From positions 1 through 64,000 of IMG/VR virus record IMGVR_UViG_3300025789_000822: 64,000 nt of DNA. One strand, written 5' to 3'. This DNA comes from a virus. Below the pieces are notes generated by a model. That model was given only the letters and a program-made list of their open reading frames with translations, ran no database searches and had not been told where the DNA came from. The number at the start of each line of letters is the position of its first letter. Within the stretch, counting starts at the first letter, position 1. Both the position numbers and the translations under genes were made by a program. This document shows positions 1 through 64,000 of this stretch, one piece after another.

Positions 1-279
1 CACACTGTGATCGTCGCTGTATTGATAATTTTTATCAAACACACGTTCTAGTTGTGCTAGTTTTTCTTTTGCGTTAGCAACTTCTTCTGCGCTGGGAGCA
101 GGAGGTGCAGGACGATTTTCAGCATCTTTTTTACGTTGTGCCAACATTGCATCACGCTCTGCTTTTTGTTGTTCAATACTGCCGCGTGGCTTAACATTGT
201 AACCTTTAGACTTCATTAAATCTATGATGTCATCTTGCAGACTTTCGTTAATGGTTATACCTTTTAATATTGAACTCAT
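1..279 (-). CDS. Partial phage protein with leader-like N-terminus
   Basis: The gene starts with ATG at 279 and runs off the left edge; 93 codons are visible with no stop. The product begins MSSILKGITINESLQDD and continues into a charged, Ala/Glu/Lys-rich helical stretch with a Pro-rich patch (RPAPPAPSAEE, about residues 56-66). The N-terminal I-N-E|S resembles the [LI]xE|small-residue cleavage site of T4 prohead protease gp21. It follows the 282-1040 gene by 2 bases, so the two are probably cotranscribed. I do not recognise the family; a small internal-head or virion role is inference. Confidence 0.7.
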   Translation of the reverse strand, partial: MSSILKGITINESLQDDIIDLMKSKGYNVKPRGSIEQQKAERDAMLAQRKKDAENRPAPPAPSAEEVANAKEKLAQLERVFDKNYQYSDDHSV

Positions 280-281
280 GA

Positions 282-1040
282 TTATTTCTTCTTATTCTTG
301 TTATCTAACATGCCACGTTTGTTAGCAGTAGCCCATGCAATGCTCTCGGCATCTTTCTTTGACTTGCCTGCTTTTTCTTCTGACTTTTCAACATGTTTAA
401 CAAAACGGTCAACTTTTTTACCTTCTGCGGCAATACCACCTGCAACTGTACCACCTCTAGTTGGTGTTTGCATTTCTTCTAATTCACCGCTATGTTGCAT
501 CTCATCCTTGCTGATTAAGTATTGCATAACACTGGTCATCATAGATTTAACAGCACCAATCTTTTCACTGACCCATTCAGGAAATTCATCTTTAGTTTCT
601 AAATGTTTGTTTAATTTCATTGCTGAACGGGCAATAGTGTGTAGACTGTTTTTTAATGTTTCACCTTCATGTTCTGCACGATCAGGATCGTTTACTGTAA
701 ATCCTGTACGTTGTGAACGACCTTGACCTGGCACAAGAATAATATCACTTTCGATAACTTCTTCTTCAGTAAGATTCTTCTTCATGTCTGCTTTAGACAT
801 TTTGTATTTCTTTTTGAAGTCCGCATCTTTTAAATTCTTTAGATCATCGTCTAATTCTTTCATCTTACCTTCGATAAGACTATTCATATAAGGGCCTTTT
901 TTCTTGGCCTTTGCTAACTTTGTTACAGGTTCAAGTCCGTCAACTTTTGTTGACTCACGCTTGTTTACTTCGCCTAAAGGCATTGCAACAGTACTGATAC
1001 TACCTGCTGTAGTTGATTCAAAAATGTCGTTGATTTTCAT
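282..1040 (-). CDS. Conserved phage protein, possible internal head protein
   Basis: 252 residues, very lysine- and glutamate-rich and mostly helical by composition. It begins MKINDIFESTTAG, close in style to T4 internal-protein leaders (MKTYQEFIAE|A), with I-F-E|S as a possible cleavage point. The C-terminus (about residues 215-250: SEEKAGKSKKDAESIAWATANKRG) is a Lys-rich tail of a type common in phage structural proteins. A GATAAATA late-promoter octamer lies 24 bases upstream. No enzyme motif is visible. A packaged protein role rests only on the leader and late promoter. Confidence 0.8.
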   Translation of the reverse strand: MKINDIFESTTAGSISTVAMPLGEVNKRESTKVDGLEPVTKLAKAKKKGPYMNSLIEGKMKELDDDLKNLKDADFKKKYKMSKADMKKNLTEEEVIESDIILVPGQGRSQRTGFTVNDPDRAEHEGETLKNSLHTIARSAMKLNKHLETKDEFPEWVSEKIGAVKSMMTSVMQYLISKDEMQHSGELEEMQTPTRGGTVAGGIAAEGKKVDRFVKHVEKSEEKAGKSKKDAESIAWATANKRGMLDNKNKKK

Positions 1041-1064
1041 AGTGAGAATTCCAATAATATACTA

Positions 1065-1072
1065 TATTTATC
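1065..1072 (-). promoter_or_regulatory. Late-promoter octamer GATAAATA
   Basis: GATAAATA on the minus strand, 24 bases before the start at 1040. It differs by one base from T4 late TATAAATA. Confidence 0.65.
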
Positions 1073-1096
1073 AATAAAATTAATTTGGAACATAAT

Positions 1097-1124
1097 AAAA
1101 AAGCCCCAGTTACGGGGCTTTTTT
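1097..1124. terminator. Bidirectional hairpin terminator
   Basis: Perfect 11-bp stem (aaaaaagcccc / ggggctttttt) with a 6-base loop, giving a U-tract in either direction. It lies just past the stop of the glycosyltransferase gene (1141) and so ends that transcript. Confidence 0.85.
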
Positions 1125-1140
1125 GAACTACTAAGAGTTA

Positions 1141-2076
1141 TCAAGTAGTTGGCAGTGTAACGTTTCCGTTAGCATCAGGTTGCAAAGTTTGTGCAGCCTG
1201 TGCCTCTTGTGCCTTCTTGGCTTCAACGTACATGGGGCCAATTGTGTCCATCAAGTGTTGTTGATTTTCTTGACAGAATACATATGATCCACTGTGACGT
1301 AATAGAACACGCTTGTCAACCCAAATACGACCACCTAGATCACGCCAGTTTTCACAGAATGTCCAGTCTTCTGAATAGTAACGATTCTGACGAACTGCTG
1401 TGTCAAAGTATGTCTTCAAGTATTGGTCATACTTTGGATCAAGACCAATGTCGTTTTTGTATTGTTTAACCGCTGGGTGACCGTTCATCTTGGCGAATAC
1501 GTGTTTCTTCATTAGTAAGAAACCTGTACCAGCTTTTGATACTTCTTGCAATCCATCTGGTCCTTCTTCAGCACCGTCGAATCCGTTAACGACCCACTTG
1601 ATAGGCATAGTCTTCATTGGATATAATCCAGCGATAACATCTACGTCACGGTTTAGTAGAACTAGCAAGTGCCAAGGTTCCCAACCAATGTCAGCGTCTA
1701 CGAAAAACAAGTGTGTAGCATCTGGCATGTCTAAGAACTTAGCAGTAAGTGTATTACGTGCACGGCTAATAAGTGATTCATTAACCATTGTTTCCAATGT
1801 CCAGTCAATACCCAATTGGCGAGCTGTGTTAGCCCATTTGATGAAACTCATAAATGTTGATTCAGTCAACATACCACCATAGCAAGGCATAGCAATATGC
1901 ACTTTGGTAGTACGCAAGAAATCTACGTTAACTTGAATTTGTCCTTGTTGAGGCGTTGCCTCGGTTGTTGCAGGCCCTTGTGCTGCTGCCTTATCTGCGA
2001 TTTCCTGAACCTTTTCTACGGGAACAGTCTTTGCTTCTTTTGGTGCGCTCGTTGCTTTAGTTTTCTTTGTAGCCAT
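1141..2076 (-). CDS. Glycosyltransferase, GT-A type with DxD motif
   Basis: 311 residues. After a low-complexity Lys/Ala/Thr-rich N-terminus (about 1-55) comes a GT-A-like domain: KVHIAMPCYGG, then a run of Arg-Asn-rich helix (SLISRARNTLTAKFL) and the metal-binding FFVDADIGWEP (DAD). Later YSEDWTFCENWRDLGG fits the acceptor-side acidic motif of this fold. Likely transfers a sugar from a nucleotide sugar, target unknown (phage DNA, virion or host glycan). Start chosen at ATG 2076 because AGAGAGGA sits 5 bases upstream; an in-frame ATG at 2097 has no such site. Closed downstream by the hairpin at 1097-1124. Confidence 0.8.
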   Translation of the reverse strand: MATKKTKATSAPKEAKTVPVEKVQEIADKAAAQGPATTEATPQQGQIQVNVDFLRTTKVHIAMPCYGGMLTESTFMSFIKWANTARQLGIDWTLETMVNESLISRARNTLTAKFLDMPDATHLFFVDADIGWEPWHLLVLLNRDVDVIAGLYPMKTMPIKWVVNGFDGAEEGPDGLQEVSKAGTGFLLMKKHVFAKMNGHPAVKQYKNDIGLDPKYDQYLKTYFDTAVRQNRYYSEDWTFCENWRDLGGRIWVDKRVLLRHSGSYVFCQENQQHLMDTIGPMYVEAKKAQEAQAAQTLQPDANGNVTLPTT

Positions 2077-2104
2077 GTAGTCCTCTCTGTTGTACAAGTA
2101 CTAT

Positions 2105-2112
2105 TATTTACT
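2105..2112 (-). promoter_or_regulatory. Weak late-promoter-like octamer AGTAAATA
   Basis: AGTAAATA, 28 bases before the glycosyltransferase start. It matches the TAAATA core but departs from the consensus at the second base. Confidence 0.4.
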
Positions 2113-2131
2113 TGCTGAGAGGGGTGTGAAA

Positions 2132-4309
2132 TTATTTTTCTTCTAAATAATCCACTGATTCGGTAACATCAGTTTGTTTCTTAATCCAGTTGTCTGGAAT
2201 CATATGGTGTTTCTTTACAAAGTCATCATGCAGTTTGTCACCAGTTAAATGATATTCTTTGCAAATCAATTGCATGATTTTATCTATATTATCGTAGTTC
2301 AATTTGATACCACGATCTTTGGCTTTTAGTAAACCTTTTTCTAATGTTTCTACTGCACCAGGCTTTTCTTTACCTTGAACATGTTTAGGTTTCATCTTAC
2401 CTTTAGCCGCATCTTCATAAGCATAATGTTGTTGTCTACGCATAGTATTGACTTGCTTATTCACTGCTTGAGACTGAGGTGTTGCTTGTTGTTGTTTAAT
2501 TTGTGCTTGATCTGTTTTTTGTTGTTGTTTGTATTGTGCATCACTACTAGTTTCAAACTTTAAGAGATTAGCAATTTTACCAACTAAACTAAATCCAAAT
2601 TTATTTTTAAAATAATTTTCTGCTTTTGACAGACCTTTTTCCTCTGGAATATCTGCTAAATTATCCAATGTTTTGTCAATTATTTGTTGTGCAACTGGTG
2701 AATCTGATATAGCATCAGCAACGGGTCCAGTTGCGCCACCCGTAACTAATGTTTTTAATTGTTTTCCTAATATCTTGCCAATGTCTGCAAATTGATCTTT
2801 AATGAATTTTAATTGATCAGGAGTTGCTTTGCCTGCGTACATCAATGGTAATAATTTAACCATTTGCGCACTTTCTTTTGCTTCCTGGCCATAAACTGTT
2901 ATTGCTTTTTGTAGATACTCATTAACAGCATTTGGAATATAGGCTGCGGCATCAGTAATAGCATCTAATGAAACTTCTTCTTTTATTTCTACGTTCCAAT
3001 ATATTTCATCGGGACTAGCATCACGTATATCTTTGTATTTGCTTTTTAATAATTTGATGAATTGATCAATCTGATCTCCGGGAACATTTTTACCAACCAA
3101 ATAAGTTTTATTTCCGTTTCTAGGTTCATAATAAACGTTAGTTGTTTTAGGCTTATCTAGTACTTTAGTTTTGTATTCTGATAATTGTTCTTGTTCGTAT
3201 GTACCTGGCATTGGGATACCAAATCCTTCTTTCATACCTTGTTTAATATATCTAGTATCATATACAAAGAATATACCATCATTTTCAGTGTATTTCCAGT
3301 TAGGCATAGTTTGTAGAATTTTTTTAACTAATGCACTGTACAAACGTCTACGACTAGGCTCTGCTGCTTGAAACATTAAGAAAGTTGGTTTATATTTTTT
3401 AACGTACTGGTTAAGACCATTGTATACTATAGCAAGTACTTCAGCGGCTGCACCAGTACCCTCAATTCCTTGTTTACCGTATCCAGCGCCTGGTTTAGAT
3501 TCTTGGAAAAATTCTACAAATCTACCACGTTCTGCCACTTCATTTGGTATTTCTTCAGGTACAGAATCTTGTATTTCATCTGGTGACATATAAAGAGCAG
3601 TGATAGATAGATTATACGGAAGACCATTACTTGCCACAAAGTTTAATTGAACCAAGTCTTCAGTTTGTTCTGACCATGTAGCTTTGTTGGTTTTATTAGG
3701 TTTAGTATTTAATACTTCATTAACTTGTCCACCCATGACCTGATCTAGCATACCAACAATGTTAGCCGCAAGTTTAGGATTCTTCTGAGCAGCCGGATAC
3801 AAACTCATTACCATTGCTGTTTTGCGTTTGTCGTTTAGTCTAGGCCATAATTCACGAATCTCACTAGCACTTGTAATGCCGGGGCCAAACTCTATAGTTG
3901 GTAAATATGCAATGTATGCATGTTTGCTGAATGGTTGTAGGTCCTTGCCGGTATATGGTTGGAAGTAAGCTGGACTGCCATCTTTCTTTGTACCACCTGG
4001 TTTAGGTTGTTCTGTTTTATCTTTTTCGCTACGCACAAAGATTAATACATCTTCATTAGGATCGTAGTTTTTTGTTATCTCTTCTGCTTTGAATGGACTT
4101 TTAACTTGAACAAAATGGCCAGGAGCAACGCCTGCTACCTTTGCTAGTTTTTCTTTGATTGCAAAGGGGAAAGGTCTTGTTTTTTGATCATTAGTTGCTG
4201 CCACATATACATCAGCATCGGGGAATGCTTTTAATGCTGATTGATATAGGCTGGCATGCCCTGCATGAAATGGATGAAAGCCGCCGGGCATTACAACTAT
4301 TTTTTTCAT
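2132..4309 (-). CDS. 725-aa fusion with HxGH nucleotidyltransferase domain
   Basis: The N-terminal domain (about 1-185) is a HIGH-superfamily nucleotidyltransferase: GGFHPFHAGH (HAGH at 15-18) binds the nucleotide phosphates and ITSASEIREL (about 148) matches the ISSTxxR-like second motif. NMN-, FMN- or pantetheine-phosphate adenylyltransferases and cytidylyltransferases share this fold; the substrate cannot be read from sequence. A middle region (about 215-360) contains EPSRRRLYSALVKKI, recurrent in phage virion proteins. The rest is helical, Gln-rich (about 600-640), ending in a LHDDFVKKHHMIPDNW segment. Only 1 base separates it from the upstream virion-type gene. A virion-associated enzyme is possible. 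Confidence 0.75.
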   Translation of the reverse strand: MKKIVVMPGGFHPFHAGHASLYQSALKAFPDADVYVAATNDQKTRPFPFAIKEKLAKVAGVAPGHFVQVKSPFKAEEITKNYDPNEDVLIFVRSEKDKTEQPKPGGTKKDGSPAYFQPYTGKDLQPFSKHAYIAYLPTIEFGPGITSASEIRELWPRLNDKRKTAMVMSLYPAAQKNPKLAANIVGMLDQVMGGQVNEVLNTKPNKTNKATWSEQTEDLVQLNFVASNGLPYNLSITALYMSPDEIQDSVPEEIPNEVAERGRFVEFFQESKPGAGYGKQGIEGTGAAAEVLAIVYNGLNQYVKKYKPTFLMFQAAEPSRRRLYSALVKKILQTMPNWKYTENDGIFFVYDTRYIKQGMKEGFGIPMPGTYEQEQLSEYKTKVLDKPKTTNVYYEPRNGNKTYLVGKNVPGDQIDQFIKLLKSKYKDIRDASPDEIYWNVEIKEEVSLDAITDAAAYIPNAVNEYLQKAITVYGQEAKESAQMVKLLPLMYAGKATPDQLKFIKDQFADIGKILGKQLKTLVTGGATGPVADAISDSPVAQQIIDKTLDNLADIPEEKGLSKAENYFKNKFGFSLVGKIANLLKFETSSDAQYKQQQKTDQAQIKQQQATPQSQAVNKQVNTMRRQQHYAYEDAAKGKMKPKHVQGKEKPGAVETLEKGLLKAKDRGIKLNYDNIDKIMQLICKEYHLTGDKLHDDFVKKHHMIPDNWIKKQTDVTESVDYLEEK

Positions 4310-4310
4310 A

Positions 4311-4700
4311 TTAGTAACTTAATTTAACGTATTCGACAACTCCACCTTGGAAGTCTTGAACAACTGCTCTCATAAACACAAACGTGCCTTCAATATTAGT
4401 AAAAGCACTGGCATTACTTGCGATATAACTATTTGAGCCTGGGGCGGCATTTGCATTAGCATCTACTTCAAACACACTAAACCAATCAACATCTTGCGGG
4501 CTATCTGCTAGTGTAGCCTGAATGACAAGATTACCAGTAACTTGTGAAAACTTATAGTTTACAGTTTGCAGGTCTTGATTACTTAAATAGTATGCGGCAG
4601 CAGGTTGATTGTCACCTACTACTGTATAGGGTGAGCCATTGCCGTTAACATTGTTATATGCAGTTTCAGGCAATAGGATAAGCGTTACACCTTGTGCCAT
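4311..4700 (-). CDS. Small virion-type protein, unknown function
   Basis: 129 residues, rich in Asn, Ala, Tyr and Thr, with beta-strand character and no charged helical tail, like small decoration or fibre-associated proteins of T4-like phages. Its ATG at 4700 shares one base with the stop of the upstream 55-residue gene, so translation is probably coupled. No recognisable motif. Confidence 0.75.
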   Translation of the reverse strand: MAQGVTLILLPETAYNNVNGNGSPYTVVGDNQPAAAYYLSNQDLQTVNYKFSQVTGNLVIQATLADSPQDVDWFSVFEVDANANAAPGSNSYIASNASAFTNIEGTFVFMRAVVQDFQGGVVEYVKLSY

Positions 4701-4867
4701 TACGCTTTCTCCACCTCAACTACAACACCATTGCCAACTAATTCTTGGGCAACTTGTTCTAATGCAGTTTGTACTTCGTCACCAGCAACACTAAAATTAG
4801 CATCTTCGTTATCTTTAACAATCTTACTAAATTTAATAACTACGACTTCTTCTACGATCTTTGCCAT
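4700..4867 (-). CDS. 55-aa conserved small phage protein
   Basis: A short ORF from ATG 4867 to TAA at 4700: begins MAKIVEEVVVIKFSKIVKD and ends VVVEVEKA. GGAG precedes the start by 6 bases and a GATAAATA late octamer lies 21 bases upstream, so it is the first gene of a late unit that continues into 4311-4700 and probably the 725-residue gene. Acidic, alternating hydrophobic pattern; function unknown. Confidence 0.75.
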   Translation of the reverse strand: MAKIVEEVVVIKFSKIVKDNEDANFSVAGDEVQTALEQVAQELVGNGVVVEVEKA

Positions 4868-4888
4868 AAATACTCCATTTTATTAGAG

Positions 4889-4896
4889 TATTTATC
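4889..4896 (-). promoter_or_regulatory. Late-promoter octamer GATAAATA
   Basis: GATAAATA just past the stop of the 4900-5586 gene, 21 bases before the ATG at 4867. Confidence 0.7.
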
Positions 4897-4899
4897 TTA

Positions 4900-5586
4900 C
4901 TATTGTCGCTTTTCTAATTTGAAAGTTTTACCAGCTAATCCGGGGAACATCAAGTGCAGTAAAAACACTACACCCTCGTCATCATACTCTAAGTACATTC
5001 CACGATGGGGAATGGCATATTTCCAACTGCGCCCAGGATTATATTTTTTCAAGTTTTCTACTAATGCAGTACAGGGATTAACCGACGGATGTGTAGTAAC
5101 AAACTTGTAGAATTCGTCCCTAAAATTTTCAGGCATCTTTTTACTTTTTAGATATACACGATATTTAAATTTGGGTTCTTTAACAAATTGCATGACCCCG
5201 GGGGTAACCGTGTTTATCTTAAATGATGATGCCTTGCTTGGTGAAAAATCATAATACTCATTGAGCAAATCAATGTTGTTGGTATAAATGCTCATGGCAT
5301 TATATTCCATTCTCATTAGAATGTCTTTATTAGGTCGATTACGATTTCTAAAATTGATTATTTTTTCTATTAGATAATAATCAATTTTAGATAAATCATA
5401 ACGATTGGCTCCCCAATAATTTCGTTCTTTAGATAACCTTAATAACTTTTCACGATACTCGTCAATATTATCTATGTAATAGATATGATTTAAGTGTTGT
5501 GTTTTTAAGGTTACCTTATAAACATACTTGTTAAAGTATAATGTATTACGGTCTACCAGCCTGGGTGTTGATTTCAATAATTCCAT
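4900..5586 (-). CDS. Conserved hypothetical protein, basic and Tyr-rich
   Basis: 228 residues from ATG 5586 (MELLKSTPRLVDRNTLYFNKY); a TTG at 5595 is a possible alternative start. The protein is rich in Tyr, Asn and Lys. It overlaps the 3' end of the ClpA-like gene by about 41 bases and has no promoter of its own that I can see, so it is probably expressed with dnaJ-clpA. I do not recognise a family or catalytic motif. Confidence 0.7.
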   Translation of the reverse strand: MELLKSTPRLVDRNTLYFNKYVYKVTLKTQHLNHIYYIDNIDEYREKLLRLSKERNYWGANRYDLSKIDYYLIEKIINFRNRNRPNKDILMRMEYNAMSIYTNNIDLLNEYYDFSPSKASSFKINTVTPGVMQFVKEPKFKYRVYLKSKKMPENFRDEFYKFVTTHPSVNPCTALVENLKKYNPGRSWKYAIPHRGMYLEYDDEGVVFLLHLMFPGLAGKTFKLEKRQ

Positions 5587-7828
5587 CTTCGCCAATACCT
5601 ACTGTTTGTTTAACACTAATGCTGAAAGTTAATTCATCATTTTCGACATTTGCCATGATGTTTGAATCTTTGATTTTTTCAAACAAGATTTTCTTTGAAA
5701 GAGGAACACGAATCAATTCATCAATCTTACGTGCTAATGGACGAGCACCCATTTTGCTATCATAGCCCTTGTTAGCCAGTAACTCAACTGCAGGCTCACT
5801 CAAGTTAAGAGTAATGTTGTGTTTTTCTAGCAACGATTTCTTAAGGTCATCTGTAAACTTAATAACAATTTTCTTGATAGAAAGCATATCCAACTTGTTG
5901 AACTTGCATACCATGTCAAGACGATTACGGAATTCAGGCTTAAAGAATTGCTTCAATGCTTTGTCATCTTCACCAGTCTTTTCTTGCGCGCCGAAACCGA
6001 TGTTATTACGTTCGCTGTCAGCACTACCCAAGTTACTAGTCAAGATAATGATAGTATTCTTCATTGATACTTCTTTACCATTACTACCAGTAACACGACC
6101 TTCATCTAACATCTGCAAAAAGATATTAAAGATATCGGGGTGAGCCTTTTCAACTTCGTCAAACAGTAAGATAGAGTGTGGATTCTTGCTCAAGTCACTA
6201 ATTAGGCGTCCACCTTGTACTTGTGAATCACCAAAGCCTACATAGCCAGGGGGAGGTCCGATCAAACTACTTACGCTGTGCTTCTCGCTGTACTCACTCA
6301 TGTCGTACTTGAGAAGAGGCATATCTAAATTCTTAGACAGTAGTTTTGCCAATTCTGTTTTACCTGTGCCTGTTGGGCCTAAGAACAAGAAACTTGCTGT
6401 GGGTTTAGTTTCATTGCCAATGCCAGCGAAACTAACATAAACACGTTCAAGTACTTTCTCTACTGTTTCGTCCTGACCATACAATTTATTCTTGACGTTT
6501 AGTTCAAGGTTGTTGATACGATCAAAATTATCTCCCGACAATTTATCAGCAGGTACACCTGTGTACTTTTCCACCTGCTCATGGACTAACTTCTTAGTGA
6601 TAATGGCTTCTTTATTGCCAAGTACACGTTGTTTTGCACAAGCCGCATCTAACAAGTCAATACTCTTGTCAGGGTTTTTACGGTCATGAATATAACGTGT
6701 TGCACTTTCAACTGCGGCATTGATTGCTTCATTTGTGATGTTAACACTATGAAAGTCATTCAATCGTGCGGCTAGTCCACTTAGAATGCGAACTGTTGAG
6801 TCTTGGCTTGGTTCATCAATACTAATCTTGTAGAATCTGCGCATCAATGCACGATCCTTCTCAAAACTTTCGTAGAACTCTTCCCATGTTGTGCTTGCAA
6901 TAATCTTTAGTGTGCCCTTAGTAATTGCTGGCTTAATCATGTTAGCAAAGTCAACGCTACCATTGTTGCTACCACCTGCACCTTGCATAGTGTGTGCTTC
7001 ATCAATGAAAAGAATTGCTTTCTTTTTGTGATTCAGTGCGTCAATAACTTGCTTGACCTTTTCTTCAAAGTCACCACGATAACGACTACCGGCAAGCAAA
7101 CTACCGATCTCTAGTGAATAGAGTTCATAGCCTTCCAAGAATTCAGGGATTTCGTTGTTAACGATTGAACGTGCAATACCCTCTGCAATAGCAGTTTTAC
7201 CAACACCAGGATCACCGACCATCAATACATTGCTTTTGAATCGTTTTGCTAGTACATTGATAATATCGTCAATTTCTTTGCTACGACCAATAACAGGTTC
7301 TAGTTTGTCTTCACGTGCAAGTTGTGTAAGATTAATGGTATACTCTTCAAGGATTTCGTCGGCTTGAGTATCAGTTAGTGTACCTGCATAGTCACCGCCC
7401 TTGTAAGTCTTTTGCCAGTGTTGCAAGAATTCGTTGCGTGTAACACCGTACTTCAATAGGAAGTAATGTGCGTGGCTATTGTTTTCGCTTGCGATGCTCA
7501 AGTACAAGTCAATGGTTGTAACTTTAGCACGACCTGTAAACAATACTTGTGTAACACTACGATTGATAACACGTTCGATTGTGTTTGTTTTCTTTGGTTG
7601 AGTACCTGGAACTTTTAGTTCAATAGCATGTAGTCCATTAAGATATGATTCAATCTCAGAAATCATTAGTTCAACATCTACTGTAAAACTTTGTAGACAT
7701 TTCTTAAAGGGAGGATGTGTTACAAGTGAAAGTAACAAATGCTCTACCGTGACATATCCATGTTTTCGATCCTTAGCAAATTGAATAGAACGTTCAATGA
7801 TATTTTCAATTTCAGGAGATTGTTGCAA
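5546..7828 (-). CDS. clpA: ClpA-like AAA+ unfoldase with ClpP-docking IGF
   Basis: 760 residues, the length of ClpA (758 in E. coli) and shorter than ClpB. An N-domain (about 1-145) is followed by AAA1 with GDPGVGKT (205-212) and ILFIDEAH (272-279), and AAA2 with GPTGTGKT (484-491) and ILLFDEVE (553-560). There is no long ClpB middle coiled coil. An I-G-F tripeptide (610-612) sits where ClpA carries its IGL ClpP-docking loop. It should feed substrates to a ClpP ring, host or phage. TTG start at 7828 with AAAGGAAC 8 bases upstream; it follows the DnaJ-like gene by 16 bases. Confidence 0.92.
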   Translation of the reverse strand: MQQSPEIENIIERSIQFAKDRKHGYVTVEHLLLSLVTHPPFKKCLQSFTVDVELMISEIESYLNGLHAIELKVPGTQPKKTNTIERVINRSVTQVLFTGRAKVTTIDLYLSIASENNSHAHYFLLKYGVTRNEFLQHWQKTYKGGDYAGTLTDTQADEILEEYTINLTQLAREDKLEPVIGRSKEIDDIINVLAKRFKSNVLMVGDPGVGKTAIAEGIARSIVNNEIPEFLEGYELYSLEIGSLLAGSRYRGDFEEKVKQVIDALNHKKKAILFIDEAHTMQGAGGSNNGSVDFANMIKPAITKGTLKIIASTTWEEFYESFEKDRALMRRFYKISIDEPSQDSTVRILSGLAARLNDFHSVNITNEAINAAVESATRYIHDRKNPDKSIDLLDAACAKQRVLGNKEAIITKKLVHEQVEKYTGVPADKLSGDNFDRINNLELNVKNKLYGQDETVEKVLERVYVSFAGIGNETKPTASFLFLGPTGTGKTELAKLLSKNLDMPLLKYDMSEYSEKHSVSSLIGPPPGYVGFGDSQVQGGRLISDLSKNPHSILLFDEVEKAHPDIFNIFLQMLDEGRVTGSNGKEVSMKNTIIILTSNLGSADSERNNIGFGAQEKTGEDDKALKQFFKPEFRNRLDMVCKFNKLDMLSIKKIVIKFTDDLKKSLLEKHNITLNLSEPAVELLANKGYDSKMGARPLARKIDELIRVPLSKKILFEKIKDSNIMANVENDELTFSISVKQTVGIGEDGIIEINTQAGRP

Positions 7829-7844
7829 TTTATAGTTCCTTTGG

Positions 7845-8636
7845 TTAATTATTTTGATGTTTGGTAATAGCTTCTATTACTTCACTGTGTATTGTATCAG
7901 GTATGTAAGGTTTTAGCAACAGTATTTGGTCACCATATCCCCCATTTCTTGATGGCATACCTTCACCCTGAATGCGTAATTGCATATGGGGTTGGGTGCC
8001 CGGTCTAATTGTAACATCTAATGTTTTGCCACCAATGGTAACAAACTGAATGATGTTACCCACAATTAAATCTAATACAGAAACGGGCATATTGGCATAT
8101 AAATCATCATTTCTGCGCTCAAATTTTAAATCAGGGTTTATAACGAATTCAACAATTAATTGCCCACTATCAATGATTTTATCATATCTAACATGGTCAC
8201 CCGAATTTGTACCACGTGGAATTTTAACGTTTACTACCTTTGAACCAGTTGGCGTGTTCAATTGTAATACATGTTCGTTTTCTTTGTACACATCCATTAG
8301 ACTTACGTTAAGCCTAGTACGGTAAGTTGGTGTTTGATTTCGCTGTTGATTAAATTGATGACCAAATGTTTGCCCAAATAAATCATTTAGGTCAAACCCA
8401 TTCATATTAAATCCAAATCCACCAGGAAATTGTTGCATTTGTGGTCTAGGATTATCATATTGTGCCCTTTTATTTGGGTCACCTAATGTATCATAGGCTA
8501 CTTGTATTTCTTTGAATTTAGTATCGTCACCGCCTGTACGATCAGGATGGTGTTGCATCGCTTGCTTGCGATATGCTTTTTTAATCTCGTCTTGTGAGGC
8601 GTTACGGGGAACGCCTAACGTAGTGTAATGATCCAT
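7845..8636 (-). CDS. dnaJ: DnaJ/CbpA-like co-chaperone without zinc finger
   Basis: 263 residues. J domain at 1-62 with the HPD motif at 30-32, which stimulates DnaK ATPase; a short Gly/Phe-rich linker (about 70-95, [19 protein letters not shown]); then a C-terminal substrate-binding region (about 105-260) with the [12 protein letters not shown] and [19 protein letters not shown] elements of class-II J proteins. The four CxxCxGxG zinc repeats of DnaJ are absent, as in CbpA. First gene of a unit with the ClpA-like unfoldase, from a near-consensus sigma70 promoter. It probably redirects host DnaK during infection. Confidence 0.9.
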
Positions 8637-8642
8637 TGTTAT

Positions 8643-8671
8643 ATGTTAACAGAACGGATTGTTGTTGTCAA
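8643..8671 (-). promoter_or_regulatory. Sigma70-type promoter for dnaJ-clpA
   Basis: On the minus strand, TTGACA (8666-8671), 17-bp spacer, TAACAT (8643-8648), ending 6 bases before the DnaJ start. Probably early host-polymerase transcription. Confidence 0.8.
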
Positions 8672-8675
8672 GTTT

Positions 8676-9383
8676 TTATTTACCGAACCCTGACGTACCT
8701 GCTGCACCACCTAGTTTTTCTTGTGTACGACCATAAGCCGCAATACCAAGAACAGCACCCATTGCTACGTGGAATAGTCCAGCACCTTGTAATGTAACAG
8801 GTTGCCATTGACTTGTAACTTGTCCATGACTAAGTGCTTGTAACAAACTCCACATAATGGGGAACATTACAAAGTCACACATACAAACTACCATGTACAT
8901 CCAACCCATAACTGGACGCCATTTTTTATTGATCCAGTCTTCGTTGGTATTCTTAACTAATACATCTGCATCTTGTGCGGCATTTGCGCCTGCACCTGAT
9001 AGTACGGGTTGGTTACCCATACTCATATTCATGTTTGCTGTGCCTGTGCTTCCCATTTGGTTGCTTCCCATGCCGCCACCGAACCCACCTGACGATCCAC
9101 CGAACGCTGGTGTTGAAGATGAGCTTCCAAAGCCGCCTCCGCCAAAGCTACTTGATGTTGATGAACCAAAGCCACTGGTTGAGCCGAATCCTGTTGATGG
9201 CGCAGAGCCAAATGCTGTTGCGCTACTTGTTGATGAGGTTGTTGGTGTGGGTACATTGCCGAATGAACTCCCTTGTGGAAACTGTGATACAGTTGAATCT
9301 GCTACCAATGCATCATGGTGATCATCACTTTTTGCGATTGGAGTCTCAGTTGTTGCTTTAGTTGTTGGTAAAATTGTAGCCAT
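8676..9383 (-). CDS. Membrane protein with FG-rich region, holin-like
   Basis: 235 residues. The first about 130 are low complexity with at least eight FG dipeptides in a Ser/Gly/Thr context (SGFGS, SSFGG, GGFGS, PAFGG). The C-terminal third holds WINKKWRPVMGW followed by two hydrophobic segments (about 152-172 and 190-212), the pattern of phage 3TM-type holins; a C-terminal GFGK repeats the FG theme. Start placed at ATG 9383 (AGGA 8 bases upstream) rather than 9398, which would overlap the previous gene. Holin function is inference; an endolysin gene exists at 19459, not adjacent. Confidence 0.7.
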   Translation of the reverse strand: MATILPTTKATTETPIAKSDDHHDALVADSTVSQFPQGSSFGNVPTPTTSSTSSATAFGSAPSTGFGSTSGFGSSTSSSFGGGGFGSSSSTPAFGGSSGGFGGGMGSNQMGSTGTANMNMSMGNQPVLSGAGANAAQDADVLVKNTNEDWINKKWRPVMGWMYMVVCMCDFVMFPIMWSLLQALSHGQVTSQWQPVTLQGAGLFHVAMGAVLGIAAYGRTQEKLGGAAGTSGFGK

Positions 9384-9384
9384 G

Positions 9385-9924
9385 TTATAGTCCTGCAATT
9401 GCTTTTAAATTTTTAATGTATGTGTCATTTTCATACAATGGCTTAGTACGTAGTCCTGCAATTGTGCGGAACTCGTTTAGCTTTTCATCTTTTTCTTTTT
9501 CCATTTTGTATTCATTGGGGTTTAATATCATATGACTACGAATAGTTTCTTCATCTGCATCATAATCTTCACCCTCAATTTCTACAGTCCAGTCTTTTAA
9601 CTTAAAACCTGTAAGTGTTTCTAAATCTTCAAGAAGTGTCATGATTCGTTCAGGTGTTCTGCTACGGCGATCCATTTCAACGAACACTAGATATACTCCT
9701 GGGCGCAATTCACCATCGCTTACACTTGAATCTAATACCCATTCATATCCACGCTCGAACCATGTAACCAAATCTTCTGCGGCTAGTTCTGAATATACTT
9801 TAAATGCCAATGTAACAATATCACTATCCTTACCCATTTTAGCCGCATATTCATCAACGGTAACTCTGTCAGACATCTGTCCTTCTAAGTCCATATAGTC
9901 AAGGCTTTCATTTAGTATAGTCAT
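9385..9924 (-). CDS. Conserved acidic phage protein, unknown
   Basis: 179 residues, strongly acidic. N-terminus MTILNESLDYM contains L-N-E|S, like the leader cleavage motif in several neighbours. The C-terminal half has two near-repeats, FRTIAGLRTKP and LKAIAGL. One base separates its stop from the FG-rich gene and 10 bases its start from the 9935-10549 gene; all three read as one unit. No catalytic motif seen. Confidence 0.75.
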   Translation of the reverse strand: MTILNESLDYMDLEGQMSDRVTVDEYAAKMGKDSDIVTLAFKVYSELAAEDLVTWFERGYEWVLDSSVSDGELRPGVYLVFVEMDRRSRTPERIMTLLEDLETLTGFKLKDWTVEIEGEDYDADEETIRSHMILNPNEYKMEKEKDEKLNEFRTIAGLRTKPLYENDTYIKNLKAIAGL

Positions 9925-9934
9925 ATTTTATCTC

Positions 9935-10549
9935 TTACATTTGTGCTAGTTGATTGGGACTTGATGAATTTTGATCAGCCATTTGATTTTCATCTTGCTG
10001 TGTTTCTTGTTCATTTTCGTCTTTTGTTGGCGCATCTAAATCTTCATCGTATGCATTTTGAATTTCTTCTAAGTCAATAGTTTGATCTGCAAGGTCAATA
10101 CTACCTTCTTTGATATCATCCATTAACTCAAATGGGATTGTAATTTCAACCATCCAAACACGTTTTTTACTCATCTTTGGATAACGTGTGCCCTGTACAA
10201 AATCTTCATAGTCTTTGATTTCAACGGGAACTTCAATACGTGTTTTAGCAAATTTTACTTTACAACCAACGTTAAGCAATCTTAATGCGGCTCTTGGGTC
10301 GGGCATTAATTTGTAAGGCCACATGAATACACATTTTGCATTGTATCTGCCAATTTTGGGGCCGTCCACTAACTCACCAATCAACCAATTTTTATATGCA
10401 TAAACGTCGGCTTCGTCTAAAACACGTTCAAAGTCTAATAGTGTGGACATTGAACCATCGCTCATATAAACACCACGAATGGTGTCTACAATGCTCACAA
10501 AGTCAACGTCATTAAAAAATTTGTCTGCTGGTAAAGTTTCTGTTGTCAT
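9935..10549 (-). CDS. Conserved phage protein, leaderless start predicted
   Basis: 204 residues: a mixed alpha/beta core (about 1-150) followed by an acidic, Gln/Asn/Ser-rich tail (about 165-204). The start codon lies only 5 bases after GATAAATA, so the late transcript would begin at or beside the AUG and there is no room for a ribosome-binding site. First gene of the unit 10549-8676. Family not recognised. Confidence 0.75.
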   Translation of the reverse strand: MTTETLPADKFFNDVDFVSIVDTIRGVYMSDGSMSTLLDFERVLDEADVYAYKNWLIGELVDGPKIGRYNAKCVFMWPYKLMPDPRAALRLLNVGCKVKFAKTRIEVPVEIKDYEDFVQGTRYPKMSKKRVWMVEITIPFELMDDIKEGSIDLADQTIDLEEIQNAYDEDLDAPTKDENEQETQQDENQMADQNSSSPNQLAQM

Positions 10550-10554
10550 ATATC

Positions 10555-10562
10555 TATTTATC
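10555..10562 (-). promoter_or_regulatory. Late octamer GATAAATA, 5 nt from ATG
   Basis: GATAAATA, then GATAT, then the ATG at 10549. Divergent from the plus-strand octamer at 10571-10578. Confidence 0.75.
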
Positions 10563-10570
10563 AGTGTTGG

Positions 10571-10578
10571 ACTAAATA
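10571..10578 (+). promoter_or_regulatory. Late-like octamer ACTAAATA before HNH gene
   Basis: ACTAAATA on the plus strand, about 61 bases before the HNH start. The leader contains a short GGGA...TCCC hairpin and an AAGGAG site. Confidence 0.5.
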
Positions 10579-10639
10579 AAAGTGTAGTTCACGGGACGGG
10601 AATCCCCAACTACTCTAACGCTTTCAAGGAGCAATCAGC

Positions 10640-11269
10640 ATGTGTATTTATTGTGGTACTAACAAGTACCGTAAAATCTATGAAAATCATATAGGTCCTA
10701 TTCCAAAAGAGAATAACGGAAGAACATATGATATCCATCATATTGATGGAAATCGTTCAAATAATCATCCAAACAATTTAAAAGCAGTAACTGTCCAAGA
10801 GCATTACGATATTCATTATGCACAACAAGATTGGTATGCTTGTCTTAGACTAGCAGAATCAATGAAATTATCTTCTAATGAAATGTCAGAACTTGCAAGA
10901 AAAAATAACTTAAAGCGTGTAGAGAACGGTACTCATCCATTTTTAGGTTCTACTATTAATGAAACTAGAGTAAAGAACGGAACACATCCGTTAACGGGCA
11001 ATAAAAACCCAGTGCATAAATTAATAAAAAATGGAACCTTTCATTTAATGAAAAGATCAGATGGTACTAGTTTATCTTCAGATCGAATTAAAGCAGGAAC
11101 TCATAATTTATTAGGTGGTGAACAACAAAGAAAAGTTAATAAAAAAAGATTAGAAAATAAGACTCACAATTTTATTAAACCATGGACATGTCCTACTTGC
11201 GGTAAGAATGGCGTTGGTACCGGTAATTTTTCTAGGTGGCACGGAAACAATTGTAAGAAGATTGATTAA
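10640..11269 (+). CDS. HNH homing endonuclease with NUMOD-like repeats
   Basis: 209 residues. The N-terminus has CIYC followed by the HNH core YDIHHIDGNRSNNHPNNLKAV (about 33-53) and a distal EHYDIHY. The middle has four repeats of the form NGTHPxxG / NGTFHLMK / AGTHNLLG (about 95-160), resembling NUMOD DNA-binding modules of homing enzymes. A C-terminal CPTCGK...H...C could bind zinc. AAGGAG precedes the ATG by 9 bases. Freestanding on the plus strand between minus-strand genes; a mobile gene that cuts cognate phage DNA to spread itself. Confidence 0.88.
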   Translation: MCIYCGTNKYRKIYENHIGPIPKENNGRTYDIHHIDGNRSNNHPNNLKAVTVQEHYDIHYAQQDWYACLRLAESMKLSSNEMSELARKNNLKRVENGTHPFLGSTINETRVKNGTHPLTGNKNPVHKLIKNGTFHLMKRSDGTSLSSDRIKAGTHNLLGGEQQRKVNKKRLENKTHNFIKPWTCPTCGKNGVGTGNFSRWHGNNCKKID

Positions 11270-11286
11270 TACCGGGGTTAGCATAA

Positions 11287-11294
11287 TATTTATC
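11287..11294 (-). promoter_or_regulatory. Orphan late octamer facing the HNH gene
   Basis: GATAAATA on the minus strand just downstream of the HNH stop, directing transcription antisense through the HNH gene. No minus-strand gene starts beside it. Confidence 0.4.
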
Positions 11295-11342
11295 ATTAAT
11301 ATGTAGACCTTATGTTCTGCATTGTTTACTGTATATCATGGT

Positions 11343-11350
11343 CTTAAATA
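11343..11350 (+). promoter_or_regulatory. Late-like octamer CTTAAATA before phoH
   Basis: CTTAAATA, 55 bases before the PhoH start. A TTGTTT 16-17 bases upstream also allows a weak sigma70 reading. A 7-bp hairpin (tgagaga/tctctca, 11355-11374) follows in the leader. Confidence 0.4.
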
Positions 11351-11405
11351 TCTTTGAGAGAAAATTGTCTCTCATCACAGAAGTGTATCAAATAGGAGTA
11401 ATACA

Positions 11406-12191
11406 TTGAGTAAACGAAAAACTAGCGAACTCAGACAGAAAGACACACGTTATTCACAGAGAAAATATCAAGAAAATGACAGTCAAGTATTTTATATGAA
11501 AGAATCTAAAACAATTGACTTCACTCAGACCCAGCCTCAAAAGCGTCAAAGAAAACCCATCGATCTAGTGCCAAAGAGCATAAATCAGGAAAAATATATC
11601 ATCGCATTAACCGACCCTGAAATTGACATCGTTATGGTATCTGGACCTGCGGGGACTGGAAAAACCTATCTAGCAATGTTGGCTGCTCTGCAAGCAATGC
11701 GAAATGGGGAGTGTGACAGAATTATCTTGACAAGACCTGCTGTTGCAGTTGATGATGAAAAGCACGGGTTCTTACCCGGTGACTTGAATTCAAAAATGGA
11801 ACCTTGGGTCAGACCATTATTTGACGTTATTAAGGAGTATTACACGACAAAGGAAATCGAGTATATGTTAGATGAACAGGTGATTGAAATTACACCCTTA
11901 GCATTCTGCCGAGGTCGTAACTTTAAACACAGTTGGGTCATTTTAGATGAGGCGCAAAATGCTACGCCTAGTCAGATCAAAATGCTGATGACTAGAATTG
12001 GTGAAGGTAGTAAAATTGTTATTACAGGTGACGTGGAACAAACAGACCGCAGAACCCCTGACAATGGCCTACTTGATCTAAAACGTAGAATTGAGCAATA
12101 TCAAGTTCCTGGCATGCAAACATGCGAATTTGACACACGTGATATTAGGAGACATAAAATTATCGAACACGTACTTAATATGTATTCTTAA
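11406..12191 (+). CDS. phoH: PhoH-like P-loop ATPase
   Basis: 261 residues. A basic N-terminus (1-55) precedes the PhoH domain with Walker A GPAGTGKT (80-87), the TRPAVAVDDEKHGFLPGDL signature (about 110-128), Walker B VILDEAQN (179-186) and a sensor-like MLMTRIGEGSKIVITGD. PhoH proteins are probable RNA-dependent ATPases or helicases and are frequent in aquatic phages; their function in infection is unsettled. TTG start at 11406, supported by AGGAG 6-7 bases upstream. Ends at a perfect 12-bp terminator. Confidence 0.93.
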   Translation: MSKRKTSELRQKDTRYSQRKYQENDSQVFYMKESKTIDFTQTQPQKRQRKPIDLVPKSINQEKYIIALTDPEIDIVMVSGPAGTGKTYLAMLAALQAMRNGECDRIILTRPAVAVDDEKHGFLPGDLNSKMEPWVRPLFDVIKEYYTTKEIEYMLDEQVIEITPLAFCRGRNFKHSWVILDEAQNATPSQIKMLMTRIGEGSKIVITGDVEQTDRRTPDNGLLDLKRRIEQYQVPGMQTCEFDTRDIRRHKIIEHVLNMYS

Positions 12192-12219
12192 AATAAATGG
12201 GGCTTTTGCCCCATTTATT
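12192..12219. terminator. Perfect 12-bp hairpin between convergent genes
   Basis: aataaatggggc / gccccatttatt with a 4-base loop, followed on the plus strand by a U-rich run. It overlaps the stop region of both phoH and the opposing 12218-12490 gene. Confidence 0.88.
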
Positions 12220-12490
12220 ATTTCTGTTTTTCTTTCACTTCAATCGGTGCTTCTTTTTCAAGTTGCTTAATTAAGTTAGGATAAATTTTCTTATAGTAGT
12301 CATTCATACGATCAAAATCTGTATCATGAACTTTACCTTCAATCACGCATTTTAGAATTTTCTTTTCCGCGTAGTCAATAATCACATTCACACTATTCAA
12401 ATCCGAATTTTTGACACGTTTACTAATGCTAACTTGTTCATCAATTTGCCCACCGGGTTTACGATAAAAAGTAATTAGCATATATCTCAT
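12218..12490 (-). CDS. Conserved 90-aa protein beside clamp loader
   Basis: 90 residues, beginning MRYMLITFYRKPGGQIDEQ, with a lysine/glutamate-rich C-terminus. It overlaps the stop of the gp44-like gene by 4 bases, the place held by gene 62 (small clamp-loader subunit) in T4, but it is half that length and I see no convincing gp62 similarity. Similar short proteins accompany gp44 in aquatic T4-like phages. Function unknown; a clamp-loader partner is possible. Confidence 0.75.
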   Translation of the reverse strand: MRYMLITFYRKPGGQIDEQVSISKRVKNSDLNSVNVIIDYAEKKILKCVIEGKVHDTDFDRMNDYYKKIYPNLIKQLEKEAPIEVKEKQK

Positions 12491-13410
12491 GATGTTAACT
12501 CCACCAATGTTGCTGCCAAACTAATCTCAGGGATGCCTACTAACGGAAGTTGTGCTAGACCATTGCGAATAATCACAATACTCATATCACGCTTTTCATT
12601 ACTAGTGCCCCACAAGTCTAAGTTATCATACATCCACTTGTATGTATCTTCAATACGTGTAGGATACAATGCAATGTATTGCATTAATTGTTGACGACCT
12701 TCAATAATCTTGCCTGCCTTAAACAAGTCAGTTGCAGTCAATAACAATTCGTCTTCACTTTGACCTTCTTTATGAGGTGCTACTAATACACCTGACGTAG
12801 AATTAACTTGAAGTTGATTCAAGCATTTTCTAAGATCAGGGTAAGTTACACGAACATAGGTGTCAAGCACATCCAAATCAAATTCAACACCTTCTGTTAC
12901 CAACACTGTTGCGGCACGTGCTGTGAACTCATTCATATCAGTTTTAGCAATATGGAATGAATGGCATCGTGACTTCAATGCTGGAATGATCTTGTGTTGA
13001 TAGTTACAAGTTAAGATAAAGCGTACTGTTTCATGGTATGCTTCCATATCATTACGCAATGCAGCCTGAAACTCTGCTGATGTATAATCGGCTTCGTCTA
13101 ATAAAATAACTTTAAATTTACCAAAGGGCATTGTTTGTGAAAAACTGTTGATTTTTGTGCGAACAATTTCAACACCATTTTCACGTGATGCATTGATTTC
13201 CATTACATCATATTCTTCAATGCCAAGTTCATGAATAAGAACTTTGGCTAGTGTAGTTTTACCTGTACCCGGATCACCACTTAGTAACAAGTGAGGGATT
13301 GATTCATTTTTGATCCAACCCTCAACTTGCTTTTTCTGATGTTCGTCTACAAAAACATAATCACTTACAGTTTGTGGTCTGTATTTTTCTACCCAAAGCT
13401 GATTTTTCAT
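12487..13410 (-). CDS. 44: Sliding-clamp loader ATPase, gp44-like
   Basis: 307 residues (T4 gp44 is 319). Opens with LWVEKYRPQTVSDYVF, the start of RFC-type loaders; Walker A GDPGTGKT (45-52), Walker B VILLDEAD (101-108), and the arginine-finger motif LKSRC with the preceding sensor LTCNYQHKIIPA. A C-terminal helical collar domain (about 215-307) follows. It loads the gp45 clamp (not in this window) onto primer ends. Third in a run with the GroES-like and polymerase-fragment genes downstream of the promoter at 14657. Confidence 0.94.
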   Translation of the reverse strand: MKNQLWVEKYRPQTVSDYVFVDEHQKKQVEGWIKNESIPHLLLSGDPGTGKTTLAKVLIHELGIEEYDVMEINASRENGVEIVRTKINSFSQTMPFGKFKVILLDEADYTSAEFQAALRNDMEAYHETVRFILTCNYQHKIIPALKSRCHSFHIAKTDMNEFTARAATVLVTEGVEFDLDVLDTYVRVTYPDLRKCLNQLQVNSTSGVLVAPHKEGQSEDELLLTATDLFKAGKIIEGRQQLMQYIALYPTRIEDTYKWMYDNLDLWGTSNEKRDMSIVIIRNGLAQLPLVGIPEISLAATLVELTS

Positions 13411-13411
13411 A

Positions 13412-13771
13412 TTAATAATCTTTACCTTTATAATTTTCGTCTTTTACGTATTCGTCACTTACTAATAATATATCGTTATTGTCTACTTTACGGATAACTT
13501 TCTCGCCTTCAGGAGTTTCAATAGTGATACCTCGAGTCCAGCGACCGTGTGCTATATAAATATATTGTCCTACTTTAATATCTTTTTGCTTTGGCCCAAT
13601 TGCATATACTTTAGCCCAACGTGGTCTGATACCATTACTCTTCATATCATCATTTAACAGAACGATTCCACCATTAGTGATTCGTTCGTCAAATTCCATG
13701 TCAGTTACGATAACAACGTCATGGAGTGCATGAATTTTTTTAACTTTTGATTTGAATATGCTTAAACTCAT
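13412..13771 (-). CDS. GroES-like co-chaperonin, gp31 analogue
   Basis: 119 residues. HALHDVVIVTDMEFDERITNGGIVL matches the start of the GroES fold, with the GGIVL beta-strand after a mobile loop (about 28-40); WAKVYAIGPKQKDIKVGQYIYI and DNNDILLVSDE are the remaining core strands. The mobile loop should dock on host GroEL, as T4 gp31 does to fold the capsid protein. One base separates it from the clamp-loader gene. Confidence 0.85.
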   Translation of the reverse strand: MSLSIFKSKVKKIHALHDVVIVTDMEFDERITNGGIVLLNDDMKSNGIRPRWAKVYAIGPKQKDIKVGQYIYIAHGRWTRGITIETPEGEKVIRKVDNNDILLVSDEYVKDENYKGKDY

Positions 13772-13773
13772 AA

Positions 13774-14133
13774 TTATTTTTTAGATTCTTTGATGGATTC
13801 TGCCTTGATGACTTCAATTTCTTCATTGTCTTCATCGTCATTAATAAAATCAATTTCTTCTTTAGTTAACTCAATTTTTGCAATTTCTGGTTTTGGTGCA
13901 GTTTTGATTGGCTGTGGTTTGTTTTTAACAATGTTGGCTGCACGATTTGTAACTGTCTTTGCATATCTGTCGCTAACTTTCTTGTTAACTGGAATAACAA
14001 TATTGCCACTAGCGTCAATAATATCGCCCCTAGCGTTAACCTTCATGTTACCAACTGCTTTAACACGCTCATTTTGAGTTGCTAGTGCACTCATGTCGAT
14101 CATCTTACCTTTTGCTGATCTGTATTTTGCCAT
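13774..14133 (-). CDS. Conserved T4-like phage protein, unknown
   Basis: 119 residues. MAKYRSAKGKMIDMSALATQNERVKAVGNMKVNARGD is the conserved opening of a short family found in aquatic T4-like phages; a basic linker and an acidic tail (about 90-119: IDFINDDEDNEEIEV) follow. AGGAG lies 8 bases before the ATG. Function unknown; its place between polymerase-like and GroES-like genes gives little help. Confidence 0.78.
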   Translation of the reverse strand: MAKYRSAKGKMIDMSALATQNERVKAVGNMKVNARGDIIDASGNIVIPVNKKVSDRYAKTVTNRAANIVKNKPQPIKTAPKPEIAKIELTKEEIDFINDDEDNEEIEVIKAESIKESKK

Positions 14134-14143
14134 ATTTTCTCTC

Positions 14144-14650
14144 CTATTTCAAGAACTCTGTGATTGATAAATCATAGTGTAGACTATTTATTCTGTGTAC
14201 CTGTAACAGAAATAATACAAAACTGCTTACACTACTACCCCGGCCCACTCCCCAAACGATATTGTTCTCACGCATAGTATCTACAAGGTATTTAAGATAC
14301 TTGAGCAATACAAACATATCACGTTCTTGATATAAAAGCAACTCTTCACCTGCCCGTTGTAGTTCTGCTTCATTACTACATTGGTCTAATATGAATTTTG
14401 CAATGTCCATATTCTTGTAACTGTCTGGCATGTACCAGTTACTTCTACAACGCTCATCAAACTCTTCTAATGATTCGTCTGATAGTGTGTACTTTACAAG
14501 TTCGGGGAGATTATTTAGACTTAGTTCTGGGTCAAAACTAATATCATTGTCTACCAAAACGTTTTTTAATTGTGTTTCGGTATTAGTTAGATACAGGTCA
14601 CAGAGGTCTTGCTCTGTGTAAATTTGTTGACTAAATTTATCTGTAATCAT
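14144..14650 (-). CDS. N-terminal half of split Pol III alpha-like protein
   Basis: 168 residues. The second half aligns by eye with the palm entry of bacterial DNA polymerase III alpha: a helix like E. coli's GYFLIV segment (FVLLKYLKYLVDTMRENN), then IVWGVGRGSSVSSFVLFLL (GRGS at 136-139; E. coli VPVGPGRGSGAGS), then INSLHYDLSITEFLK (E. coli LDPLEFDLLFERFLN). It stops exactly there, before the PDxDxDF catalytic motif, which begins another gene at 61945. No PHP domain and no intein sequence. Strong sigma70 promoter immediately upstream. Confidence 0.75.
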   Translation of the reverse strand: MITDKFSQQIYTEQDLCDLYLTNTETQLKNVLVDNDISFDPELSLNNLPELVKYTLSDESLEEFDERCRSNWYMPDSYKNMDIAKFILDQCSNEAELQRAGEELLLYQERDMFVLLKYLKYLVDTMRENNIVWGVGRGSSVSSFVLFLLQVHRINSLHYDLSITEFLK

Positions 14651-14656
14651 TCACAT

Positions 14657-14685
14657 ATGATAACAGAAATGTATGTGATTGTCAA
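14657..14685 (-). promoter_or_regulatory. Sigma70-type promoter for polymerase-like operon
   Basis: TTGACA (14680-14685), 17-bp spacer, TATCAT (14657-14662), ending 6 bases before the ATG at 14650. Almost consensus; it would drive 14650 down to 12218. Confidence 0.85.
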
Positions 14686-14686
14686 A

Positions 14687-15256
14687 TCACTTTTTACCCT
14701 TTTTGGTCTTTTCTTTCCAAGATAGTCCAAGTTCGTTCCAATCTCTGTCGTCAAATAATTTAACTACATTGTCAGGAGATGCAGTGCATTCTTCATTAGA
14801 CAAGCATATTGTGGGTTTGCGCCACCAATGACTTTGATTTCCGGGTATGATACTTTCTGCAACTTCGGATACAGTATTATATCTAATACCTTCACTTAAA
14901 CTTGAAGTAAGAACCAAATCAGTGATTTGCAGTCTGTTTTCCATAATTGCATTTAGTTTAAGCAATAGCACCATTGCAACTATTTGGTCATATGGTTCTT
15001 CAGGGATTTCACAAACCTTTATACCTGCTGCCTTGTATTTGGTGATAGCATCAACATCATGTGTGTATACTAAAATAGAGTTTTGTAGCATTTCCATTAA
15101 GAAATATGTTGCTCTATCCATAGCAACATTTTGTTCTCTAATAGATTCGGTTTCAACCAACATACTAAGTGTTAGTTCAAATGAATTTATGTAAAAATTT
15201 CCTTCAAAATGAACTGCTGTTTGAAAATAAAAGTCTTTTTCGATTCTTGTACTCAT
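14687..15256 (-). CDS. Conserved phage protein, unknown
   Basis: 189 residues, helical with mixed charge and a basic C-terminus (LSWKEKTKKGKK). It starts one base into the stop of the upstream 75-residue gene. Begins MSTRIEKDFYFQTAVHFEGN; no catalytic motif. It ends just upstream of the sigma70 promoter at 14657-14685. Confidence 0.72.
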   Translation of the reverse strand: MSTRIEKDFYFQTAVHFEGNFYINSFELTLSMLVETESIREQNVAMDRATYFLMEMLQNSILVYTHDVDAITKYKAAGIKVCEIPEEPYDQIVAMVLLLKLNAIMENRLQITDLVLTSSLSEGIRYNTVSEVAESIIPGNQSHWWRKPTICLSNEECTASPDNVVKLFDDRDWNELGLSWKEKTKKGKK

Positions 15257-15483
15257 TATGATTGAATGTTGATTTGGTTGTTTAGTTTTTGCTTTTCAAA
15301 TAATTCATCCATCTTTTTTCTATGCTGGTTTTTGTAACTTTCAATAACCATTTGTATTTGATGTATCAATGCACTGTTGCCTGTTTTATAAGCAAAATTT
15401 AATTTTTTATTTAAATCCGTAATTTTATCTTGTAACTCTTCCATAGTTTGTTCTGAAAGGTCGTTGATGAAGGGATGTTCCAT
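15256..15483 (-). CDS. Conserved 75-aa coiled-coil phage protein
   Basis: 75 residues: MEHPFINDLSEQTMEELQDKI followed by a long amphipathic helix (about 12-68) rich in Gln, Lys and Leu. Short proteins with this MEHPFINDLS opening recur in aquatic T4-like phages as far as I recall; function unknown. Five bases downstream of the fibre-type gene stop. Confidence 0.75.
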   Translation of the reverse strand: MEHPFINDLSEQTMEELQDKITDLNKKLNFAYKTGNSALIHQIQMVIESYKNQHRKKMDELFEKQKLNNQINIQS

Positions 15484-15488
15484 TTATA

Positions 15489-16808
15489 TTACCATGGTTT
15501 AACTTCGATTCGGCGCCACATATCGTCACCGACATATACTTGTGCATTTGCTGTTAATGATGTGCTATTTGCTTTGATAACAGTTTGCGTACCTGCAACA
15601 CCATTAGTTCTTGATTGACTTATTGTGATGTTTGCTGTACCTGTTGATGCACTAATAGATTTAACATAGTATGCATTACCTGCAACAATACCTGTATTTG
15701 CGGTGTCAACATTACCAGTAAAGATGATTGGTGCATTTACGACTAAACTATTAGTTGGGTTGATAGTGATGTTACCTGTAGTATACATGGCACTAACACC
15801 TGGAGTATAAACTACAGTTTCACTTGCATCATATGAACCAGTTGCCACATAAACATAATTAACAGGATTAGCATACATATTACCACTACCACCTGCTAGT
15901 GCCAAATTACTACCACCAACGGTTGATGATACAGTAAATGTGTTGCTACTTACTACGTTTCTAACATAATAGGTAGTACCAATAGTTACGTTACTATCAA
16001 TTGTTACACCAGTAAACACTACAGGCAAATCAGTAAACAATTGTGAAGTATTATCTTGTGAACTAGTAGCAAATACATTACCGGTTGAGTTAGTAGAAAC
16101 AATGTTTAATTGATTGTAACCTGGACCCACTGCAACTGCACCATTTTGATCACCTGCAACTCCAGTTGGGATAATCGTGCGTGATTGAATTTGTGTAGAT
16201 TCAAATGGTCTGTTGATTGGTGTAACTGTAATTGTGTTACCACAATCCAGTGATGAAAGCATATATGTTAATACTTGCGTATTTGCAGGAGGTGAAATGT
16301 ATGCAACATTACCGATATATGAAATATTTTCTAATAATGTTACACCAAAATTGTTGTTGCTTGATACTGCTGCATTTGGTAATGCTACTGTTGCGTTAGC
16401 ATTTGCAAATGTCAAACGTAATTGGACATTACTTTGTGTGTTAGTAGGAGCCCATCCTCCAAATTGTAATGTGACATTACCTGTAACACTACCGTACTGA
16501 ACATCACCACTAGCAACATTGACTAGTACAGTTCCTGCTAAACTATTGCCTAAATTGTAAGTAGTTGCTCTGAAACTTCTGGTACTAGCGTTACTAATCA
16601 ATGTATTAGCCATATCGTTGTTTAATACGGAGTTGGCTAGTGCAGCCTTTAATACTGCATTGTTTTGTAAATCTGTAATCTCGGTTGCTGCGATATTTAA
16701 ATCATTGGCAATTTGAGCAAAGTTATCTCTGAACCCTTGACTACTGTTATTCTGTCCGGGTACAGGGTAATTTACATTAATTCCGTTTGTGTTGATTTGG
16801 CTTGTCAT
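15489..16808 (-). CDS. Virion/fibre-type structural protein
   Basis: 439 residues, rich in Asn, Thr, Val, Ser and Gly with beta-repeat character. The N-terminus (NGINVNYPVPGQNNSSQGFRDNFAQIAND, about 8-37 in part) resembles that of the 1507-residue fibre, suggesting a shared attachment domain. Two or more copies of a TTYYVRNVVSSNTFTVSS-type module occur (about 285-400), also found in three other virion genes here. ACTAAATA octamer and CGGAA site upstream. Probable tail or head fibre component. Confidence 0.78.
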   Translation of the reverse strand: MTSQINTNGINVNYPVPGQNNSSQGFRDNFAQIANDLNIAATEITDLQNNAVLKAALANSVLNNDMANTLISNASTRSFRATTYNLGNSLAGTVLVNVASGDVQYGSVTGNVTLQFGGWAPTNTQSNVQLRLTFANANATVALPNAAVSSNNNFGVTLLENISYIGNVAYISPPANTQVLTYMLSSLDCGNTITVTPINRPFESTQIQSRTIIPTGVAGDQNGAVAVGPGYNQLNIVSTNSTGNVFATSSQDNTSQLFTDLPVVFTGVTIDSNVTIGTTYYVRNVVSSNTFTVSSTVGGSNLALAGGSGNMYANPVNYVYVATGSYDASETVVYTPGVSAMYTTGNITINPTNSLVVNAPIIFTGNVDTANTGIVAGNAYYVKSISASTGTANITISQSRTNGVAGTQTVIKANSTSLTANAQVYVGDDMWRRIEVKPW

Positions 16809-16828
16809 AATTTATCTATTCCGTATTG

Positions 16829-16836
16829 TATTTAGT
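16829..16836 (-). promoter_or_regulatory. Late-like octamer ACTAAATA
   Basis: ACTAAATA overlapping the stop of the 874-residue gene, 20 bases before the ATG at 16808. Confidence 0.6.
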
Positions 16837-19456
16837 ATTGCGTTTGATCAGGCAAAATAGTTTTTCTAGGGAACAACACATAGAAATCTTGACTGTCTAA
16901 TGGGTCTGGAGTAGGAGTTGCACTCGGCAAACCAGTCCAAGCAGGTGGGCTAGAATTATTGTCATAATTGTACGTAATACTCTTGTTGACTGTAAATCTA
17001 TCAATTTTAAAATTAATAGAGTTGAGTGATTGTTTTTGTCCAATTGGATTCAACCAGTTATTGTTAATCTGGTATTGTATGTATTGTGCATACGTTACTA
17101 TATCTGTCACAGAACCATCGGGAAGCGTGATTGGTTCAGGCAATGTAACCGTGCCCGGCTGCGTATAACAGATAACCCAAGCAGGAGTATATCCTAGTGT
17201 GCTACCGTTAACTTGTTGACTGGTCATCCATAATGGTAACAACTTGCTGTCATACACTTGCCCTAATACTTGTCCAACTCTGTTACGCATATTAGGTAAA
17301 CTATTTGGATATAGTGTTCTAGCATCACCCGGAGTCAAACTTGTATAGAATTGTTGACCTGATGGGCTAATTTCATAACTAGTAAAGATATTAGTTTCAC
17401 TAACATACCAGGGACCCAAATCTAATGGAATAAATGTTGGCCAATATATTGATTGCGGTACACTTGCTCCATAGATATTTGCAGTATTAGGATATTGTTC
17501 ACCCAAATTTAATAAGTTATCAACAACTTCACTATACACTACTTCGTATATAACATCACCTGTTGTTTCATCAATAGCTTGGGCAACTTTGATGGCGCCT
17601 AAAGTGATATTTCTCCAATAATGATTTTGTGTAACTGCGGCTACATATTGTTCAAAGTCACTGGCATTAATACCATAGGCATGTTCATAGACAACACTTG
17701 TTGCTAATCCAAAATAAGGATCATCTGCACGATACAGATATTCAGGTGGAATCAATGTTGTATTAGTTAGTAAAGTATTAAGTAGATTTCTATCACTTAA
17801 ACTAGGGTTACATGCAATATAAAGAGTATCAGTTGGTTGCTGATATTCTTGATATACTTCTACTGTAAACGTTTGTGTGCTTTGTACTACTGGAAATAGT
17901 GGACTATATGCTTCTACACTAAAAGTAAATTGAGTAGTATTTCCTGCAGTTAATATTGCATCAGTTGGTTGAAATGCAACTACACCTGATAACTCTCCGC
18001 TCGGTAATAATAATAAGTTAGGTGGTAGTGTGCCACTTACCAATCTATATTCTAATGCAACATCTGATTGTGCTAGTACACTTAATATACTAGTACTACC
18101 ATTATAAATTTGTCCTAAATCATTAGGTGTTACCCATGTAATATCACCATTGATTGCATTTTCTACTACAAATGAGAAGTTAAAGAATGGGGTAAAGATA
18201 GTTGGGTTTATTGATTTATATACTTGAACACTAAAACTAAATTGCGAAATACTATCAGGTGAAATTACAGGGGTACCTGTTATCCATCCTGTGTTTCTAT
18301 CACCTACTAATCCTAACGGTAAATTAGCATAGTTGTATGTTAATCCAGTACCATCAAAATCATGACCTATTACCTTAAAGGCAAAGAATGTATTACTATT
18401 GACAGTTCCAATGTTAGCATTTACTGTTGGGCTATATGTTGCACCTGTAACCAATGAGCCAGGTGGTAGTACAAAATACCCATAGTCAACTGTGTCAGGT
18501 GTTATATTATATGTTGATGGTCTAGTGTTGTATATGGTAGGTATTCTAGTATTCGAAGGCAGTCCAGGACCACCTTGACTAATAGGGGTGTTTTGATTGA
18601 TAACAGTTATACTATATGATTGCAAATCATTACCTAAACTACTACTCAATTTAAGTGTAAATGCGTATGTTTCGATTGTTGGTTGACCTACAGAAACGTT
18701 TGGTAATGTAATGGTCATATAACCTGCTGCATTGCTTAATGTATAAATTGGTCCACCTATTGTTGTAGAAATAGTAAATGTAGTAGCATCAATAATTGAG
18801 TTTATATAGTATTGTTGTCCTGCAGTAATGCCACCAAAAACAGTTCCTGTGAAGTTTACAGGTCTACCAACACTAAATCCTGTTGTACTCAAACATGATA
18901 TTGTGTTTGAAGTTTGTGTTGTTGCTACACCTGATGTTACTACCAATGGCAAATTAACACTAGATATAGGAGGCTCTGCGTATCCTCTGATCAATCCGTT
19001 ATTATTAATTTCTAATCCCGGAGGTAGTTGACCTTGAATAACTCTGATAATAACTTCATTAGTTGCTATAGGATTTGTATACTGTATAGGCAAACTTACC
19101 CAGGTGCTATCATATGTGCTTAGTATTGTGCCAGTTGGTGTAGTAAACTGGGGAAGGGCTGCACCACTAGTTGTTAAACTAAATGTTCTGTCTCTGATAT
19201 TTCCTAAATTATCTGTTGCCCTAATAGCAAATGTATATGTAGTAGAATTGGTTACTAATCCCGGTGATCCTGATAATAAGCCTATACCATCATTAGATGT
19301 CAATGTTACACCTGGGGGTAAACTACCGCTTAATAATGTGTAGTTTATTGATGATGCTGGTAATACTGCATTAGCAATTAATGTTGCAGTAAAAGGAACC
19401 TGACTAGGATATGTTCCTATAGTCCCGGCAGGTGTAATCCAAATTGGTTGTGCCAT
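16832..19456 (-). CDS. Adhesin-like virion protein with He-PIG repeats
   Basis: 874 residues. At least three putative Ig (He-PIG) domains with the LPPGVTL / LPPGLEI / LPPNLLL hallmark followed by GxxSGxP-type strands; one copy of the YYINSIIDATTFTISTT module near residue 215. The C-terminal about 330 residues are a distinct folded region with many Tyr and Trp (LPLWMTSQQVNG). Likely part of a fibre or baseplate appendage binding host glycans. AAGGAT 4 bases before the ATG; follows the endolysin gene by 2 bases. Confidence 0.82.
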   Translation of the reverse strand: MAQPIWITPAGTIGTYPSQVPFTATLIANAVLPASSINYTLLSGSLPPGVTLTSNDGIGLLSGSPGLVTNSTTYTFAIRATDNLGNIRDRTFSLTTSGAALPQFTTPTGTILSTYDSTWVSLPIQYTNPIATNEVIIRVIQGQLPPGLEINNNGLIRGYAEPPISSVNLPLVVTSGVATTQTSNTISCLSTTGFSVGRPVNFTGTVFGGITAGQQYYINSIIDATTFTISTTIGGPIYTLSNAAGYMTITLPNVSVGQPTIETYAFTLKLSSSLGNDLQSYSITVINQNTPISQGGPGLPSNTRIPTIYNTRPSTYNITPDTVDYGYFVLPPGSLVTGATYSPTVNANIGTVNSNTFFAFKVIGHDFDGTGLTYNYANLPLGLVGDRNTGWITGTPVISPDSISQFSFSVQVYKSINPTIFTPFFNFSFVVENAINGDITWVTPNDLGQIYNGSTSILSVLAQSDVALEYRLVSGTLPPNLLLLPSGELSGVVAFQPTDAILTAGNTTQFTFSVEAYSPLFPVVQSTQTFTVEVYQEYQQPTDTLYIACNPSLSDRNLLNTLLTNTTLIPPEYLYRADDPYFGLATSVVYEHAYGINASDFEQYVAAVTQNHYWRNITLGAIKVAQAIDETTGDVIYEVVYSEVVDNLLNLGEQYPNTANIYGASVPQSIYWPTFIPLDLGPWYVSETNIFTSYEISPSGQQFYTSLTPGDARTLYPNSLPNMRNRVGQVLGQVYDSKLLPLWMTSQQVNGSTLGYTPAWVICYTQPGTVTLPEPITLPDGSVTDIVTYAQYIQYQINNNWLNPIGQKQSLNSINFKIDRFTVNKSITYNYDNNSSPPAWTGLPSATPTPDPLDSQDFYVLFPRKTILPDQTQY

Positions 19457-19458
19457 TA

Positions 19459-20079
19459 TTATCCTTGCAATGCTTGTAATACTAATTGATAGTTACGTTG
19501 TCTTTCTTCAATGCCAATTGTTCCACCATTGATACGTTTTGTTAACATAACAAAATCACCACTGTCACAATATTGATTCAAGTTATTATTGTCCCAAAAC
19601 CATCCTGCACTTGCTGTAGCACCTTCAGGTGTTTCCATATATGCAACTGTTTCTTCAATTCCCAAACCCAATGCTTGTGCAAATTTTGTATAGTTAATAC
19701 GACCTGTCAATTGAATTAATCCACGACCACAGAAACGATATCCATCACCACTGTCTTCATCTCCATTTCCCATGCGATTTGCATAAACACGATTGGCAAT
19801 TCTTTCAGGTTGTCTTGCATATTGACTTGCGGTTTCTTGATCTGGAAAATACTTGTGAAAAGTGGTCATTAAACCTTTGTCACTATAGTTTAGATTTTCT
19901 TTGATAAAATTAAAACCACCTGACTCATGTCCTGTTTGTGCAACAAAACCTGCTACTCTATGAATATTATCAAACATATCATAGTATTGTGCTACTGTGT
20001 TTAATGGTTCTAAATATTTTTCTAACACATCATGGTGTGATTTAGGGAAAACTTGAGATAGTAAATCTAGTGTGATCAT
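19459..20079 (-). CDS. GH19-family endolysin
   Basis: 206 residues, a single glycoside hydrolase 19 domain (chitinase-type, used by many phages as lysozyme). The catalytic pair is visible as HESGG (Glu52) and ENLNYS (Glu61); GRGLIQLTGRINY (about 118-130) is the family signature, and NGGTIGIEERQ closes the domain. No signal peptide or membrane helix, so release needs a holin. It sits between fibre and adhesin genes, so it may be late-expressed with them or be virion-associated. AAGGAA upstream of the ATG. Confidence 0.92.
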   Translation of the reverse strand: MITLDLLSQVFPKSHHDVLEKYLEPLNTVAQYYDMFDNIHRVAGFVAQTGHESGGFNFIKENLNYSDKGLMTTFHKYFPDQETASQYARQPERIANRVYANRMGNGDEDSGDGYRFCGRGLIQLTGRINYTKFAQALGLGIEETVAYMETPEGATASAGWFWDNNNLNQYCDSGDFVMLTKRINGGTIGIEERQRNYQLVLQALQG

Positions 20080-20095
20080 TGTTATATTCCTTTTA

Positions 20096-23000
20096 TTATG
20101 AGTAAGTTGCGCTTACTGTGTACCACTGAGTTGTAGTAGGTGCAATAAACTGTAATGTTGCACCGTTGCCTGGCATAGTAAATGCGGCATTTGTTGATAA
20201 ACTATTAATTGCACCACCTGATCCAGGGTACACGTTTAATGTGTTAGCACTTGTATTTGTAATATAAATTACAGCTCCGGCAACTGCGGGTAATTGAACG
20301 CCGTTCGCACCTGATGCTACTGTACTTACAACGTTAATTTCTTTAGTTAATGCTGTTGCAGTACCCTGTGTTGATCCTGCGGCTGATATTGATGTACCAA
20401 TTGAACGAATATGATATGAAGTGGCTACTAAATTAGCACCACTAATGTTACCACTTGCTGATACAGAAGAGAATGTTCCACTTACGTTAGCCGCATTGAT
20501 TGTAGCAGTTGTTTGTAAATAACCTGCTGCTGCGGTACCACCTAAATACAACGCATTATTTGCTGTTGCTACCGTTCCTGACACGTTAGCTCCGGCTACC
20601 GAGTTAGCAGTTGTGGCATAAGCAACAGCACCTGTTACGTTTGCCCCTGTGATTGCTGTTAATCCACTACCTGTGCCATTTGTCAATAGATAACTTGCTG
20701 CCGCAGTACCACCCAAATATGCTGAGTTATTTGCACTTGCTACTGTACCTGATACATTAGCACCGGCTACTGAGTTAGCGGTTGCGGCAAAATTTACTTG
20801 ACCACTTACATTGGCTCCTGCCACTGCATTCGCAGTAGTTGCATATGTAGCAAGATTTACTGCACCACTTACATTAGCGCCCGCTACTGAGTTAGCAGTA
20901 GTTGCATAAGCAACAGCACCCGTAACGTTGGCTCCGGCAACTGAGTTTGCAGTCGTTGCGTATGCAACTGCACCACTTACGTTAGCACCTGCAACTGCAT
21001 TAGCAGTAGTTGCATATGTAGCAAGACCAACTGCACCGGTAACATTTGAACCAGCTACTGAGTTTGCTGTTGTTGCATATGCGACTGCACCACTTACGTT
21101 AGCTCCAGCAACTGCATTAGCCGTAGTTGCATAAGCAACAGCACCAGTAACATTGGCTCCGGCTACTGAGTTTGCAGTACCTGCTGTTACAGCATAAGTT
21201 GCATTAGCCACTGTACCTGATATATTACTAGCTTGGATATTACTTAAATTATTACCACTACCAATAAAATAGTTTGCACTTACTGCATTACCACCTGATA
21301 CGTTGGCAGCATTGATGTTACCCTGTACAATTAAACTTGTTAGTGTACCAACACTTGTAATATTGGGCTGTGCATTAGTTGTTACTGTGCCTGCTGTAGT
21401 TGCGGCGCCACTTAGTGCACCTACAAATGTAGTAGCAGTCAATGAACCATTTGCTAAATTACCACTAATACTTGAGTTTACATAGTTTTGTGAATTACCA
21501 TTTGATGCTGATGTTACAAATGTAGGATATACTGATGTTGCACTTGATGTATTAGTTTGTATACCGACAGCATTAGTAGCAAAAGCCGCATTCGCAACAG
21601 TACCTGTTACGTTTGCACCCGGCAATGCTGTTAAGTTTGCTCCGCTACCTGCAAAATAATTTGCGCTTACTAAATTACCACCCGAGATATTACCTGCATT
21701 GATATTGCCAGTAACAATTAAACTTGTTAATGTACCAACACTTGTAATATTAGGCTGCGCATTTGTTGTTAATGTACCAGTAAAATAATTAGCAGTAACT
21801 AGATTGCCACCCGCAACGTTAGCTGCTGAAACATTCCCCGATACAGTCAATAGATTACTGGTTTTGTTGAATGTAAGTCCCGCTTGAGCCGCAAAACTAC
21901 CTGAATCATTAAATAATACCTGTGTATTTGAACCAGGCGCTGTTGTTAGTGATGTTGCATTGATCCAACTTAGATTTCCTGAACCATTTGTTACTAAGAA
22001 ATAACCACTACTACCACCGGTGATGATTACGTTACCAACTGGTCCTAGGTTACTAACACCATTAACATTTAATCCTGTTAATGTTCCAAGACTTGTGATA
22101 TTTGGTTGACTTGCTGTGTTTACTGTGCCAATCAAATTACCAACAAATGTGTTAGCAATAACATTACTACTTGTAACTTGTAATACATTTCCTGTACCAG
22201 CCACGTTAACGTTGAAATTACCATTGGTATCTAATGACGCTTTGCTTGTACCGTTTAAGATGTAAGAACCGGCTGCAACAGAGATGTTGGTAATGTTACT
22301 ACCATCACCGTATAAGTATTCACCTTTTACTATACCTGAGTTAGAATAAACGTTACCTGATATTGTATTACCAGTAACGGTCAATGATGTTAATGTGCCT
22401 ACACTAGTGATATTGGGTTGTGCATTAGTATACACCGTTCCTGATACCACTGCGTTATTTACCGGACTTGTTACATTTCCACCTGCCACTGCAAAAGCAA
22501 CATTTGCGGTGTTAGCATTTGGAACTGTACCGAATACGTTGGCCCCGGGTATATAACTTAAATTATAAGCGTTTGCATAGATATATCCTGCTCCATAATA
22601 TCCTGGATATCCAAGTTGTAGGGCACCGACATAAAGAGTATTAGTTGTTAAATCCATATTCGGTAAACCTGAACCTGAACCCACAAGCAATGAATTGTAT
22701 CCACCGGATGCATTATTTGGATCTATACCGACAAGACTTACATTATTTGATGTATTATTACTAATTATTCTGGCATACGTAGAATTAGTAGCATTTGCTA
22801 CAGTACCGCTTACGTTACCACCTGCCACATGATTAGCTACATTAGCAAAATTTACTTGTCCTGTTACGTTAGCACCTGCTACTGAGTTCGCAGTTGTTGC
22901 ATAAGCGACAGCACCACTTACGTTTGCACCAGCTACATTATTTGCTACGTTAGCATAATTAACTTGTCCAGTTACATTAGCACCTGCTAAGTTTGTTAAT

Positions 23001-24619
23001 CCTGCACCATTACCAACAAATACTGTATTGGCTATAATGTTACCTGCACTAATATTACCACTACTTGATACAACTAGATTTGATAATGTTCCAACACTTG
23101 TGATATTTGGTTGTGCGTTTGTATACACCGTACCTGCAATCAATGCATTACCTACTTGTCCACTTACGTTAGAACCAGTAACACTATTTGCTGATCCTGC
23201 TACACCCGAATATGCGGCATAATTTGCATTGGCTACGATACCTGATACATTAGCACCAGCAACTGCATTTGCAGTTCCTGCAAAACTTACTTGACCTGTT
23301 ACGTTAGCACCAGCTACTGAGTTAGCTGTTGTTGCGTATGCTACTGCACCACTGACATTAGCACCTGCTACTGCATTTGCTGTTCCTGCGTATGTTGCAA
23401 AATTGATTGTACCTGTGATATTTGCGGCGGCTACGCTATTTGCTACGGCGGCTACGTTTGAAAATGCCGCGTAGTTTGCGTTAGCAACAGTACCAGTGAC
23501 ATTAGCACCAGCAACTGCATTAGCAGTTCCGGCTGTAACAGCATACGTTGCGTTTGCTACGGTGCCTGTAATGTTAGCGGCTTGAATGTTACTTAAATTG
23601 TTGCCACTACCGATAAAATAATTTGCTGTAACAGCATTACCTAAGTTAGCATTACCAGCAGAAATATTACCTGTTACTGCTAATGATGTTAATGTACCTA
23701 CACTTGTAATATTTGGCTGTGCATTGGTTGTTACTGTACCTGCTGTTGTAGCAGTTGTGGCACTTGATACAGTACCACTTACGTTGGAACCAGCAACGTG
23801 ATTTGCTACATTAGCATAATTAACTTGACCGCTTACGTTAGCGCCTGCTACTGCGTTTGCTGTTCCTGCGGTAACCGCATATGTTGCATTGGCTACGGTA
23901 CCACTTACATTGGCCCCTGCTACTGCGTTTGCTGTTCCTGCATATGTTGCAAGACCAACTGCGCCTGAGACATTTAACCCTTGAATGTTACTGATGTTTC
24001 CACCTTCACCAATAAATGTTTGTGCTTTGATAGAGCCTGAATTTGCATAAACATTGCCAGCAGTTACATTAGTCGTTACTGCTATGTTACTTGAGAATAC
24101 ACCCGTGCTTGCACCGATGTTACCAACGTTGGCATTACCAGTAACAGTTAACGTAGTGTTTGAAGTAACCGTATTGGCAACTAAATTACCTGATAATGAT
24201 AAACTAGGAAAACTTACAGAACTATTTGATACGATACTATTAGCAGTTAATGTACCTGAAATACTAATATTATTTACACCGGCAATGTTAGCAGGGAGAT
24301 CAACGATAGCAACTTGGCTAGAACTGGTAATAACAGCAGTACCACCCGCATTTGAAGAATTATTTGATCCTGTTCCTACACTAAGGGTAGTTGTTGAGAT
24401 TTGTACACATGCAATATTAGCAGATACGACTACATTCCCTGTAGGGGCGTTAACGCTGATACCTGCACCCGGAGTTTGATTAACACTTAATACAGCTTGT
24501 TGTTCAAGACCAGTAAAAAGTTGTGTGAAGTTATCTTGTACCTTTTGGAAGGCAGTTCTAATAGCATCTGCGCTAGGATCGTTGGGGAATGAACCAAAGT
24601 CAATATTCTGTTGTGACAT
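20096..24619 (-). CDS. 1507-aa repetitive tail fibre
   Basis: An N-terminal domain (about 1-40, NIDFGSFPNDPSADAIRTAF) probably attaches to the virion. The body consists of tandem 18-21-residue units (GANVSGAVAYATTANSVA and variants) alternating with units holding AQPNITSVGTLTSL (about seven copies), typical of beta-helical trimeric fibres. A C-terminal cap (about 1410-1507) ends VYPGSGGAINS...TTQWYTVSATYS. Similar repeats occur in the 47419-50463 fibre. GATAAATA octamer and AAGG before the start. Probable long fibre for host recognition. Confidence 0.9.
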   Translation of the reverse strand: MSQQNIDFGSFPNDPSADAIRTAFQKVQDNFTQLFTGLEQQAVLSVNQTPGAGISVNAPTGNVVVSANIACVQISTTTLSVGTGSNNSSNAGGTAVITSSSQVAIVDLPANIAGVNNISISGTLTANSIVSNSSVSFPSLSLSGNLVANTVTSNTTLTVTGNANVGNIGASTGVFSSNIAVTTNVTAGNVYANSGSIKAQTFIGEGGNISNIQGLNVSGAVGLATYAGTANAVAGANVSGTVANATYAVTAGTANAVAGANVSGQVNYANVANHVAGSNVSGTVSSATTATTAGTVTTNAQPNITSVGTLTSLAVTGNISAGNANLGNAVTANYFIGSGNNLSNIQAANITGTVANATYAVTAGTANAVAGANVTGTVANANYAAFSNVAAVANSVAAANITGTINFATYAGTANAVAGANVSGAVAYATTANSVAGANVTGQVSFAGTANAVAGANVSGIVANANYAAYSGVAGSANSVTGSNVSGQVGNALIAGTVYTNAQPNITSVGTLSNLVVSSSGNISAGNIIANTVFVGNGAGLTNLAGANVTGQVNYANVANNVAGANVSGAVAYATTANSVAGANVTGQVNFANVANHVAGGNVSGTVANATNSTYARIISNNTSNNVSLVGIDPNNASGGYNSLLVGSGSGLPNMDLTTNTLYVGALQLGYPGYYGAGYIYANAYNLSYIPGANVFGTVPNANTANVAFAVAGGNVTSPVNNAVVSGTVYTNAQPNITSVGTLTSLTVTGNTISGNVYSNSGIVKGEYLYGDGSNITNISVAAGSYILNGTSKASLDTNGNFNVNVAGTGNVLQVTSSNVIANTFVGNLIGTVNTASQPNITSLGTLTGLNVNGVSNLGPVGNVIITGGSSGYFLVTNGSGNLSWINATSLTTAPGSNTQVLFNDSGSFAAQAGLTFNKTSNLLTVSGNVSAANVAGGNLVTANYFTGTLTTNAQPNITSVGTLTSLIVTGNINAGNISGGNLVSANYFAGSGANLTALPGANVTGTVANAAFATNAVGIQTNTSSATSVYPTFVTSASNGNSQNYVNSSISGNLANGSLTATTFVGALSGAATTAGTVTTNAQPNITSVGTLTSLIVQGNINAANVSGGNAVSANYFIGSGNNLSNIQASNISGTVANATYAVTAGTANSVAGANVTGAVAYATTANAVAGANVSGAVAYATTANSVAGSNVTGAVGLATYATTANAVAGANVSGAVAYATTANSVAGANVTGAVAYATTANSVAGANVSGAVNLATYATTANAVAGANVSGQVNFAATANSVAGANVSGTVASANNSAYLGGTAAASYLLTNGTGSGLTAITGANVTGAVAYATTANSVAGANVSGTVATANNALYLGGTAAAGYLQTTATINAANVSGTFSSVSASGNISGANLVATSYHIRSIGTSISAAGSTQGTATALTKEINVVSTVASGANGVQLPAVAGAVIYITNTSANTLNVYPGSGGAINSLSTNAAFTMPGNGATLQFIAPTTTQWYTVSATYS
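20560..23960 (-). repeat. Tandem fibre-coding repeats
   Basis: Imperfect units of roughly 54-63 bases coding for GANVSG-x-VAYATTANSVA-type segments, clustered at about 20560-21200, 22780-23000 and 23150-23950. Near-identical units occur at 48060-48310, in the same orientation. Confidence 0.75.
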
Positions 24620-24638
24620 ATCTAATTACCTTATGTTG

Positions 24639-24646
24639 TATTTATC
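24639..24646 (-). promoter_or_regulatory. Late octamer GATAAATA for long fibre
   Basis: GATAAATA 19 bases before the fibre ATG at 24619, just after the terminator of the upstream unit. Confidence 0.7.
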
Positions 24647-24670
24647 GTTTTCAGTATAAACACTCCCAAC

Positions 24671-24701
24671 CAAAAAAATACCCGACTATTGCCGGGTATT
24701 T
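24671..24701 (-). terminator. Intrinsic terminator
   Basis: 9-bp stem aaatacccg/cgggtattt, followed on the minus strand by seven Ts. It closes the unit ending with the 1019-residue gene (stop at 24718). Confidence 0.88.
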
Positions 24702-24717
24702 GATTTAATTTGCGATT

Positions 24718-27700
24718 TTATTTAAGACCTGCTAACTTTTTCCAATCATTGATAGAATCTTTTGATTCGCTGATTTGGCGATTCAATTGACTTGCAACAA
24801 CTGGAATTGTTGTTTGACCAGTAGATTTTTGTTTATTCAATCCACCAGCAATAACTTTAGTCATAAAGTCAATATCTTGTTCAAAAGTAGTATCTGATAC
24901 TGACTTACCAGGACCTGCATCATTTGCCCATTCATCAAGTTTCTTGTCTTTTTTATCATCGTATTCAATTTCTTTTTTGACTTTTTTGCCTGCACGTTCT
25001 GCCTTGTTGTCATCTTTACCTTTATGACCTTCGTCATATTCGATATCTTTGGCAACTTTTTTAGCAGCCTTTTCAGCTTTGTCGTCTTTCTCAGCAGTTG
25101 ATTCTTTACCTTCAATCATTGCTAATTTCTTGTAAAGACTTTCAAAAGCAAAAGATTCTTCTACTGCTTCTTCTTCGTCACCGCATTCGCATGGGTCTTT
25201 ATGGCATGTTGGGCAAACTTCGCTTTCTTCCATGTTCTCTTCTTCAAGAGGACCTTTTTTGTCTGCGATTGCCAGTGATGTGTTAGCAGCATTATTACCT
25301 TTAGTTGCATTCATTGAGTTTGCTGAACCATTGTCTGGTGGATTATCTTCTGCAACTTCGTATGCCATTTGATCTTCTGATTCAACTTCATCAACAACTT
25401 CTTTATCGCCGTGATCGCAACCGCAAGATTCATAAGCCATACCGCATTCGTTACATGCTTCTTCATCAGTGCTTTCTTCGTCAGCATAGTCTTCTGCATC
25501 ATGTGAATGACTGTGATCATCGCCACCTGACATTTTTTTCATCAATGCCATCATACCTTCATGGTCATCAACAACGTCAATTTTTGGCATTGCTGGTTCA
25601 ATTTCTACTGAAGTTTCGCCAGGAATTGTTGCTGGTAGTTGTTCACCGTGACCTTCTTCGTCACCAAAGATACCTAAACCAGCTTGTTTAATGAAAGCAA
25701 GAACTTGGTCTGCTTCGCTGTCACTAGCATTGATACTTACTGAATCAGGACTACCTTCTTGGCCTTTGCTTACTGAAACTGTTAGACCTTCGTTAATTTT
25801 AGATTTGCTTTCGTTTAACAAATTGTTTAACTCTTTATCCCATGCTTCAAATGCATATTCATCAATCTTGCTGTCATGATTACTTGTATCGGTAAATGTT
25901 TTTCCACCTACCGTAAACTTGCCACCTTTAGGTGTTTTAGCAAGTGCACCAGTAAATGCATTACCTTCTTCAACACCATTTAATTCGTTCATTACGTTAC
26001 GAACCCAAGCACTTACGTCACTTGTACCAATTTCGTCTAAGCCACTTAAGTGACCACAGCAATTTTCAACTGCTGCCATGACTTTTTCTGGGCCATGTTT
26101 TGCTAACAAATTAGGATGTTGTCTAATGATACGATTGATAACTGCACTCTTAGCGGCTTCGCTTGAATCGTGATCTTCAGTCATACCACCTGCCATTGCT
26201 TGACTTGCCATTCCTGGAGTTGTTGCCGCTGGTTGCATGCCTTCTGTTTCCATCATACCTGCACTACTCATGCCATAACACTCATCTAGGCCTTCTTTGT
26301 AGCCTTGATGATAAGCCATGCACTCGTCCATATCTTCATAGTTCTTACCACAATGTGGATGACCTTTTAATCCATGTGCTTTACCTTCTAGTCTTGCTGC
26401 CATGACTTTGTGATTAGCACTTTCTTTAACTGCTTTTTTCTTTTTATCAGCGGCAGCTTTTTTCATTGATTCTTTTTTGTCGCCATCTTTGTCTAAGTCA
26501 ATATAATCTGGCTTAGCTTTTTTGCCTTCATTTGTAGGTTTACCCATAGCACCTATTTGACCACGATTATTACCCCAGAATGTTTCAGTCAACATTAACA
26601 ATATTGTTCCAACCATGATTAAAAGTTCACCACCGCCACCAAAACCTGCCATACCAGTTAGTGCAGAACCACCAATTGCTTGTGCGGCGCCTGCGCCAAG
26701 ACCTACTACGTGTAATAGTTGAAGCAATTTACCTTGCCAGTTGCCTGCTAAACCTTCGTTGACTGCGGCTTGTGCTGGCGCTTGTTTACCCATTTTATCA
26801 AAGCCAAATGCTTGTGCCACTTTCAATGCATTTTCTCTGCTAGGAGTAAAATCACCACCTGTAATTTGTTTTACTTTAGTTGCAATCTCTTGTACAGGTA
26901 AAAACTTCATTACTCTAGGTAAAATTGATTTGATCTTATCCATCATACCTTCGTCTATACGTGTCTTATGCATTGTTTTCATTTTGCTTTCAAAAGCGTT
27001 AGGATTACGGACGGCGCCTAAGTTTGCGCCTTCTGTGTCAATACCTTGAGTTGAAGCAATATCTGCCTCTTTGATTTTCTTCAATTGCGAACCTGCGATG
27101 CGTTTTGCTGCCTCTACACCATACTTAGGTGTTAGTTTACGAACCAATGCATCAAAGCCTGTTGTAGCATTGTTATGTTTGCCTATATCTTTTTCATCCA
27201 ACTCTTCTTCAGACATAGGTTGTGTTGTACCTTGTTGAGTTTGTTGACCTTGTTGAGGTTGTTGTGTTTGTTGTTGACCTTGTGGAGTAACAACTGAAAG
27301 TTTCTTTTGTTGTGCTAAGTTATTGATAGTGTCATTTAAAGCCTTACCTGCAGGGCTTTGATCATTTACTGTGATCATACCTGTAGTAGTTGCTTTGTTA
27401 CTACCTTGTTGCATTACTGGAACTGGAGTAGGTGTTTCGTTGATAAGTTCTTTATCTAACTGCTCAAACCAGTCTTTTAGTGTGTGCTTTTTAGTTTTGC
27501 TTTTGTCATATGCAGGTAATTTAACATCTTTACCATGCTTAACACCAAATGCTGAGAAATCATATTTCTTTTCTTCACCTGTTTCAGCATCAGCATTTTT
27601 CTTAGGACGACCACGACCACGAGGTGCTGTATCTTGTTTGACTTTTTTGCCCTCTTCATCTTCATCATCTTTACGACCATAACCACCTGGCTCAGCAGTG

Positions 27701-27777
27701 TGAATACGACCTTTACCAGTCTCTTTTGTAGCCTCTGATAACTGGCTGATCTTTTCTAACATGTCTTTGAAATTCAT
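24718..27777 (-). CDS. 1019-aa AT-hook protein, candidate internal head protein
   Basis: Highly charged, multi-segment protein. N-terminal leader MNFKDMLEKISQLSE|A fits an LxE|A prohead-protease site; more such sites occur inside (R-I-D-E|G, K-I-N-E|G). An AT-hook-like PRGRGRPKK (52-60) should bind the minor groove. A Gln-rich linker (about 160-185), a hydrophobic Gly/Ala-rich stretch (about 350-400), and two Cys clusters (CNECGMAYESCGC; CPTCHKDPCECG) follow in an acidic region. Ends INDWKKLAGLK. Probably a processed core or DNA-associated virion protein; no enzyme domain seen. Confidence 0.8.
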   Translation of the reverse strand: MNFKDMLEKISQLSEATKETGKGRIHTAEPGGYGRKDDEDEEGKKVKQDTAPRGRGRPKKNADAETGEEKKYDFSAFGVKHGKDVKLPAYDKSKTKKHTLKDWFEQLDKELINETPTPVPVMQQGSNKATTTGMITVNDQSPAGKALNDTINNLAQQKKLSVVTPQGQQQTQQPQQGQQTQQGTTQPMSEEELDEKDIGKHNNATTGFDALVRKLTPKYGVEAAKRIAGSQLKKIKEADIASTQGIDTEGANLGAVRNPNAFESKMKTMHKTRIDEGMMDKIKSILPRVMKFLPVQEIATKVKQITGGDFTPSRENALKVAQAFGFDKMGKQAPAQAAVNEGLAGNWQGKLLQLLHVVGLGAGAAQAIGGSALTGMAGFGGGGELLIMVGTILLMLTETFWGNNRGQIGAMGKPTNEGKKAKPDYIDLDKDGDKKESMKKAAADKKKKAVKESANHKVMAARLEGKAHGLKGHPHCGKNYEDMDECMAYHQGYKEGLDECYGMSSAGMMETEGMQPAATTPGMASQAMAGGMTEDHDSSEAAKSAVINRIIRQHPNLLAKHGPEKVMAAVENCCGHLSGLDEIGTSDVSAWVRNVMNELNGVEEGNAFTGALAKTPKGGKFTVGGKTFTDTSNHDSKIDEYAFEAWDKELNNLLNESKSKINEGLTVSVSKGQEGSPDSVSINASDSEADQVLAFIKQAGLGIFGDEEGHGEQLPATIPGETSVEIEPAMPKIDVVDDHEGMMALMKKMSGGDDHSHSHDAEDYADEESTDEEACNECGMAYESCGCDHGDKEVVDEVESEDQMAYEVAEDNPPDNGSANSMNATKGNNAANTSLAIADKKGPLEEENMEESEVCPTCHKDPCECGDEEEAVEESFAFESLYKKLAMIEGKESTAEKDDKAEKAAKKVAKDIEYDEGHKGKDDNKAERAGKKVKKEIEYDDKKDKKLDEWANDAGPGKSVSDTTFEQDIDFMTKVIAGGLNKQKSTGQTTIPVVASQLNRQISESKDSINDWKKLAGLK

Positions 27778-27797
27778 AATGTGTCGTCCTTAATTAA

Positions 27798-28418
27798 TTA
27801 AACCATTGCACCAGTCTTTGGTTTAGGTGGCATTTTAATTTTAGTCATGGGACTCATGTCACCTAATCGTTTATCGTCTAAGTATGGTTTGAATGGGTCA
27901 AATGCGTTTGGAGTTTTCTTTCCATCGTATTGATATTCAATATTTGAATCTTTTGCTTGATCCTTGATACTGTCTAAGTATGAACCAGCATATGCTTTAC
28001 TTGCAGCCTTTGCGCCTGCTTCTGTTTCTTCTTCATGAGTTAGCACAGGGCTATTTTTCATTTGATTAGCATATTGTTCTGCTTCGCCATTGATACTGTC
28101 ATCATATGCAGAACCAATAACTCGTACCATATTCAAGTTGTATCCTAACAACTGTGCCATTTGTTGAATCATTGGCTCTGTTGCAGGATAACGGAATTTG
28201 CACTTAAGAATAGTAATTGATTCATTGTGAAGATCAGGGAATCCATATGGATCCTTCTGAATGGGCGTGCTTGTTGGCGCTGAGATTTCTACAGGATCAA
28301 ACTTGTTTAGATTATGTTTGAACATTTCCAACCAGTTTTTATCCACTTCACCAGCGATCTTAATAGTGTAATCATATGTATGTACACTTTCAACGATATA
28401 TTGTTTGAGGCTCTTCAT
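27798..28418 (-). CDS. Virion-type protein with capsid-targeting-like leader
   Basis: 206 residues. MKSLKQYIVES is the closest match here to the T4 capsid-targeting sequence MKTYQEFIAE|A. The body (about 12-120) contains DKNWLEMFKHNLNKFDPVEIS and KFRYPATEPMIQQMAQLLGYNLNMVRVI, a conserved domain of aquatic T4-like phages; the tail is Lys/Pro-rich. It lies between small terminase and the AT-hook gene, with a GATAAATA octamer 20 bases upstream. Function unknown; packaging in the head is plausible. Confidence 0.8.
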   Translation of the reverse strand: MKSLKQYIVESVHTYDYTIKIAGEVDKNWLEMFKHNLNKFDPVEISAPTSTPIQKDPYGFPDLHNESITILKCKFRYPATEPMIQQMAQLLGYNLNMVRVIGSAYDDSINGEAEQYANQMKNSPVLTHEEETEAGAKAASKAYAGSYLDSIKDQAKDSNIEYQYDGKKTPNAFDPFKPYLDDKRLGDMSPMTKIKMPPKPKTGAMV

Positions 28419-28438
28419 AATTTAATTCCCGTATAATA

Positions 28439-28446
28439 TATTTATC
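28439..28446 (-). promoter_or_regulatory. Late octamer GATAAATA
   Basis: GATAAATA overlapping the last codon of the gp16-like gene, 20 bases before ATG 28418. Confidence 0.65.
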
Positions 28447-28927
28447 ATTTAGTCTCAGTTTTTGCGCTGAGAACTCTAAGCAGTTCGTTGCGATCCAAAG
28501 ACTTGCCTTCACCTAACGGGGTGTTTTCTATTTCTTCTGATTTAGCTGCCTGACGTTGATCCAATGCGGCTTTCTTTAGTTGCAAATCAATCATCTTTAA
28601 TTTTTTATTTAGTTTGGCAGTTTTTGCTGTGATTGCGTGTCCTAATAGATTACTAGCAACACCAAAGATTTCGCTACTAAATCTACTATCTACTTGCATA
28701 CCTAAATCCATTAAATCTTTATAACTGCTTGTTGCTAGGTTGGCTAGTTCATCCATTTCAGTATCAGCGGCTTCTAGTCCTCTGACTTGGGGTAATGCTG
28801 TTTCAATTTTTTCTAGATTACTAAGTGCTTCTGTAGTAATTTCTTGTGCAAATTCGGGGGTAGGCTTCGCCAAAGTGCTTATAACATCTTCAGGAAGCTC
28901 AAATAATTCTTCTAACTTTTTTGTAAT
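28445..28927 (-). CDS. 16: Terminase small subunit gp16-like, ATT start
   Basis: 160 residues if started at ATT 28927. YKDLMDLGMQVDSRFSSEIFGVASNLLGHAITAK followed by a coiled helix (KLNKKLKMIDLQLKKAALDQR) is the pattern of T4-like small terminases, which form rings and stimulate the large subunit in packaging. The first ATG/GTG/TTG in frame is TTG 28873, inside the conserved region; the frame upstream encodes TKKLEELFELPEDVISTL, the usual gp16 opening, and an AAGGAG site lies exactly 7 bases before ATT 28927. The site is inside the last codons of the GIY-YIG gene. Confidence 0.75.
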   Translation of the reverse strand: MTKKLEELFELPEDVISTLAKPTPEFAQEITTEALSNLEKIETALPQVRGLEAADTEMDELANLATSSYKDLMDLGMQVDSRFSSEIFGVASNLLGHAITAKTAKLNKKLKMIDLQLKKAALDQRQAAKSEEIENTPLGEGKSLDRNELLRVLSAKTETK

Positions 28928-28928
28928 T

Positions 28929-29513
28929 TTAATTCTCCTTAGTAAACCATGTACGTTTACCGTTGACTAATTTCCATGATTTACCACGATTAGCATCACC
29001 GCATTTTAATGGATCACTTTGAATACGAATTCTGCGCTGTTCTTCTGCTAGGATTAAAGCTGGCGTTTTGGTTTTCTTTTTTCCTGTCATTCCTAATTTC
29101 ATTTTTTCAATTCTTTCAGGAGTCCAACTAGCTTCTGAACTGCAAGAATTTTTTACAAAGTTTGATACCTCTTCTGGGGTCATTTTTGCTAATATTTCTT
29201 TTCTAGAATTACTTAATTTTTTTCTAGATTCAGTTGACCATGCACCACCGGGGCCAGCTTCCTCTGTTAAGTTAGCCCATTTATCACTTTCAACTACATT
29301 CCACAACTTACTATAATGCAATCCCCAATGAATCAATTCTTCTTCAGATTGGCATTCTTTAATAATTTCAGTAGTTACATCATTCCCGTGTACTTTTAGA
29401 TGATTGGTCCAATATGTGCCGGACCCAAGATATTTGTACGGATCTTTTGATAAAGTTTTACCTAGATATTGTAATCCGGTTTTATTGTGAGTCTTTTTAT
29501 AAAGATATATCAT
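28929..29513 (-). CDS. GIY-YIG-type homing endonuclease
   Basis: 194 residues. N-terminal IYLYKKTHNKTGLQYLGKT matches the GIY-(x)-YIG module (YLY...YLGKT), with a following YLGSGTYW and catalytic-type Glu in TTEIIKE. The C-terminal half is basic with SRKKLSNSRKE and RIEKMKLGMTGKK, NUMOD3-like DNA-binding segments as in T4 Seg enzymes. It separates gp4 from gp16 and its stop carries the gp16 ribosome-binding site, which marks it as a later insertion. Start codon 6 bases after an ACTAAATA octamer. Confidence 0.88.
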   Translation of the reverse strand: MIYLYKKTHNKTGLQYLGKTLSKDPYKYLGSGTYWTNHLKVHGNDVTTEIIKECQSEEELIHWGLHYSKLWNVVESDKWANLTEEAGPGGAWSTESRKKLSNSRKEILAKMTPEEVSNFVKNSCSSEASWTPERIEKMKLGMTGKKKTKTPALILAEEQRRIRIQSDPLKCGDANRGKSWKLVNGKRTWFTKEN

Positions 29514-29519
29514 AGAAAG

Positions 29520-29527
29520 TATTTAGT
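29520..29527 (-). promoter_or_regulatory. Late octamer ACTAAATA, 6 nt from ATG
   Basis: ACTAAATA overlapping the first base of the gp4 stop, followed by CTTTCT and the endonuclease ATG at 29513. Confidence 0.6.
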
Positions 29528-29964
29528 TACTTTCGTGTACCATTTCTAAAAAGATCGTCCTCTGTAATAACTCTAAATGTAAATCCTTGGCTTTGACAAT
29601 AGGCCATAGCCGCTTTCCACTTAGCATGATTAATAGCAACTATCATTCTGTCCTTGGCGTTTGCTACTTTGCTTTCAATAAGACTTTGTTTTTTAGGTTT
29701 TATTTCTACAACTTCTGCTATCTTTTTACCAAACTTGTTTTCATATACTACAAAGAAATCAGGAATATAATTAGTTTTTTTGCCTGTAAAGGGATGAATA
29801 TAAGGAATAATCATAGATTCACTAGCCCAATATAATACATTTTTATGTGTATCACAGAAAGTCATGAATGTTAGTTCCCAACCTGAACGATATCTAGGCT
29901 TATGTTTGCCTATGTATTTTTGTGGTTGAGTGGGAGTAAATTGACCTTGTGCAAATCTAGCCAT
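29527..29964 (-). CDS. 4: Head completion nuclease gp4-like
   Basis: 145 residues (T4 gp4 is 150). KPRYRSGWELTFMTFCDTHKNVLYWASESMIIPY and the nuclease core YIPDFFVVYENKFGKKIAEVVEIKPKKQ (D...ExK, PD-(D/E)XK/TnsA type) are diagnostic. In T4, gp4 seals the filled head before tail joining. It overlaps nothing upstream but follows the 122-residue gene by one base. Confidence 0.88.
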   Translation of the reverse strand: MARFAQGQFTPTQPQKYIGKHKPRYRSGWELTFMTFCDTHKNVLYWASESMIIPYIHPFTGKKTNYIPDFFVVYENKFGKKIAEVVEIKPKKQSLIESKVANAKDRMIVAINHAKWKAAMAYCQSQGFTFRVITEDDLFRNGTRK

Positions 29965-29965
29965 A

Positions 29966-30334
29966 TCATAACACTACATTTCTTTGAACTGCTTGATTGG
30001 GTACAGGGATATTACCGGTACCATACAACGAGGCTTTGCTTCTAAATGTGTTCAGATAATAGCATAATGCATTGCTGGCTTGTAATGTATTGTTTGAACC
30101 CTGAACTGCTTCAAGTAATTGTTGTACAGGGATGTTGGCTTGTTGAGCAATAGAAAAGAATAATGCAGTAAAGTTTGCCGCAATAGTATTATTATCGCTA
30201 ACGCCCTTAAAGTATGAAAATACCAAGTCATACTCTCCACCGTTAACGTGCAATGTGGTACTGTAAAAATTATCAAAAATTCTTACAGTTTGTGAGATAT
30301 GATCTCTTTCAGATGTGATATTTGTATTAGCCAT
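29966..30334 (-). CDS. Conserved T4-like virion-region protein
   Basis: 122 residues. ITSERDHISQTVRIFDNFYSTTL and VNGGEYDLVFSYFKGVSDNNTIAANFTALFFSIAQQ form a helical family found next to gp4 in aquatic T4-like phages; ends PVPNQAVQRNVVL. Function not known to me. Its ATG lies 5 bases after an AATAAATA octamer, so a leaderless late mRNA is predicted. Confidence 0.8.
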   Translation of the reverse strand: MANTNITSERDHISQTVRIFDNFYSTTLHVNGGEYDLVFSYFKGVSDNNTIAANFTALFFSIAQQANIPVQQLLEAVQGSNNTLQASNALCYYLNTFRSKASLYGTGNIPVPNQAVQRNVVL

Positions 30335-30339
30335 AATAC

Positions 30340-30347
30340 TATTTATT
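30340..30347 (-). promoter_or_regulatory. Late octamer AATAAATA, 5 nt from ATG
   Basis: AATAAATA, then GTATT, then ATG at 30334. No purine-rich ribosome site fits between them. Confidence 0.65.
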
Positions 30348-30370
30348 CAACAATAATATGATTATTATTC

Positions 30371-31660
30371 TTAATTAGTATTAGTATAGCCTGGAACTAA
30401 ATTTGCGCCATTGTATTGTTGACCTGCTACAGGTTCGTTTGTGATTGGTATTGGTCCAATGGCGCCACCAGTAACTGGGAAGTTTGCAGTATTCAACGGT
30501 CCAGGAGATTGTCCAACACCACTAAAAACAAATTGATTGTTTCGTGAGCCAGCGGTAGCATTTAACAGAGCATTTGGTAACCCTGCATTAATTGCTGATG
30601 CTGGAGCAGGGTTAGGTGATGCATATTGATTGCCATAAGCAACCCCTTGCGCATTAATTGTATTTTGATATAGATTAGGTGTGCCTTGTGTCAATGCACC
30701 ACCTGCTGCCGGAACTAAGCCACCTTGTCCCAATGCATAACCATTTCCACCTGCTGCCATAATAGGACTTGGGGTTCTATCATATGTTGCAGGATCTCCA
30801 AATCCAGTAACGATGTTGCTAGGATCTTTGCCATCTAAATGACCATAATCATACGTTACTGTTTCGTAATCAAATGTCATTTTGTTTTGCATGATACCAT
30901 TAGTTTCATTGTAGTTATAACTATCATGAGAAAAACTAGTAATCATGGGATTAATAAATGTGTAGGCAGTAAAATTATGTTGATTAAATCCAAATACAGT
31001 TATACTATCAAAGAAAGGTACTTTAACATTAGTGCCACTAGGATACGTACCGTCATACCCCCAACCATTGTCACCTGATATATCGAACTGATAAATATTT
31101 CTATTATTATAATTAATCGCTCCGGCGTTACCGCCTCTAGATCCGTTGAACTGTGCGTTTACATTTAAACTATCTTGATAGTAGTATTGATAATATGATT
31201 GCCACATACCATTAATAGTATCACCGTTGTCATCGTGAAAACTTACTTCAACAGGTTCATATCTAATTTTTGTTTGTACAATTCTTTTTCTGTTGTACTG
31301 ATTGAGTTGAGTTGTATTAATACTAAAAGTTGGAAGTTTTATATCTTTAACTAAAACGCCATAGTCACTAGTAGGTAACACATTAGTACCACTACGACCA
31401 CCATTAAAAAACTGCATAGCAGCCGCATTAATTTTAAAATATGTGTGAAATAGATACTTGAATTTAGGAGCATTCTGATAAGAATTAGTCCTAAAGATTT
31501 TGCTTGCGTGAGTATAATCACGTAGGTATTCGCCGAAATAAGAACCAGTCTGTGTTCTCGGGCCAGAGTATCCTGTACCATTAAGTACAGCACCTCCGGC
31601 CAAAGCCCCTACTGCCCCTATTGCGGCGTTTACTAAAAGGTTTTGATTAAACCCTGACAT
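30371..31660 (-). CDS. Tail-tube-like baseplate protein (gp48/gp54-like)
   Basis: 429 residues. A hydrophobic Gly/Ala N-terminus (about 8-30) precedes a tube-type domain: KFKYLFHTYFKIN, VKDIKLPTFSINTTQLNQYNRKR and RYEPVEVSFHDDNGDTINGMWQSYYQYYYQD (about 130-165), the pattern of gp19-related tube initiators gp48 and gp54. From about residue 290 the protein is Gly/Pro/Asn-rich and probably disordered. It lies directly after the tube gene. Which of gp48 or gp54 it matches I cannot tell. Confidence 0.72.
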   Translation of the reverse strand: MSGFNQNLLVNAAIGAVGALAGGAVLNGTGYSGPRTQTGSYFGEYLRDYTHASKIFRTNSYQNAPKFKYLFHTYFKINAAAMQFFNGGRSGTNVLPTSDYGVLVKDIKLPTFSINTTQLNQYNRKRIVQTKIRYEPVEVSFHDDNGDTINGMWQSYYQYYYQDSLNVNAQFNGSRGGNAGAINYNNRNIYQFDISGDNGWGYDGTYPSGTNVKVPFFDSITVFGFNQHNFTAYTFINPMITSFSHDSYNYNETNGIMQNKMTFDYETVTYDYGHLDGKDPSNIVTGFGDPATYDRTPSPIMAAGGNGYALGQGGLVPAAGGALTQGTPNLYQNTINAQGVAYGNQYASPNPAPASAINAGLPNALLNATAGSRNNQFVFSGVGQSPGPLNTANFPVTGGAIGPIPITNEPVAGQQYNGANLVPGYTNTN

Positions 31661-31672
31661 TGTTATTCAATG

Positions 31673-32305
31673 TTACTGACCAATACCAGTTACAGAATCA
31701 CCTGTTTGACGTTGTACACCTGGCGTACCAACACCAGAACCAAGTGGCGCTTGAATTGCGTTATCAAAACGTAATGTCAATGCAACTGTTACTGCATCGC
31801 TTGTGCCATAGTTCAATGTTTGATAGTTAACTTGTTGAATATAGCACCCATACAATTCCCATGTTTCTAACACAGCAGGAACAGCAGTGCCGTTACCACC
31901 ATCAAGAATTTGAATGTTAGTTTGGAATTTATAATCTTGACCAGTAGCTGCTGATGCTTGTTCAACAAAGTCAAATTGTTTCTGAATTTGTGAACCAACT
32001 GCAAGTGCAACGGTACCAGATGCATCATCACGAATGTTGATTGCAAGTGTCTGCCATTTTGGTTTACCTGCTAGATACATTGTTGAGTTATATACGTTTA
32101 ATGTAATATCGTCAAATTGTACTTGCGGTCTTGCGCAATCGATAACTTGTTTAGTCAAACTTAGACCCTGTGTTGCGCTTGCACCAAAATTTAGAAAGTC
32201 AACTCTGAATCTAAATTGTAGTTTAGGCATCAACAGACCTTGGTTGCCGCCTGATGTATCTCCTGCGACTGTCATGTTGAACAATGATTGTGAGGCTGTT
32301 GCCAT
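31673..32305 (-). CDS. 19: Tail tube protein gp19-like
   Basis: 210 residues (T4 gp19 is 163). KLQFRFRVDFLNFG, then VIDCARPQVQFDDITLNVYNSTMYLAGKPKWQTLAINIRDD, and ETWELYGCYIQQVNYQTLNYGTSDAVTVALTLRFDNA near the C-terminus match the hexameric tube fold. Strong AGGAG 6-7 bases before the ATG and a GATAAATA octamer 19 bases upstream. Follows the sheath gene, as in T4. Confidence 0.92.
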   Translation of the reverse strand: MATASQSLFNMTVAGDTSGGNQGLLMPKLQFRFRVDFLNFGASATQGLSLTKQVIDCARPQVQFDDITLNVYNSTMYLAGKPKWQTLAINIRDDASGTVALAVGSQIQKQFDFVEQASAATGQDYKFQTNIQILDGGNGTAVPAVLETWELYGCYIQQVNYQTLNYGTSDAVTVALTLRFDNAIQAPLGSGVGTPGVQRQTGDSVTGIGQ

Positions 32306-32324
32306 TTTTTATCTCCTATATATG

Positions 32325-32332
32325 TATTTATC
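32325..32332 (-). promoter_or_regulatory. Late octamer GATAAATA for tail tube
   Basis: GATAAATA followed by a short leader with AGGAG before the gp19 ATG; allows tube expression independent of the sheath. Confidence 0.75.
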
Positions 32333-32339
32333 AATTTAT

Positions 32340-32359
32340 GATACCCCTTTCGGGGTATC
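32340..32359. terminator. Hairpin between sheath and tube genes
   Basis: 8-bp stem gatacccc/ggggtatc with a 4-base loop, just after the sheath stop. There is no clear U-tract on the minus strand, so it may be a weak terminator or a 3'-end stabiliser. Confidence 0.55.
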
Positions 32360-32367
32360 ATTTTCTA

Positions 32368-35300
32368 TTACTTAGAACCACCTTGACCACCTAGTGTTCC
32401 TGTTGCCAAGATACGTACTGGGATATAGATGAATTCAACTGCCTTCACGGGTTCGATTGCAACGTCTACCCAAAGTTCGTTAGCATCGATTGTTGCAGGA
32501 GTATTGTTACTGTTATCACAAACTACCAAGTAGTCATAGATACCGCGTTTCGCTACTAAGTCAACAAGCAATGTTTGTACAACACCAGAAATCTGTGTTC
32601 TTGTTAGTGCATCATTAGGTTCAAAGATGAACGGTCTTGCTGCAACTGCCAAGTTGTAACGTAGATAGCAGATAAGTCTTGCAACGTTAATTCTATCTAA
32701 TGCAGATTGTGATGCATAGCTTGAAATGTTACCGAAACTTAACAATCCATTACCAGTAAAGAATACTAGTGGGTTGATGTTGTTAGTATACAATACATCT
32801 CTGATTCCTTGACTTGTTTTAACTGTTACAAAGTCACCTGTTGTAGCATCGATATAACCAATATTAGTTGCATTATCGATAATACCACGGCGAGTACCAG
32901 CTGCTGCCAACCAAGGATAAGCGATTTGATCGTTTCTTAGGAACGTTCTCAACATCATATATGATGGGGGAACTGCTACCAAATTACCTTGCAAGTCGTC
33001 AGTAATACCGCTTGGATAGAATAGACCCAAGTATGTGTTACGTGTTACACAACCATCAACACCAGTTGATGCTGCACCTGCTGCATTTTTAGCCCATGCT
33101 GCAATTGCTGTGCCATTAGCAGGTAATGTCATTGGAGTATCACCAACGATGAATGCTGTGTCACCGCGATCATCATTCAATGTTACCATATCTGGTTGCA
33201 ATTCGCAATAGTTTGGTGCTGCCATTAAGTTGAAGAAGTTATCTTCATCTCTGATCGCTTGGTTAGTTGAAATTGTTGCTCTCATAGCAGTAACAACCAT
33301 GTTACGTTGTGCTGCTGCACCAAAGTAAGGTACGCCTGTTGTTGCGTTTGCACCTGATACAGATACCCATGCATCTTGATATTCAGGGATTGTTGAGTCA
33401 GGGAATCTAACGCTATTGAAGTAATCTGGACGATACTGTTTAACGTTATAACCTGAACGTCTTGTGTTGAACAACAATGTTCCAACTGGATACAAACTTG
33501 AATCTGGGCAATCCAAATCAATGTAATCGCTCATCAACAAATCTGCGATTGCTGGGATAGGATCATCAATTGGGCTTGTGTCACCGTTAGTTGCCCAACG
33601 TGCATCAGCAAACAAGATACCTTGTGAGTTTACACGGTCAGCATTGTCAATTACAACCCATTGATCAACATTGTTAACTGATTGCCAACGACTGATGATT
33701 GGATAGTTAACTAAATCTAATGTGTTAACCCAAAGATCACCGTAAGCAAGAGCAGTTACGCCGTCGCTTTGTGTTGTTGGAGCAGTTGCTGAACAGATAG
33801 GACCGTTAGGGTCAGTTGTGTTTGAACCACTTGTTGGGAAACCATTTGAATCATAGTTAGTATTACCATAACCAGTCCAATATGAATTCACACTATTTGG
33901 ATTATCTGTGTTAGGAACATTAGTTCTAACCATGATATCTACTTGGTCAACTACTGAGTAGAACCAGTTAGTATTAGCTGCAGGAGCTGCTACTGGAGCA
34001 CCACCGCTTGGTACTAATGTGAAATCTACCCAATTTGAAAGTTGAACATTATAAGTTTCAGCACCCATACCAGATACATAAGTTAAACCTGTTACTGCGC
34101 CGCTACCATTTACTGAAACAACTCTAACAACTAAGTCGTTTGCAGGATGACTACCGCCCATTGACACGCCACTGAACGTTACTGTATCACCTACAGCGTA
34201 GCCAGAGCCGGCTGCTGCAAATGTTGTTGGAGAAACATTATAGATAGTATTAATATTTGTAACGTTAATTTGCAAACTAGTACCAACACCTGAAGTTGAT
34301 GCTTGAGTTGGGGTGAATGAAATACCTGCATTTGCATTAGACAAGTTGTTTGAAACAAACGGACCTGTTTTAACAAATGCAGTTGTTCCTGATACAAAAC
34401 CTGCGGCTGCTAATACACCACTGCTTAGACCAGTTGATAACACGCAGTCATTCATTACGATAACACCACCTGATGTTTGCTCAATGACAATAGCACCTGA
34501 TGTTGCAACACTTGCGGTTGTGAATGGAATAGCTGCTGCTTGCCATGCTGTTACAAATTGTGTAGCATTGCATGTGCTTGGAATGTTAACAGTATATACT
34601 GAACTTAATGATCCTGTACCTGGAATGCTTGATTGTACATAAATGTGTGTAGCACCACTTGTCCAGTCAAAGTCAGTTACAGTACCTGTAGCAATTGTTG
34701 CACCTGTTGCAACACGTTCCCAATAATAGATTGGACCTTGTGCTGCTGGAATTGTTGCTGTAGGAACAAAGTTAGAATTGTATTGTGCATACACAGTACC
34801 AGCTGGAATCAATGCTCCGCCGGTTGCATCTAAACTTTCAATTACGTCCCAGTCGCTTGTTGCCAAATTAGCAGTTTTTGCCTTCCAACTAGCAGTTGTA
34901 GCAGACCATTCACTAATAACAGGGTTAAAACCGTTACCTGAAGAACCTACTTTTAACCATACAGAACCGCCCGGAGCTGGGAATTGCTGACTTGCTTGCC
35001 ACAATGGTTGTTGAGCAGAAGTACCATAGAAGAATTGTGGTTGGTAGTAGTTACCAGATTCAATTCCCAATTGTGACAATGCTGTACCAGAAATTGTCAA
35101 ATATTTAGGATTTACACTTGTACTTCCACCTGTTTGTGATGAATAAATGTTTAATTTGCCACTTACAACGCTTGCTGTTACATAACCAAGACCTAATGCA
35201 TTGATTTGACTCGCTAATACTGAAACTACATTATTTGGTGAAGATTCTACAGTAACTGTAACTGAACCACCACCGCTGATATTAAGTGATAGTGTGTTTC

Positions 35301-36018
35301 CTGCACTCAACGTTGGGTTACTATTTGTACCTCTAATAGTTGGCCATGAATTTAACCATGCTTGTGAACCAACCGATACCCAAGTGTTAGTTGAATTCTT
35401 AAAAAAGAATGTTTGTGCACTTGCTTGATCAGGGTCATTGTAGTTAGGAATAGAATTGACAGCATATTGGCCGATTGAACCAATGCTGCTTAATGGAACT
35501 CCACCTGACAATTGTGATGTGTTGTTGATTACAATAGGAGCTTGTGATTGGAAAGCACCTGTTGATGCATCAAATTCATTGATACCCCATGTTGTTGTAG
35601 TTGTGTTCAACCAATATGTACCATCAGCTGGGTTGCCACTTGGACGACCTGTTTGACCAACTAAACTTGCCAAGTCAATATCTGCTCTCAAGCAATAGCA
35701 AGTGTTAGTTACACCTAATGCTGAATAGGCAGTCAATAGACCGTATTCGTTTAATTCATATCCTTGAATTGGAACACCGTTTGATGTTGTATAGAAGAAT
35801 GGAGTGCCGTATGTTTGTACAAGGTCACGTTGACTTGTAATCAAATATAGTTGACCTGCATTTGCAGCAGTAGTACCTGGTGCAACACCAGTACCTGTTG
35901 GATCTGCTTTATTTGCCGCTGTCGCCAAAATGACTAACGGTGTTGAGTTTGTTGCGGCTGGTAGATATTGACTTTGATCAATGATATCTACTTGTACGCC
36001 TGGAGATACTAGTGCCAT
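32368..36018 (-). CDS. 18: Contractile tail sheath gp18-like, very long
   Basis: 1216 residues against 659 in T4. N-terminus LVSPGVQVDIIDQSQYLP and the C-terminal about 380 residues carry the conserved sheath core: RNMVVTAMRATISTNQAIRDEDNFFNLMAAPNY, then WLAAAGTRRGIIDNATNIGYI, and DRINVARLICYLRYNLAVAARPFIFEPND, with the closing AIEPVKAVEFIYIPVRIL that intertwines neighbouring subunits. The extra length is a central Thr/Ser/Gly-rich region (about 120-720), probably surface-exposed domains. ACTAAATA octamer about 52 bases upstream. Confidence 0.93.
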   Translation of the reverse strand: MALVSPGVQVDIIDQSQYLPAATNSTPLVILATAANKADPTGTGVAPGTTAANAGQLYLITSQRDLVQTYGTPFFYTTSNGVPIQGYELNEYGLLTAYSALGVTNTCYCLRADIDLASLVGQTGRPSGNPADGTYWLNTTTTTWGINEFDASTGAFQSQAPIVINNTSQLSGGVPLSSIGSIGQYAVNSIPNYNDPDQASAQTFFFKNSTNTWVSVGSQAWLNSWPTIRGTNSNPTLSAGNTLSLNISGGGSVTVTVESSPNNVVSVLASQINALGLGYVTASVVSGKLNIYSSQTGGSTSVNPKYLTISGTALSQLGIESGNYYQPQFFYGTSAQQPLWQASQQFPAPGGSVWLKVGSSGNGFNPVISEWSATTASWKAKTANLATSDWDVIESLDATGGALIPAGTVYAQYNSNFVPTATIPAAQGPIYYWERVATGATIATGTVTDFDWTSGATHIYVQSSIPGTGSLSSVYTVNIPSTCNATQFVTAWQAAAIPFTTASVATSGAIVIEQTSGGVIVMNDCVLSTGLSSGVLAAAGFVSGTTAFVKTGPFVSNNLSNANAGISFTPTQASTSGVGTSLQINVTNINTIYNVSPTTFAAAGSGYAVGDTVTFSGVSMGGSHPANDLVVRVVSVNGSGAVTGLTYVSGMGAETYNVQLSNWVDFTLVPSGGAPVAAPAANTNWFYSVVDQVDIMVRTNVPNTDNPNSVNSYWTGYGNTNYDSNGFPTSGSNTTDPNGPICSATAPTTQSDGVTALAYGDLWVNTLDLVNYPIISRWQSVNNVDQWVVIDNADRVNSQGILFADARWATNGDTSPIDDPIPAIADLLMSDYIDLDCPDSSLYPVGTLLFNTRRSGYNVKQYRPDYFNSVRFPDSTIPEYQDAWVSVSGANATTGVPYFGAAAQRNMVVTAMRATISTNQAIRDEDNFFNLMAAPNYCELQPDMVTLNDDRGDTAFIVGDTPMTLPANGTAIAAWAKNAAGAASTGVDGCVTRNTYLGLFYPSGITDDLQGNLVAVPPSYMMLRTFLRNDQIAYPWLAAAGTRRGIIDNATNIGYIDATTGDFVTVKTSQGIRDVLYTNNINPLVFFTGNGLLSFGNISSYASQSALDRINVARLICYLRYNLAVAARPFIFEPNDALTRTQISGVVQTLLVDLVAKRGIYDYLVVCDNSNNTPATIDANELWVDVAIEPVKAVEFIYIPVRILATGTLGGQGGSK

Positions 36019-36070
36019 AATAAAATTTCCTTTTGTAAAATTATGAGGTTTACCACCTAAGTTGTAATAT

Positions 36071-36078
36071 TATTTAGT
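36071..36078 (-). promoter_or_regulatory. Late-like octamer ACTAAATA for sheath
   Basis: ACTAAATA on the minus strand; about 52-base leader to the sheath ATG (36018), with AAGGAAAT before the start. Confidence 0.6.
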
Positions 36079-36106
36079 ATAAAATCAAAAAAACACCGTA
36101 TTAACG

Positions 36107-36120
36107 AACCTTCGAAGGTT
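36107..36120. promoter_or_regulatory. 14-bp perfect palindrome between divergent genes
   Basis: aaccttcgaaggtt, lying between the minus-strand sheath promoter and the plus-strand TATAAATA. Operator-like placement; function not known. Confidence 0.45.
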
Positions 36121-36124
36121 AATT

Positions 36125-36132
36125 TATAAATA
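36125..36132 (+). promoter_or_regulatory. Exact T4 late box TATAAATA, 4 nt from ATG
   Basis: TATAAATA, then GAAG, then the ATG at 36137. An exact match to the T4 late consensus. Confidence 0.8.
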
Positions 36133-36136
36133 GAAG

Positions 36137-36493
36137 ATGATTAATAGACCTATATGCAACACATGCAATAAAAATTACTGTGCCGTCAACTATAAACGTG
36201 ACGGAGTGACGCATTATAGAAGTATATGCGATAGTTGTGGTAAATTAAAAACAAAAAAGAAACCCAGAATTAGTAACTGGGAACGTGCAGGGTATAAAAA
36301 GAAAACCACATGTGACTTATGTGGTTTCAAAGCATTATACACTACACAAATCACCGTGTTTCATATTGACGGTGATTTGACTAATGTTAACTTTACTAAT
36401 CTACGTAGTGTGTGTCTTAACTGCATTGAAGTAGTTAAGAAGAAAGAAGTTAACTGGAAGCGCGGAGATTTACAAGTTGACTATAGACTCTAA
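36137..36493 (+). CDS. Zinc-ribbon/HNH-like small protein
   Basis: 118 residues with four CxxC pairs: CNTC and CDSC in the first 35 residues, CDLC and CLNC later, enclosing TVFHIDGDLTNVNFTNLRSV, which looks like a degenerate HNH core (H-D...N...N). Probably a DNA-binding or nuclease protein of the homing type; small relatives recur in aquatic T4-like phages. Start immediately after TATAAATA (4 bases), so a leaderless transcript is predicted. Its last 24 bases overlap the end of the opposing gp1 gene. Confidence 0.78.
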   Translation: MINRPICNTCNKNYCAVNYKRDGVTHYRSICDSCGKLKTKKKPRISNWERAGYKKKTTCDLCGFKALYTTQITVFHIDGDLTNVNFTNLRSVCLNCIEVVKKKEVNWKRGDLQVDYRL

Positions 36494-37105
36494 CTGTTTG
36501 TGCAAGTCATCAATTGTGCCATTGTTGTCAACATAATGATCATAGTTTAATCCTACACTACTATACTCACTGGCATGAATCTTGAGGTCATCAAGTTTCT
36601 TTTTACTTAATGCCCAAGACATATTACCAATCTCGCCTTTATTGAAAGAAACTGCATCATCGTACCAGCTAGGTTTTTCACCACGCTCGATACGCATAGT
36701 AAGTCCACCTGCATTTTTAATGGCTTCAATTTCATTGGTAAATCTGCAATCAGTAATGACGATATCTTCCTTACTGTTTCTAAGTTTGTTTTCTACACTG
36801 GCTACCCAAATGCCTTCATTAAATCCTTTGCGACAAACTTCAGTGCCCCAAAATTGTAATACCCATCTAGGAGTTAATGTAGGAATATTTAATCGTTCTG
36901 CCCACCACGGGTCAACTTGTTCTCGCCACTCACGACTTGCTTTTGTTGACCCTTCAAGTAATTCACGGTCCCAACCAAAGATTGCTGACACAGCATCTTT
37001 AAGTGCACCTGCATAACTTAATTTTTTGAAACCATGAAAACGAATTAGGTAGTCTGCGGCTGTATCTTTGCCACTACCAATAAAACCTGTAATACCAATA
37101 ATCAT
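36470..37105 (-). CDS. 1: Deoxynucleoside monophosphate kinase gp1-like
   Basis: 211 residues. P-loop GITGFIGSGKDTAADYL near the N-terminus, a substrate-side motif WGTEVCRKGFNEGIWVASVE, and DCRFTNEIEAIKNAGG (Walker-B/lid region) match T4 gp1, which phosphorylates dNMPs to feed replication. Start placed at ATG 37105, with AGGAGA 7 bases upstream; an in-frame start at 37141 would place it inside the promoter. Convergent overlap with the zinc-ribbon gene. Confidence 0.9.
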   Translation of the reverse strand: MIIGITGFIGSGKDTAADYLIRFHGFKKLSYAGALKDAVSAIFGWDRELLEGSTKASREWREQVDPWWAERLNIPTLTPRWVLQFWGTEVCRKGFNEGIWVASVENKLRNSKEDIVITDCRFTNEIEAIKNAGGLTMRIERGEKPSWYDDAVSFNKGEIGNMSWALSKKKLDDLKIHASEYSSVGLNYDHYVDNNGTIDDLHKQLESIVNL

Positions 37106-37129
37106 TGGGGCATCTCCTATAATATTATG

Positions 37130-37158
37130 ATTGTATGACAATATTTGGAGAATGTCAA
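37130..37158 (-). promoter_or_regulatory. Sigma70-type promoter for gp1
   Basis: TTGACA (37153-37158), 17-bp spacer, TACAAT (37130-37135). The AGGAGA ribosome site follows about 18 bases later. Confidence 0.85.
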
Positions 37159-37166
37159 CTATTATT

Positions 37167-37961
37167 TTACCCTTGAATCCATGTCAACGGTTGACTGTAA
37201 TCAACATATCGTTTCAATTCGTCAATTAACACTTCTTGTGCTTTAGAGCCTTCTGCTTTCATGGCAGTACCGTTCAATGTTGTGCCGCCACCCGGACCTG
37301 CAATGCTGCCGAACTTCTCACGTGCTTCACCAATAATAACTTTACATTGTGCTAAAATAAAGTCACCGATCCACACACCAGCGCCTGGGTCTTGTAGTAA
37401 CACTGCTTCAGGGCGTTGCACATCTGCCCAAACAAGAATACGCTCACCTGAACCCTTGAAATCACGTGTAATTCTAAGAACCTTAGTAACAGGATCAAAT
37501 GTGTATGTCAAGAACCCACCAAACATACGTGCGGCTAATTCAACATAACCTGCATAAAAGTCATATGTTGCCATACCACCTGTATAGTTATAGTTTAACA
37601 AATATGTGTTAAGAATAGCACTACTGAATGGGTCAAAACTGCTTGAACTTGGACCTGTTTCAAGACCAATACTACGTCTGAATAATTGTCTAACGTTAAT
37701 AAATTCTTGAGGCAATGTGTAAGTGTCCACATTCTCAACAACTGTCATTAGTGTGTATGATTCTTGTGTGGCATTTTGTGCACGTTGACGATATACTTTG
37801 ATAGCATAGTTATATGCGGCCTCATAATGCTCAGGATCAAGTTCCAAATCAATAATACCACCACCTAAACGATAAGTGATGTTATTAAATAATGCTTGTT
37901 TTAATTCTTCTAAGTTATAACTAGTTGGTGTACTTAAATAACTGGCTGTGCTACTTGGCAT
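37167..37961 (-). CDS. 13: Neck protein gp13-like
   Basis: 264 residues. YEAAYNYAIKVYRQRAQN, SYTLMTVVENVDTYTLPQEFINVRQLFRR and a C-terminal WIGDFILAQCKVIIGEAREKFGSIAGPGGGTTLNG are the pattern of gp13 neck proteins in aquatic T4-like phages; gp13 forms the collar ring joining head and tail with gp14. GGGGAT 4 bases before the ATG and GATAAATA 19 bases upstream. gp14 is an alternative name for this gene. Confidence 0.72.
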   Translation of the reverse strand: MPSSTASYLSTPTSYNLEELKQALFNNITYRLGGGIIDLELDPEHYEAAYNYAIKVYRQRAQNATQESYTLMTVVENVDTYTLPQEFINVRQLFRRSIGLETGPSSSSFDPFSSAILNTYLLNYNYTGGMATYDFYAGYVELAARMFGGFLTYTFDPVTKVLRITRDFKGSGERILVWADVQRPEAVLLQDPGAGVWIGDFILAQCKVIIGEAREKFGSIAGPGGGTTLNGTAMKAEGSKAQEVLIDELKRYVDYSQPLTWIQG

Positions 37962-37980
37962 AATAATCCCCTGTTGCTAT

Positions 37981-37988
37981 TATTTATC
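37981..37988 (-). promoter_or_regulatory. Late octamer GATAAATA for neck protein
   Basis: GATAAATA 19 bases before the ATG at 37961, just past the MazG stop, within a short inverted repeat (ataatccc/gggattat). Confidence 0.7.
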
Positions 37989-37993
37989 AGGGA

Positions 37994-38407
37994 TTATAGG
38001 TCTCCATCTTTTCGGTTCTCGCTGTAAAATGCGTCAAACTGTCCACCGGGATATCGTGCCTCTAATTTTTTAACATTCTCAGCAACAACATCATTGGGAT
38101 CAAGATTTAGTGCACGACATGCATTAACCCAGTACCACATAATATCACCCAATTCACGTTTCATGTGAAAAATGTTTTCATCAGTTAGTGGTTTACCTTG
38201 AAAGAAAACCTTCTTGGGAATTTCAATAAACTCACCACTTTCAGCCGCAAGTCCTAAACATGCAGTCAATAGCAAACTAACATTTATATTAGTTGTATTA
38301 CGCAGTTCAACGATGCGAGGTAAAAGGTGATCAAAGTTATTTGATTCTTTGCTGGTTACAGCATTAACGAATTCGGTGTATTTGTTTAAATCAATATTTT
38401 GTGTCAT
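37994..38407 (-). CDS. mazG: MazG-like nucleotide pyrophosphohydrolase
   Basis: 137 residues, a single all-alpha NTP-PPase domain. The metal-binding pattern is seen as AAESGEFIE (ExxE type) and HMKRELGDIMWYWVNAC (ExxD), separated by a short linker with KVFFQGK. It hydrolyses (d)NTPs or (p)ppGpp-like nucleotides; in aquatic phages it is a common auxiliary metabolic gene. Overlaps the SGNH gene by 17 bases. Confidence 0.88.
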   Translation of the reverse strand: MTQNIDLNKYTEFVNAVTSKESNNFDHLLPRIVELRNTTNINVSLLLTACLGLAAESGEFIEIPKKVFFQGKPLTDENIFHMKRELGDIMWYWVNACRALNLDPNDVVAENVKKLEARYPGGQFDAFYSENRKDGDL

Positions 38408-39140
38408 TGTTTGCCTTTATAAAATTGTATAGTTCGTCTGCATATAGTTGATGAGGGATATCAGAATGATGCCCGTATTTTGCCTTTGAATTAGTATATC
38501 CTAAATTTATATATTTGGGATAAAATGATTCGTTGTTGTTATTATAGTTGTAATACTTGCCTGTGTCAATACTATTCAAGTAAAATTTAAGATATTTTTC
38601 ATTTTCAGGAGAAAACATGTGTATAGTATTACACATTAGGTAATCAATGTTTTTACTCTTAAAAAAATATTGCAATTGCAAAATTAAATTTGCACTGGTG
38701 ATTTCTGTATAAGGTGTTTGGTTAATTACAAACCTACGATAATCTTCTTGTATGTTACGCTCACGTTCAGAATAACCTGTATAGTTTACATTTATCTGCA
38801 AGAAATCAGTAGATGAATTAGAAAACCAATCACAGTATTTTCCATTCTGTTGTTGATGCCATGTTGGGTATTGAAATGGTGCTTCAATACGTGAACTCTC
38901 AGTCCAACCAACAACAACAAATAAGTCACTAGTATCATGCTCACTACAATATTCTAGGACACTCCTAGCAATTGCACTATTAGTGTAACCACTTACTGCA
39001 ATATTAACAGGAGTATATCCTAATTTTTGTGCTAACAAATTACCATAACTATGTTGACGATTGAAGGGGCTGTCTACTTCCCCGTCAATTTCAGAACCAG
39101 CTGAGTGACTACACCCCGCAATTAAACATATTTTACTCAA
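38391..39140 (-). CDS. SGNH-hydrolase-like protein (paralogue 1)
   Basis: 249 residues. LIAGCSHSAGSE (block I nucleophile Ser), NIAVSGYTNSAIARSVLEY (block II Gly/Asn region), DLFVVVGWTESSR (block III-like) and a C-terminal HHSDIPHQLYADELYNFI supplying Asp/His fit the SGNH/GDSL esterase fold. Substrate unknown; glycan deacetylation is one option. TTG start directly after the upstream stop. Two further SGNH-like genes occur at 51174 and 61942. Confidence 0.72.
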   Translation of the reverse strand: MSKICLIAGCSHSAGSEIDGEVDSPFNRQHSYGNLLAQKLGYTPVNIAVSGYTNSAIARSVLEYCSEHDTSDLFVVVGWTESSRIEAPFQYPTWHQQQNGKYCDWFSNSSTDFLQINVNYTGYSERERNIQEDYRRFVINQTPYTEITSANLILQLQYFFKSKNIDYLMCNTIHMFSPENEKYLKFYLNSIDTGKYYNYNNNNESFYPKYINLGYTNSKAKYGHHSDIPHQLYADELYNFIKANNDTKY

Positions 39141-40319
39141 TTAAAACGCCTTGAGAATAATCATGTTGTCGTTGAAACGACCATTGGGTGATGTTGCAAC
39201 AGACTTGATTTCTTTAAAGAACTTACGTGCCGCGGGCTTACTACCTGTAAGTGCCTTGATTTGTTCAGCGGGCTTACGTAGTGTTTTAACTTCACTTTGT
39301 TTGGGATCGAATCCTAGCAATGTGTTACCCTTAACTGTAAGTGTCTTGCTATATTCATCGGCAACATAATGATGCATTTTACGTCTTGCTGTATCATAGA
39401 CCCAAGCCTCATTACATTGATGTAGTTTAACAGGACTCAAACCAACCAAATCAACCTTTGTAGCATCATCCTTGAATGTTTTCAAGTGTTTCAGTTTGCT
39501 TACAATCTTTTCTACAGGTACTGCCTTGCGTTTGCGTGGTGCCTTGCTTGCCTTCTTAACACTTGCATAACCATTTAGATCGGCAATCACAGATTCAATG
39601 AACTTAATCATATAGCGAACCTGCATTTTGCTCATGTGAGCATAGGCTTCAACTAATTGTGCATCTTTGCCAAGTTGCAATTCAGTAAATTCATTTAATA
39701 CATTTTCCCAATGTTTAATAATTGGGGTAATATGTTGAGGTAAAATGTTGCGTTCGCCTAATTCTGAACTAACACGTTTTTTAGTTTCAAAGTCTTTGGG
39801 GTATCCTGCTAAACAGAATTCATCCATCAAGCCTTCTAATTCACCTGCGGCTTCACCTGCTTTTTCACGCATGATTTCCTGAATGTTCTTGCGTTCAACT
39901 TTAGGCTTATCATCTTCAATGACTTCATTTTTTTCTTCACCTTTACCCAATTGAACCAGTCGGTCGATCTGGTCGTCAAGCAACATTTTTTCACGCTCAT
40001 TGAATTGCAAACCACGCAATGACAACCGTGCCATCCAACCCCAAGAGGTGTGCACTTTAGTGTCAGGGGCCTTTTTAACAAACTTGATTTTGTCTTTACC
40101 CTCGTTAGCCTCAAGATATTGAATCATAAAGTCTTTGGCATCAGGCTGTGAATAGAATCGTGAGTACCAATTAAATGCTTGTCCTAGTTGACCTTGCCGT
40201 TTGTCCTCTGCAGGTTGTGTTTCAAATAGTGGTTCAGAACCATAATATTGTGCATCAACATCTTTAGGTGTAAGGTCACGCACAAAAGAATGTGTTTGAT
40301 AAGCGGGTTTGCGAGCCAT
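39141..40319 (-). CDS. Conserved 392-aa phage protein, unknown
   Basis: 392 residues, basic, helical in the middle (about 120-260), with a Lys/Arg-rich linker (KKASKAPRKRKAVP, about 255-270). N-terminal RDLTPKDVDAQYYGSEPLF and C-terminal AARKFFKEIKSVATSPNGRFNDNMIILKAF look well conserved. It has both a near-consensus sigma70 promoter and a TATAAATA late box, so it may be made throughout infection. GGAG 6 bases before ATG. DNA-related role possible; family not recognised. Confidence 0.75.
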   Translation of the reverse strand: MARKPAYQTHSFVRDLTPKDVDAQYYGSEPLFETQPAEDKRQGQLGQAFNWYSRFYSQPDAKDFMIQYLEANEGKDKIKFVKKAPDTKVHTSWGWMARLSLRGLQFNEREKMLLDDQIDRLVQLGKGEEKNEVIEDDKPKVERKNIQEIMREKAGEAAGELEGLMDEFCLAGYPKDFETKKRVSSELGERNILPQHITPIIKHWENVLNEFTELQLGKDAQLVEAYAHMSKMQVRYMIKFIESVIADLNGYASVKKASKAPRKRKAVPVEKIVSKLKHLKTFKDDATKVDLVGLSPVKLHQCNEAWVYDTARRKMHHYVADEYSKTLTVKGNTLLGFDPKQSEVKTLRKPAEQIKALTGSKPAARKFFKEIKSVATSPNGRFNDNMIILKAF

Positions 40320-40340
40320 AAAATCTCCATAGTTTCACGA

Positions 40341-40348
40341 TATTTATA
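40341..40348 (-). promoter_or_regulatory. Exact T4 late box TATAAATA
   Basis: TATAAATA on the minus strand, 21 bases before ATG 40319, abutting the sigma70 -10 element at 40349. Confidence 0.75.
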
Positions 40349-40377
40349 AGTATACAGCATATCCGATTTATTGTCAA
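40349..40377 (-). promoter_or_regulatory. Sigma70-type promoter for 39141-40319 gene
   Basis: TTGACA (40372-40377), 17-bp spacer, TATACT (40349-40354). Confidence 0.85.
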
Positions 40378-40399
40378 GCCGTTTGATCCAAAAAATTTC

Positions 40400-40407
40400 G
40401 ATAAATA
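40400..40407 (+). promoter_or_regulatory. Late octamer GATAAATA for gp14-gp15 unit
   Basis: GATAAATA on the plus strand; 5 bases later comes the ATG of a 24-codon ORF, then the gp14-like gene. Confidence 0.75.
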
Positions 40408-40412
40408 ACTAT

Positions 40413-40487
40413 ATGCTTACTGATTCTAAATATAAAAAATGGTACTTCTCTATTAAATTGGCTAAAAAACTAGCCGTAGGAGTTTAA
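40413..40487 (+). pseudogene. 24-codon ORF, likely HNH endonuclease remnant
   Basis: Reads MLTDSKYKKWYFSIKLAKKL then four more residues and a stop. The MLTDSKYKKWYFSI opening resembles the N-terminus of phage HNH homing endonucleases (YxxWYxxI before the HNH core, from memory), after which the sequence is lost. ATG lies 5 bases after GATAAATA, as in leaderless genes here. The stop is followed one base later by the gp14-like GTG start, so it could also act as a leader peptide coupling translation. Confidence 0.5.
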
Positions 40488-40488
40488 C

Positions 40489-42243
40489 GTGCCTAGGCTC
40501 AGCCTATACCGTCCAACGAAACAAAATGACTATCGATTTATGGATAGAACCATATCCGATATGTTAACTGCAGGTGGCACAGACTTATATATTCACAAAT
40601 ATCTAGGTCCTACTGATCAGGGGCCTAGTACTGACCCTACACAGCCACAGTATGCAGTTCAAAGTCCTACTAATATTCAAGACTTGTTATTCATGGAAAA
40701 CCGTGATAGAACATATGATCCAAATATCTATAGATTGCGCGGGCATTACAATGTACAAAATCTTGACTTTGATTTAAGTCAGTTTGGTTTATTCTTAAAT
40801 AATGATATCATTTTCGTCACTGTGCATTACAATGACATGATTGACATTATTGGTCGCAAATTAATGGTTGGTGATGTATTAGAGTTACCTCACTTACTAG
40901 ATTATAATCCATTAGATCAAACTATACCAGTTGCATTAAAACGCTTTATGCAAATTACTGATGCAAACTATGCAAGTGAAGGTTTCACACAAACATGGTA
41001 CCCACATCTATGGCGTATCAAATGTGAACCTCTTGTTAATAGTGAGGAGTTTTCAGATATTCTTACACAACCTCTCAATCAAGACAATTATCTTGGTAAC
41101 TGGGATAAGACAAAACCTTATCCAGAAGGCTATACTGTTACATTTGGTGGATTGATTTATAAATCTTTGGCAGATGTTCCTGCAGGAACATATCCACCAA
41201 ACGCAACATATTGGCAATTACAATCAAACGGTGGCCTTGCAGATATCATTTCTACATACAACAAGAATATTGCAATCAATGATGCTGTACTTGCTGATGC
41301 AGAAATACTTGTTCCTAAATCAGGTTACGATCAAAGTCAACTATATGTTGTACCTACATACGGCGAGTATGTTACCAACCAAGAAGGTAATACAGTTCCT
41401 TCAGGTCATTTGAATCAACCTGCACCACCTATCGGTGTACTTGCTCCTAATCCATTCGCAAACTTCCCCAATATACCATCTCAGTTAGATGGCGCAAAGG
41501 TTGTAATATATCGCAATAGTAAGTTCAAGAATCCAAGTGTTGGTATTAAGGTTAGTAAGGCTGCATTAGCAAAACTACAAGACATGAATGGTGTCGGCAA
41601 GTATGTAGAAAATAAAATCAACAAACTTGTACAAGCACAATTATCATTAGCAGAGCAAGAACCTGAAAAGACAGCAGGTGGTAGTGGTCGTGTTGATAAG
41701 ATTAAGATTCTCAAAGTAGAAACAATCAGTCCTATCATTATTGGACCATATGGTACTGCTGACAACACATATGCTACAGCAGACCAAGACCCAAGTCTAG
41801 ATAGTTTCACAGGAACGGTGACAAGTGTTATGGACTTTAGAGCAGACTGTGATCCAACATTCCAGTTTATCTCTAGATCGGCTCCAAGATCATTTGGTTA
41901 TACAACTGGCTACATGACTGGTGATGGTAGTGCTCCAAATGGATTCCCAACAGGCGCAGGTATTAGTTTCCCTGCAAATCCTACAGTGGGCGATTATTTC
42001 TTACGCATCGATTACTTACCTCAACTATTATATCGTTGGGACGGTAAGTTATGGATACAAATTAGCCAAAATGTCAGAACACAAACTGGATTTGGTAGTG
42101 TTGAAAATCAATCACAACTCTCATCATTTATTAATAACGATGCTCAAATTTATGTAAATAATGATCAAGCAGTAATTCCTCAAGCACAACCATTGTCGAA
42201 TGTACTACAGAATTCACCACCGACACTACCGCCGGTAATATAA
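40489..42243 (+). CDS. 14: Neck protein gp14-like, long
   Basis: 584 residues. RLSLYRPTKQNDYRFMDRTISDML, then IQDLLFMENRDRTYDPNIYRLRGHYNVQNLDFDLSQFGLFLNND and MIDIIGRKLMVGDVLELPHLLDYNPL followed by WYPHLWRIKCEPLVNSEEF correspond to the conserved half of gp14-type proteins in aquatic T4-like phages; T4 gp14 is only 256. A carbohydrate-module-like insert (WDKTKPYPEGYTVTFGGLIYKSL, about 205-245) is present. GTG start with AGGAG 8 bases upstream. Order gp14-gp15 supports the call, but it lies on the strand opposite gp13. Confidence 0.7.
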   Translation: MPRLSLYRPTKQNDYRFMDRTISDMLTAGGTDLYIHKYLGPTDQGPSTDPTQPQYAVQSPTNIQDLLFMENRDRTYDPNIYRLRGHYNVQNLDFDLSQFGLFLNNDIIFVTVHYNDMIDIIGRKLMVGDVLELPHLLDYNPLDQTIPVALKRFMQITDANYASEGFTQTWYPHLWRIKCEPLVNSEEFSDILTQPLNQDNYLGNWDKTKPYPEGYTVTFGGLIYKSLADVPAGTYPPNATYWQLQSNGGLADIISTYNKNIAINDAVLADAEILVPKSGYDQSQLYVVPTYGEYVTNQEGNTVPSGHLNQPAPPIGVLAPNPFANFPNIPSQLDGAKVVIYRNSKFKNPSVGIKVSKAALAKLQDMNGVGKYVENKINKLVQAQLSLAEQEPEKTAGGSGRVDKIKILKVETISPIIIGPYGTADNTYATADQDPSLDSFTGTVTSVMDFRADCDPTFQFISRSAPRSFGYTTGYMTGDGSAPNGFPTGAGISFPANPTVGDYFLRIDYLPQLLYRWDGKLWIQISQNVRTQTGFGSVENQSQLSSFINNDAQIYVNNDQAVIPQAQPLSNVLQNSPPTLPPVI

Positions 42244-42252
42244 AGGTCATAC

Positions 42253-43629
42253 ATGGCAGCGCAATATTTTTATGATAATCAGATACGCAGATTCTTAATA
42301 CAGTTTGCCAAAATCTTTAGCAACTGGCAAGTTACCAGAGGTAACGATCCTGCAGGCAACCCTATTTACGTTCGTGTGCCTATTATGTATGGCGATCAAA
42401 GTCGTCAGGCTGCAACTGTTGTTAATAATAACAGTGCAAGTACACTACCATCTGCACCAATGATTACTTACTACATCAGTGGTTTGGAATACAATCAAAA
42501 ATGGACTACTGATCCTACATTTATTGACAAGATTAATGTAAGGCAACGTGCATACAATCCTGATACACAAAGCTATGAGACTACACAAGGTCAAGCGTTT
42601 ACTATTGAAAGATTGATGCCTGTACCATATACATTGCGTATTAATGTCGATTTTTGGACAACAAACTATCAACAAAAATTAGAAATCATTGAACAACTAG
42701 GCCCATTGTTTAATCCTGCACTTGAAATTCAAAGTACAGATAACTTTGTTGATTGGACCTCATTAAGTTCTGTGTTTCAAGATGGATTGACTTTTACTAG
42801 CAGACAAATTCCAGTAGGTACAGGTAATCCAATTGACATTATGACCTGGAAGTTTTACATGCCTATCTGGTTGACAACTGCAAGTAAGTTGAAAAAGATG
42901 GGCGTTATTCAAAAAATTATCATGTCTATCTATCAAGGAAATGCTCTTACAGATATCCAGAATGATGATTTGTTGTTAGGTACTAGACAAAAGATTACTC
43001 CATATGGTTACAAGTTATTATACATCGGCAACCAATTACAATTACTACCTGCCGACGAACCATTCGATCCGTCTAACAATAGTCTAGATCAAGATGTTTC
43101 TCCACCTACTGATTTGTATTGGTCTAGTTTATTAAACGTGTATGGCAAAGTTCAGCCGGGTATTAGCCAGATTTGGTTAGAGAATCCATATATGGATACC
43201 CCTATCGTTGGTACTATTGTTCCTAATCCATTAGATGACAGATTCTTAATCTTTAACGTAGATCCACAAACATTACCACAGAATACATTAGATCCAGTTA
43301 ATGCTGTTATTAATCCACAAATGCAAGGCCCTAATGCAGGACTACCCGGGCCTATCAATGGTGTACGCTATTTGATTGTTGAAAATATTGGAGCACCTGA
43401 TACTACAACAGTTGCTTGGGGTGGTCTAGTCGCAAATGCAAATGATATCATAGAATTTGATAGTGGTACAATGCAATGGTTTGTTGCATACGACAGTCAA
43501 GCAGATACAGAAGTACAATATGTGACTAATCTTGCAACTACTCTTCAATATAGATATACACCTGATGAAGGTTGGATGAAATCATATGAAGGTTTCTATT
43601 ACGCCGGCGATTACAGTATCGTAATTTAA
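42253..43629 (+). CDS. 15: Tail sheath stabiliser gp15-like
   Basis: 458 residues (T4 gp15 is 272). YFYDNQIRRFLIQFAKIFSNWQVTRG and IYVRVPIMYGDQSRQ align with the start of T4 gp15 (YFYNSSFRRYATLMGDLFSN...RVPITYAS). LMPVPYTLRINVDFWTTNYQQKLEIIEQLGPLFNPALEIQ continues the match. gp15 caps the tail tube and holds the sheath at the neck. The C-terminal extension (about 270-458) is extra. AAGG 7 bases before ATG; downstream of gp14-like by 9 bases. Confidence 0.88.
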   Translation: MAAQYFYDNQIRRFLIQFAKIFSNWQVTRGNDPAGNPIYVRVPIMYGDQSRQAATVVNNNSASTLPSAPMITYYISGLEYNQKWTTDPTFIDKINVRQRAYNPDTQSYETTQGQAFTIERLMPVPYTLRINVDFWTTNYQQKLEIIEQLGPLFNPALEIQSTDNFVDWTSLSSVFQDGLTFTSRQIPVGTGNPIDIMTWKFYMPIWLTTASKLKKMGVIQKIIMSIYQGNALTDIQNDDLLLGTRQKITPYGYKLLYIGNQLQLLPADEPFDPSNNSLDQDVSPPTDLYWSSLLNVYGKVQPGISQIWLENPYMDTPIVGTIVPNPLDDRFLIFNVDPQTLPQNTLDPVNAVINPQMQGPNAGLPGPINGVRYLIVENIGAPDTTTVAWGGLVANANDIIEFDSGTMQWFVAYDSQADTEVQYVTNLATTLQYRYTPDEGWMKSYEGFYYAGDYSIVI

Positions 43630-43630
43630 T

Positions 43631-44038
43631 ATGTCCAGTAACGCTGCCGGTGTGTTCTTCTATAGTGTTTCTACTAATAGATTTCTTTATCTATTAAGGG
43701 CTGATAATAAAAGTCCTACGTGGAGTATACCAGGTGGCGGCATCGAAAAAGATGAAACACTATTAGAAGGTATTGAACGTGAGTGTATAGAAGAAATGGG
43801 ATTCTACAATCAAGACTTCAAATTGATTCCCATTCAAAAGTTTGTCAATAATACATTTACATATCATACATTCTTCTGTGAAGTCAAAGAAGAATTCATA
43901 CCTACGTTAAATGCTGAACATGAAGGATATGCATGGGTCAAAGAAGGGCATTTCCCCAAGCCATTACATCCTGGATTGTTTAGTACTGTGAATATTGATT
44001 TAGTTCAAGAAAAGTTACAGGCATTGATAAAAAAATAG
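43631..44038 (+). CDS. NUDIX hydrolase
   Basis: 135 residues. A complete NUDIX box, Gx5Ex7REUxEExGU, is visible at about 36-58 (GGGIEKDE ... RECIEEMGF), preceded by LYLLRADNKSPTWSIP. It hydrolyses a nucleoside diphosphate linked to another group; substrate not predictable (T4 NudE acts on ADP-ribose and Ap3A). One base after the gp15 stop, last gene of the plus-strand unit. Confidence 0.92.
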   Translation: MSSNAAGVFFYSVSTNRFLYLLRADNKSPTWSIPGGGIEKDETLLEGIERECIEEMGFYNQDFKLIPIQKFVNNTFTYHTFFCEVKEEFIPTLNAEHEGYAWVKEGHFPKPLHPGLFSTVNIDLVQEKLQALIKK

Positions 44039-44057
44039 GGAGATTAAATCCCCCTAT
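44035..44057. terminator. Hairpin between convergent genes
   Basis: ataggg...ccctat stem (6 bp plus 3-4 inner pairs across one mismatch) between the NUDIX stop and the opposing XhlA-like stop. A U-tract is weak. Confidence 0.55.
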
Positions 44058-44059
44058 CT

Positions 44060-44380
44060 TTATGCTCCGAGCATTTTGCTCACTACATGAAACCCTAGTG
44101 CACCTGCAGTTGCTGCACCTCCCATAACCATCCATTTCCATTTTTCTAAAGCACTAACTTTTTTAGAAAGTTCATTATGTTGCTGTGTGCTTTCAGTGGA
44201 TAATTTTGTGATCATGTCGTGTGTATCTTTCATTGCTGATGATACACTATCTTTGATTTCTTTAATATCAGATTTCAGGTCGTCCATCTTTTCATGGATG
44301 TTGGCGACCTGAACCTGAAGCACTGCAATTTCAGTTTCAGACTTTTGCACCGATAATCGATCTGGTCTTGCAGTAGCCAT
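44060..44380 (-). CDS. XhlA-like coiled-coil membrane protein
   Basis: 106 residues: a long heptad-type helix (about 15-80, AVLQVQVANIHEKMDDLKSDIKEI...) followed by one hydrophobic segment (about 84-104, WKWMVMGGAATAGALGFHVV). This is the architecture of haemolysin XhlA / phage lysis accessory proteins, which sit on the membrane by a C-terminal anchor. Possible holin helper; a tape-measure or assembly role is also possible. Five bases after the stop of the structural gene 44386-45765. Confidence 0.68.
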   Translation of the reverse strand: MATARPDRLSVQKSETEIAVLQVQVANIHEKMDDLKSDIKEIKDSVSSAMKDTHDMITKLSTESTQQHNELSKKVSALEKWKWMVMGGAATAGALGFHVVSKMLGA

Positions 44381-44385
44381 ATCGA

Positions 44386-45765
44386 TTAAGCGTTATTAAC
44401 TGTTACGATTGGTAGACTTGGTGTGTAGTATGTATTAGCGGCTACAGCACTATTGAATGTACCAATTACATTAGGTTGAGCATTTGCAAGAATTGCTAAA
44501 CCTGTACCTGAACCAGTACCTGTTGCAGTAAATGATGTACCAGTCATGTTGCCGGCTGCACCAACTGCTGTCCAGTTTGTTGTACCTGTTTGATAAATTG
44601 TATATACTGTACCAACACTTAGTGAACCAGGAGCAACTGTTGCAGGGAATGCTTGTGAATTATAATCACTAATAGTATCAAGATATGCAGTTGAACTATC
44701 AGCATAAGTTACTTGGATATTGAACGTGTTAGGTGTCAATGCCGCATTCGCTAAGTTTGCTGTATATACAGGAGCTGTAATACCTGTTACAGTACCAGTT
44801 ACCAAATATTTGTGTTTGCCTTTTTGACGAACAATATATCCTGCTTCTGGTAATGCAGCCAAGATTGGATCGCCATAACCATTATAACCAGCCGCATTAA
44901 CTACTGAGTTAGCACCCAATACTGCTTGATTTTGAATAGCATTAGAAGTTACGCTTGAGTTTGATGTCAATACTACGTTTGCACCACCTGGAACTGCGGC
45001 AACAGTAAATGCAGCCGCGTTAGTAATATTTCTAACAAAGTATGTTGTGTTTGCTGTTAAGCCACCAAATGCTGTGTCAAACACAACTGGTGTACCTGCT
45101 ACCAATGTTTGAGCATTGCCTGAAGTACCGATAACGTTACCAGTAGCACTACTATTAGCAACTGCAACTGTTACATTACCTACGTTGTTTGCAATTGTAC
45201 CTAACAAGTTTACACTATATGAACCTGGAGTACCTTGATATGCATAAAGTTGTGTACCATTTGCTAACGCACCAAAGTTAGTACCTAAACCGACAACTGT
45301 TGTACTAGCGTTACTTGCAAAAATTGTACCAGAAATGTTAGCACCAAAAGCAACATTAACTAGTGTTTGACTACCAATAATTGCTGTGTTACCACCAACA
45401 ACACCAAATGTACTTGAGCCAGTTGATGTGTTACTACCGTTTGGATTATTAAATCCTGAATCTACGATACCAACTGTTGCTTTAACGTTTTGACCAGTTG
45501 TAGTAGTAATTGACGGGAATGTTTGTGGTTGAACACTTAATTGTGTAGCTGATACAGTAAATGTACTTGCTGAAACGATTTTGTTGATGTAATATGTTAC
45601 ACCTGCAGTTAAACCACCTACTGTACTTGCTGTAGCAAAAGGCATGCCTTTTGTAACACCTAGAGTATTAAGATTGTTTGATACTGTGACTAATTGTGAT
45701 GAAGCAGTTGTTGCTGTAATTGTCAAAACTGCTTGTGCTTTTGCGATCTTTAGAGGACGTCCCAT
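44386..45765 (-). CDS. Virion structural protein with YY-FTVS modules
   Basis: 459 residues, Thr/Val/Asn/Ala-rich. Two modules of the type GVTYYINKIVSASTFTVSA (about 54-72) and NTTYFVRNITNAAAFTVAA (about 235-253). C-terminal part contains SLSVGTVYTIYQTGTTNWTAVGA (about 385-405), another common phage repeat. Probably a fibre or decoration protein. It has a long (about 83-base) leader with hairpins after a GATAAATA octamer, and AAAGGAAAAA before ATG. Confidence 0.78.
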   Translation of the reverse strand: MGRPLKIAKAQAVLTITATTASSQLVTVSNNLNTLGVTKGMPFATASTVGGLTAGVTYYINKIVSASTFTVSATQLSVQPQTFPSITTTTGQNVKATVGIVDSGFNNPNGSNTSTGSSTFGVVGGNTAIIGSQTLVNVAFGANISGTIFASNASTTVVGLGTNFGALANGTQLYAYQGTPGSYSVNLLGTIANNVGNVTVAVANSSATGNVIGTSGNAQTLVAGTPVVFDTAFGGLTANTTYFVRNITNAAAFTVAAVPGGANVVLTSNSSVTSNAIQNQAVLGANSVVNAAGYNGYGDPILAALPEAGYIVRQKGKHKYLVTGTVTGITAPVYTANLANAALTPNTFNIQVTYADSSTAYLDTISDYNSQAFPATVAPGSLSVGTVYTIYQTGTTNWTAVGAAGNMTGTSFTATGTGSGTGLAILANAQPNVIGTFNSAVAANTYYTPSLPIVTVNNA

Positions 45766-45822
45766 TTGTTTTTCCTTTAGTTAGTTGCGGGTTCTAGCCG
45801 CTACGCAGTGGGTACTGCATAA

Positions 45823-45839
45823 ATTCTCACCATGAGAAT
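45823..45839 (-). promoter_or_regulatory. Leader hairpin
   Basis: 7-bp stem attctca/tgagaat with a 3-base loop, early in the leader RNA of the 44386-45765 gene; a second short stem (gcagt/actgc) lies nearer the start. Function unknown. Confidence 0.45.
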
Positions 45840-45848
45840 GTACGCAAG

Positions 45849-45856
45849 TATTTATC
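45849..45856 (-). promoter_or_regulatory. Late octamer GATAAATA
   Basis: GATAAATA for the minus-strand structural gene; divergent with the plus-strand octamer 45881-45888. Confidence 0.7.
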
Positions 45857-45880
45857 TTTATTGCGTAAAATAATAGACGC

Positions 45881-45888
45881 TCTAAATA
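45881..45888 (+). promoter_or_regulatory. Late octamer TCTAAATA, 5 nt from ATG
   Basis: TCTAAATA, then CAAGT, then the ATG at 45894; no ribosome site is possible in between. Confidence 0.65.
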
Positions 45889-45893
45889 CAAGT

Positions 45894-46838
45894 ATGATTA
45901 AAGAATACGGATATCGCTATACTGCAACTCAATCGATTGCAGACCACGAACACAATTGGTTAGAAAAATTCAAAATAGAATTGTCTGCAAATGAATATCA
46001 AACTAATTTATTAATTAACCTCACTTGGCTAGAACCTAAAGACCCTAACTTATTGCAATGGATTAAAGATAACATCGAAGGTTCTACTAAAATTTGGCTT
46101 GCAGGGACTGTTGACGGCACTGAATGGTTTACACATACATTATTATATGCTGATATAATAGCATTAAATTATCCTTTAGAGTTTGCAGGATTCAGTCCTA
46201 CCCAATGGAGTTCTTGGATGCCCAAATGGTTGATGGAAAATAAACAATATACTGATAATGAGTTGCAGTTGAATAAAAATTTTAGTAATGTCTATTTGAG
46301 TTATAATAGAAAACCTAGACCACATAGAGAACGATTAGTAAACCAACTTATTGATAATAACTTAGATAATAGGGGTTGGATAACATACGAAAAAAATGTT
46401 TTTCCTAGTATCGACCAACGTACTGCTATCACCGATCAGCAATTACATTCTACTGATTTAAGATTTAGTAGACCTGAAGACCTTACAAGTTTAGGTAATT
46501 TAGATGTTTGGCAGAATAGTTATTGTGTTATTGTAAGTGAAACTGAACCAACTGACAGCTGGCAATTATCAGAAAAGACTTGGAAGCCTATTATGGGTTT
46601 AAGACCTTATTTGTGGAATGCAAACAAGGGAATAATTGAAGTTGTTCGTAAATTGGGATTTTACACACCTAATGATTTGTTTGATAATCCAAATTTAGAT
46701 AACAGCACAGAATCAGTAATCACACAGTTAAAAGTATTATGTGATATGTCAAATTTTGAATTGTATAATCTTTGGCAAAAACAATTGCCTATGCTACAAC
46801 ACAATCGCCAAAGATTTATAGAACTTGCTAGTAATTAA
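45894..46838 (+). CDS. Glycosyltransferase-like (fucosyltransferase-type C-terminus)
   Basis: 314 residues from ATG 45894 (a TTG at 45861 is in frame but lies before the promoter octamer). FSNVYLSYNRKPRPHRERLVNQLIDNNL (about 130-158) and a donor-site region VIVSETEPTDSWQLSEKTWKPIMGLRPYLW (about 215-245; E...SEKTWKP) are the pattern of GT-B-like phage and bacterial transferases of the GT10-related group. Sugar and acceptor unknown. Leaderless start predicted. Its stop overlaps the opposing stop at 46835 by 4 bases. Confidence 0.68.
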   Translation: MIKEYGYRYTATQSIADHEHNWLEKFKIELSANEYQTNLLINLTWLEPKDPNLLQWIKDNIEGSTKIWLAGTVDGTEWFTHTLLYADIIALNYPLEFAGFSPTQWSSWMPKWLMENKQYTDNELQLNKNFSNVYLSYNRKPRPHRERLVNQLIDNNLDNRGWITYEKNVFPSIDQRTAITDQQLHSTDLRFSRPEDLTSLGNLDVWQNSYCVIVSETEPTDSWQLSEKTWKPIMGLRPYLWNANKGIIEVVRKLGFYTPNDLFDNPNLDNSTESVITQLKVLCDMSNFELYNLWQKQLPMLQHNRQRFIELASN

Positions 46839-47392
46839 GTACCACTAGCCATACTTGATACCGGGGGCAACACACCAGTAGTACCGGTATTAGGATGATT
46901 GGCGCCCAATTCCGTAATTGAGAATGGGGCCGCTGTTTCACCTGACACATTGATATATGATACAATGTTTCCCTGACCTACATAAAAACTACGTTCGGCT
47001 GTGCCAGGAGGAATGATTTCGCTATTTGCAGTTGCTACTTGATATGGAACACCAAAAGGATTAATTGTATATCCAGCGCCACTAATTGCTACACCTGCGT
47101 TTGTAGTAAGTATAAGATTACCATTATTCGTAACACTTTTTACAATACCAACTGTTGCACCTGTAGCATTACCAATCCAATAACCAATGTTCAATTGTGT
47201 TGTAAAAGTGGTACTTGATCCAACTACTGCATTTGAACTAGTTGTGCAGGTAACAGTTCCTGTACCTGCAACGTTTGGATAACTTGATACAACTTGTACT
47301 GCTGAGGTAGTAGTTGCAATTCTAACTTTGTCAGTTTGAATATTTGCTGAAGCGTTTGCTGATGAACTTGCTGTATAAACGTATGATGACAT
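46835..47392 (-). CDS. Small virion structural protein
   Basis: 185 residues, Ser/Thr/Asn/Gly-rich, beta-type: TGTVTCTTSSNAVVGSSTTFTTQLNIGYWIGN (about 44-75) is a module common in phage fibre-associated proteins. Ends ITELGANHPNTGTTGVLPPVSSMASGT. GATAAATA octamer 18 bases upstream and AGGAA before the ATG. Lies after the 1014-residue fibre gene; possibly a fibre accessory or decoration protein. Confidence 0.75.
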   Translation of the reverse strand: MSSYVYTASSSANASANIQTDKVRIATTTSAVQVVSSYPNVAGTGTVTCTTSSNAVVGSSTTFTTQLNIGYWIGNATGATVGIVKSVTNNGNLILTTNAGVAISGAGYTINPFGVPYQVATANSEIIPPGTAERSFYVGQGNIVSYINVSGETAAPFSITELGANHPNTGTTGVLPPVSSMASGT

Positions 47393-47410
47393 TTTCTTAT
47401 TCCTGTAATG

Positions 47411-47418
47411 TATTTATC
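47411..47418 (-). promoter_or_regulatory. Late octamer GATAAATA
   Basis: GATAAATA immediately after the fibre stop codon (47419), 18 bases before ATG 47392. Confidence 0.7.
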
Positions 47419-50400
47419 TTAGAGTCTACCAATTGCCACTTCAATGACACCTTCGCCTTCGTGGTTCTCTAATGCTTTACCAATGATTGTTCCCATTTGT
47501 GGTGTAAGTGTTGGTCTTGCGTAGCCATCGCCACCGCTAATTAGCATATCACCCTTTTTAATGCTTCCGCGTACCTTAGTTGGTACACGTCCTTGTAGAG
47601 CAATAGCAACTGCGATGCCCGAACATGTTGAATTCATAACATAAGCAGGGTTAGTAGACACTACGCCGGCAACTCTAGTTGTACCATCTTCTGCAACAGT
47701 AACTTCTTTCTCACCGCCAAATTCTAGTACGGTGCCCGGTTCATACTCTTGATCTGCTTCATAATACTCAGCCAAGTCAGCATATGTTGCTTGTAGTCTT
47801 GAACCTGTAGTCAATGTCCAATTACCGGTGAATGTTGCAGCCGTTGTATTTGATCCTGCATTGATAGTAGTTATACCATTCAATGTAGTGATATTGTTTT
47901 GTACTGCACCTGTTACGATTGTAGCATTGTTAGCATTTGCAATTGCTGTGTTAGATAATGCATAATTAGCTGCCGCAATACCACCTAAGTACAATGAGTT
48001 GTTAGCATTAGCAACGGTACCTGTTACATTAGCACCTGTGATTGCTGTTAGTGAACTGCCGGTACCGGTCACTAGTAAATAACTTGCTGCTGCTGTACCG
48101 CCTAAATAACTTGAGTTATTTGCACTAGCTACTGTTCCTGATACATTAGCACCGGCTACAGCATTTGCTGTTGTTGCATATGCTACCGCACCACTTACAT
48201 TGGCGCCTGCTACTGCATTGGCAGTAGTTGCATAAGCCACTGCACCTGATACATTAGCACCGGCTACTGAGTTAGCTGTTGTTGCATAAGCAACGGCACC
48301 ACTTACATTAGCACCTTGAATGTTACTTAAATTATTACCGGCTCCATAATGATTACCTGTTAAGTTGGCTCCTGATATGTTACCTGTAACTGCAAGTGAA
48401 GTTAATGTGCCAACACTTGTAATATTGGGTTGTGCATTTGTATAAACTGTACCTGCTACTAGTGCGTTACCTACTTGACCTGTGACATTTGCACCAGTAA
48501 TTGAACTTAATGCACTACCATTGCCACTTACGTTAGCCGCACTAACATTACCGATAACACTTAAATTAGTAAGTTGACTTAAGTTGCCTGTATCTGACAA
48601 ATCAAAAATAGTTGTAGTGTAACCACTATTAACAATCTGTAAGTTACCTGAACTGTTTAATCTGAAATATTTGTGTGGATTAGTTGCGCTGACATTACTA
48701 TTAGTCATAGTAATCATGCCAGCATAACCCGAGCCACCGTGACCATTGTTATTAGTAATAATAACTTCACCGTTTGATGTTACGTTGCCATTTGCAACGA
48801 ATGCACCACCGTATGTTAATGGGCCTGTGCCTGCACGCCCTAATGATGTAGTATCACCGTTACCAAAAATGATATAAGCATTAGCACCAGAACTTTCGAT
48901 ACCTGATACTTGTAATGTGTCTACTACATTAACATCACCAATCCAAGCATCATCACCAACTTTAAAGTTTGTACCATTACCGTTATTGGTAGCAATAACT
49001 ATTGAAGCGGTAATTGTACTTGCTACTCCTAAATTAACACCTACGTTTGCATTGCCGGTGATATTGATATTTGTAGTTGATAAATTGCCTGTTGCAGCGT
49101 TGAATGATAAATTAGCATTTGCATATTCTGCAACATTTCCTGTTGTTGCATTCGCTAACATCAAATATGAAGTACCACTTGAAGTCGTAGTAATATTAGC
49201 AAAGTCTGTTACATTAGCGTGTCCAACATTCAAGTTAGGAACACGTGTAGTTGATGTTACAATTAATGGTGCAGTACCTGTTGCAATATTAGAAACAAAA
49301 TAACTTGCAGAGATTAAATTACTAGCAGCTATATTATTAGAACTAATGTTACCGCCAGTAGCGCCGCCACTTAAAACTAAACTGCTATTGTTTTGGTCAT
49401 ATGTAAAATTAGCACTACCTGCTAACAAATTATTGTTATTAAATTGAACTGAATTTGCAGCTCCTTGTGCTCCGTTGCTACCACTGCTACCACCAATTGA
49501 AGAAATTGCACGGCCGCCTTGTCCATAAACAGTTGCTGTTAAACCACTTGTAGTTTGTAATGGTAATATAGGACCTGCTGTACCGTTTGGATATAATGAA
49601 TTTGAAACAGTAATCGTAGTAGCACTAGGGATACTGTTGATGTAATATGTTGTGTTTGCTGTAAGACCACTAGTAGATAAACTACCCAAGAACACAACAG
49701 GTTGATTTACTTCAAATAATACGTTAGCATTAGCAACTGAGTTACCAATGTTAATTACGTTTGTTGCTACAGTGGTAGCAGTAACATTATTGCTGTATGA
49801 ATATGCTGTATAAGTAGAAGTGTTGACAGCATTTGAAAAATCAGAAGTGTTATAAAGAGCAAAACTATTTGAAGTTTGTGCCTTTACATAGAAATTACCA
49901 CCGTTTAATGCATTACCAATACTACCGGCAATATTAGGTGCACCTGTTATAGTGATGACAGAACCATTGGTAAAATAGTTATTCTGTGTAGTAGTTACTA
50001 CTGTTAAGTTTCCGGCGGTAGTATTTCCGTTACCTATCTTGATGTTCTGAATATAGGCAGTGATTGATGTTTTGGGTGTCCATGAAAGATTACCCAACCC
50101 GTCAGTTTGTAATACATAACCAATAGCGCCGCCTGCAATAGTAACATTACCTAGATCACCTAAGTTAATATTGCCACCTGCATTACCGCCAGCATTTATC
50201 CAGTTAGTACCGTCAAAAGCAAGAACTTGTCCTAACCCAACGTCAACTGGGTTAATATTTAAGTTACCAACACTGCCATCGATTTGACTAAAACTTATCC
50301 CTGAATAAGATGTTAATACTTCGATGTTTTCATTGGGTGTTGTTTTACCAATGAATAGACGTTTTTGGTCAGTTGCCCAACCAAATTCTGCTTCGTCTAA

Positions 50401-50463
50401 TTGTGGCAGGTCAACTAAATTACCTGACCTTTGTTGAATCTTTGATATTTGTACGATTGACAT
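47419..50463 (-). CDS. 1014-aa tail fibre with Mtd-like N-terminus
   Basis: N-terminal VQISKIQQRSGNLVDLPQLDEAEFGWATDQKRLFIGKT (about 4-41, in part) is the attachment module seen in many T4-like fibres. A YYINSIPSATTITVS module follows near 280; then GANVSGAVAYATTANAVA repeats (about 720-800) shared with the other long fibre. The C-terminal cap (about 885-1014: ATYADLAEYYEADQEYEPGTVL ... GVIEVAIGRL) is a conserved fibre tip domain. Probably a receptor-binding or whisker fibre. Start lies behind an unusual hairpin. Confidence 0.9.
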   Translation of the reverse strand: MSIVQISKIQQRSGNLVDLPQLDEAEFGWATDQKRLFIGKTTPNENIEVLTSYSGISFSQIDGSVGNLNINPVDVGLGQVLAFDGTNWINAGGNAGGNINLGDLGNVTIAGGAIGYVLQTDGLGNLSWTPKTSITAYIQNIKIGNGNTTAGNLTVVTTTQNNYFTNGSVITITGAPNIAGSIGNALNGGNFYVKAQTSNSFALYNTSDFSNAVNTSTYTAYSYSNNVTATTVATNVINIGNSVANANVLFEVNQPVVFLGSLSTSGLTANTTYYINSIPSATTITVSNSLYPNGTAGPILPLQTTSGLTATVYGQGGRAISSIGGSSGSNGAQGAANSVQFNNNNLLAGSANFTYDQNNSSLVLSGGATGGNISSNNIAASNLISASYFVSNIATGTAPLIVTSTTRVPNLNVGHANVTDFANITTTSSGTSYLMLANATTGNVAEYANANLSFNAATGNLSTTNINITGNANVGVNLGVASTITASIVIATNNGNGTNFKVGDDAWIGDVNVVDTLQVSGIESSGANAYIIFGNGDTTSLGRAGTGPLTYGGAFVANGNVTSNGEVIITNNNGHGGSGYAGMITMTNSNVSATNPHKYFRLNSSGNLQIVNSGYTTTIFDLSDTGNLSQLTNLSVIGNVSAANVSGNGSALSSITGANVTGQVGNALVAGTVYTNAQPNITSVGTLTSLAVTGNISGANLTGNHYGAGNNLSNIQGANVSGAVAYATTANSVAGANVSGAVAYATTANAVAGANVSGAVAYATTANAVAGANVSGTVASANNSSYLGGTAAASYLLVTGTGSSLTAITGANVTGTVANANNSLYLGGIAAANYALSNTAIANANNATIVTGAVQNNITTLNGITTINAGSNTTAATFTGNWTLTTGSRLQATYADLAEYYEADQEYEPGTVLEFGGEKEVTVAEDGTTRVAGVVSTNPAYVMNSTCSGIAVAIALQGRVPTKVRGSIKKGDMLISGGDGYARPTLTPQMGTIIGKALENHEGEGVIEVAIGRL
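48060..48310 (-). repeat. Fibre repeats homologous to the 20-24 kb array
   Basis: Four 54-base units coding for SGAVAYATTANAVAGANV-type segments, near-identical to units at about 20850-21180. Confidence 0.7.
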
Positions 50464-50489
50464 AAGTGTATTCTTACCCTAATACACTT
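50464..50489 (-). promoter_or_regulatory. 9-bp hairpin with Shine-Dalgarno in its loop
   Basis: aagtgtatt/aatacactt stem directly abutting the fibre ATG (50463). The 8-base loop reads AGGGTAAG in the RNA, so the ribosome site is presented in the loop. Confidence 0.65.
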
Positions 50490-50496
50490 ATTTATC
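50489..50496 (-). promoter_or_regulatory. Late octamer GATAAATA for tail fibre
   Basis: GATAAATA abutting the leader hairpin; the transcript would start within or at the stem. Confidence 0.7.
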
Positions 50497-50503
50497 TAAT
50501 TAC

Positions 50504-51190
50504 TTATAGGAATTTTGTGTAGTATTCTTCTAGTTTTCTAAACCATAAGTCTGTGTATTTGTCAAACTCAGCACCTTCAACAATAAATTCCTGATAGATA
50601 AAGTCTGCACTACACATAAAAATCACGCCCTTGCGAATCTTTGTTCCCCAAACTTCATTATGTGCGTTAGCATATGCGGCTGTTTGAATGAAGTAGTCAT
50701 CAATCCATTCACGTTTTTTGGGCTTGTTGGTCTGCTTATGATCCATGATCGCTTCATCACCGTCATGCACTCCTACTAAGTCTGTTGTCCCTGCATAGAC
50801 TTGTGGGAAGTACAAACTAACTTCTGTGCCCCAGTATTCATTGCATTTGCTAAGACCTTGATAGATGATGTTTTCTGCCATTCTATGACTTTGCACACTA
50901 TATGGATTGCTACCAGGAATACCAAGTTTATCGGTTTTGATGTAATCTTCGAGCCACTTGTGCATACGTGTACCGCGCCCTGCAGCCTCAGTAGTAATCT
51001 CTTGTGCTTTTTGTACACCTACACGTTTGCGCCAGTTTTGTAATGCTTGTTTGCTTTCTTCTGACTTAGTAGCGTCCAAAATAGTTGTTACACTAGGAAC
51101 TTTGTATCCATCGGGAGTAACGTATTTACGTGATCCATCGATAGTTTCTCGTTTTAATTGTACATAATTGTACTTATTTGTCAAGGCCAT
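50504..51190 (-). CDS. PD-(D/E)XK exonuclease, MGME1-like
   Basis: 228 residues. Catalytic residues of the RecB-like fold are visible: Glu123 in GTEVSLYFP, Asp137 in GTTDLVG, and Asp150-x-Lys152 in MDHKQTNKPK, with QTAAYANAHNE (motif IV helix). MGME1-type enzymes trim single-stranded DNA ends; similar genes are common in aquatic T4-like phages. It overlaps the SGNH gene by 17 bases and is in the unit begun by hesB. Confidence 0.85.
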   Translation of the reverse strand: MALTNKYNYVQLKRETIDGSRKYVTPDGYKVPSVTTILDATKSEESKQALQNWRKRVGVQKAQEITTEAAGRGTRMHKWLEDYIKTDKLGIPGSNPYSVQSHRMAENIIYQGLSKCNEYWGTEVSLYFPQVYAGTTDLVGVHDGDEAIMDHKQTNKPKKREWIDDYFIQTAAYANAHNEVWGTKIRKGVIFMCSADFIYQEFIVEGAEFDKYTDLWFRKLEEYYTKFL

Positions 51191-51986
51191 ATTTATATTC
51201 TAATCCCATTTCTTTTCTATACCATTGATTAGTTGACTCAAAATGTCTTTTATACTCTGTAGGATAATCTTTTAATGACAAAAAGTTACCCTGTATAGCT
51301 TTTATTTCCCCGTAAATACTAACTAATTGCTCATAGATAAAATCTGCTAATACAACTTGTGCTTGCTTTCCGTGATGTGCCTTATCTAACGCTTTTGGAT
51401 AGCATGAAGTTATTTCTGAAAAATCTTTTAATCTGCAAACATCGGTATCTACTCGTGATCTTAATCCAATATAATTTTGATTAATATAATCCCTGGTATT
51501 TGAACTTTTATCTGGAAAATAATCTGACGTAAGATAAGGTATGCTATGTGATTTAAAAAGGTTTATAATAGAGTCCCAATATATTAACTTGCGAACTTCA
51601 CTCTTCAATATCCCCACATCATCTAGTTGTTCAAATATAGGTTTAGCTACCAAGGTCGTTTCTTCGGTGTCTAAAAAAGAAATAGTATGATAATCTTGTA
51701 TTTTTTCTTTTGCAAAATTAATTAGATATTCTTCTCGTCTAGTATTTTGTGACATTGCAACAATGAATAAGGGCTTGCTATTCGTAGTTAGATTTTTATA
51801 AAAATATTCAAATGTTCTACGGTGTATACCGTCATTACCTGATCCAGGTATGGCAAGATTGACAATAGGTACGCCTAACTTATCTGCAACTAGTTTAGGC
51901 CAACCTTCATTGGGCGGATCGTATAATGCTTGGCAATACGTAAAACTACAGCCCACTGTTACTAAATGTGTAATTTCTGTCGTCAT
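51174..51986 (-). CDS. SGNH-hydrolase-like protein (paralogue 2)
   Basis: 270 residues. VTVGCSFTYCQAL (nucleophile-block GCSxT), VNLAIPGSGNDGIHRRTFEYF (block II, Gly and Asn), then FIVAMSQNTRREEY; a C-terminal KALDKAHHGKQAQVVLADFIYEQL supplies a possible catalytic His. Overlaps the hesB stop by 4 bases (ATGA). Substrate unknown. Confidence 0.68.
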   Translation of the reverse strand: MTTEITHLVTVGCSFTYCQALYDPPNEGWPKLVADKLGVPIVNLAIPGSGNDGIHRRTFEYFYKNLTTNSKPLFIVAMSQNTRREEYLINFAKEKIQDYHTISFLDTEETTLVAKPIFEQLDDVGILKSEVRKLIYWDSIINLFKSHSIPYLTSDYFPDKSSNTRDYINQNYIGLRSRVDTDVCRLKDFSEITSCYPKALDKAHHGKQAQVVLADFIYEQLVSIYGEIKAIQGNFLSLKDYPTEYKRHFESTNQWYRKEMGLEYKYGLDK

Positions 51987-52312
51987 TGAACTCTAAAACT
52001 TTCCCCACACCCACAACGATCTCGTTCATTGGGATTGTTAAACTCAAAGCCTTCATTGAGGCCCTTTCTAACATAATCTATTTCCATACCTTCAACATAA
52101 ACTAAGTCTCTACCATTAATATAGACATTAGCACCGTGATTTTCATATTTGAACCAATCACGTGTAATTGGTTCTTGATCCATATATTCTAATACATAGG
52201 CCATTCCACTGCAACCTGTAGTTTTGACACCAATATGAATACCCACGCCTTTACCACGCTTTGCTAACTGTTGTTTGATTTTTTTGGCTGCAGATTCTGT
52301 TATTGTAAGCAT
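51983..52312 (-). CDS. A-type Fe-S cluster carrier (HesB/IscA/ErpA)
   Basis: 109 residues, full-length for the family. The three cluster ligands are present: Cys34 in TTGCSGMAY, and Cys100 and Cys102 in RCGCGESF. The phage copy could mature Fe-S enzymes during infection. The ATG lies 5 bases after an AATAAATA late octamer; a sigma70-like promoter overlaps it. First gene of a unit followed by the SGNH and MGME1-like genes. Confidence 0.92.
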   Translation of the reverse strand: MLTITESAAKKIKQQLAKRGKGVGIHIGVKTTGCSGMAYVLEYMDQEPITRDWFKYENHGANVYINGRDLVYVEGMEIDYVRKGLNEGFEFNNPNERDRCGCGESFRVQ

Positions 52313-52317
52313 GAAGA

Positions 52318-52325
52318 TATTTATT
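52318..52325 (-). promoter_or_regulatory. Late octamer AATAAATA, 5 nt from hesB ATG
   Basis: AATAAATA, then TCTTC, then ATG 52312. Confidence 0.6.
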
Positions 52326-52351
52326 TTATCCTAACATGCAGTATATAACAA
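52323..52351 (-). promoter_or_regulatory. Sigma70-like promoter overlapping late octamer
   Basis: TTGTTA (52346-52351), 17-bp spacer, TAAAAT (52323-52328). Would give a start about 5 bases into the hesB leader region. Confidence 0.5.
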
Positions 52352-52378
52352 TTGTTTGCGAAAGTCTAGTATTATGGA

Positions 52379-52714
52379 TTATTTGTTTAGCGCATTTTGC
52401 GCCATTTGAGCAACGACTTTCTTTTGGTCGTCAGCTTGAGCAGGTTCAGCGTTTGGTGATTCAGGCTGACCTTTGAATGTGATTTTATCACCTTGTATGT
52501 TAGTGATAACTGATTTTAGTGGGGGAACCTTAATCATGTTGTACAAGTCATTCTTGTCAAGGATAAGGTTATATTTTTGGAAATAGTTCAATAGGTCATC
52601 TACGGAAAAATCAGGGGGAATTTCTCCCTGATCTAATCCTTGTTGTAGTTGTCGTGTTAGTGCTACAAGTTTTGTAACAGTAGCACTATCCTGATCGAAC
52701 TCAAATAATCGCAT
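52379..52714 (-). CDS. Small phage protein, unknown
   Basis: 111 residues beginning MRLFEFDQDSATVTKLVALTRQLQ; one helical core, a short beta segment (VITNIQGDKITFKG) and an Ala/Gln-rich tail. Follows the 230-residue gene by 2 bases and shares its MRL opening, so both belong to one late unit. Possibly internal head proteins; no motif. Confidence 0.75.
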   Translation of the reverse strand: MRLFEFDQDSATVTKLVALTRQLQQGLDQGEIPPDFSVDDLLNYFQKYNLILDKNDLYNMIKVPPLKSVITNIQGDKITFKGQPESPNAEPAQADDQKKVVAQMAQNALNK

Positions 52715-52716
52715 GA

Positions 52717-53409
52717 TTATCTTTTTAGTCTACCGATACTTCCGGCTGGTTCTTCTTCTTCGGGTTCTGGTGGAGTTTCTGCGGTTAAGCCTGGCTCTTC
52801 ATCTGGCATTTCCATACCAAGATCAGCGCCATCTTCTTCACCTGCTGTTGGCATAGGTTCGCCAATTTCACCACCGAAGTCTGCACCGCCTTGACCAGTA
52901 ATGCTATTCAATGCACTCTTTAAGCCTTGTTCGCTTTGCGTCAATGCAGCCTGCAATGAAGTCAATGCTTCATTTGCTTGACCAGTGAATTGTTCACTTT
53001 CGTTAACTCCAATTTCACTTTGGATGCTGTCAGACAATGCTGGTAGTTCTTTAACTAGCATATCGCTAACTTGTTCAATCATTTTACGCACTGAATCAAC
53101 TAAGTCTTGTGCAGCCAAAACAACTTGTGATTTTTCTACTTCTTCGTTTTCAAATACGATACGAGGACTAGGTCTACGCAATAGTTGTGCAAAATGACTT
53201 GACAATGCTTGTTCCATGAATACTAATTTCATGTATGCAGGACTGTGTTGGTTACTTGCTTGTCTTGATTCTTTGATAAGACCGTGAACTCTGTTTAACA
53301 TAGTTTGGGTCTTGATCTTGTCCAAGTTTGAAACATCGAAATTAAATTCGAAATTTTGTTTCAATGCAGTAGACGCATAATTTTTTGTTTCTAGGTCGTT
53401 TAGTCTCAT
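52717..53409 (-). CDS. Conserved helical virion-type protein
   Basis: 230 residues: a helical body (about 15-165) with RVHGLIKESRQASNQHSPAYMKLVFMEQALSSHFAQLL, then a long acidic, Pro/Glu/Gly-rich tail (about 170-230). I-K-E|S at about 47 resembles a prohead-protease site. GATAAATA octamer 24 bases upstream. Similar proteins occur in aquatic T4-like phages; function not known, scaffold or internal protein possible. Confidence 0.78.
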   Translation of the reverse strand: MRLNDLETKNYASTALKQNFEFNFDVSNLDKIKTQTMLNRVHGLIKESRQASNQHSPAYMKLVFMEQALSSHFAQLLRRPSPRIVFENEEVEKSQVVLAAQDLVDSVRKMIEQVSDMLVKELPALSDSIQSEIGVNESEQFTGQANEALTSLQAALTQSEQGLKSALNSITGQGGADFGGEIGEPMPTAGEEDGADLGMEMPDEEPGLTAETPPEPEEEEPAGSIGRLKR

Positions 53410-53433
53410 GGTTGTTATTCCGTGTTGATTATA

Positions 53434-53441
53434 TATTTATC
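53434..53441 (-). promoter_or_regulatory. Late octamer GATAAATA
   Basis: GATAAATA overlapping the stop of the 53440 gene, 24 bases before ATG 53409. Confidence 0.7.
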
Positions 53442-53931
53442 ACAATTTCTTAAAACTCGGGGTTTTGTCAAACTTACGATTTTGAATATATCTTGATTTA
53501 TTTATGAAGGTTTGTAACTCTTCCGTAAGTAATCGTTTTTTTCGTGAATCTTCTTCCCATTTAATGGTATAAATTAGTTTGGACTCAGCATTTTTTGCTT
53601 TTTTTGCTAGTTTTTTATGTATTTGAATGTTCAAATCATTACTAGATAATTTTAAATCTAATTCTAATACTTTGCCGGCTTCTCTGTAATATCGGTCATT
53701 GTCTAATGTACACCAAACCACTGCATTTTTTATAGAAAAGAATTCATATTGTTGGTCATAAGGTTTAATAAAAGTCACCAAAAAGCCACTTTGAGTTTTA
53801 GTGATTTTATATTTGCTAAACAATTCATATGAACCGTCATCTACTGGAATAACTATAACATCTTTTAAGTCATCAGGTATAAGTTGTTTATTAATAAACT
53901 GATCTATCTTTAATTTCTTTACATTCTTCAT
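53440..53931 (-). CDS. Conserved hypothetical, basic
   Basis: 163 residues, Lys-rich, mixed alpha/beta, ending in a basic helix (NKSRYIQNRKFDKTPSFKKL). ATGA overlap with the gene upstream indicates coupled translation. A helical middle (about 105-120, IHKKLAKKAKNAESK) recurs in several phage proteins. Function unknown. Confidence 0.72.
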   Translation of the reverse strand: MKNVKKLKIDQFINKQLIPDDLKDVIVIPVDDGSYELFSKYKITKTQSGFLVTFIKPYDQQYEFFSIKNAVVWCTLDNDRYYREAGKVLELDLKLSSNDLNIQIHKKLAKKAKNAESKLIYTIKWEEDSRKKRLLTEELQTFINKSRYIQNRKFDKTPSFKKL

Positions 53932-54371
53932 AGTACCTCAAAATGAATGTTTTTAAGTTCCGGTGTTATGTCTAAAAATGCAGGAGTTACATCATATTGA
54001 CCTTTGCATTTAATCATCGGTACACCTTCACAGTCTGTGTATAATGCCCCTAGGGGAATTATTCCGTTCTCAAATACGCTTGGATGTTGAATTTCAAATT
54101 CAAACTTCCAAACTGAGTATTTCTTATCTTCTTCTTGTTCATAAAAGAAACCAAATTGATCAAATTCATCAAAACGTATTTCTGTTTTATAAGGTACTTT
54201 AACTACTTCAGGTTGACTACGTAGTGATATTACTTGTAGTATGGTGTCATAGTTACATTGTGTATTTCTATCATGTATCCATGATTCTACGTTGTCGCCC
54301 ACAGGCTTAGACCTGTTCATTACTCCTGTTTGAGTAATATCAAAAAGCGTATAACAACATATGCGGTACAT
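53928..54371 (-). CDS. Conserved phage protein, leaderless start predicted
   Basis: 147 residues starting MYRICCYTLFDITQTGV. An in-frame ATG at 54389 exists, but the DNA between the two starts contains TCTAAATA exactly 5 bases before ATG 54371, the same spacing as other late leaderless genes, so 54371 is preferred. Mixed alpha/beta with HPSVFENGIIPLGALYTDCEGVPMIKC. Function unknown. Confidence 0.75.
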   Translation of the reverse strand: MYRICCYTLFDITQTGVMNRSKPVGDNVESWIHDRNTQCNYDTILQVISLRSQPEVVKVPYKTEIRFDEFDQFGFFYEQEEDKKYSVWKFEFEIQHPSVFENGIIPLGALYTDCEGVPMIKCKGQYDVTPAFLDITPELKNIHFEVL

Positions 54372-54376
54372 AATGT

Positions 54377-54384
54377 TATTTAGA
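54377..54384 (-). promoter_or_regulatory. Late octamer TCTAAATA, 5 nt from ATG
   Basis: TCTAAATA, then ACATT, then ATG 54371. Directly follows the terminator 54391-54418. Confidence 0.65.
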
Positions 54385-54390
54385 GCCATA

Positions 54391-54418
54391 AAAAAACCCG
54401 AGAATTTAATCTCGGGTT
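54391..54418 (-). terminator. Intrinsic terminator
   Basis: 8-bp stem aacccgag/ctcgggtt with an 8-base loop, followed on the minus strand by a run of Ts. Closes the single-gene unit 54441-54857. Confidence 0.9.
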
Positions 54419-54440
54419 AGTTTTTAGTTACAAACTAAAA

Positions 54441-54857
54441 TTAAGCGCCGTAAACTGTAGTGAACGTAGCTGCGTTTGTACCAGTTGTTGTGTTAGCAAC
54501 TGAAGCTGAAGTCAAAGCTGCATTAACAGCAGCAACAACGTTGGCACCAGCTGAACCGTCTACTGACCAAGCACCTGTTGGATATGTTGCGAATGCAAAT
54601 GTATCTGAAGTTGTGTTTGTATATTCGTAGATATAGATTGTTGCCAATTGTTGAACTGTTTCAATGATAACGTTAGCTTGTGTAGCACTGAAGTGTGTAC
54701 CTGAAGCGGCCGTAATTGTCATGAAGTCTAGTTTTGGACCTTGTGGTTGAACAACGTAACCAGAATCGATTGCGTTAACACCTGGGTTTGTGTAACCAGG
54801 GTAGTCTAAGTTGAATACTGGATAGAAGTCACCGTTCGTGCGTGTAAATTGTGCCAT
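54441..54857 (-). CDS. Small virion protein in a single-gene unit
   Basis: 138 residues, Thr/Ala/Asn/Tyr-rich, few charges: MAQFTRTNGDFYPVFNLDYPGYTNPG and an IETVQQLATIYIYEYTNTTSD centre. It has its own late octamer, a 47-base leader with hairpin, AAGGAA site and a strong terminator, the layout of an abundant structural protein. A head decoration or tail-associated role is inference. Confidence 0.78.
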   Translation of the reverse strand: MAQFTRTNGDFYPVFNLDYPGYTNPGVNAIDSGYVVQPQGPKLDFMTITAASGTHFSATQANVIIETVQQLATIYIYEYTNTTSDTFAFATYPTGAWSVDGSAGANVVAAVNAALTSASVANTTTGTNAATFTTVYGA

Positions 54858-54904
54858 TTTTGAAAATTCCTTAATGTTTGTTGAAGCCTACTGCTTCATA
54901 CATT

Positions 54905-54912
54905 TATTTATG
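54905..54912 (-). promoter_or_regulatory. Late octamer CATAAATA
   Basis: CATAAATA, 47 bases before ATG 54857; a gaagc/gcttc hairpin lies in the leader. Confidence 0.6.
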
Positions 54913-54940
54913 CCTGGCACAAAAAAATGATGGTTTTGGA

Positions 54941-56098
54941 TTATCTTCCGGCTAGATTTTGACGACTAAAGCCCATTCTATCTACGAACTTAAGACCGTT
55001 TGCAACGAAACCTTCTTGAGTTTCAGTACCGTCTTGTAAGAATCCTTTAACAGGGCTAGACTTTGCTGCATGGTCTAATTGTTTCACTACATCCATTTTT
55101 AGATTATAGATAGCAACCCAAATCTTAAATGCACCCATGACACCTTGTTTGTTAACCTTAAGGTGTTCCATGATCTTTTCTTTCATCTTATCTGTCATGG
55201 GTCTTGATTCTACATATTCTATAAAACCATTGTATAGATTACTTAAGTTACCTGATACAATACGTTTGTTAATATACGTAGTAAATAGTTGGTTGAATGT
55301 ATTACGTGCTTGTGGGGCAGTATTCATTAAGTCTTTTACTGCGGCACCATATGTGTTTAGTTCTTTGATGGCAGTGTTCTTTAATTTGTCATTGATTCCC
55401 AAGTTAGGCGTGATTGGCATTTTACTTGGAATAATAGCAACATTACTATTGTTCTTTAAGTTACCAATGCTACCGTCAAGACTTGATGCTTCATCAGTAG
55501 TAATTGCATTTGCAGGAATAAATTGGTGAACTGCAATTCCTGCATCTTTTCCAGCAATTAATTTTCCAACTTCACTGTTTGCATTTACCGCATAAGCAAT
55601 ACCATTTGGATTTGCTTTGAATCTATAAACGCCCTTGTCATCTTTCAATGGCTTGCTGAATAACAAATCACCCCAGTAATAACCATTGCCACCGCGATCT
55701 GCTTGTTCTAATCCAGGCCAAATAGTAGAAATTAATCCATATAAATCGCCGCGGTTAACCCCTCTGGCTGCATCATATTGTACAAACTCTTCTGGACTGA
55801 ATACTTGGCGGCCCGAACCGTCTTTCTTGTTGAACATATGTTTGTCCATGATACTAAATTTACCATTGGGGCCACGACCAAAAATCAATGCAGGATAACC
55901 ATCCCACTTAATAGTAATTGCGTTTGGATTACTTACAGTTCTTTCAATGGCATCAATTGCTTGTCTAGCACCTTCTTCATCATTCAAGAATACTAAATCC
56001 TCAGGATGGTCTAAGTGGCCTTTAGCCTCTTTAATAACTACACGGTCAATATTGTCTAATTGACTTTTTAGTTTCGCCAATGATTCTGATAAGTTCAT
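54941..56098 (-). CDS. Ligase-like KWDG protein with cleavable leader
   Basis: 385 residues, of a T4-like phage family without assigned function (I recall DUF6267). Residues 1-24 form a helical leader ending V-I-K-E|A, a good prohead-protease site. ITIKWDGYPALIFGRG (K64-x-D66-G67) looks like ligase motif I, followed by GYYWGDLLFSKP (motif III-like) and GIAYAVNANSEVGK (motif IV-like), so a covalent nucleotidyltransferase fold is likely. Activity is unproven. ATGA overlap with the upstream gene. Confidence 0.72.
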   Translation of the reverse strand: MNLSESLAKLKSQLDNIDRVVIKEAKGHLDHPEDLVFLNDEEGARQAIDAIERTVSNPNAITIKWDGYPALIFGRGPNGKFSIMDKHMFNKKDGSGRQVFSPEEFVQYDAARGVNRGDLYGLISTIWPGLEQADRGGNGYYWGDLLFSKPLKDDKGVYRFKANPNGIAYAVNANSEVGKLIAGKDAGIAVHQFIPANAITTDEASSLDGSIGNLKNNSNVAIIPSKMPITPNLGINDKLKNTAIKELNTYGAAVKDLMNTAPQARNTFNQLFTTYINKRIVSGNLSNLYNGFIEYVESRPMTDKMKEKIMEHLKVNKQGVMGAFKIWVAIYNLKMDVVKQLDHAAKSSPVKGFLQDGTETQEGFVANGLKFVDRMGFSRQNLAGR

Positions 56099-57438
56099 AC
56101 TGCTCTGCGAATCTTACGTTTTGATTCAGCTACCTTAAGATTTGGAGTTTTAGCTTGTGGTTCTGCCTGCGGATTATTTGTTGCCTGATTGCCGGCCGCT
56201 ACCTTAGGAGGTTCTGCATTGGGTGCTTTTGCTACTTGCAACGATTTAACTAATTGATTATATGCTTCAACATCAAGTTGTGACAACTGTTTTAGTTGTT
56301 TTTTAATTTCAGATGCTAATTGAAAACTATTTGACTGACCACCTGCTTGTGCTCCTGCTTGTGCTCCTGCTTGTGCACCTGTTTGAGTGGTAGACTGTGA
56401 TTGAGCAGTGGGTTGTGCCTGCGTAGTTTGTTGACCTTGTTGTGTGCCAGGGGCTTGTGATTGAGATTGACCTTTGGCTGCATTTCCACCTGCTTGTTGT
56501 ACCGCATAAGCAATACCAGCTAGGGTGTTCAATGCGGCTTGTGCAGACTTACCTACTTTGTTTCCGTCTTGCGCAATAGCTTTATCGAGTTGATTAATTG
56601 CATTGTTTACATCTTGTTCTTCATCTCCGTAACCAACATTGCCCATGAAGTTTTTAAACCATTCTTGCATATATTGACCAACTGTTTTACCCTCAGTGAT
56701 CATACTTTCAAAAATATTGTTTAATTTCAAATACTTAGTTTCAGCAATATAATAAGTTTTTCCTTCTTTGAGAACACCTAGTCCTAATTGTTTCCATGTA
56801 ATACCAACAGACTCAAGTAGTTTATTGATAAAATAGATTCTCCAGGCTTCGCTCATAGTCTGTCCTGCTTTTATACGATTAATAGCACTATTTGCAAAGT
56901 TAGGATCAGGATTACCCTTCTTGATAATCTGTTGAACTGTTGCTACACCATTTTCCCACTCAGGATATCCCTTACGATCTGCCATGTAGTTGACTAATTC
57001 TTTAGTCAAGGCCATTTTTTGATTCTTATCTTGTGTAGCATTAATTGCTTTAGCCGCACCCTGAATATATGAGTTCATATTCTGAGTAGTTTGAACTTGT
57101 TGATTATACTTGCCAACAGCCTTACTTGTATCTGGTTTAGCTTTAACTGCTGTTGGTTGAGGCGCAGTTGCCGGTGCCCCTGGTTGATTTGGTTCAGGAG
57201 TTACAGTACTAGGGTTAACTTGAGTTGCTCCGGCACCTGATGCGCCACCGGGAGTAATCAATCCACTGTTGATACCTGTATTCAATGCATTGGCTGCATT
57301 GGCTACAAAGTTTTTCATAAAGATGTCTTGGGCTCTATTTGATTGTTTTGTTTGAGGATCAGCAAATGCACCCTTAACTTTACCGGCTAGATCACCGAAA
57401 AAACCTTCTTCAATATCTTTAAATTCATTTAGTTTCAT
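56095..57438 (-). CDS. Internal-head-type protein, Gln/Ala-rich
   Basis: 447 residues. MKLNEFKDIEEGFFGDL gives a leader with I-E-E|G; further [LI]xE|[GS] sites occur in the middle (VLKEG, NIFES, ITEG, about 220-250). A Pro/Ala/Thr linker (about 70-105) and a Gln-rich stretch with tandem GAQA units (about 325-370) flank a helical core. The ends are basic (ESKRKIRRAV). Resembles processed prohead-core proteins; no enzyme motif. Confidence 0.76.
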   Translation of the reverse strand: MKLNEFKDIEEGFFGDLAGKVKGAFADPQTKQSNRAQDIFMKNFVANAANALNTGINSGLITPGGASGAGATQVNPSTVTPEPNQPGAPATAPQPTAVKAKPDTSKAVGKYNQQVQTTQNMNSYIQGAAKAINATQDKNQKMALTKELVNYMADRKGYPEWENGVATVQQIIKKGNPDPNFANSAINRIKAGQTMSEAWRIYFINKLLESVGITWKQLGLGVLKEGKTYYIAETKYLKLNNIFESMITEGKTVGQYMQEWFKNFMGNVGYGDEEQDVNNAINQLDKAIAQDGNKVGKSAQAALNTLAGIAYAVQQAGGNAAKGQSQSQAPGTQQGQQTTQAQPTAQSQSTTQTGAQAGAQAGAQAGGQSNSFQLASEIKKQLKQLSQLDVEAYNQLVKSLQVAKAPNAEPPKVAAGNQATNNPQAEPQAKTPNLKVAESKRKIRRAV

Positions 57439-57673
57439 CTTTTTTCCTCAAAGTCTTTGCAAATCTTGCTTGATCCTTGCCCTTGATAGCACTTATAAGT
57501 TTTTTCTCTAAAAGTTCAGCCTTTTCAGGAGAATAATGACGGCTCATTAATTCAATTAGATTGATAGCACTAGTGATAATGTTAGAGGCTCGGGATTCGA
57601 TGACATGATTAATGTCACGTTTTTCCCCAATCGATTGTAATTCTTCTAAGAGGCTCTTGGTCTTTTTTTGCAT
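57425..57673 (-). CDS. Small helical phage protein
   Basis: 82 residues, helical, Lys/Glu-rich: MQKKTKSLLEELQSIGEKRDINHVIESRASNIITSAINLIELMSR in part. Overlaps the start of the 56095-57438 gene by 14 bases. ACTAAATA octamer 19 bases upstream and AGGA before the ATG. Conserved in T4-like neighbours as far as I recall; function unknown. Confidence 0.75.
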   Translation of the reverse strand: MQKKTKSLLEELQSIGEKRDINHVIESRASNIITSAINLIELMSRHYSPEKAELLEKKLISAIKGKDQARFAKTLRKKDETK

Positions 57674-57692
57674 AGCATAGGATCCTATAGTG

Positions 57693-57700
57693 TATTTAGT
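57693..57700 (-). promoter_or_regulatory. Late-like octamer ACTAAATA
   Basis: ACTAAATA 19 bases before ATG 57673, between it and the helicase stop; marks the boundary between replication genes and a late unit. Confidence 0.6.
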
Positions 57701-57713
57701 CTAAATGACAAAT

Positions 57714-59117
57714 TTATTTCTTAAGTGAGTTTAGCAACATTTTGAGTTTTGCACTCTGTACATCTGCAACCACACGTTTTTCTTCAGGTTCTACAGTATC
57801 ATGCACTGCTTGATTTACTGATCCTACTTGACTTGTTGTTTTGATCCTATTTAAAATTTCATTAGATGAAGGTTGTTCTCTAGTTTGTTCCGAGTCACTA
57901 TCACTAATACGCATAGTTTCGATATTGTAATCCAAATCAATCTTTTGACCAACACCCGTTGAACTACGACTTTTCATACATTGAATCTGATACTTACCAC
58001 GCTCACGCATACTACGGCTTGTAAAAATACCAAACACATAGTCAGCAGTATTAATCTTACTAATACCACCTGCAATGTGACTATGATCAAACTCGATTTC
58101 TTCCACAGCACTACGATTTAACTGACTTGCAGTAATCATTAATAATCCAAGTTCTTTTGCTAGATTACGTAATTCTTCAGCCACATACTTGTCCTTAACG
58201 AACTGATCAGTTGGGCTGACTTTAACACTAACCGGCATAACCAAGTCCAAATAGTCAATCATAACAAAGTCAACTTTAATACCTGTTTGAATCTGTACTT
58301 CTTTTAAGTATGCACGAATATCGTTGACGTTGCTTTGCGCAGGCAATGATTTAACACGATATTTACCTGCTCTGCTACCATGCATCTTGACTTTGATAGT
58401 TGCATCGTCAATGTCTTTGCGAATGTCTTTTGTGCCCATGTTAGTCAACATCGCATCAGTACGCAAACTAGTAAGTTCTTCACTCAATTCAAGTGTGACA
58501 TAAACACCACTTAATCCTTGTTGCAACCAGTTCAATGCACTATTCATCATGACTAATGATTTACCTGATCCTGAGCCACCTGCAAAGATGTTTAATTCAC
58601 CTCTACTCATGCCACCATACATAATACGATCAAGTTGTGGCCAGCCAGTACTTACTTGACCACCTTGATTGAAATAACGATTCAATCGATCCTTGGGGTC
58701 AGCAAAGTAATCAGTACCCATGTCACGTTGCAAACTGATTTGTACAGCATCTTTGATTAGTTTTTCAACTGGATCAAAGTCACCCTTCTCCAACATGTCT
58801 GCTGCCTTGAGAATAGCACGTTCAAGTTCTTGGCGCTTTGTGAATTGTTCAAATTCTTCTAAGAACCAATCATAATGCCCACTGTCTAGTTCTGCAACTG
58901 TGTCAATTTCTACCCCAGTCGTTGCTTTAATCTGCGTAGGATCGGGAATAACATTATATTTCTTGCTATGTTCAACAATAAATTCTGCGACCGGGCGCAA
59001 TCTACGGTCAAAGTTTTCTGGATTTATAATGTTGATGACACGTGTATACAATTCTGCGTTCGTAACCATCATGCGCAAAAACAATGTTTGCACATCTGTG
59101 TTATAATCTTTTATCAA
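57714..59117 (-). CDS. 41: Replicative DNA helicase gp41-like
   Basis: 467 residues (T4 gp41 is 475), DnaB family. N-terminal helical domain (about 1-120), then GGMSRGELNIFAGGSGSGKSLVM (Walker A 180-187), VDFVMIDYLDLVMP (Walker B) and ITASQLNRSAVEE (motif H3/switch). Unwinds the lagging-strand template as a hexamer with gp61. TTG start at 59117: AGGAG 5 bases upstream, lying inside the last codons of the primase gene. Confidence 0.94.
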   Translation of the reverse strand: MIKDYNTDVQTLFLRMMVTNAELYTRVINIINPENFDRRLRPVAEFIVEHSKKYNVIPDPTQIKATTGVEIDTVAELDSGHYDWFLEEFEQFTKRQELERAILKAADMLEKGDFDPVEKLIKDAVQISLQRDMGTDYFADPKDRLNRYFNQGGQVSTGWPQLDRIMYGGMSRGELNIFAGGSGSGKSLVMMNSALNWLQQGLSGVYVTLELSEELTSLRTDAMLTNMGTKDIRKDIDDATIKVKMHGSRAGKYRVKSLPAQSNVNDIRAYLKEVQIQTGIKVDFVMIDYLDLVMPVSVKVSPTDQFVKDKYVAEELRNLAKELGLLMITASQLNRSAVEEIEFDHSHIAGGISKINTADYVFGIFTSRSMRERGKYQIQCMKSRSSTGVGQKIDLDYNIETMRISDSDSEQTREQPSSNEILNRIKTTSQVGSVNQAVHDTVEPEEKRVVADVQSAKLKMLLNSLKK

Positions 59118-60072
59118 GTTTTCTCCTACTCATCTCTACTTTAATTTTACTAGTAGTTGCGTTTTGCAATATACTTAGTAGTGTTGGCAATCTACCATAT
59201 TTAACCACAGCATCGTTAACGTCTTTGATATTGTCAGCCCAATCAGGAATACTAACAAAAAATCCCAAGTCTAATGCTCTATCACATATCTCTAAACCAG
59301 GCTTATCATGATCAGGCACTACAATGATTTTTCTGTTAAGGCTTCTCAATATCTGTACCTGATCGTCATTGATTGCGTTGTGTGTTAGTGCACAGCCATT
59401 GATACTAAGTGCATCAAAAATACCTTCTACTACAATACAAACTTCCCATTCAGGTTTTTGAAAGTCATAACCAAACACATATCCCGATTGTTGTTCATTG
59501 ATAAACTTAGGCTTTCTGTCGTCTAAGAATCTACTAGTATGTCCTACAATCTTGTTGTTATGTGTAAAGGGGATAATAATACGATTATTATATCTTCCTT
59601 CAGCGTCAGGTGTTACCATAAAGGGATAATCTGTTGGTTGCACCCCACGTTTTTTCAAGTAGTCTGTATATACCTTATGTCTGTGATTATTAGCATCAAC
59701 CAGTTCAGCATCAGGTAGTTCCATTTCTTTGAACTTAACCCTGCTTTTTATTTTTTTAACTTGTATAAGGTCCAATACATCTTTGTTTTGCAGGCTTTCT
59801 AAATTCCAACGATTGATTTGGTTGTCATCTATCCCACACCAAGACAAAAATTGTCGTGTGTTCTTTGTTAGGCTTTTGCCCAATGAGAAACCACATTTGA
59901 AGTTACAATTGAAACAATGAAATGACCAATTAGTTCCATCTGATTTGATACCACCGCGCATACGACGGTCAACTGAATGCCCACGATTGTGGCAGCATGG
60001 TGCATTAAAACTATGCCAGCCACTTTGTGTTAATTTTTTCTTACCCGGAATGACCGTTAGGATATCAAACAT
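59101..60072 (-). CDS. 61: DNA primase gp61-like
   Basis: 323 residues (T4 gp61 is 342). Zinc-binding domain with APCCHNRGH and FHCFNCNFKCGF (about 25-62), then a TOPRIM catalytic region with VVEGIFDALSI (catalytic Glu) and VVPDHDKPGLEI (DxD-type) at about 205-265. Makes lagging-strand primers. Overlaps the helicase by 17 bases; together they follow a sigma70-like promoter. Confidence 0.94.
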   Translation of the reverse strand: MFDILTVIPGKKKLTQSGWHSFNAPCCHNRGHSVDRRMRGGIKSDGTNWSFHCFNCNFKCGFSLGKSLTKNTRQFLSWCGIDDNQINRWNLESLQNKDVLDLIQVKKIKSRVKFKEMELPDAELVDANNHRHKVYTDYLKKRGVQPTDYPFMVTPDAEGRYNNRIIIPFTHNNKIVGHTSRFLDDRKPKFINEQQSGYVFGYDFQKPEWEVCIVVEGIFDALSINGCALTHNAINDDQVQILRSLNRKIIVVPDHDKPGLEICDRALDLGFFVSIPDWADNIKDVNDAVVKYGRLPTLLSILQNATTSKIKVEMSRRKLDKRL

Positions 60073-60078
60073 ATTGAT

Positions 60079-60106
60079 ATTGTAACATAACTGTAGGAAT
60101 AATCAA
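60079..60106 (-). promoter_or_regulatory. Sigma70-like promoter for primase-helicase
   Basis: TTGATT (60101-60106), 16-bp spacer, TACAAT (60079-60084), 6 bases before the primase ATG. Confidence 0.65.
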
Positions 60107-60120
60107 GTAATAAGGTAGAA

Positions 60121-60921
60121 TTATCTTGATAATACGTTGGTAACTTCGCCGCCGTTGCTATTGAACTGAACTCTAACAAATGGATGGAATCCTTTTACTA
60201 CATACCCATAAGTGCTACTATCGTTGCTGTAGTTTGCGCTGGCTAATATAGGATACCAATCTGTGTCTACTTGGGTAGAACCTTGAATAATGATGTTACC
60301 AGTATACTCACGCAGTTGTGTTTGGATAGTCAATACTGGATTATTGTCTGTACTGATAACGCTGGTATAATATGATGTGTTATTGCTTGTGCTATAAGGT
60401 TGATCATTGGCGTTGAATTGATATGTCAAGTTAGGGAATGGTTGACCTGTTGGAATTGATACATTTGCTGATGGTACAAACTTAGGTTTAATACTATCAA
60501 CAATATATAGATCCCCACGACCTCCCTGGTTTTGATCTACATACACAGGATAATTAAATGCACCAACAGGAATCTCTAATGTATAGTAGCATTTCTGTGC
60601 ACTAATACCAAACAATTCAGCAGGAGTAGTTTGTAATACCATGATTCCATTTGCAGGAAATACAGGTACCAAATAAGTTTGTAATAATGTTACTGAACCA
60701 GTAATGTCAATTGCTCTAAAAGTAATATTTGCTCCGGTTACATCCACTGGTTTTTGTTCTTGATTTAAGAATTGAAATTGAAGTTGATTATCAACACCTC
60801 TGTTAAGAGTAATTGGTCTAGAATATTGTGGCATATAATTCCTTGGCGAGTTACCTGATAGGAGTACAACTATCTGACGCGGTGTATAATAGAAAACTTG
60901 AGTTGAAAATGATGATAACAC
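60121..60921 (-). CDS. Virion structural protein (baseplate/fibre-associated)
   Basis: 266 residues from GTG 60921. ITLNRGVDNQLQFQFLNQEQKPVDVTGANITFRAID is an Ig-like N-terminal domain of BppU-like type common in phage baseplate or fibre-network proteins; C-terminal STQVDTDWYPILASANYSNDSSTYGYVVKGFHPFVRVQF is a discoidin-like strand set. The start is uncertain: ATG 60834 has a good AAGGAA site (237 residues), while YYTPRQIVVLLSGN upstream of it also looks like protein. Confidence 0.72.
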   Translation of the reverse strand: MLSSFSTQVFYYTPRQIVVLLSGNSPRNYMPQYSRPITLNRGVDNQLQFQFLNQEQKPVDVTGANITFRAIDITGSVTLLQTYLVPVFPANGIMVLQTTPAELFGISAQKCYYTLEIPVGAFNYPVYVDQNQGGRGDLYIVDSIKPKFVPSANVSIPTGQPFPNLTYQFNANDQPYSTSNNTSYYTSVISTDNNPVLTIQTQLREYTGNIIIQGSTQVDTDWYPILASANYSNDSSTYGYVVKGFHPFVRVQFNSNGGEVTNVLSR

Positions 60922-60942
60922 GCAAACATTGCTCCTTTGATG

Positions 60943-60950
60943 TATTTAGT
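60943..60950 (-). promoter_or_regulatory. Late-like octamer ACTAAATA
   Basis: ACTAAATA on the minus strand, followed by AAAGGAG; forms an exact inverted repeat with 60954-60961. Confidence 0.6.
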
Positions 60951-60953
60951 CAA

Positions 60954-60961
60954 ACTAAATA
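60954..60961 (+). promoter_or_regulatory. Late-like octamer ACTAAATA, divergent partner
   Basis: ACTAAATA on the plus strand, 3 bases from the opposite copy, 50 bases before the 61012 gene. Confidence 0.5.
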
Positions 60962-61011
60962 TGAAAATATTAAGTATGGGTTTATCCGATTAAATAATAC
61001 AGAATAACAAT

Positions 61012-61389
61012 ATGAATCAAGATTTTTTCAAAAAACTAACTGAAAATCACCCTTTCATCACTATTTGTTCTTATGCCAATCAAGATTATGTTGGTATAAT
61101 TCAAAACCGTGATGACCTCGTGACCACAATGTATGACTATGGTTCTATTGTAGAATCTGACCTAAGAGCAAAGTTCTTAGAACTAGGAGATATTTGGTGG
61201 TGGGAAAGTAACAGAGCAATACCCATCAACTTGTTTCTTAGAACCGAGTGGATTGTATTCAAGCCCTATATTAGAACATTCAGCAACAAGAGTTTGAATA
61301 TCATTCATGGCCCTGTTGTTAGTATGACAGACTTCGCCAAGCGCAGGGGCAAGCGCAAATCAATTACACTTGTAAAGAAGATTCCTTAA
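61012..61389 (+). CDS. Conserved T4-like phage protein, unknown
   Basis: 125 residues: FFKKLTENHPFITICSYANQDYVGIIQNRDD, then KFLELGDIWWWESNRAIPINLFLRTEW, and a basic C-terminus (FAKRRGKRKSITLVKKIP). The compact beta core with GDIWWWESNR recurs in aquatic T4-like phages as a small unknown. Its last 26 bases overlap the end of the opposing polymerase-like gene. Confidence 0.78.
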   Translation: MNQDFFKKLTENHPFITICSYANQDYVGIIQNRDDLVTTMYDYGSIVESDLRAKFLELGDIWWWESNRAIPINLFLRTEWIVFKPYIRTFSNKSLNIIHGPVVSMTDFAKRRGKRKSITLVKKIP

Positions 61390-61945
61390 GCAGATTCATA
61401 TGCACGACAACTAATTGTGCATAGGCAATCGCATGACTTTTTTTGAAACTATATCCAGTGTGATCCTTTTCCCACACACTTTCATTCACTTCTTTCCAAC
61501 TCTTACCGACCAAATGACGTTTAGCGGGTCTGATAACTGCTAAGAACATAGCAAGTCTTGGGATACTATTCACTGGTTCAGGCATCTTTTTAAGTGTGTC
61601 ATATTGCTGACCCAAGTGAATTAGTTTTTCAACGGTGTCCTTGTCATTTAACATTGACCAATCAGGCTCGCCCATCAACTCAATCAAATGTAATTCATCA
61701 CGTACTTGATTGTATATATGAACATTCAATAAGTCTAACTTAAAGTATCCACGTTTTTCTGCATCGGCGTAGTGCAAACTAGACATTTGATGTACAGGAT
61801 CGTATGGTATTTCTGTAACATAGACACCAGTGGGATGTTTACGGATAGGCGTTACATTACGCATACTTGCAGGGGTATGCTTAATCAATGATAAAATTTT
61901 ATCACGGTCACCTAAATCAATATCTACATCACTATCAATTATCAT
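61364..61945 (-). CDS. C-terminal half of split Pol III alpha-like protein
   Basis: 193 residues. Starts MIIDSDVDIDLGDRDKIL, matching E. coli PDFDVDFCMEKRDQVI with the two catalytic Asp (residues 8 and 10). Then HPTGVYVTEIPYDP (E. coli HAGGVVIAP), GYFKLDLLNVHIYN with Asp71 (E. coli VKFDFLGLRTLTI, third catalytic Asp), IPRLAMFLAVIRPAK (DMIALVALFRPGP) and YSFKKSHAIAYAQLVVVHMNLLK ([22 protein letters not shown]). Motif order is conserved but the spacing is greatly shortened; OB, clamp-binding and tau-binding parts are absent. ATGA overlap with the SGNH gene upstream. Confidence 0.78.
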   Translation of the reverse strand: MIIDSDVDIDLGDRDKILSLIKHTPASMRNVTPIRKHPTGVYVTEIPYDPVHQMSSLHYADAEKRGYFKLDLLNVHIYNQVRDELHLIELMGEPDWSMLNDKDTVEKLIHLGQQYDTLKKMPEPVNSIPRLAMFLAVIRPAKRHLVGKSWKEVNESVWEKDHTGYSFKKSHAIAYAQLVVVHMNLLKESSLQV

Positions 61946-62628
61946 AATACAAATATACCTTTTTCCTTAGCATTGATGATTTTTATTTCATCTGAATCAA
62001 TCAATTCATTTATCATATTATACAGGATTTTATTATTTTGTTCAGATAAATGGCAAGGTCTAGGATCAGGTTCGTTGGGTAAAGGTCTAGCAGTTTCATT
62101 GGTAGATACATGTACTAATCCAGTGATACATGATCCATGTATATTCGTCAATTGAATAGGTTTACTAATGTTAGAATCTTCTACCCCTTCAAAAGGAAGA
62201 ATATTAACTAGTTTAATGTTGTTTTCTTTACAGATTCTGTTAACGTCATCAAATATTTTTTGACTTAAATAGGTATCTAAATCTAAATCTTGTGTATAAC
62301 GTAATGCATCCCATACTGTTTTCATTTCTTCCATATCTGATTTAGGTAAAAATGCCTTTTGTGGGTTATCATCAAATAACATAAAAGCATAACGCTCTAG
62401 ATAATCAGGCAATGAATGTATTCTATGTGGCATAGTATAAACAAACACCACATGTGTATATTTCTTATAATTTTCTAAAAACTTTTTAAATGAGTTCCAA
62501 ACACTAGTGCCCGGTTGACCATAGTGATCCTCAGAATTTTTATGAATTAGTGCTGGCCAACTATTTTCAGACCAATCACTGCCATAATATGGATGAGCAT
62601 AACTATCACCGAACACACCTAATCTCAT
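61942..62628 (-). CDS. SGNH-hydrolase-like protein (paralogue 3)
   Basis: 228 residues. MRLGVFGDSYAHPYYG contains the GDS nucleophile block; YGQPGTSVWNSFKKF resembles block II (Gly, with Asn) and HVVFVYTMPHR block III; DPRPCHLSEQNNKILYNMI supplies a C-terminal His. Hydrolase with unknown substrate. Coupled by 4-base overlaps to both neighbours, the polymerase-like half and the exonuclease. Confidence 0.74.
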   Translation of the reverse strand: MRLGVFGDSYAHPYYGSDWSENSWPALIHKNSEDHYGQPGTSVWNSFKKFLENYKKYTHVVFVYTMPHRIHSLPDYLERYAFMLFDDNPQKAFLPKSDMEEMKTVWDALRYTQDLDLDTYLSQKIFDDVNRICKENNIKLVNILPFEGVEDSNISKPIQLTNIHGSCITGLVHVSTNETARPLPNEPDPRPCHLSEQNNKILYNMINELIDSDEIKIINAKEKGIFVL

Positions 62629-63185
62629 CTAGGTTCTACCAATCCAGCTTTCATCAATTTCATATATGCACGTTGTACTACAATTGCTTGATGTTCTGCG
62701 TCATCTACTGCCTTGTGACTTGTGACATGCTTACCGTCTTTAAGACTAACGCCTGCAATCTCGTATAATGTACGTGTGTCACGCATAGTCCAAAAGGGCC
62801 AGGGAATGGGATTTGGATTATCACTAGTTTGTCGCCATGCATTTTCCATAACCACTAAGTCAAAGGGCGCACCATTGCTCCATACTGCTTTTCGATTCCA
62901 ACAGAATTTGTAAAGAATTTCCATGCATTCTTTGAATGGCATTCTATCACGATCACCCATAGCCTCTTCGATTGCTTCTGGGCTTTGTTCACCCCACCAA
63001 CGTAGTGTATCGTCATTGATTCTACGATTGTAGATTTCTGTTTGATCCTCAATTGTTGGTCTGAGTTCTAATCGCTCTGCGATACCATTACCCTTGGGGT
63101 CAAATCTTACAGCACCGATAGTCAAGATAACACAATCAGGTGTAGTATCTAAACTCTCAATGTCAATCATAATGTCATTTGCCAT
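62625..63185 (-). CDS. dexA: DexA-like 3'-5' exonuclease
   Basis: 186 residues, DEDD fold. Asp8-x-Glu10 in MIDIESL (Exo I), WSNGAPFDLVVMENAW (Exo II-type Asp) and SHKAVDDAEHQAI (Exo III, H...D). DDTLRWWGEQSPEAI and FWTMRDTRTL match T4 DexA (STIEWWKNQSPEA; NQRDIRT). It degrades 3' ends of DNA or RNA. Next to the polymerase-III-like half, which could use it as a proofreader; that is inference. Confidence 0.9.
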   Translation of the reverse strand: MANDIMIDIESLDTTPDCVILTIGAVRFDPKGNGIAERLELRPTIEDQTEIYNRRINDDTLRWWGEQSPEAIEEAMGDRDRMPFKECMEILYKFCWNRKAVWSNGAPFDLVVMENAWRQTSDNPNPIPWPFWTMRDTRTLYEIAGVSLKDGKHVTSHKAVDDAEHQAIVVQRAYMKLMKAGLVEPR

Positions 63186-63187
63186 GT

Positions 63188-63469
63188 TTATCCAAACTTT
63201 AATATAAAAATTATGTATTTCTTTTCATCAACTATTTCAAACTTGTCCGTGATGTTGCCATCCATTGTGTTCAATTTGAAACCATAATTGTTTTCTACGT
63301 ATTCTTCAAAGTCGTATGCATCAAACTGTCCTGTTAGGACATCTAATGTTTCCATATATTCTTTGCGAATCTTTTTTAGTGATTCCCAATATTGAAATCG
63401 TTTCTTTCTGAATTCAATTTCAGGATCATTTTCATCATAATCCTTAAATGATTTTGGAATGTTACTCAT
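63188..63469 (-). CDS. Small phage protein, unknown
   Basis: 93 residues, charged: FKDYDENDPEIEFRKKRFQYWESLKKIRKEYMETLD, then a beta-rich end (KFEIVDEKKYIIFILKFG). Overlaps the upstream gene by 8 bases and precedes the exonuclease by 2. Function not recognised. Confidence 0.72.
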   Translation of the reverse strand: MSNIPKSFKDYDENDPEIEFRKKRFQYWESLKKIRKEYMETLDVLTGQFDAYDFEEYVENNYGFKLNTMDGNITDKFEIVDEKKYIIFILKFG

Positions 63470-64000
63470 TGCTCTTCCAAATATTGTCCACTTGTCTTAC
63501 TTCATCAATTATATCTTTAGATAGATAATTAATCAATAGTACTGGGCGATTCTCATTAGTAGGATTTGGCATACTACTATGAAGTAGTCGGGTGTTATAT
63601 ATTAATGCATGACCTTTAAATACATCTGGTTGAGTAGAATTTTGCAAGAACCAAACATTGTGATCTCCGTTATAACACTGGTTTATATCAAAGTCCATTT
63701 TTTGACTGTGAGGTGCTATCCCAGTACCAGCATTTAGTTTGCCCATTTTATCTAATGGTACAATAACTTGTATACCCAGTAACCTTTTGTCAAAATTCCA
63801 TTTGCTAAACCTATGAGGGGTATCAATATGAGGACTAAGCCAAGTTGAGTTTGCGTTGATTGTGACAATATCACTGGAATACAATACTGCATTCTTTAGA
63901 TATTTGGTCACATACATATTGATATGATAATCAATCTTTTGCACTTCTAGCCAGTCTAAAACACTTTGACTCCACCAAACTGCAATGTCAGGCAGATTTT
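63462..64000 (-). CDS. Partial 2OG-Fe(II) oxygenase-like protein
   Basis: The frame is open to the right edge, reading ...NLPDIAVWWSQSVLDWLEVQKIDYH before the GTG at 63944, so the gene starts outside the window. SPHIDTPHRFSKW supplies the H-x-D iron ligands, LLGIQVIVPLDKM the next strand, and LLHSSMPNPTNENRPVLLINYL the distal His and the 2-oxoglutarate-binding Arg. Phytanoyl-CoA-dioxygenase-like enzymes are frequent in aquatic T4-like phages; substrate unknown. Confidence 0.78.
   Translation of the reverse strand, partial: NLPDIAVWWSQSVLDWLEVQKIDYHINMYVTKYLKNAVLYSSDIVTINANSTWLSPHIDTPHRFSKWNFDKRLLGIQVIVPLDKMGKLNAGTGIAPHSQKMDFDINQCYNGDHNVWFLQNSTQPDVFKGHALIYNTRLLHSSMPNPTNENRPVLLINYLSKDIIDEVRQVDNIWKSNE

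Follow-up and report, generated by a model that had tools for sequence, protein, structure and literature searches.

Do two genes that lie 46.7 kb apart in a viral genome encode the parts of a single DNA polymerase, and if so, how would the parts be joined? The question was raised by record IMGVR_UViG_3300025789_000822 of IMG/VR, an 88-kb metagenomic fragment, of which we analysed positions 1 to 64,000 (referred to below as the window, 64,000 nucleotides). A gene at 14144..14650 (−) encodes a 168-amino-acid-residue palm segment of a C-family polymerase with the loop GVGRGSS, and is here called the N piece. A second gene at 61364..61945 (−) encodes 193 residues with a DxDxD motif at the start and a reduced fingers domain, and is here called the C piece. 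The original prediction held that the first gene stops directly before the catalytic DxD of DnaE, that the other starts with it, and that this is a natural split inside the palm. We confirmed that the two-gene arrangement is real and strictly conserved, and it is very probably functional.

Split point and retained motifs

The N piece ends with ...GVGRGSSVSSFVLFLLQVHRINSLHYDLSITEFLK, in which EFLK stands at the split point, and the C piece begins with MIIDSDVDIDLGDRD, which carries the catalytic DxDxD at its start. The N piece matched phrog_11127 ('DNA polymerase', E 8.6e-39) and PF07733 DNA_pol3_alpha at 36.8 bits (Pfam cut-off 23.9), and the C piece matched phrog_11778 ('DNA polymerase', E 3e-57). 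Family alignments of both pieces were compared using hhalign with 12 full-length C-family polymerases. The N-piece family aligned with them at the GRGS segment (75.1 bits, 96.8%), and the C-piece family aligned over a stretch that opens with the HAGG-like motif, includes the third catalytic Asp and closes with the RP of the fingers (80.7 bits, 97.1%). The best of 60 column-shuffled controls reached 22.0 bits for N and 26.9 bits for C, and reversed controls gave 13.5 and 20.9 bits, respectively. The pieces align to separate and consecutive parts of DnaE, with scores far above those of the shuffled controls. The same break was found in complete genomes of many cultured phages.

By alignment, R137 of the N piece corresponds to R362 of E. 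coli DnaE. In the C piece D6, D8 and D10 correspond to D401, D403 and D405, K69 and D71 to K553 and D555, R139 to R639 and H171 to H760. With the two ends joined, Arg362 to Asp401 would cover 37 residues, against 39 in E. coli, which means that the break removed next to nothing. Of 103 N-piece ORFs whose 3' end is complete, 102 have GxGRGS. The top fold matches of the predicted N-piece structure were DnaE structures, with probabilities mostly of 0.95-1.0 and weak E-values.

Across 22 paired genomes, the equivalents of Arg362, Gly363 and Ser364 in the N piece and of Asp401, Asp403, Asp405, His511, Lys553, Asp555, Leu557, Arg639, His760 and Tyr764 in the C piece were invariant. R362, G363, S364, D401, D403, D405, H511, K553, D555, L557, H760 and Y764 were also invariant in the 12 full-length enzymes. 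The GRGS loop, the three catalytic Asp residues and Lys553 of the C family are present and invariant in all 22 pairs; GRGS is found solely in the N piece, and the equivalents of D401, D403, D555, R639 and H760 are found solely in the C piece.

Other parts of the enzyme are missing. The stretch between D405 and H511, which holds the thumb, is 79 residues shorter in the C piece, and most of the thumb is gone. Between R639 and H760, in the fingers, there are 32 residues here and 121 in E. coli, a stretch shorter by 89. The YQEQ motif, whose QE is invariant in the full-length enzymes, is absent from the C piece, and the arginine-rich LRRAMGKKK stretch of the fingers is missing as well. Lengths and alignment place the PHP domain, the C-terminal domains and the clamp-binding tail outside both pieces. 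The terms 'N-terminal half' and 'other half' used in the original prediction were thus overstated, since PHP, the thumb, the C-terminal part and a large share of the fingers are in neither gene. Judged by these alignments, the two genes are two parts of a palm and reduced-fingers core and not the halves of a complete DnaE.

A full-length PolIII-alpha profile (phrog_405) run on the whole 88-kb record detected only the N and C pieces and no third gene, and on 16 relatives it gave no significant matches beyond the two pieces. A third gene that provides the missing DnaE parts was rejected on this ground. A 27-residue match in Phosso (E 0.01), considered as an extra DnaE part, was judged to be due to chance.

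When the C piece was modelled alone, the fingers had a pLDDT of about 90 and most of palm residues 1-70 were below 50. Low confidence in this region is expected if the palm sheet requires the N piece; a shallow alignment could also be the cause. A fold search with the C-piece model against DnaE structures gave no significant match, and it is uninformative because the palm of the model is of low confidence. A PDB profile search with the C piece gave nothing relevant.

Occurrence and genomic neighbourhoods

BLAST detected 88 phage records with the N piece and 90 with the C piece, and in one viral collection the C piece had 595 or more environmental matches. A profile search of 13 isolate genomes (PA5oct, Atu_ph07, Phosso, SCTP-2, Vibrio 2.275.O, CBB, RaK2, XacN1, 121Q, BF, Hallingskeid, RAS14 and Slicko01) gave exactly one N piece, one C piece and at least one family B polymerase (PolB) match in all 13. 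Both pieces were carried by 12 of 17 large environmental contigs, and the other five were without the N piece. One of these five, G016, shares its first 1400 bases without a difference with a relative and stops 401 bp before reaching the N gene; for the other four, positions indicate that the N gene would fall outside the contig. All five are fragments, which is exact in the case of G016 and reasoned from position in the others. No intact relative with a single piece was found, the isolates carrying both and the five contigs being explained by their ends. Near-identical short direct repeats were seen just upstream of the N piece at L069:7094-7347 (G002) and at the left end of G016, where they coincide exactly with the contig break. 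The record of Klebsiella phage W12-3, which is short (109 kb) and marked UNVERIFIED, is most likely incomplete; RaK2 and K64-1, of the same genus, have about 346 kb.

N and C lay closest together in Slicko01 (about 11 kb) and farthest apart in Phosso (more than 200 kb). Alishewanella phage Slicko01 (OQ508956.1; L272, L276) has a circular genome of only 141 kb, which shows that the pair also occurs outside jumbo phages. Its neighbouring genes are GroES-like and gp44/primase/helicase genes, as elsewhere, and its N piece was missed by BLAST and found by profile. The PolB match of Slicko01 falls in two separate open frames. Compared with the size of over 200 kb that marks jumbo phages, environmental relatives reach 333-525 kb. 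PolB was present in the large contigs with both pieces, except two of 171-174 kb, and was not found in the 88-kb record, itself a fragment.

As predicted, each gene has its own neighbours. Next to the N piece are a gp44-like clamp loader large subunit gene at 12487..13410 (−) (phrog_168, E 8.9e-75) and a GroES/gp31-like gene at 13412..13771 (−) (phrog_931, with Cpn10 above the cut-off). The GroES/gp31-like gene was near the N piece in 92/93 eligible relatives, and the gp44 gene was near it and on the same strand in 59/62, counts which, like those for the C locus below, include near-identical contigs.

The C piece lies by a gp61-like primase (Toprim) gene at 59101..60072 (−) (Pfam Toprim/DNAG_N) and a gp41-like DnaB-family helicase gene at 57714..59117 (−) (DnaB_C, E 2.9e-19). 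The primase is near it in 115 of 123 eligible relatives, the helicase is near it in all 46, and a small convergent gene is found by it in 133 of 139 eligible loci. Two genes upstream, at 62625..63185 (−), is a gene for a DEDD 3'-5' exonuclease (Rv2179c-like; PF16473, E 1.3e-33), which was close upstream on the same strand in 108/125 eligible environmental loci. In the isolates the exonuclease is absent or distant from the C piece. It is a possible proofreading partner in the environmental clade. The gene between the exonuclease and the C piece, at 61945-62628 (−), had no family match, and no more than 5 of 136 eligible relatives have it; judged only by eye, its start, GVFGDSYA, is similar to SGNH hydrolases.

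The almost consensus promoter noted earlier at the N piece was also recovered. It is a sigma70-like sequence, TTGACA-17-(TG)TATCAT, at 14657..14685 (−), directly before the gene, and it agrees with the consensus at 11 of 12 positions and has the TG. Its -10 box ends 6 nt ahead of the ATG, an offset shared by 16 of 27 relatives. With the usual sigma70 start-site spacing, the transcript would start at the A of the ATG, and the N-piece mRNA is apparently leaderless or nearly so. A layout of this type was found for just one other gene of the window, at 7845-8636 (−) (phrog_14336). A promoter scan of the window by itself found 15 promoters, where 17 were expected from shuffles. The scan thus shows no excess; only the conserved position of the N-piece promoter is meaningful.

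Probable joining and function of the two pieces

Both pieces are under strong purifying selection. Relative to close relatives, dN was 0.09 and dS 1.10 for the N piece (dN/dS about 0.08), and dN was 0.10 and dS 1.98 for the C piece (dN/dS about 0.05). The distance matrices of N and C were correlated with r of 0.94 overall and of 0.61 and 0.90 within sub-groups, values reached in 0 of 5000 permutations. This agreement shows vertical co-inheritance and is by itself no proof of interaction.

The genes leave little room for extra sequence. The N gene is followed by the next gene after 10 bp, and the start of the C gene overlaps the preceding stop codon as ATGA, so there is no space for intron halves. 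The N ORFs end 0-2 amino acids past an EFLK-type motif in 96 of 103 cases, the motif pattern being unmatched in the remaining 7. An ATG lies 5 amino acids ahead of DxD in 131 of the 148 C ORFs, and no C ORF has more than 56 open codons upstream of DxD. Inteins were looked for in both genes at these ends (n=103 for N, n=148 for C) and none was found, which bears out the claim that neither gene carries intein sequence. Joining by an intein or intron was ruled out, there being neither extra sequence nor room. Fused versions, to be sought in related phages, were found in none of 105 N and 152 C ORFs. An apparent ORF containing both the exonuclease and the C piece (L060:734-1655) has two losses that remove DxD, with the tail shifted to another frame, and is most likely an assembly defect. 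With no intein, no room for an intron and no fusion, non-covalent assembly is the sole evident way to complete the active site, and from these sequence features we may reasonably infer it for the N and C pieces.

The two genes probably encode obligate parts of a minimal C-family (DnaE/PolIII-alpha) polymerase core, which would be held together non-covalently and would most likely be auxiliary beside PolB. From the homology, the conserved split point, the invariant catalytic residues, the co-inheritance and the neighbourhoods we infer assembly, activity and the auxiliary role. The two would assemble as a non-covalent heterodimer, to which the N piece would contribute the beginning of the palm with its phosphate-binding GRGS loop and the C piece the DxD strand, the third catalytic Asp and the shortened fingers. 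The setting would be a T4-like replisome with a gp41/gp61 primosome, a gp44 clamp loader and a family B main polymerase, in which the heterodimer may, for instance, serve one of the strands, fill gaps or take part in repair. Each piece sits among replication genes, in line with a polymerase.

What counts against a polymerase is that normally needed parts of the thumb and fingers are missing and no third gene provides them; co-inheritance and matching trees also follow from vertical descent, not only from interaction. The complex might therefore assemble as a reduced nucleotidyltransferase for short-gap filling, priming or end-processing and not as a processive polymerase. The loss of the thumb and of the YQEQ/arginine finger segment beside invariant metal- and triphosphate-binding residues agrees with this, and PolB, present in every isolate, can be the replicase; however, the conserved position of the two genes close to those for primase, helicase and clamp loader points to a role at the fork, and we regard a nucleotidyltransferase as unlikely. 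A structural subunit of the replisome that has lost catalysis and is retained just for binding would fit the missing catalytic sub-domains and the presence of PolB as a second and complete polymerase. A dead enzyme is not expected to keep its catalytic residues, yet the three catalytic Asp, Lys553, Arg362 and His760 show no change among 22 paired genomes whose identity differs widely, which makes a dead subunit quite improbable.

It is more improbable still that the two genes act separately, no longer meet and have a function each. Their distance of 11 to more than 200 kb and their separate neighbours and promoters would fit this, but every intact genome checked has one of each and none has one alone, and the active site is divided between them, with the triphosphate loop in the N piece and the metal ligands in the C piece. 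In an 88-kb metagenomic fragment one might suspect an error of annotation or assembly, a pseudogene, or recombination that disrupted a full-length polymerase; this is refuted by the isolates, whose complete genomes have the identical break, and the lack of any fused ORF and the strong purifying selection make it hardly credible. The polymerase core formed by two obligate parts is the reading that we retain, and Iyer et al. 2021 (PMC7824862) reached the same one. A fuller picture is offered tentatively and is rather doubtful as a whole: the pair, with about 361 residues, may form a C-family polymerase that is active without a thumb, second beside PolB in one replisome, possibly proofread by the DEDD exonuclease in the environmental clade, with the N subunit made from a leaderless transcript. 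The timing of the N subunit may in that case differ from that of the C subunit.

Comparison with known split polymerases

The pair and full-length DnaE/PolC (PF07733, phrog_405) share the GRGS loop, the DxDxD, KxDxL, RP and KSH-type motifs, and their order. The full-length enzyme is a single long chain (E. coli DnaE has 1160 amino acids) with PHP, thumb, complete fingers and C-terminal domains, whereas the pair consists of about 361 residues in two chains. In cyanobacteria, DnaE is encoded in two distant genes with intein sequence on each half, and the halves are spliced to one protein. The cyanobacterial break is far downstream of the palm and has intein sequence; that of the pair is inside the palm and has none. 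Pseudomonas phage MIJ3 also has a polymerase encoded in two genes, a split PolB (PMC6892783). It differs in being of family B, in its adjacent genes and in the intein with an HNH endonuclease at the break. MIJ3 carries the N and C pair in addition.

The original prediction knew of split DnaE only from cyanobacteria. This novelty did not hold, since Iyer et al. 2021 (Viruses 13:63, PMC7824862) described a minimal PolIII-alpha of jumbo phages that is split into two proteins with distant genes, and both pieces are named PHROG families. They proposed that the two proteins reconstitute the enzyme. The pair in the window is another instance of that already known system. Like here, the group 2.2 jumbo-phage split PolIII-alpha (PMC7824862; PHROG 11127 and 11778) consists of standalone proteins from distant genes, an N protein with the NTP-binding part and a C protein with the metal- and template-binding part, with no other DnaE domains. 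Those phages carry PolB, as do the isolates studied here. Nothing essential differs; here there is also a non-jumbo carrier, Slicko01, and an exonuclease near the C piece in the environmental clade. In the literature that we searched, no experimental test of the activity of the pair was found since the 2021 prediction. Our analysis adds that the split point is exact and universal, and it contributes a formal test of co-occurrence, an inventory of which motifs are kept and which are lost, a carrier that is not a jumbo phage, the association with an exonuclease in one clade and the conserved promoter position. These additions leave the kind of system unchanged.

It is unusual for the active site of a polymerase to be shared out between two independently encoded proteins, and this pair occurs widely. 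Cultured phages such as E. coli phages 121Q and PBECO4 and Pseudomonas phage PA5oct make its activity readily accessible to experiment. If active, the pair would be among the smallest C-family polymerases known and would define the minimum of a C-family polymerase that is needed for catalysis. One replisome in these phages would then combine a polymerase of bacterial type with one of archaeal/eukaryal type.
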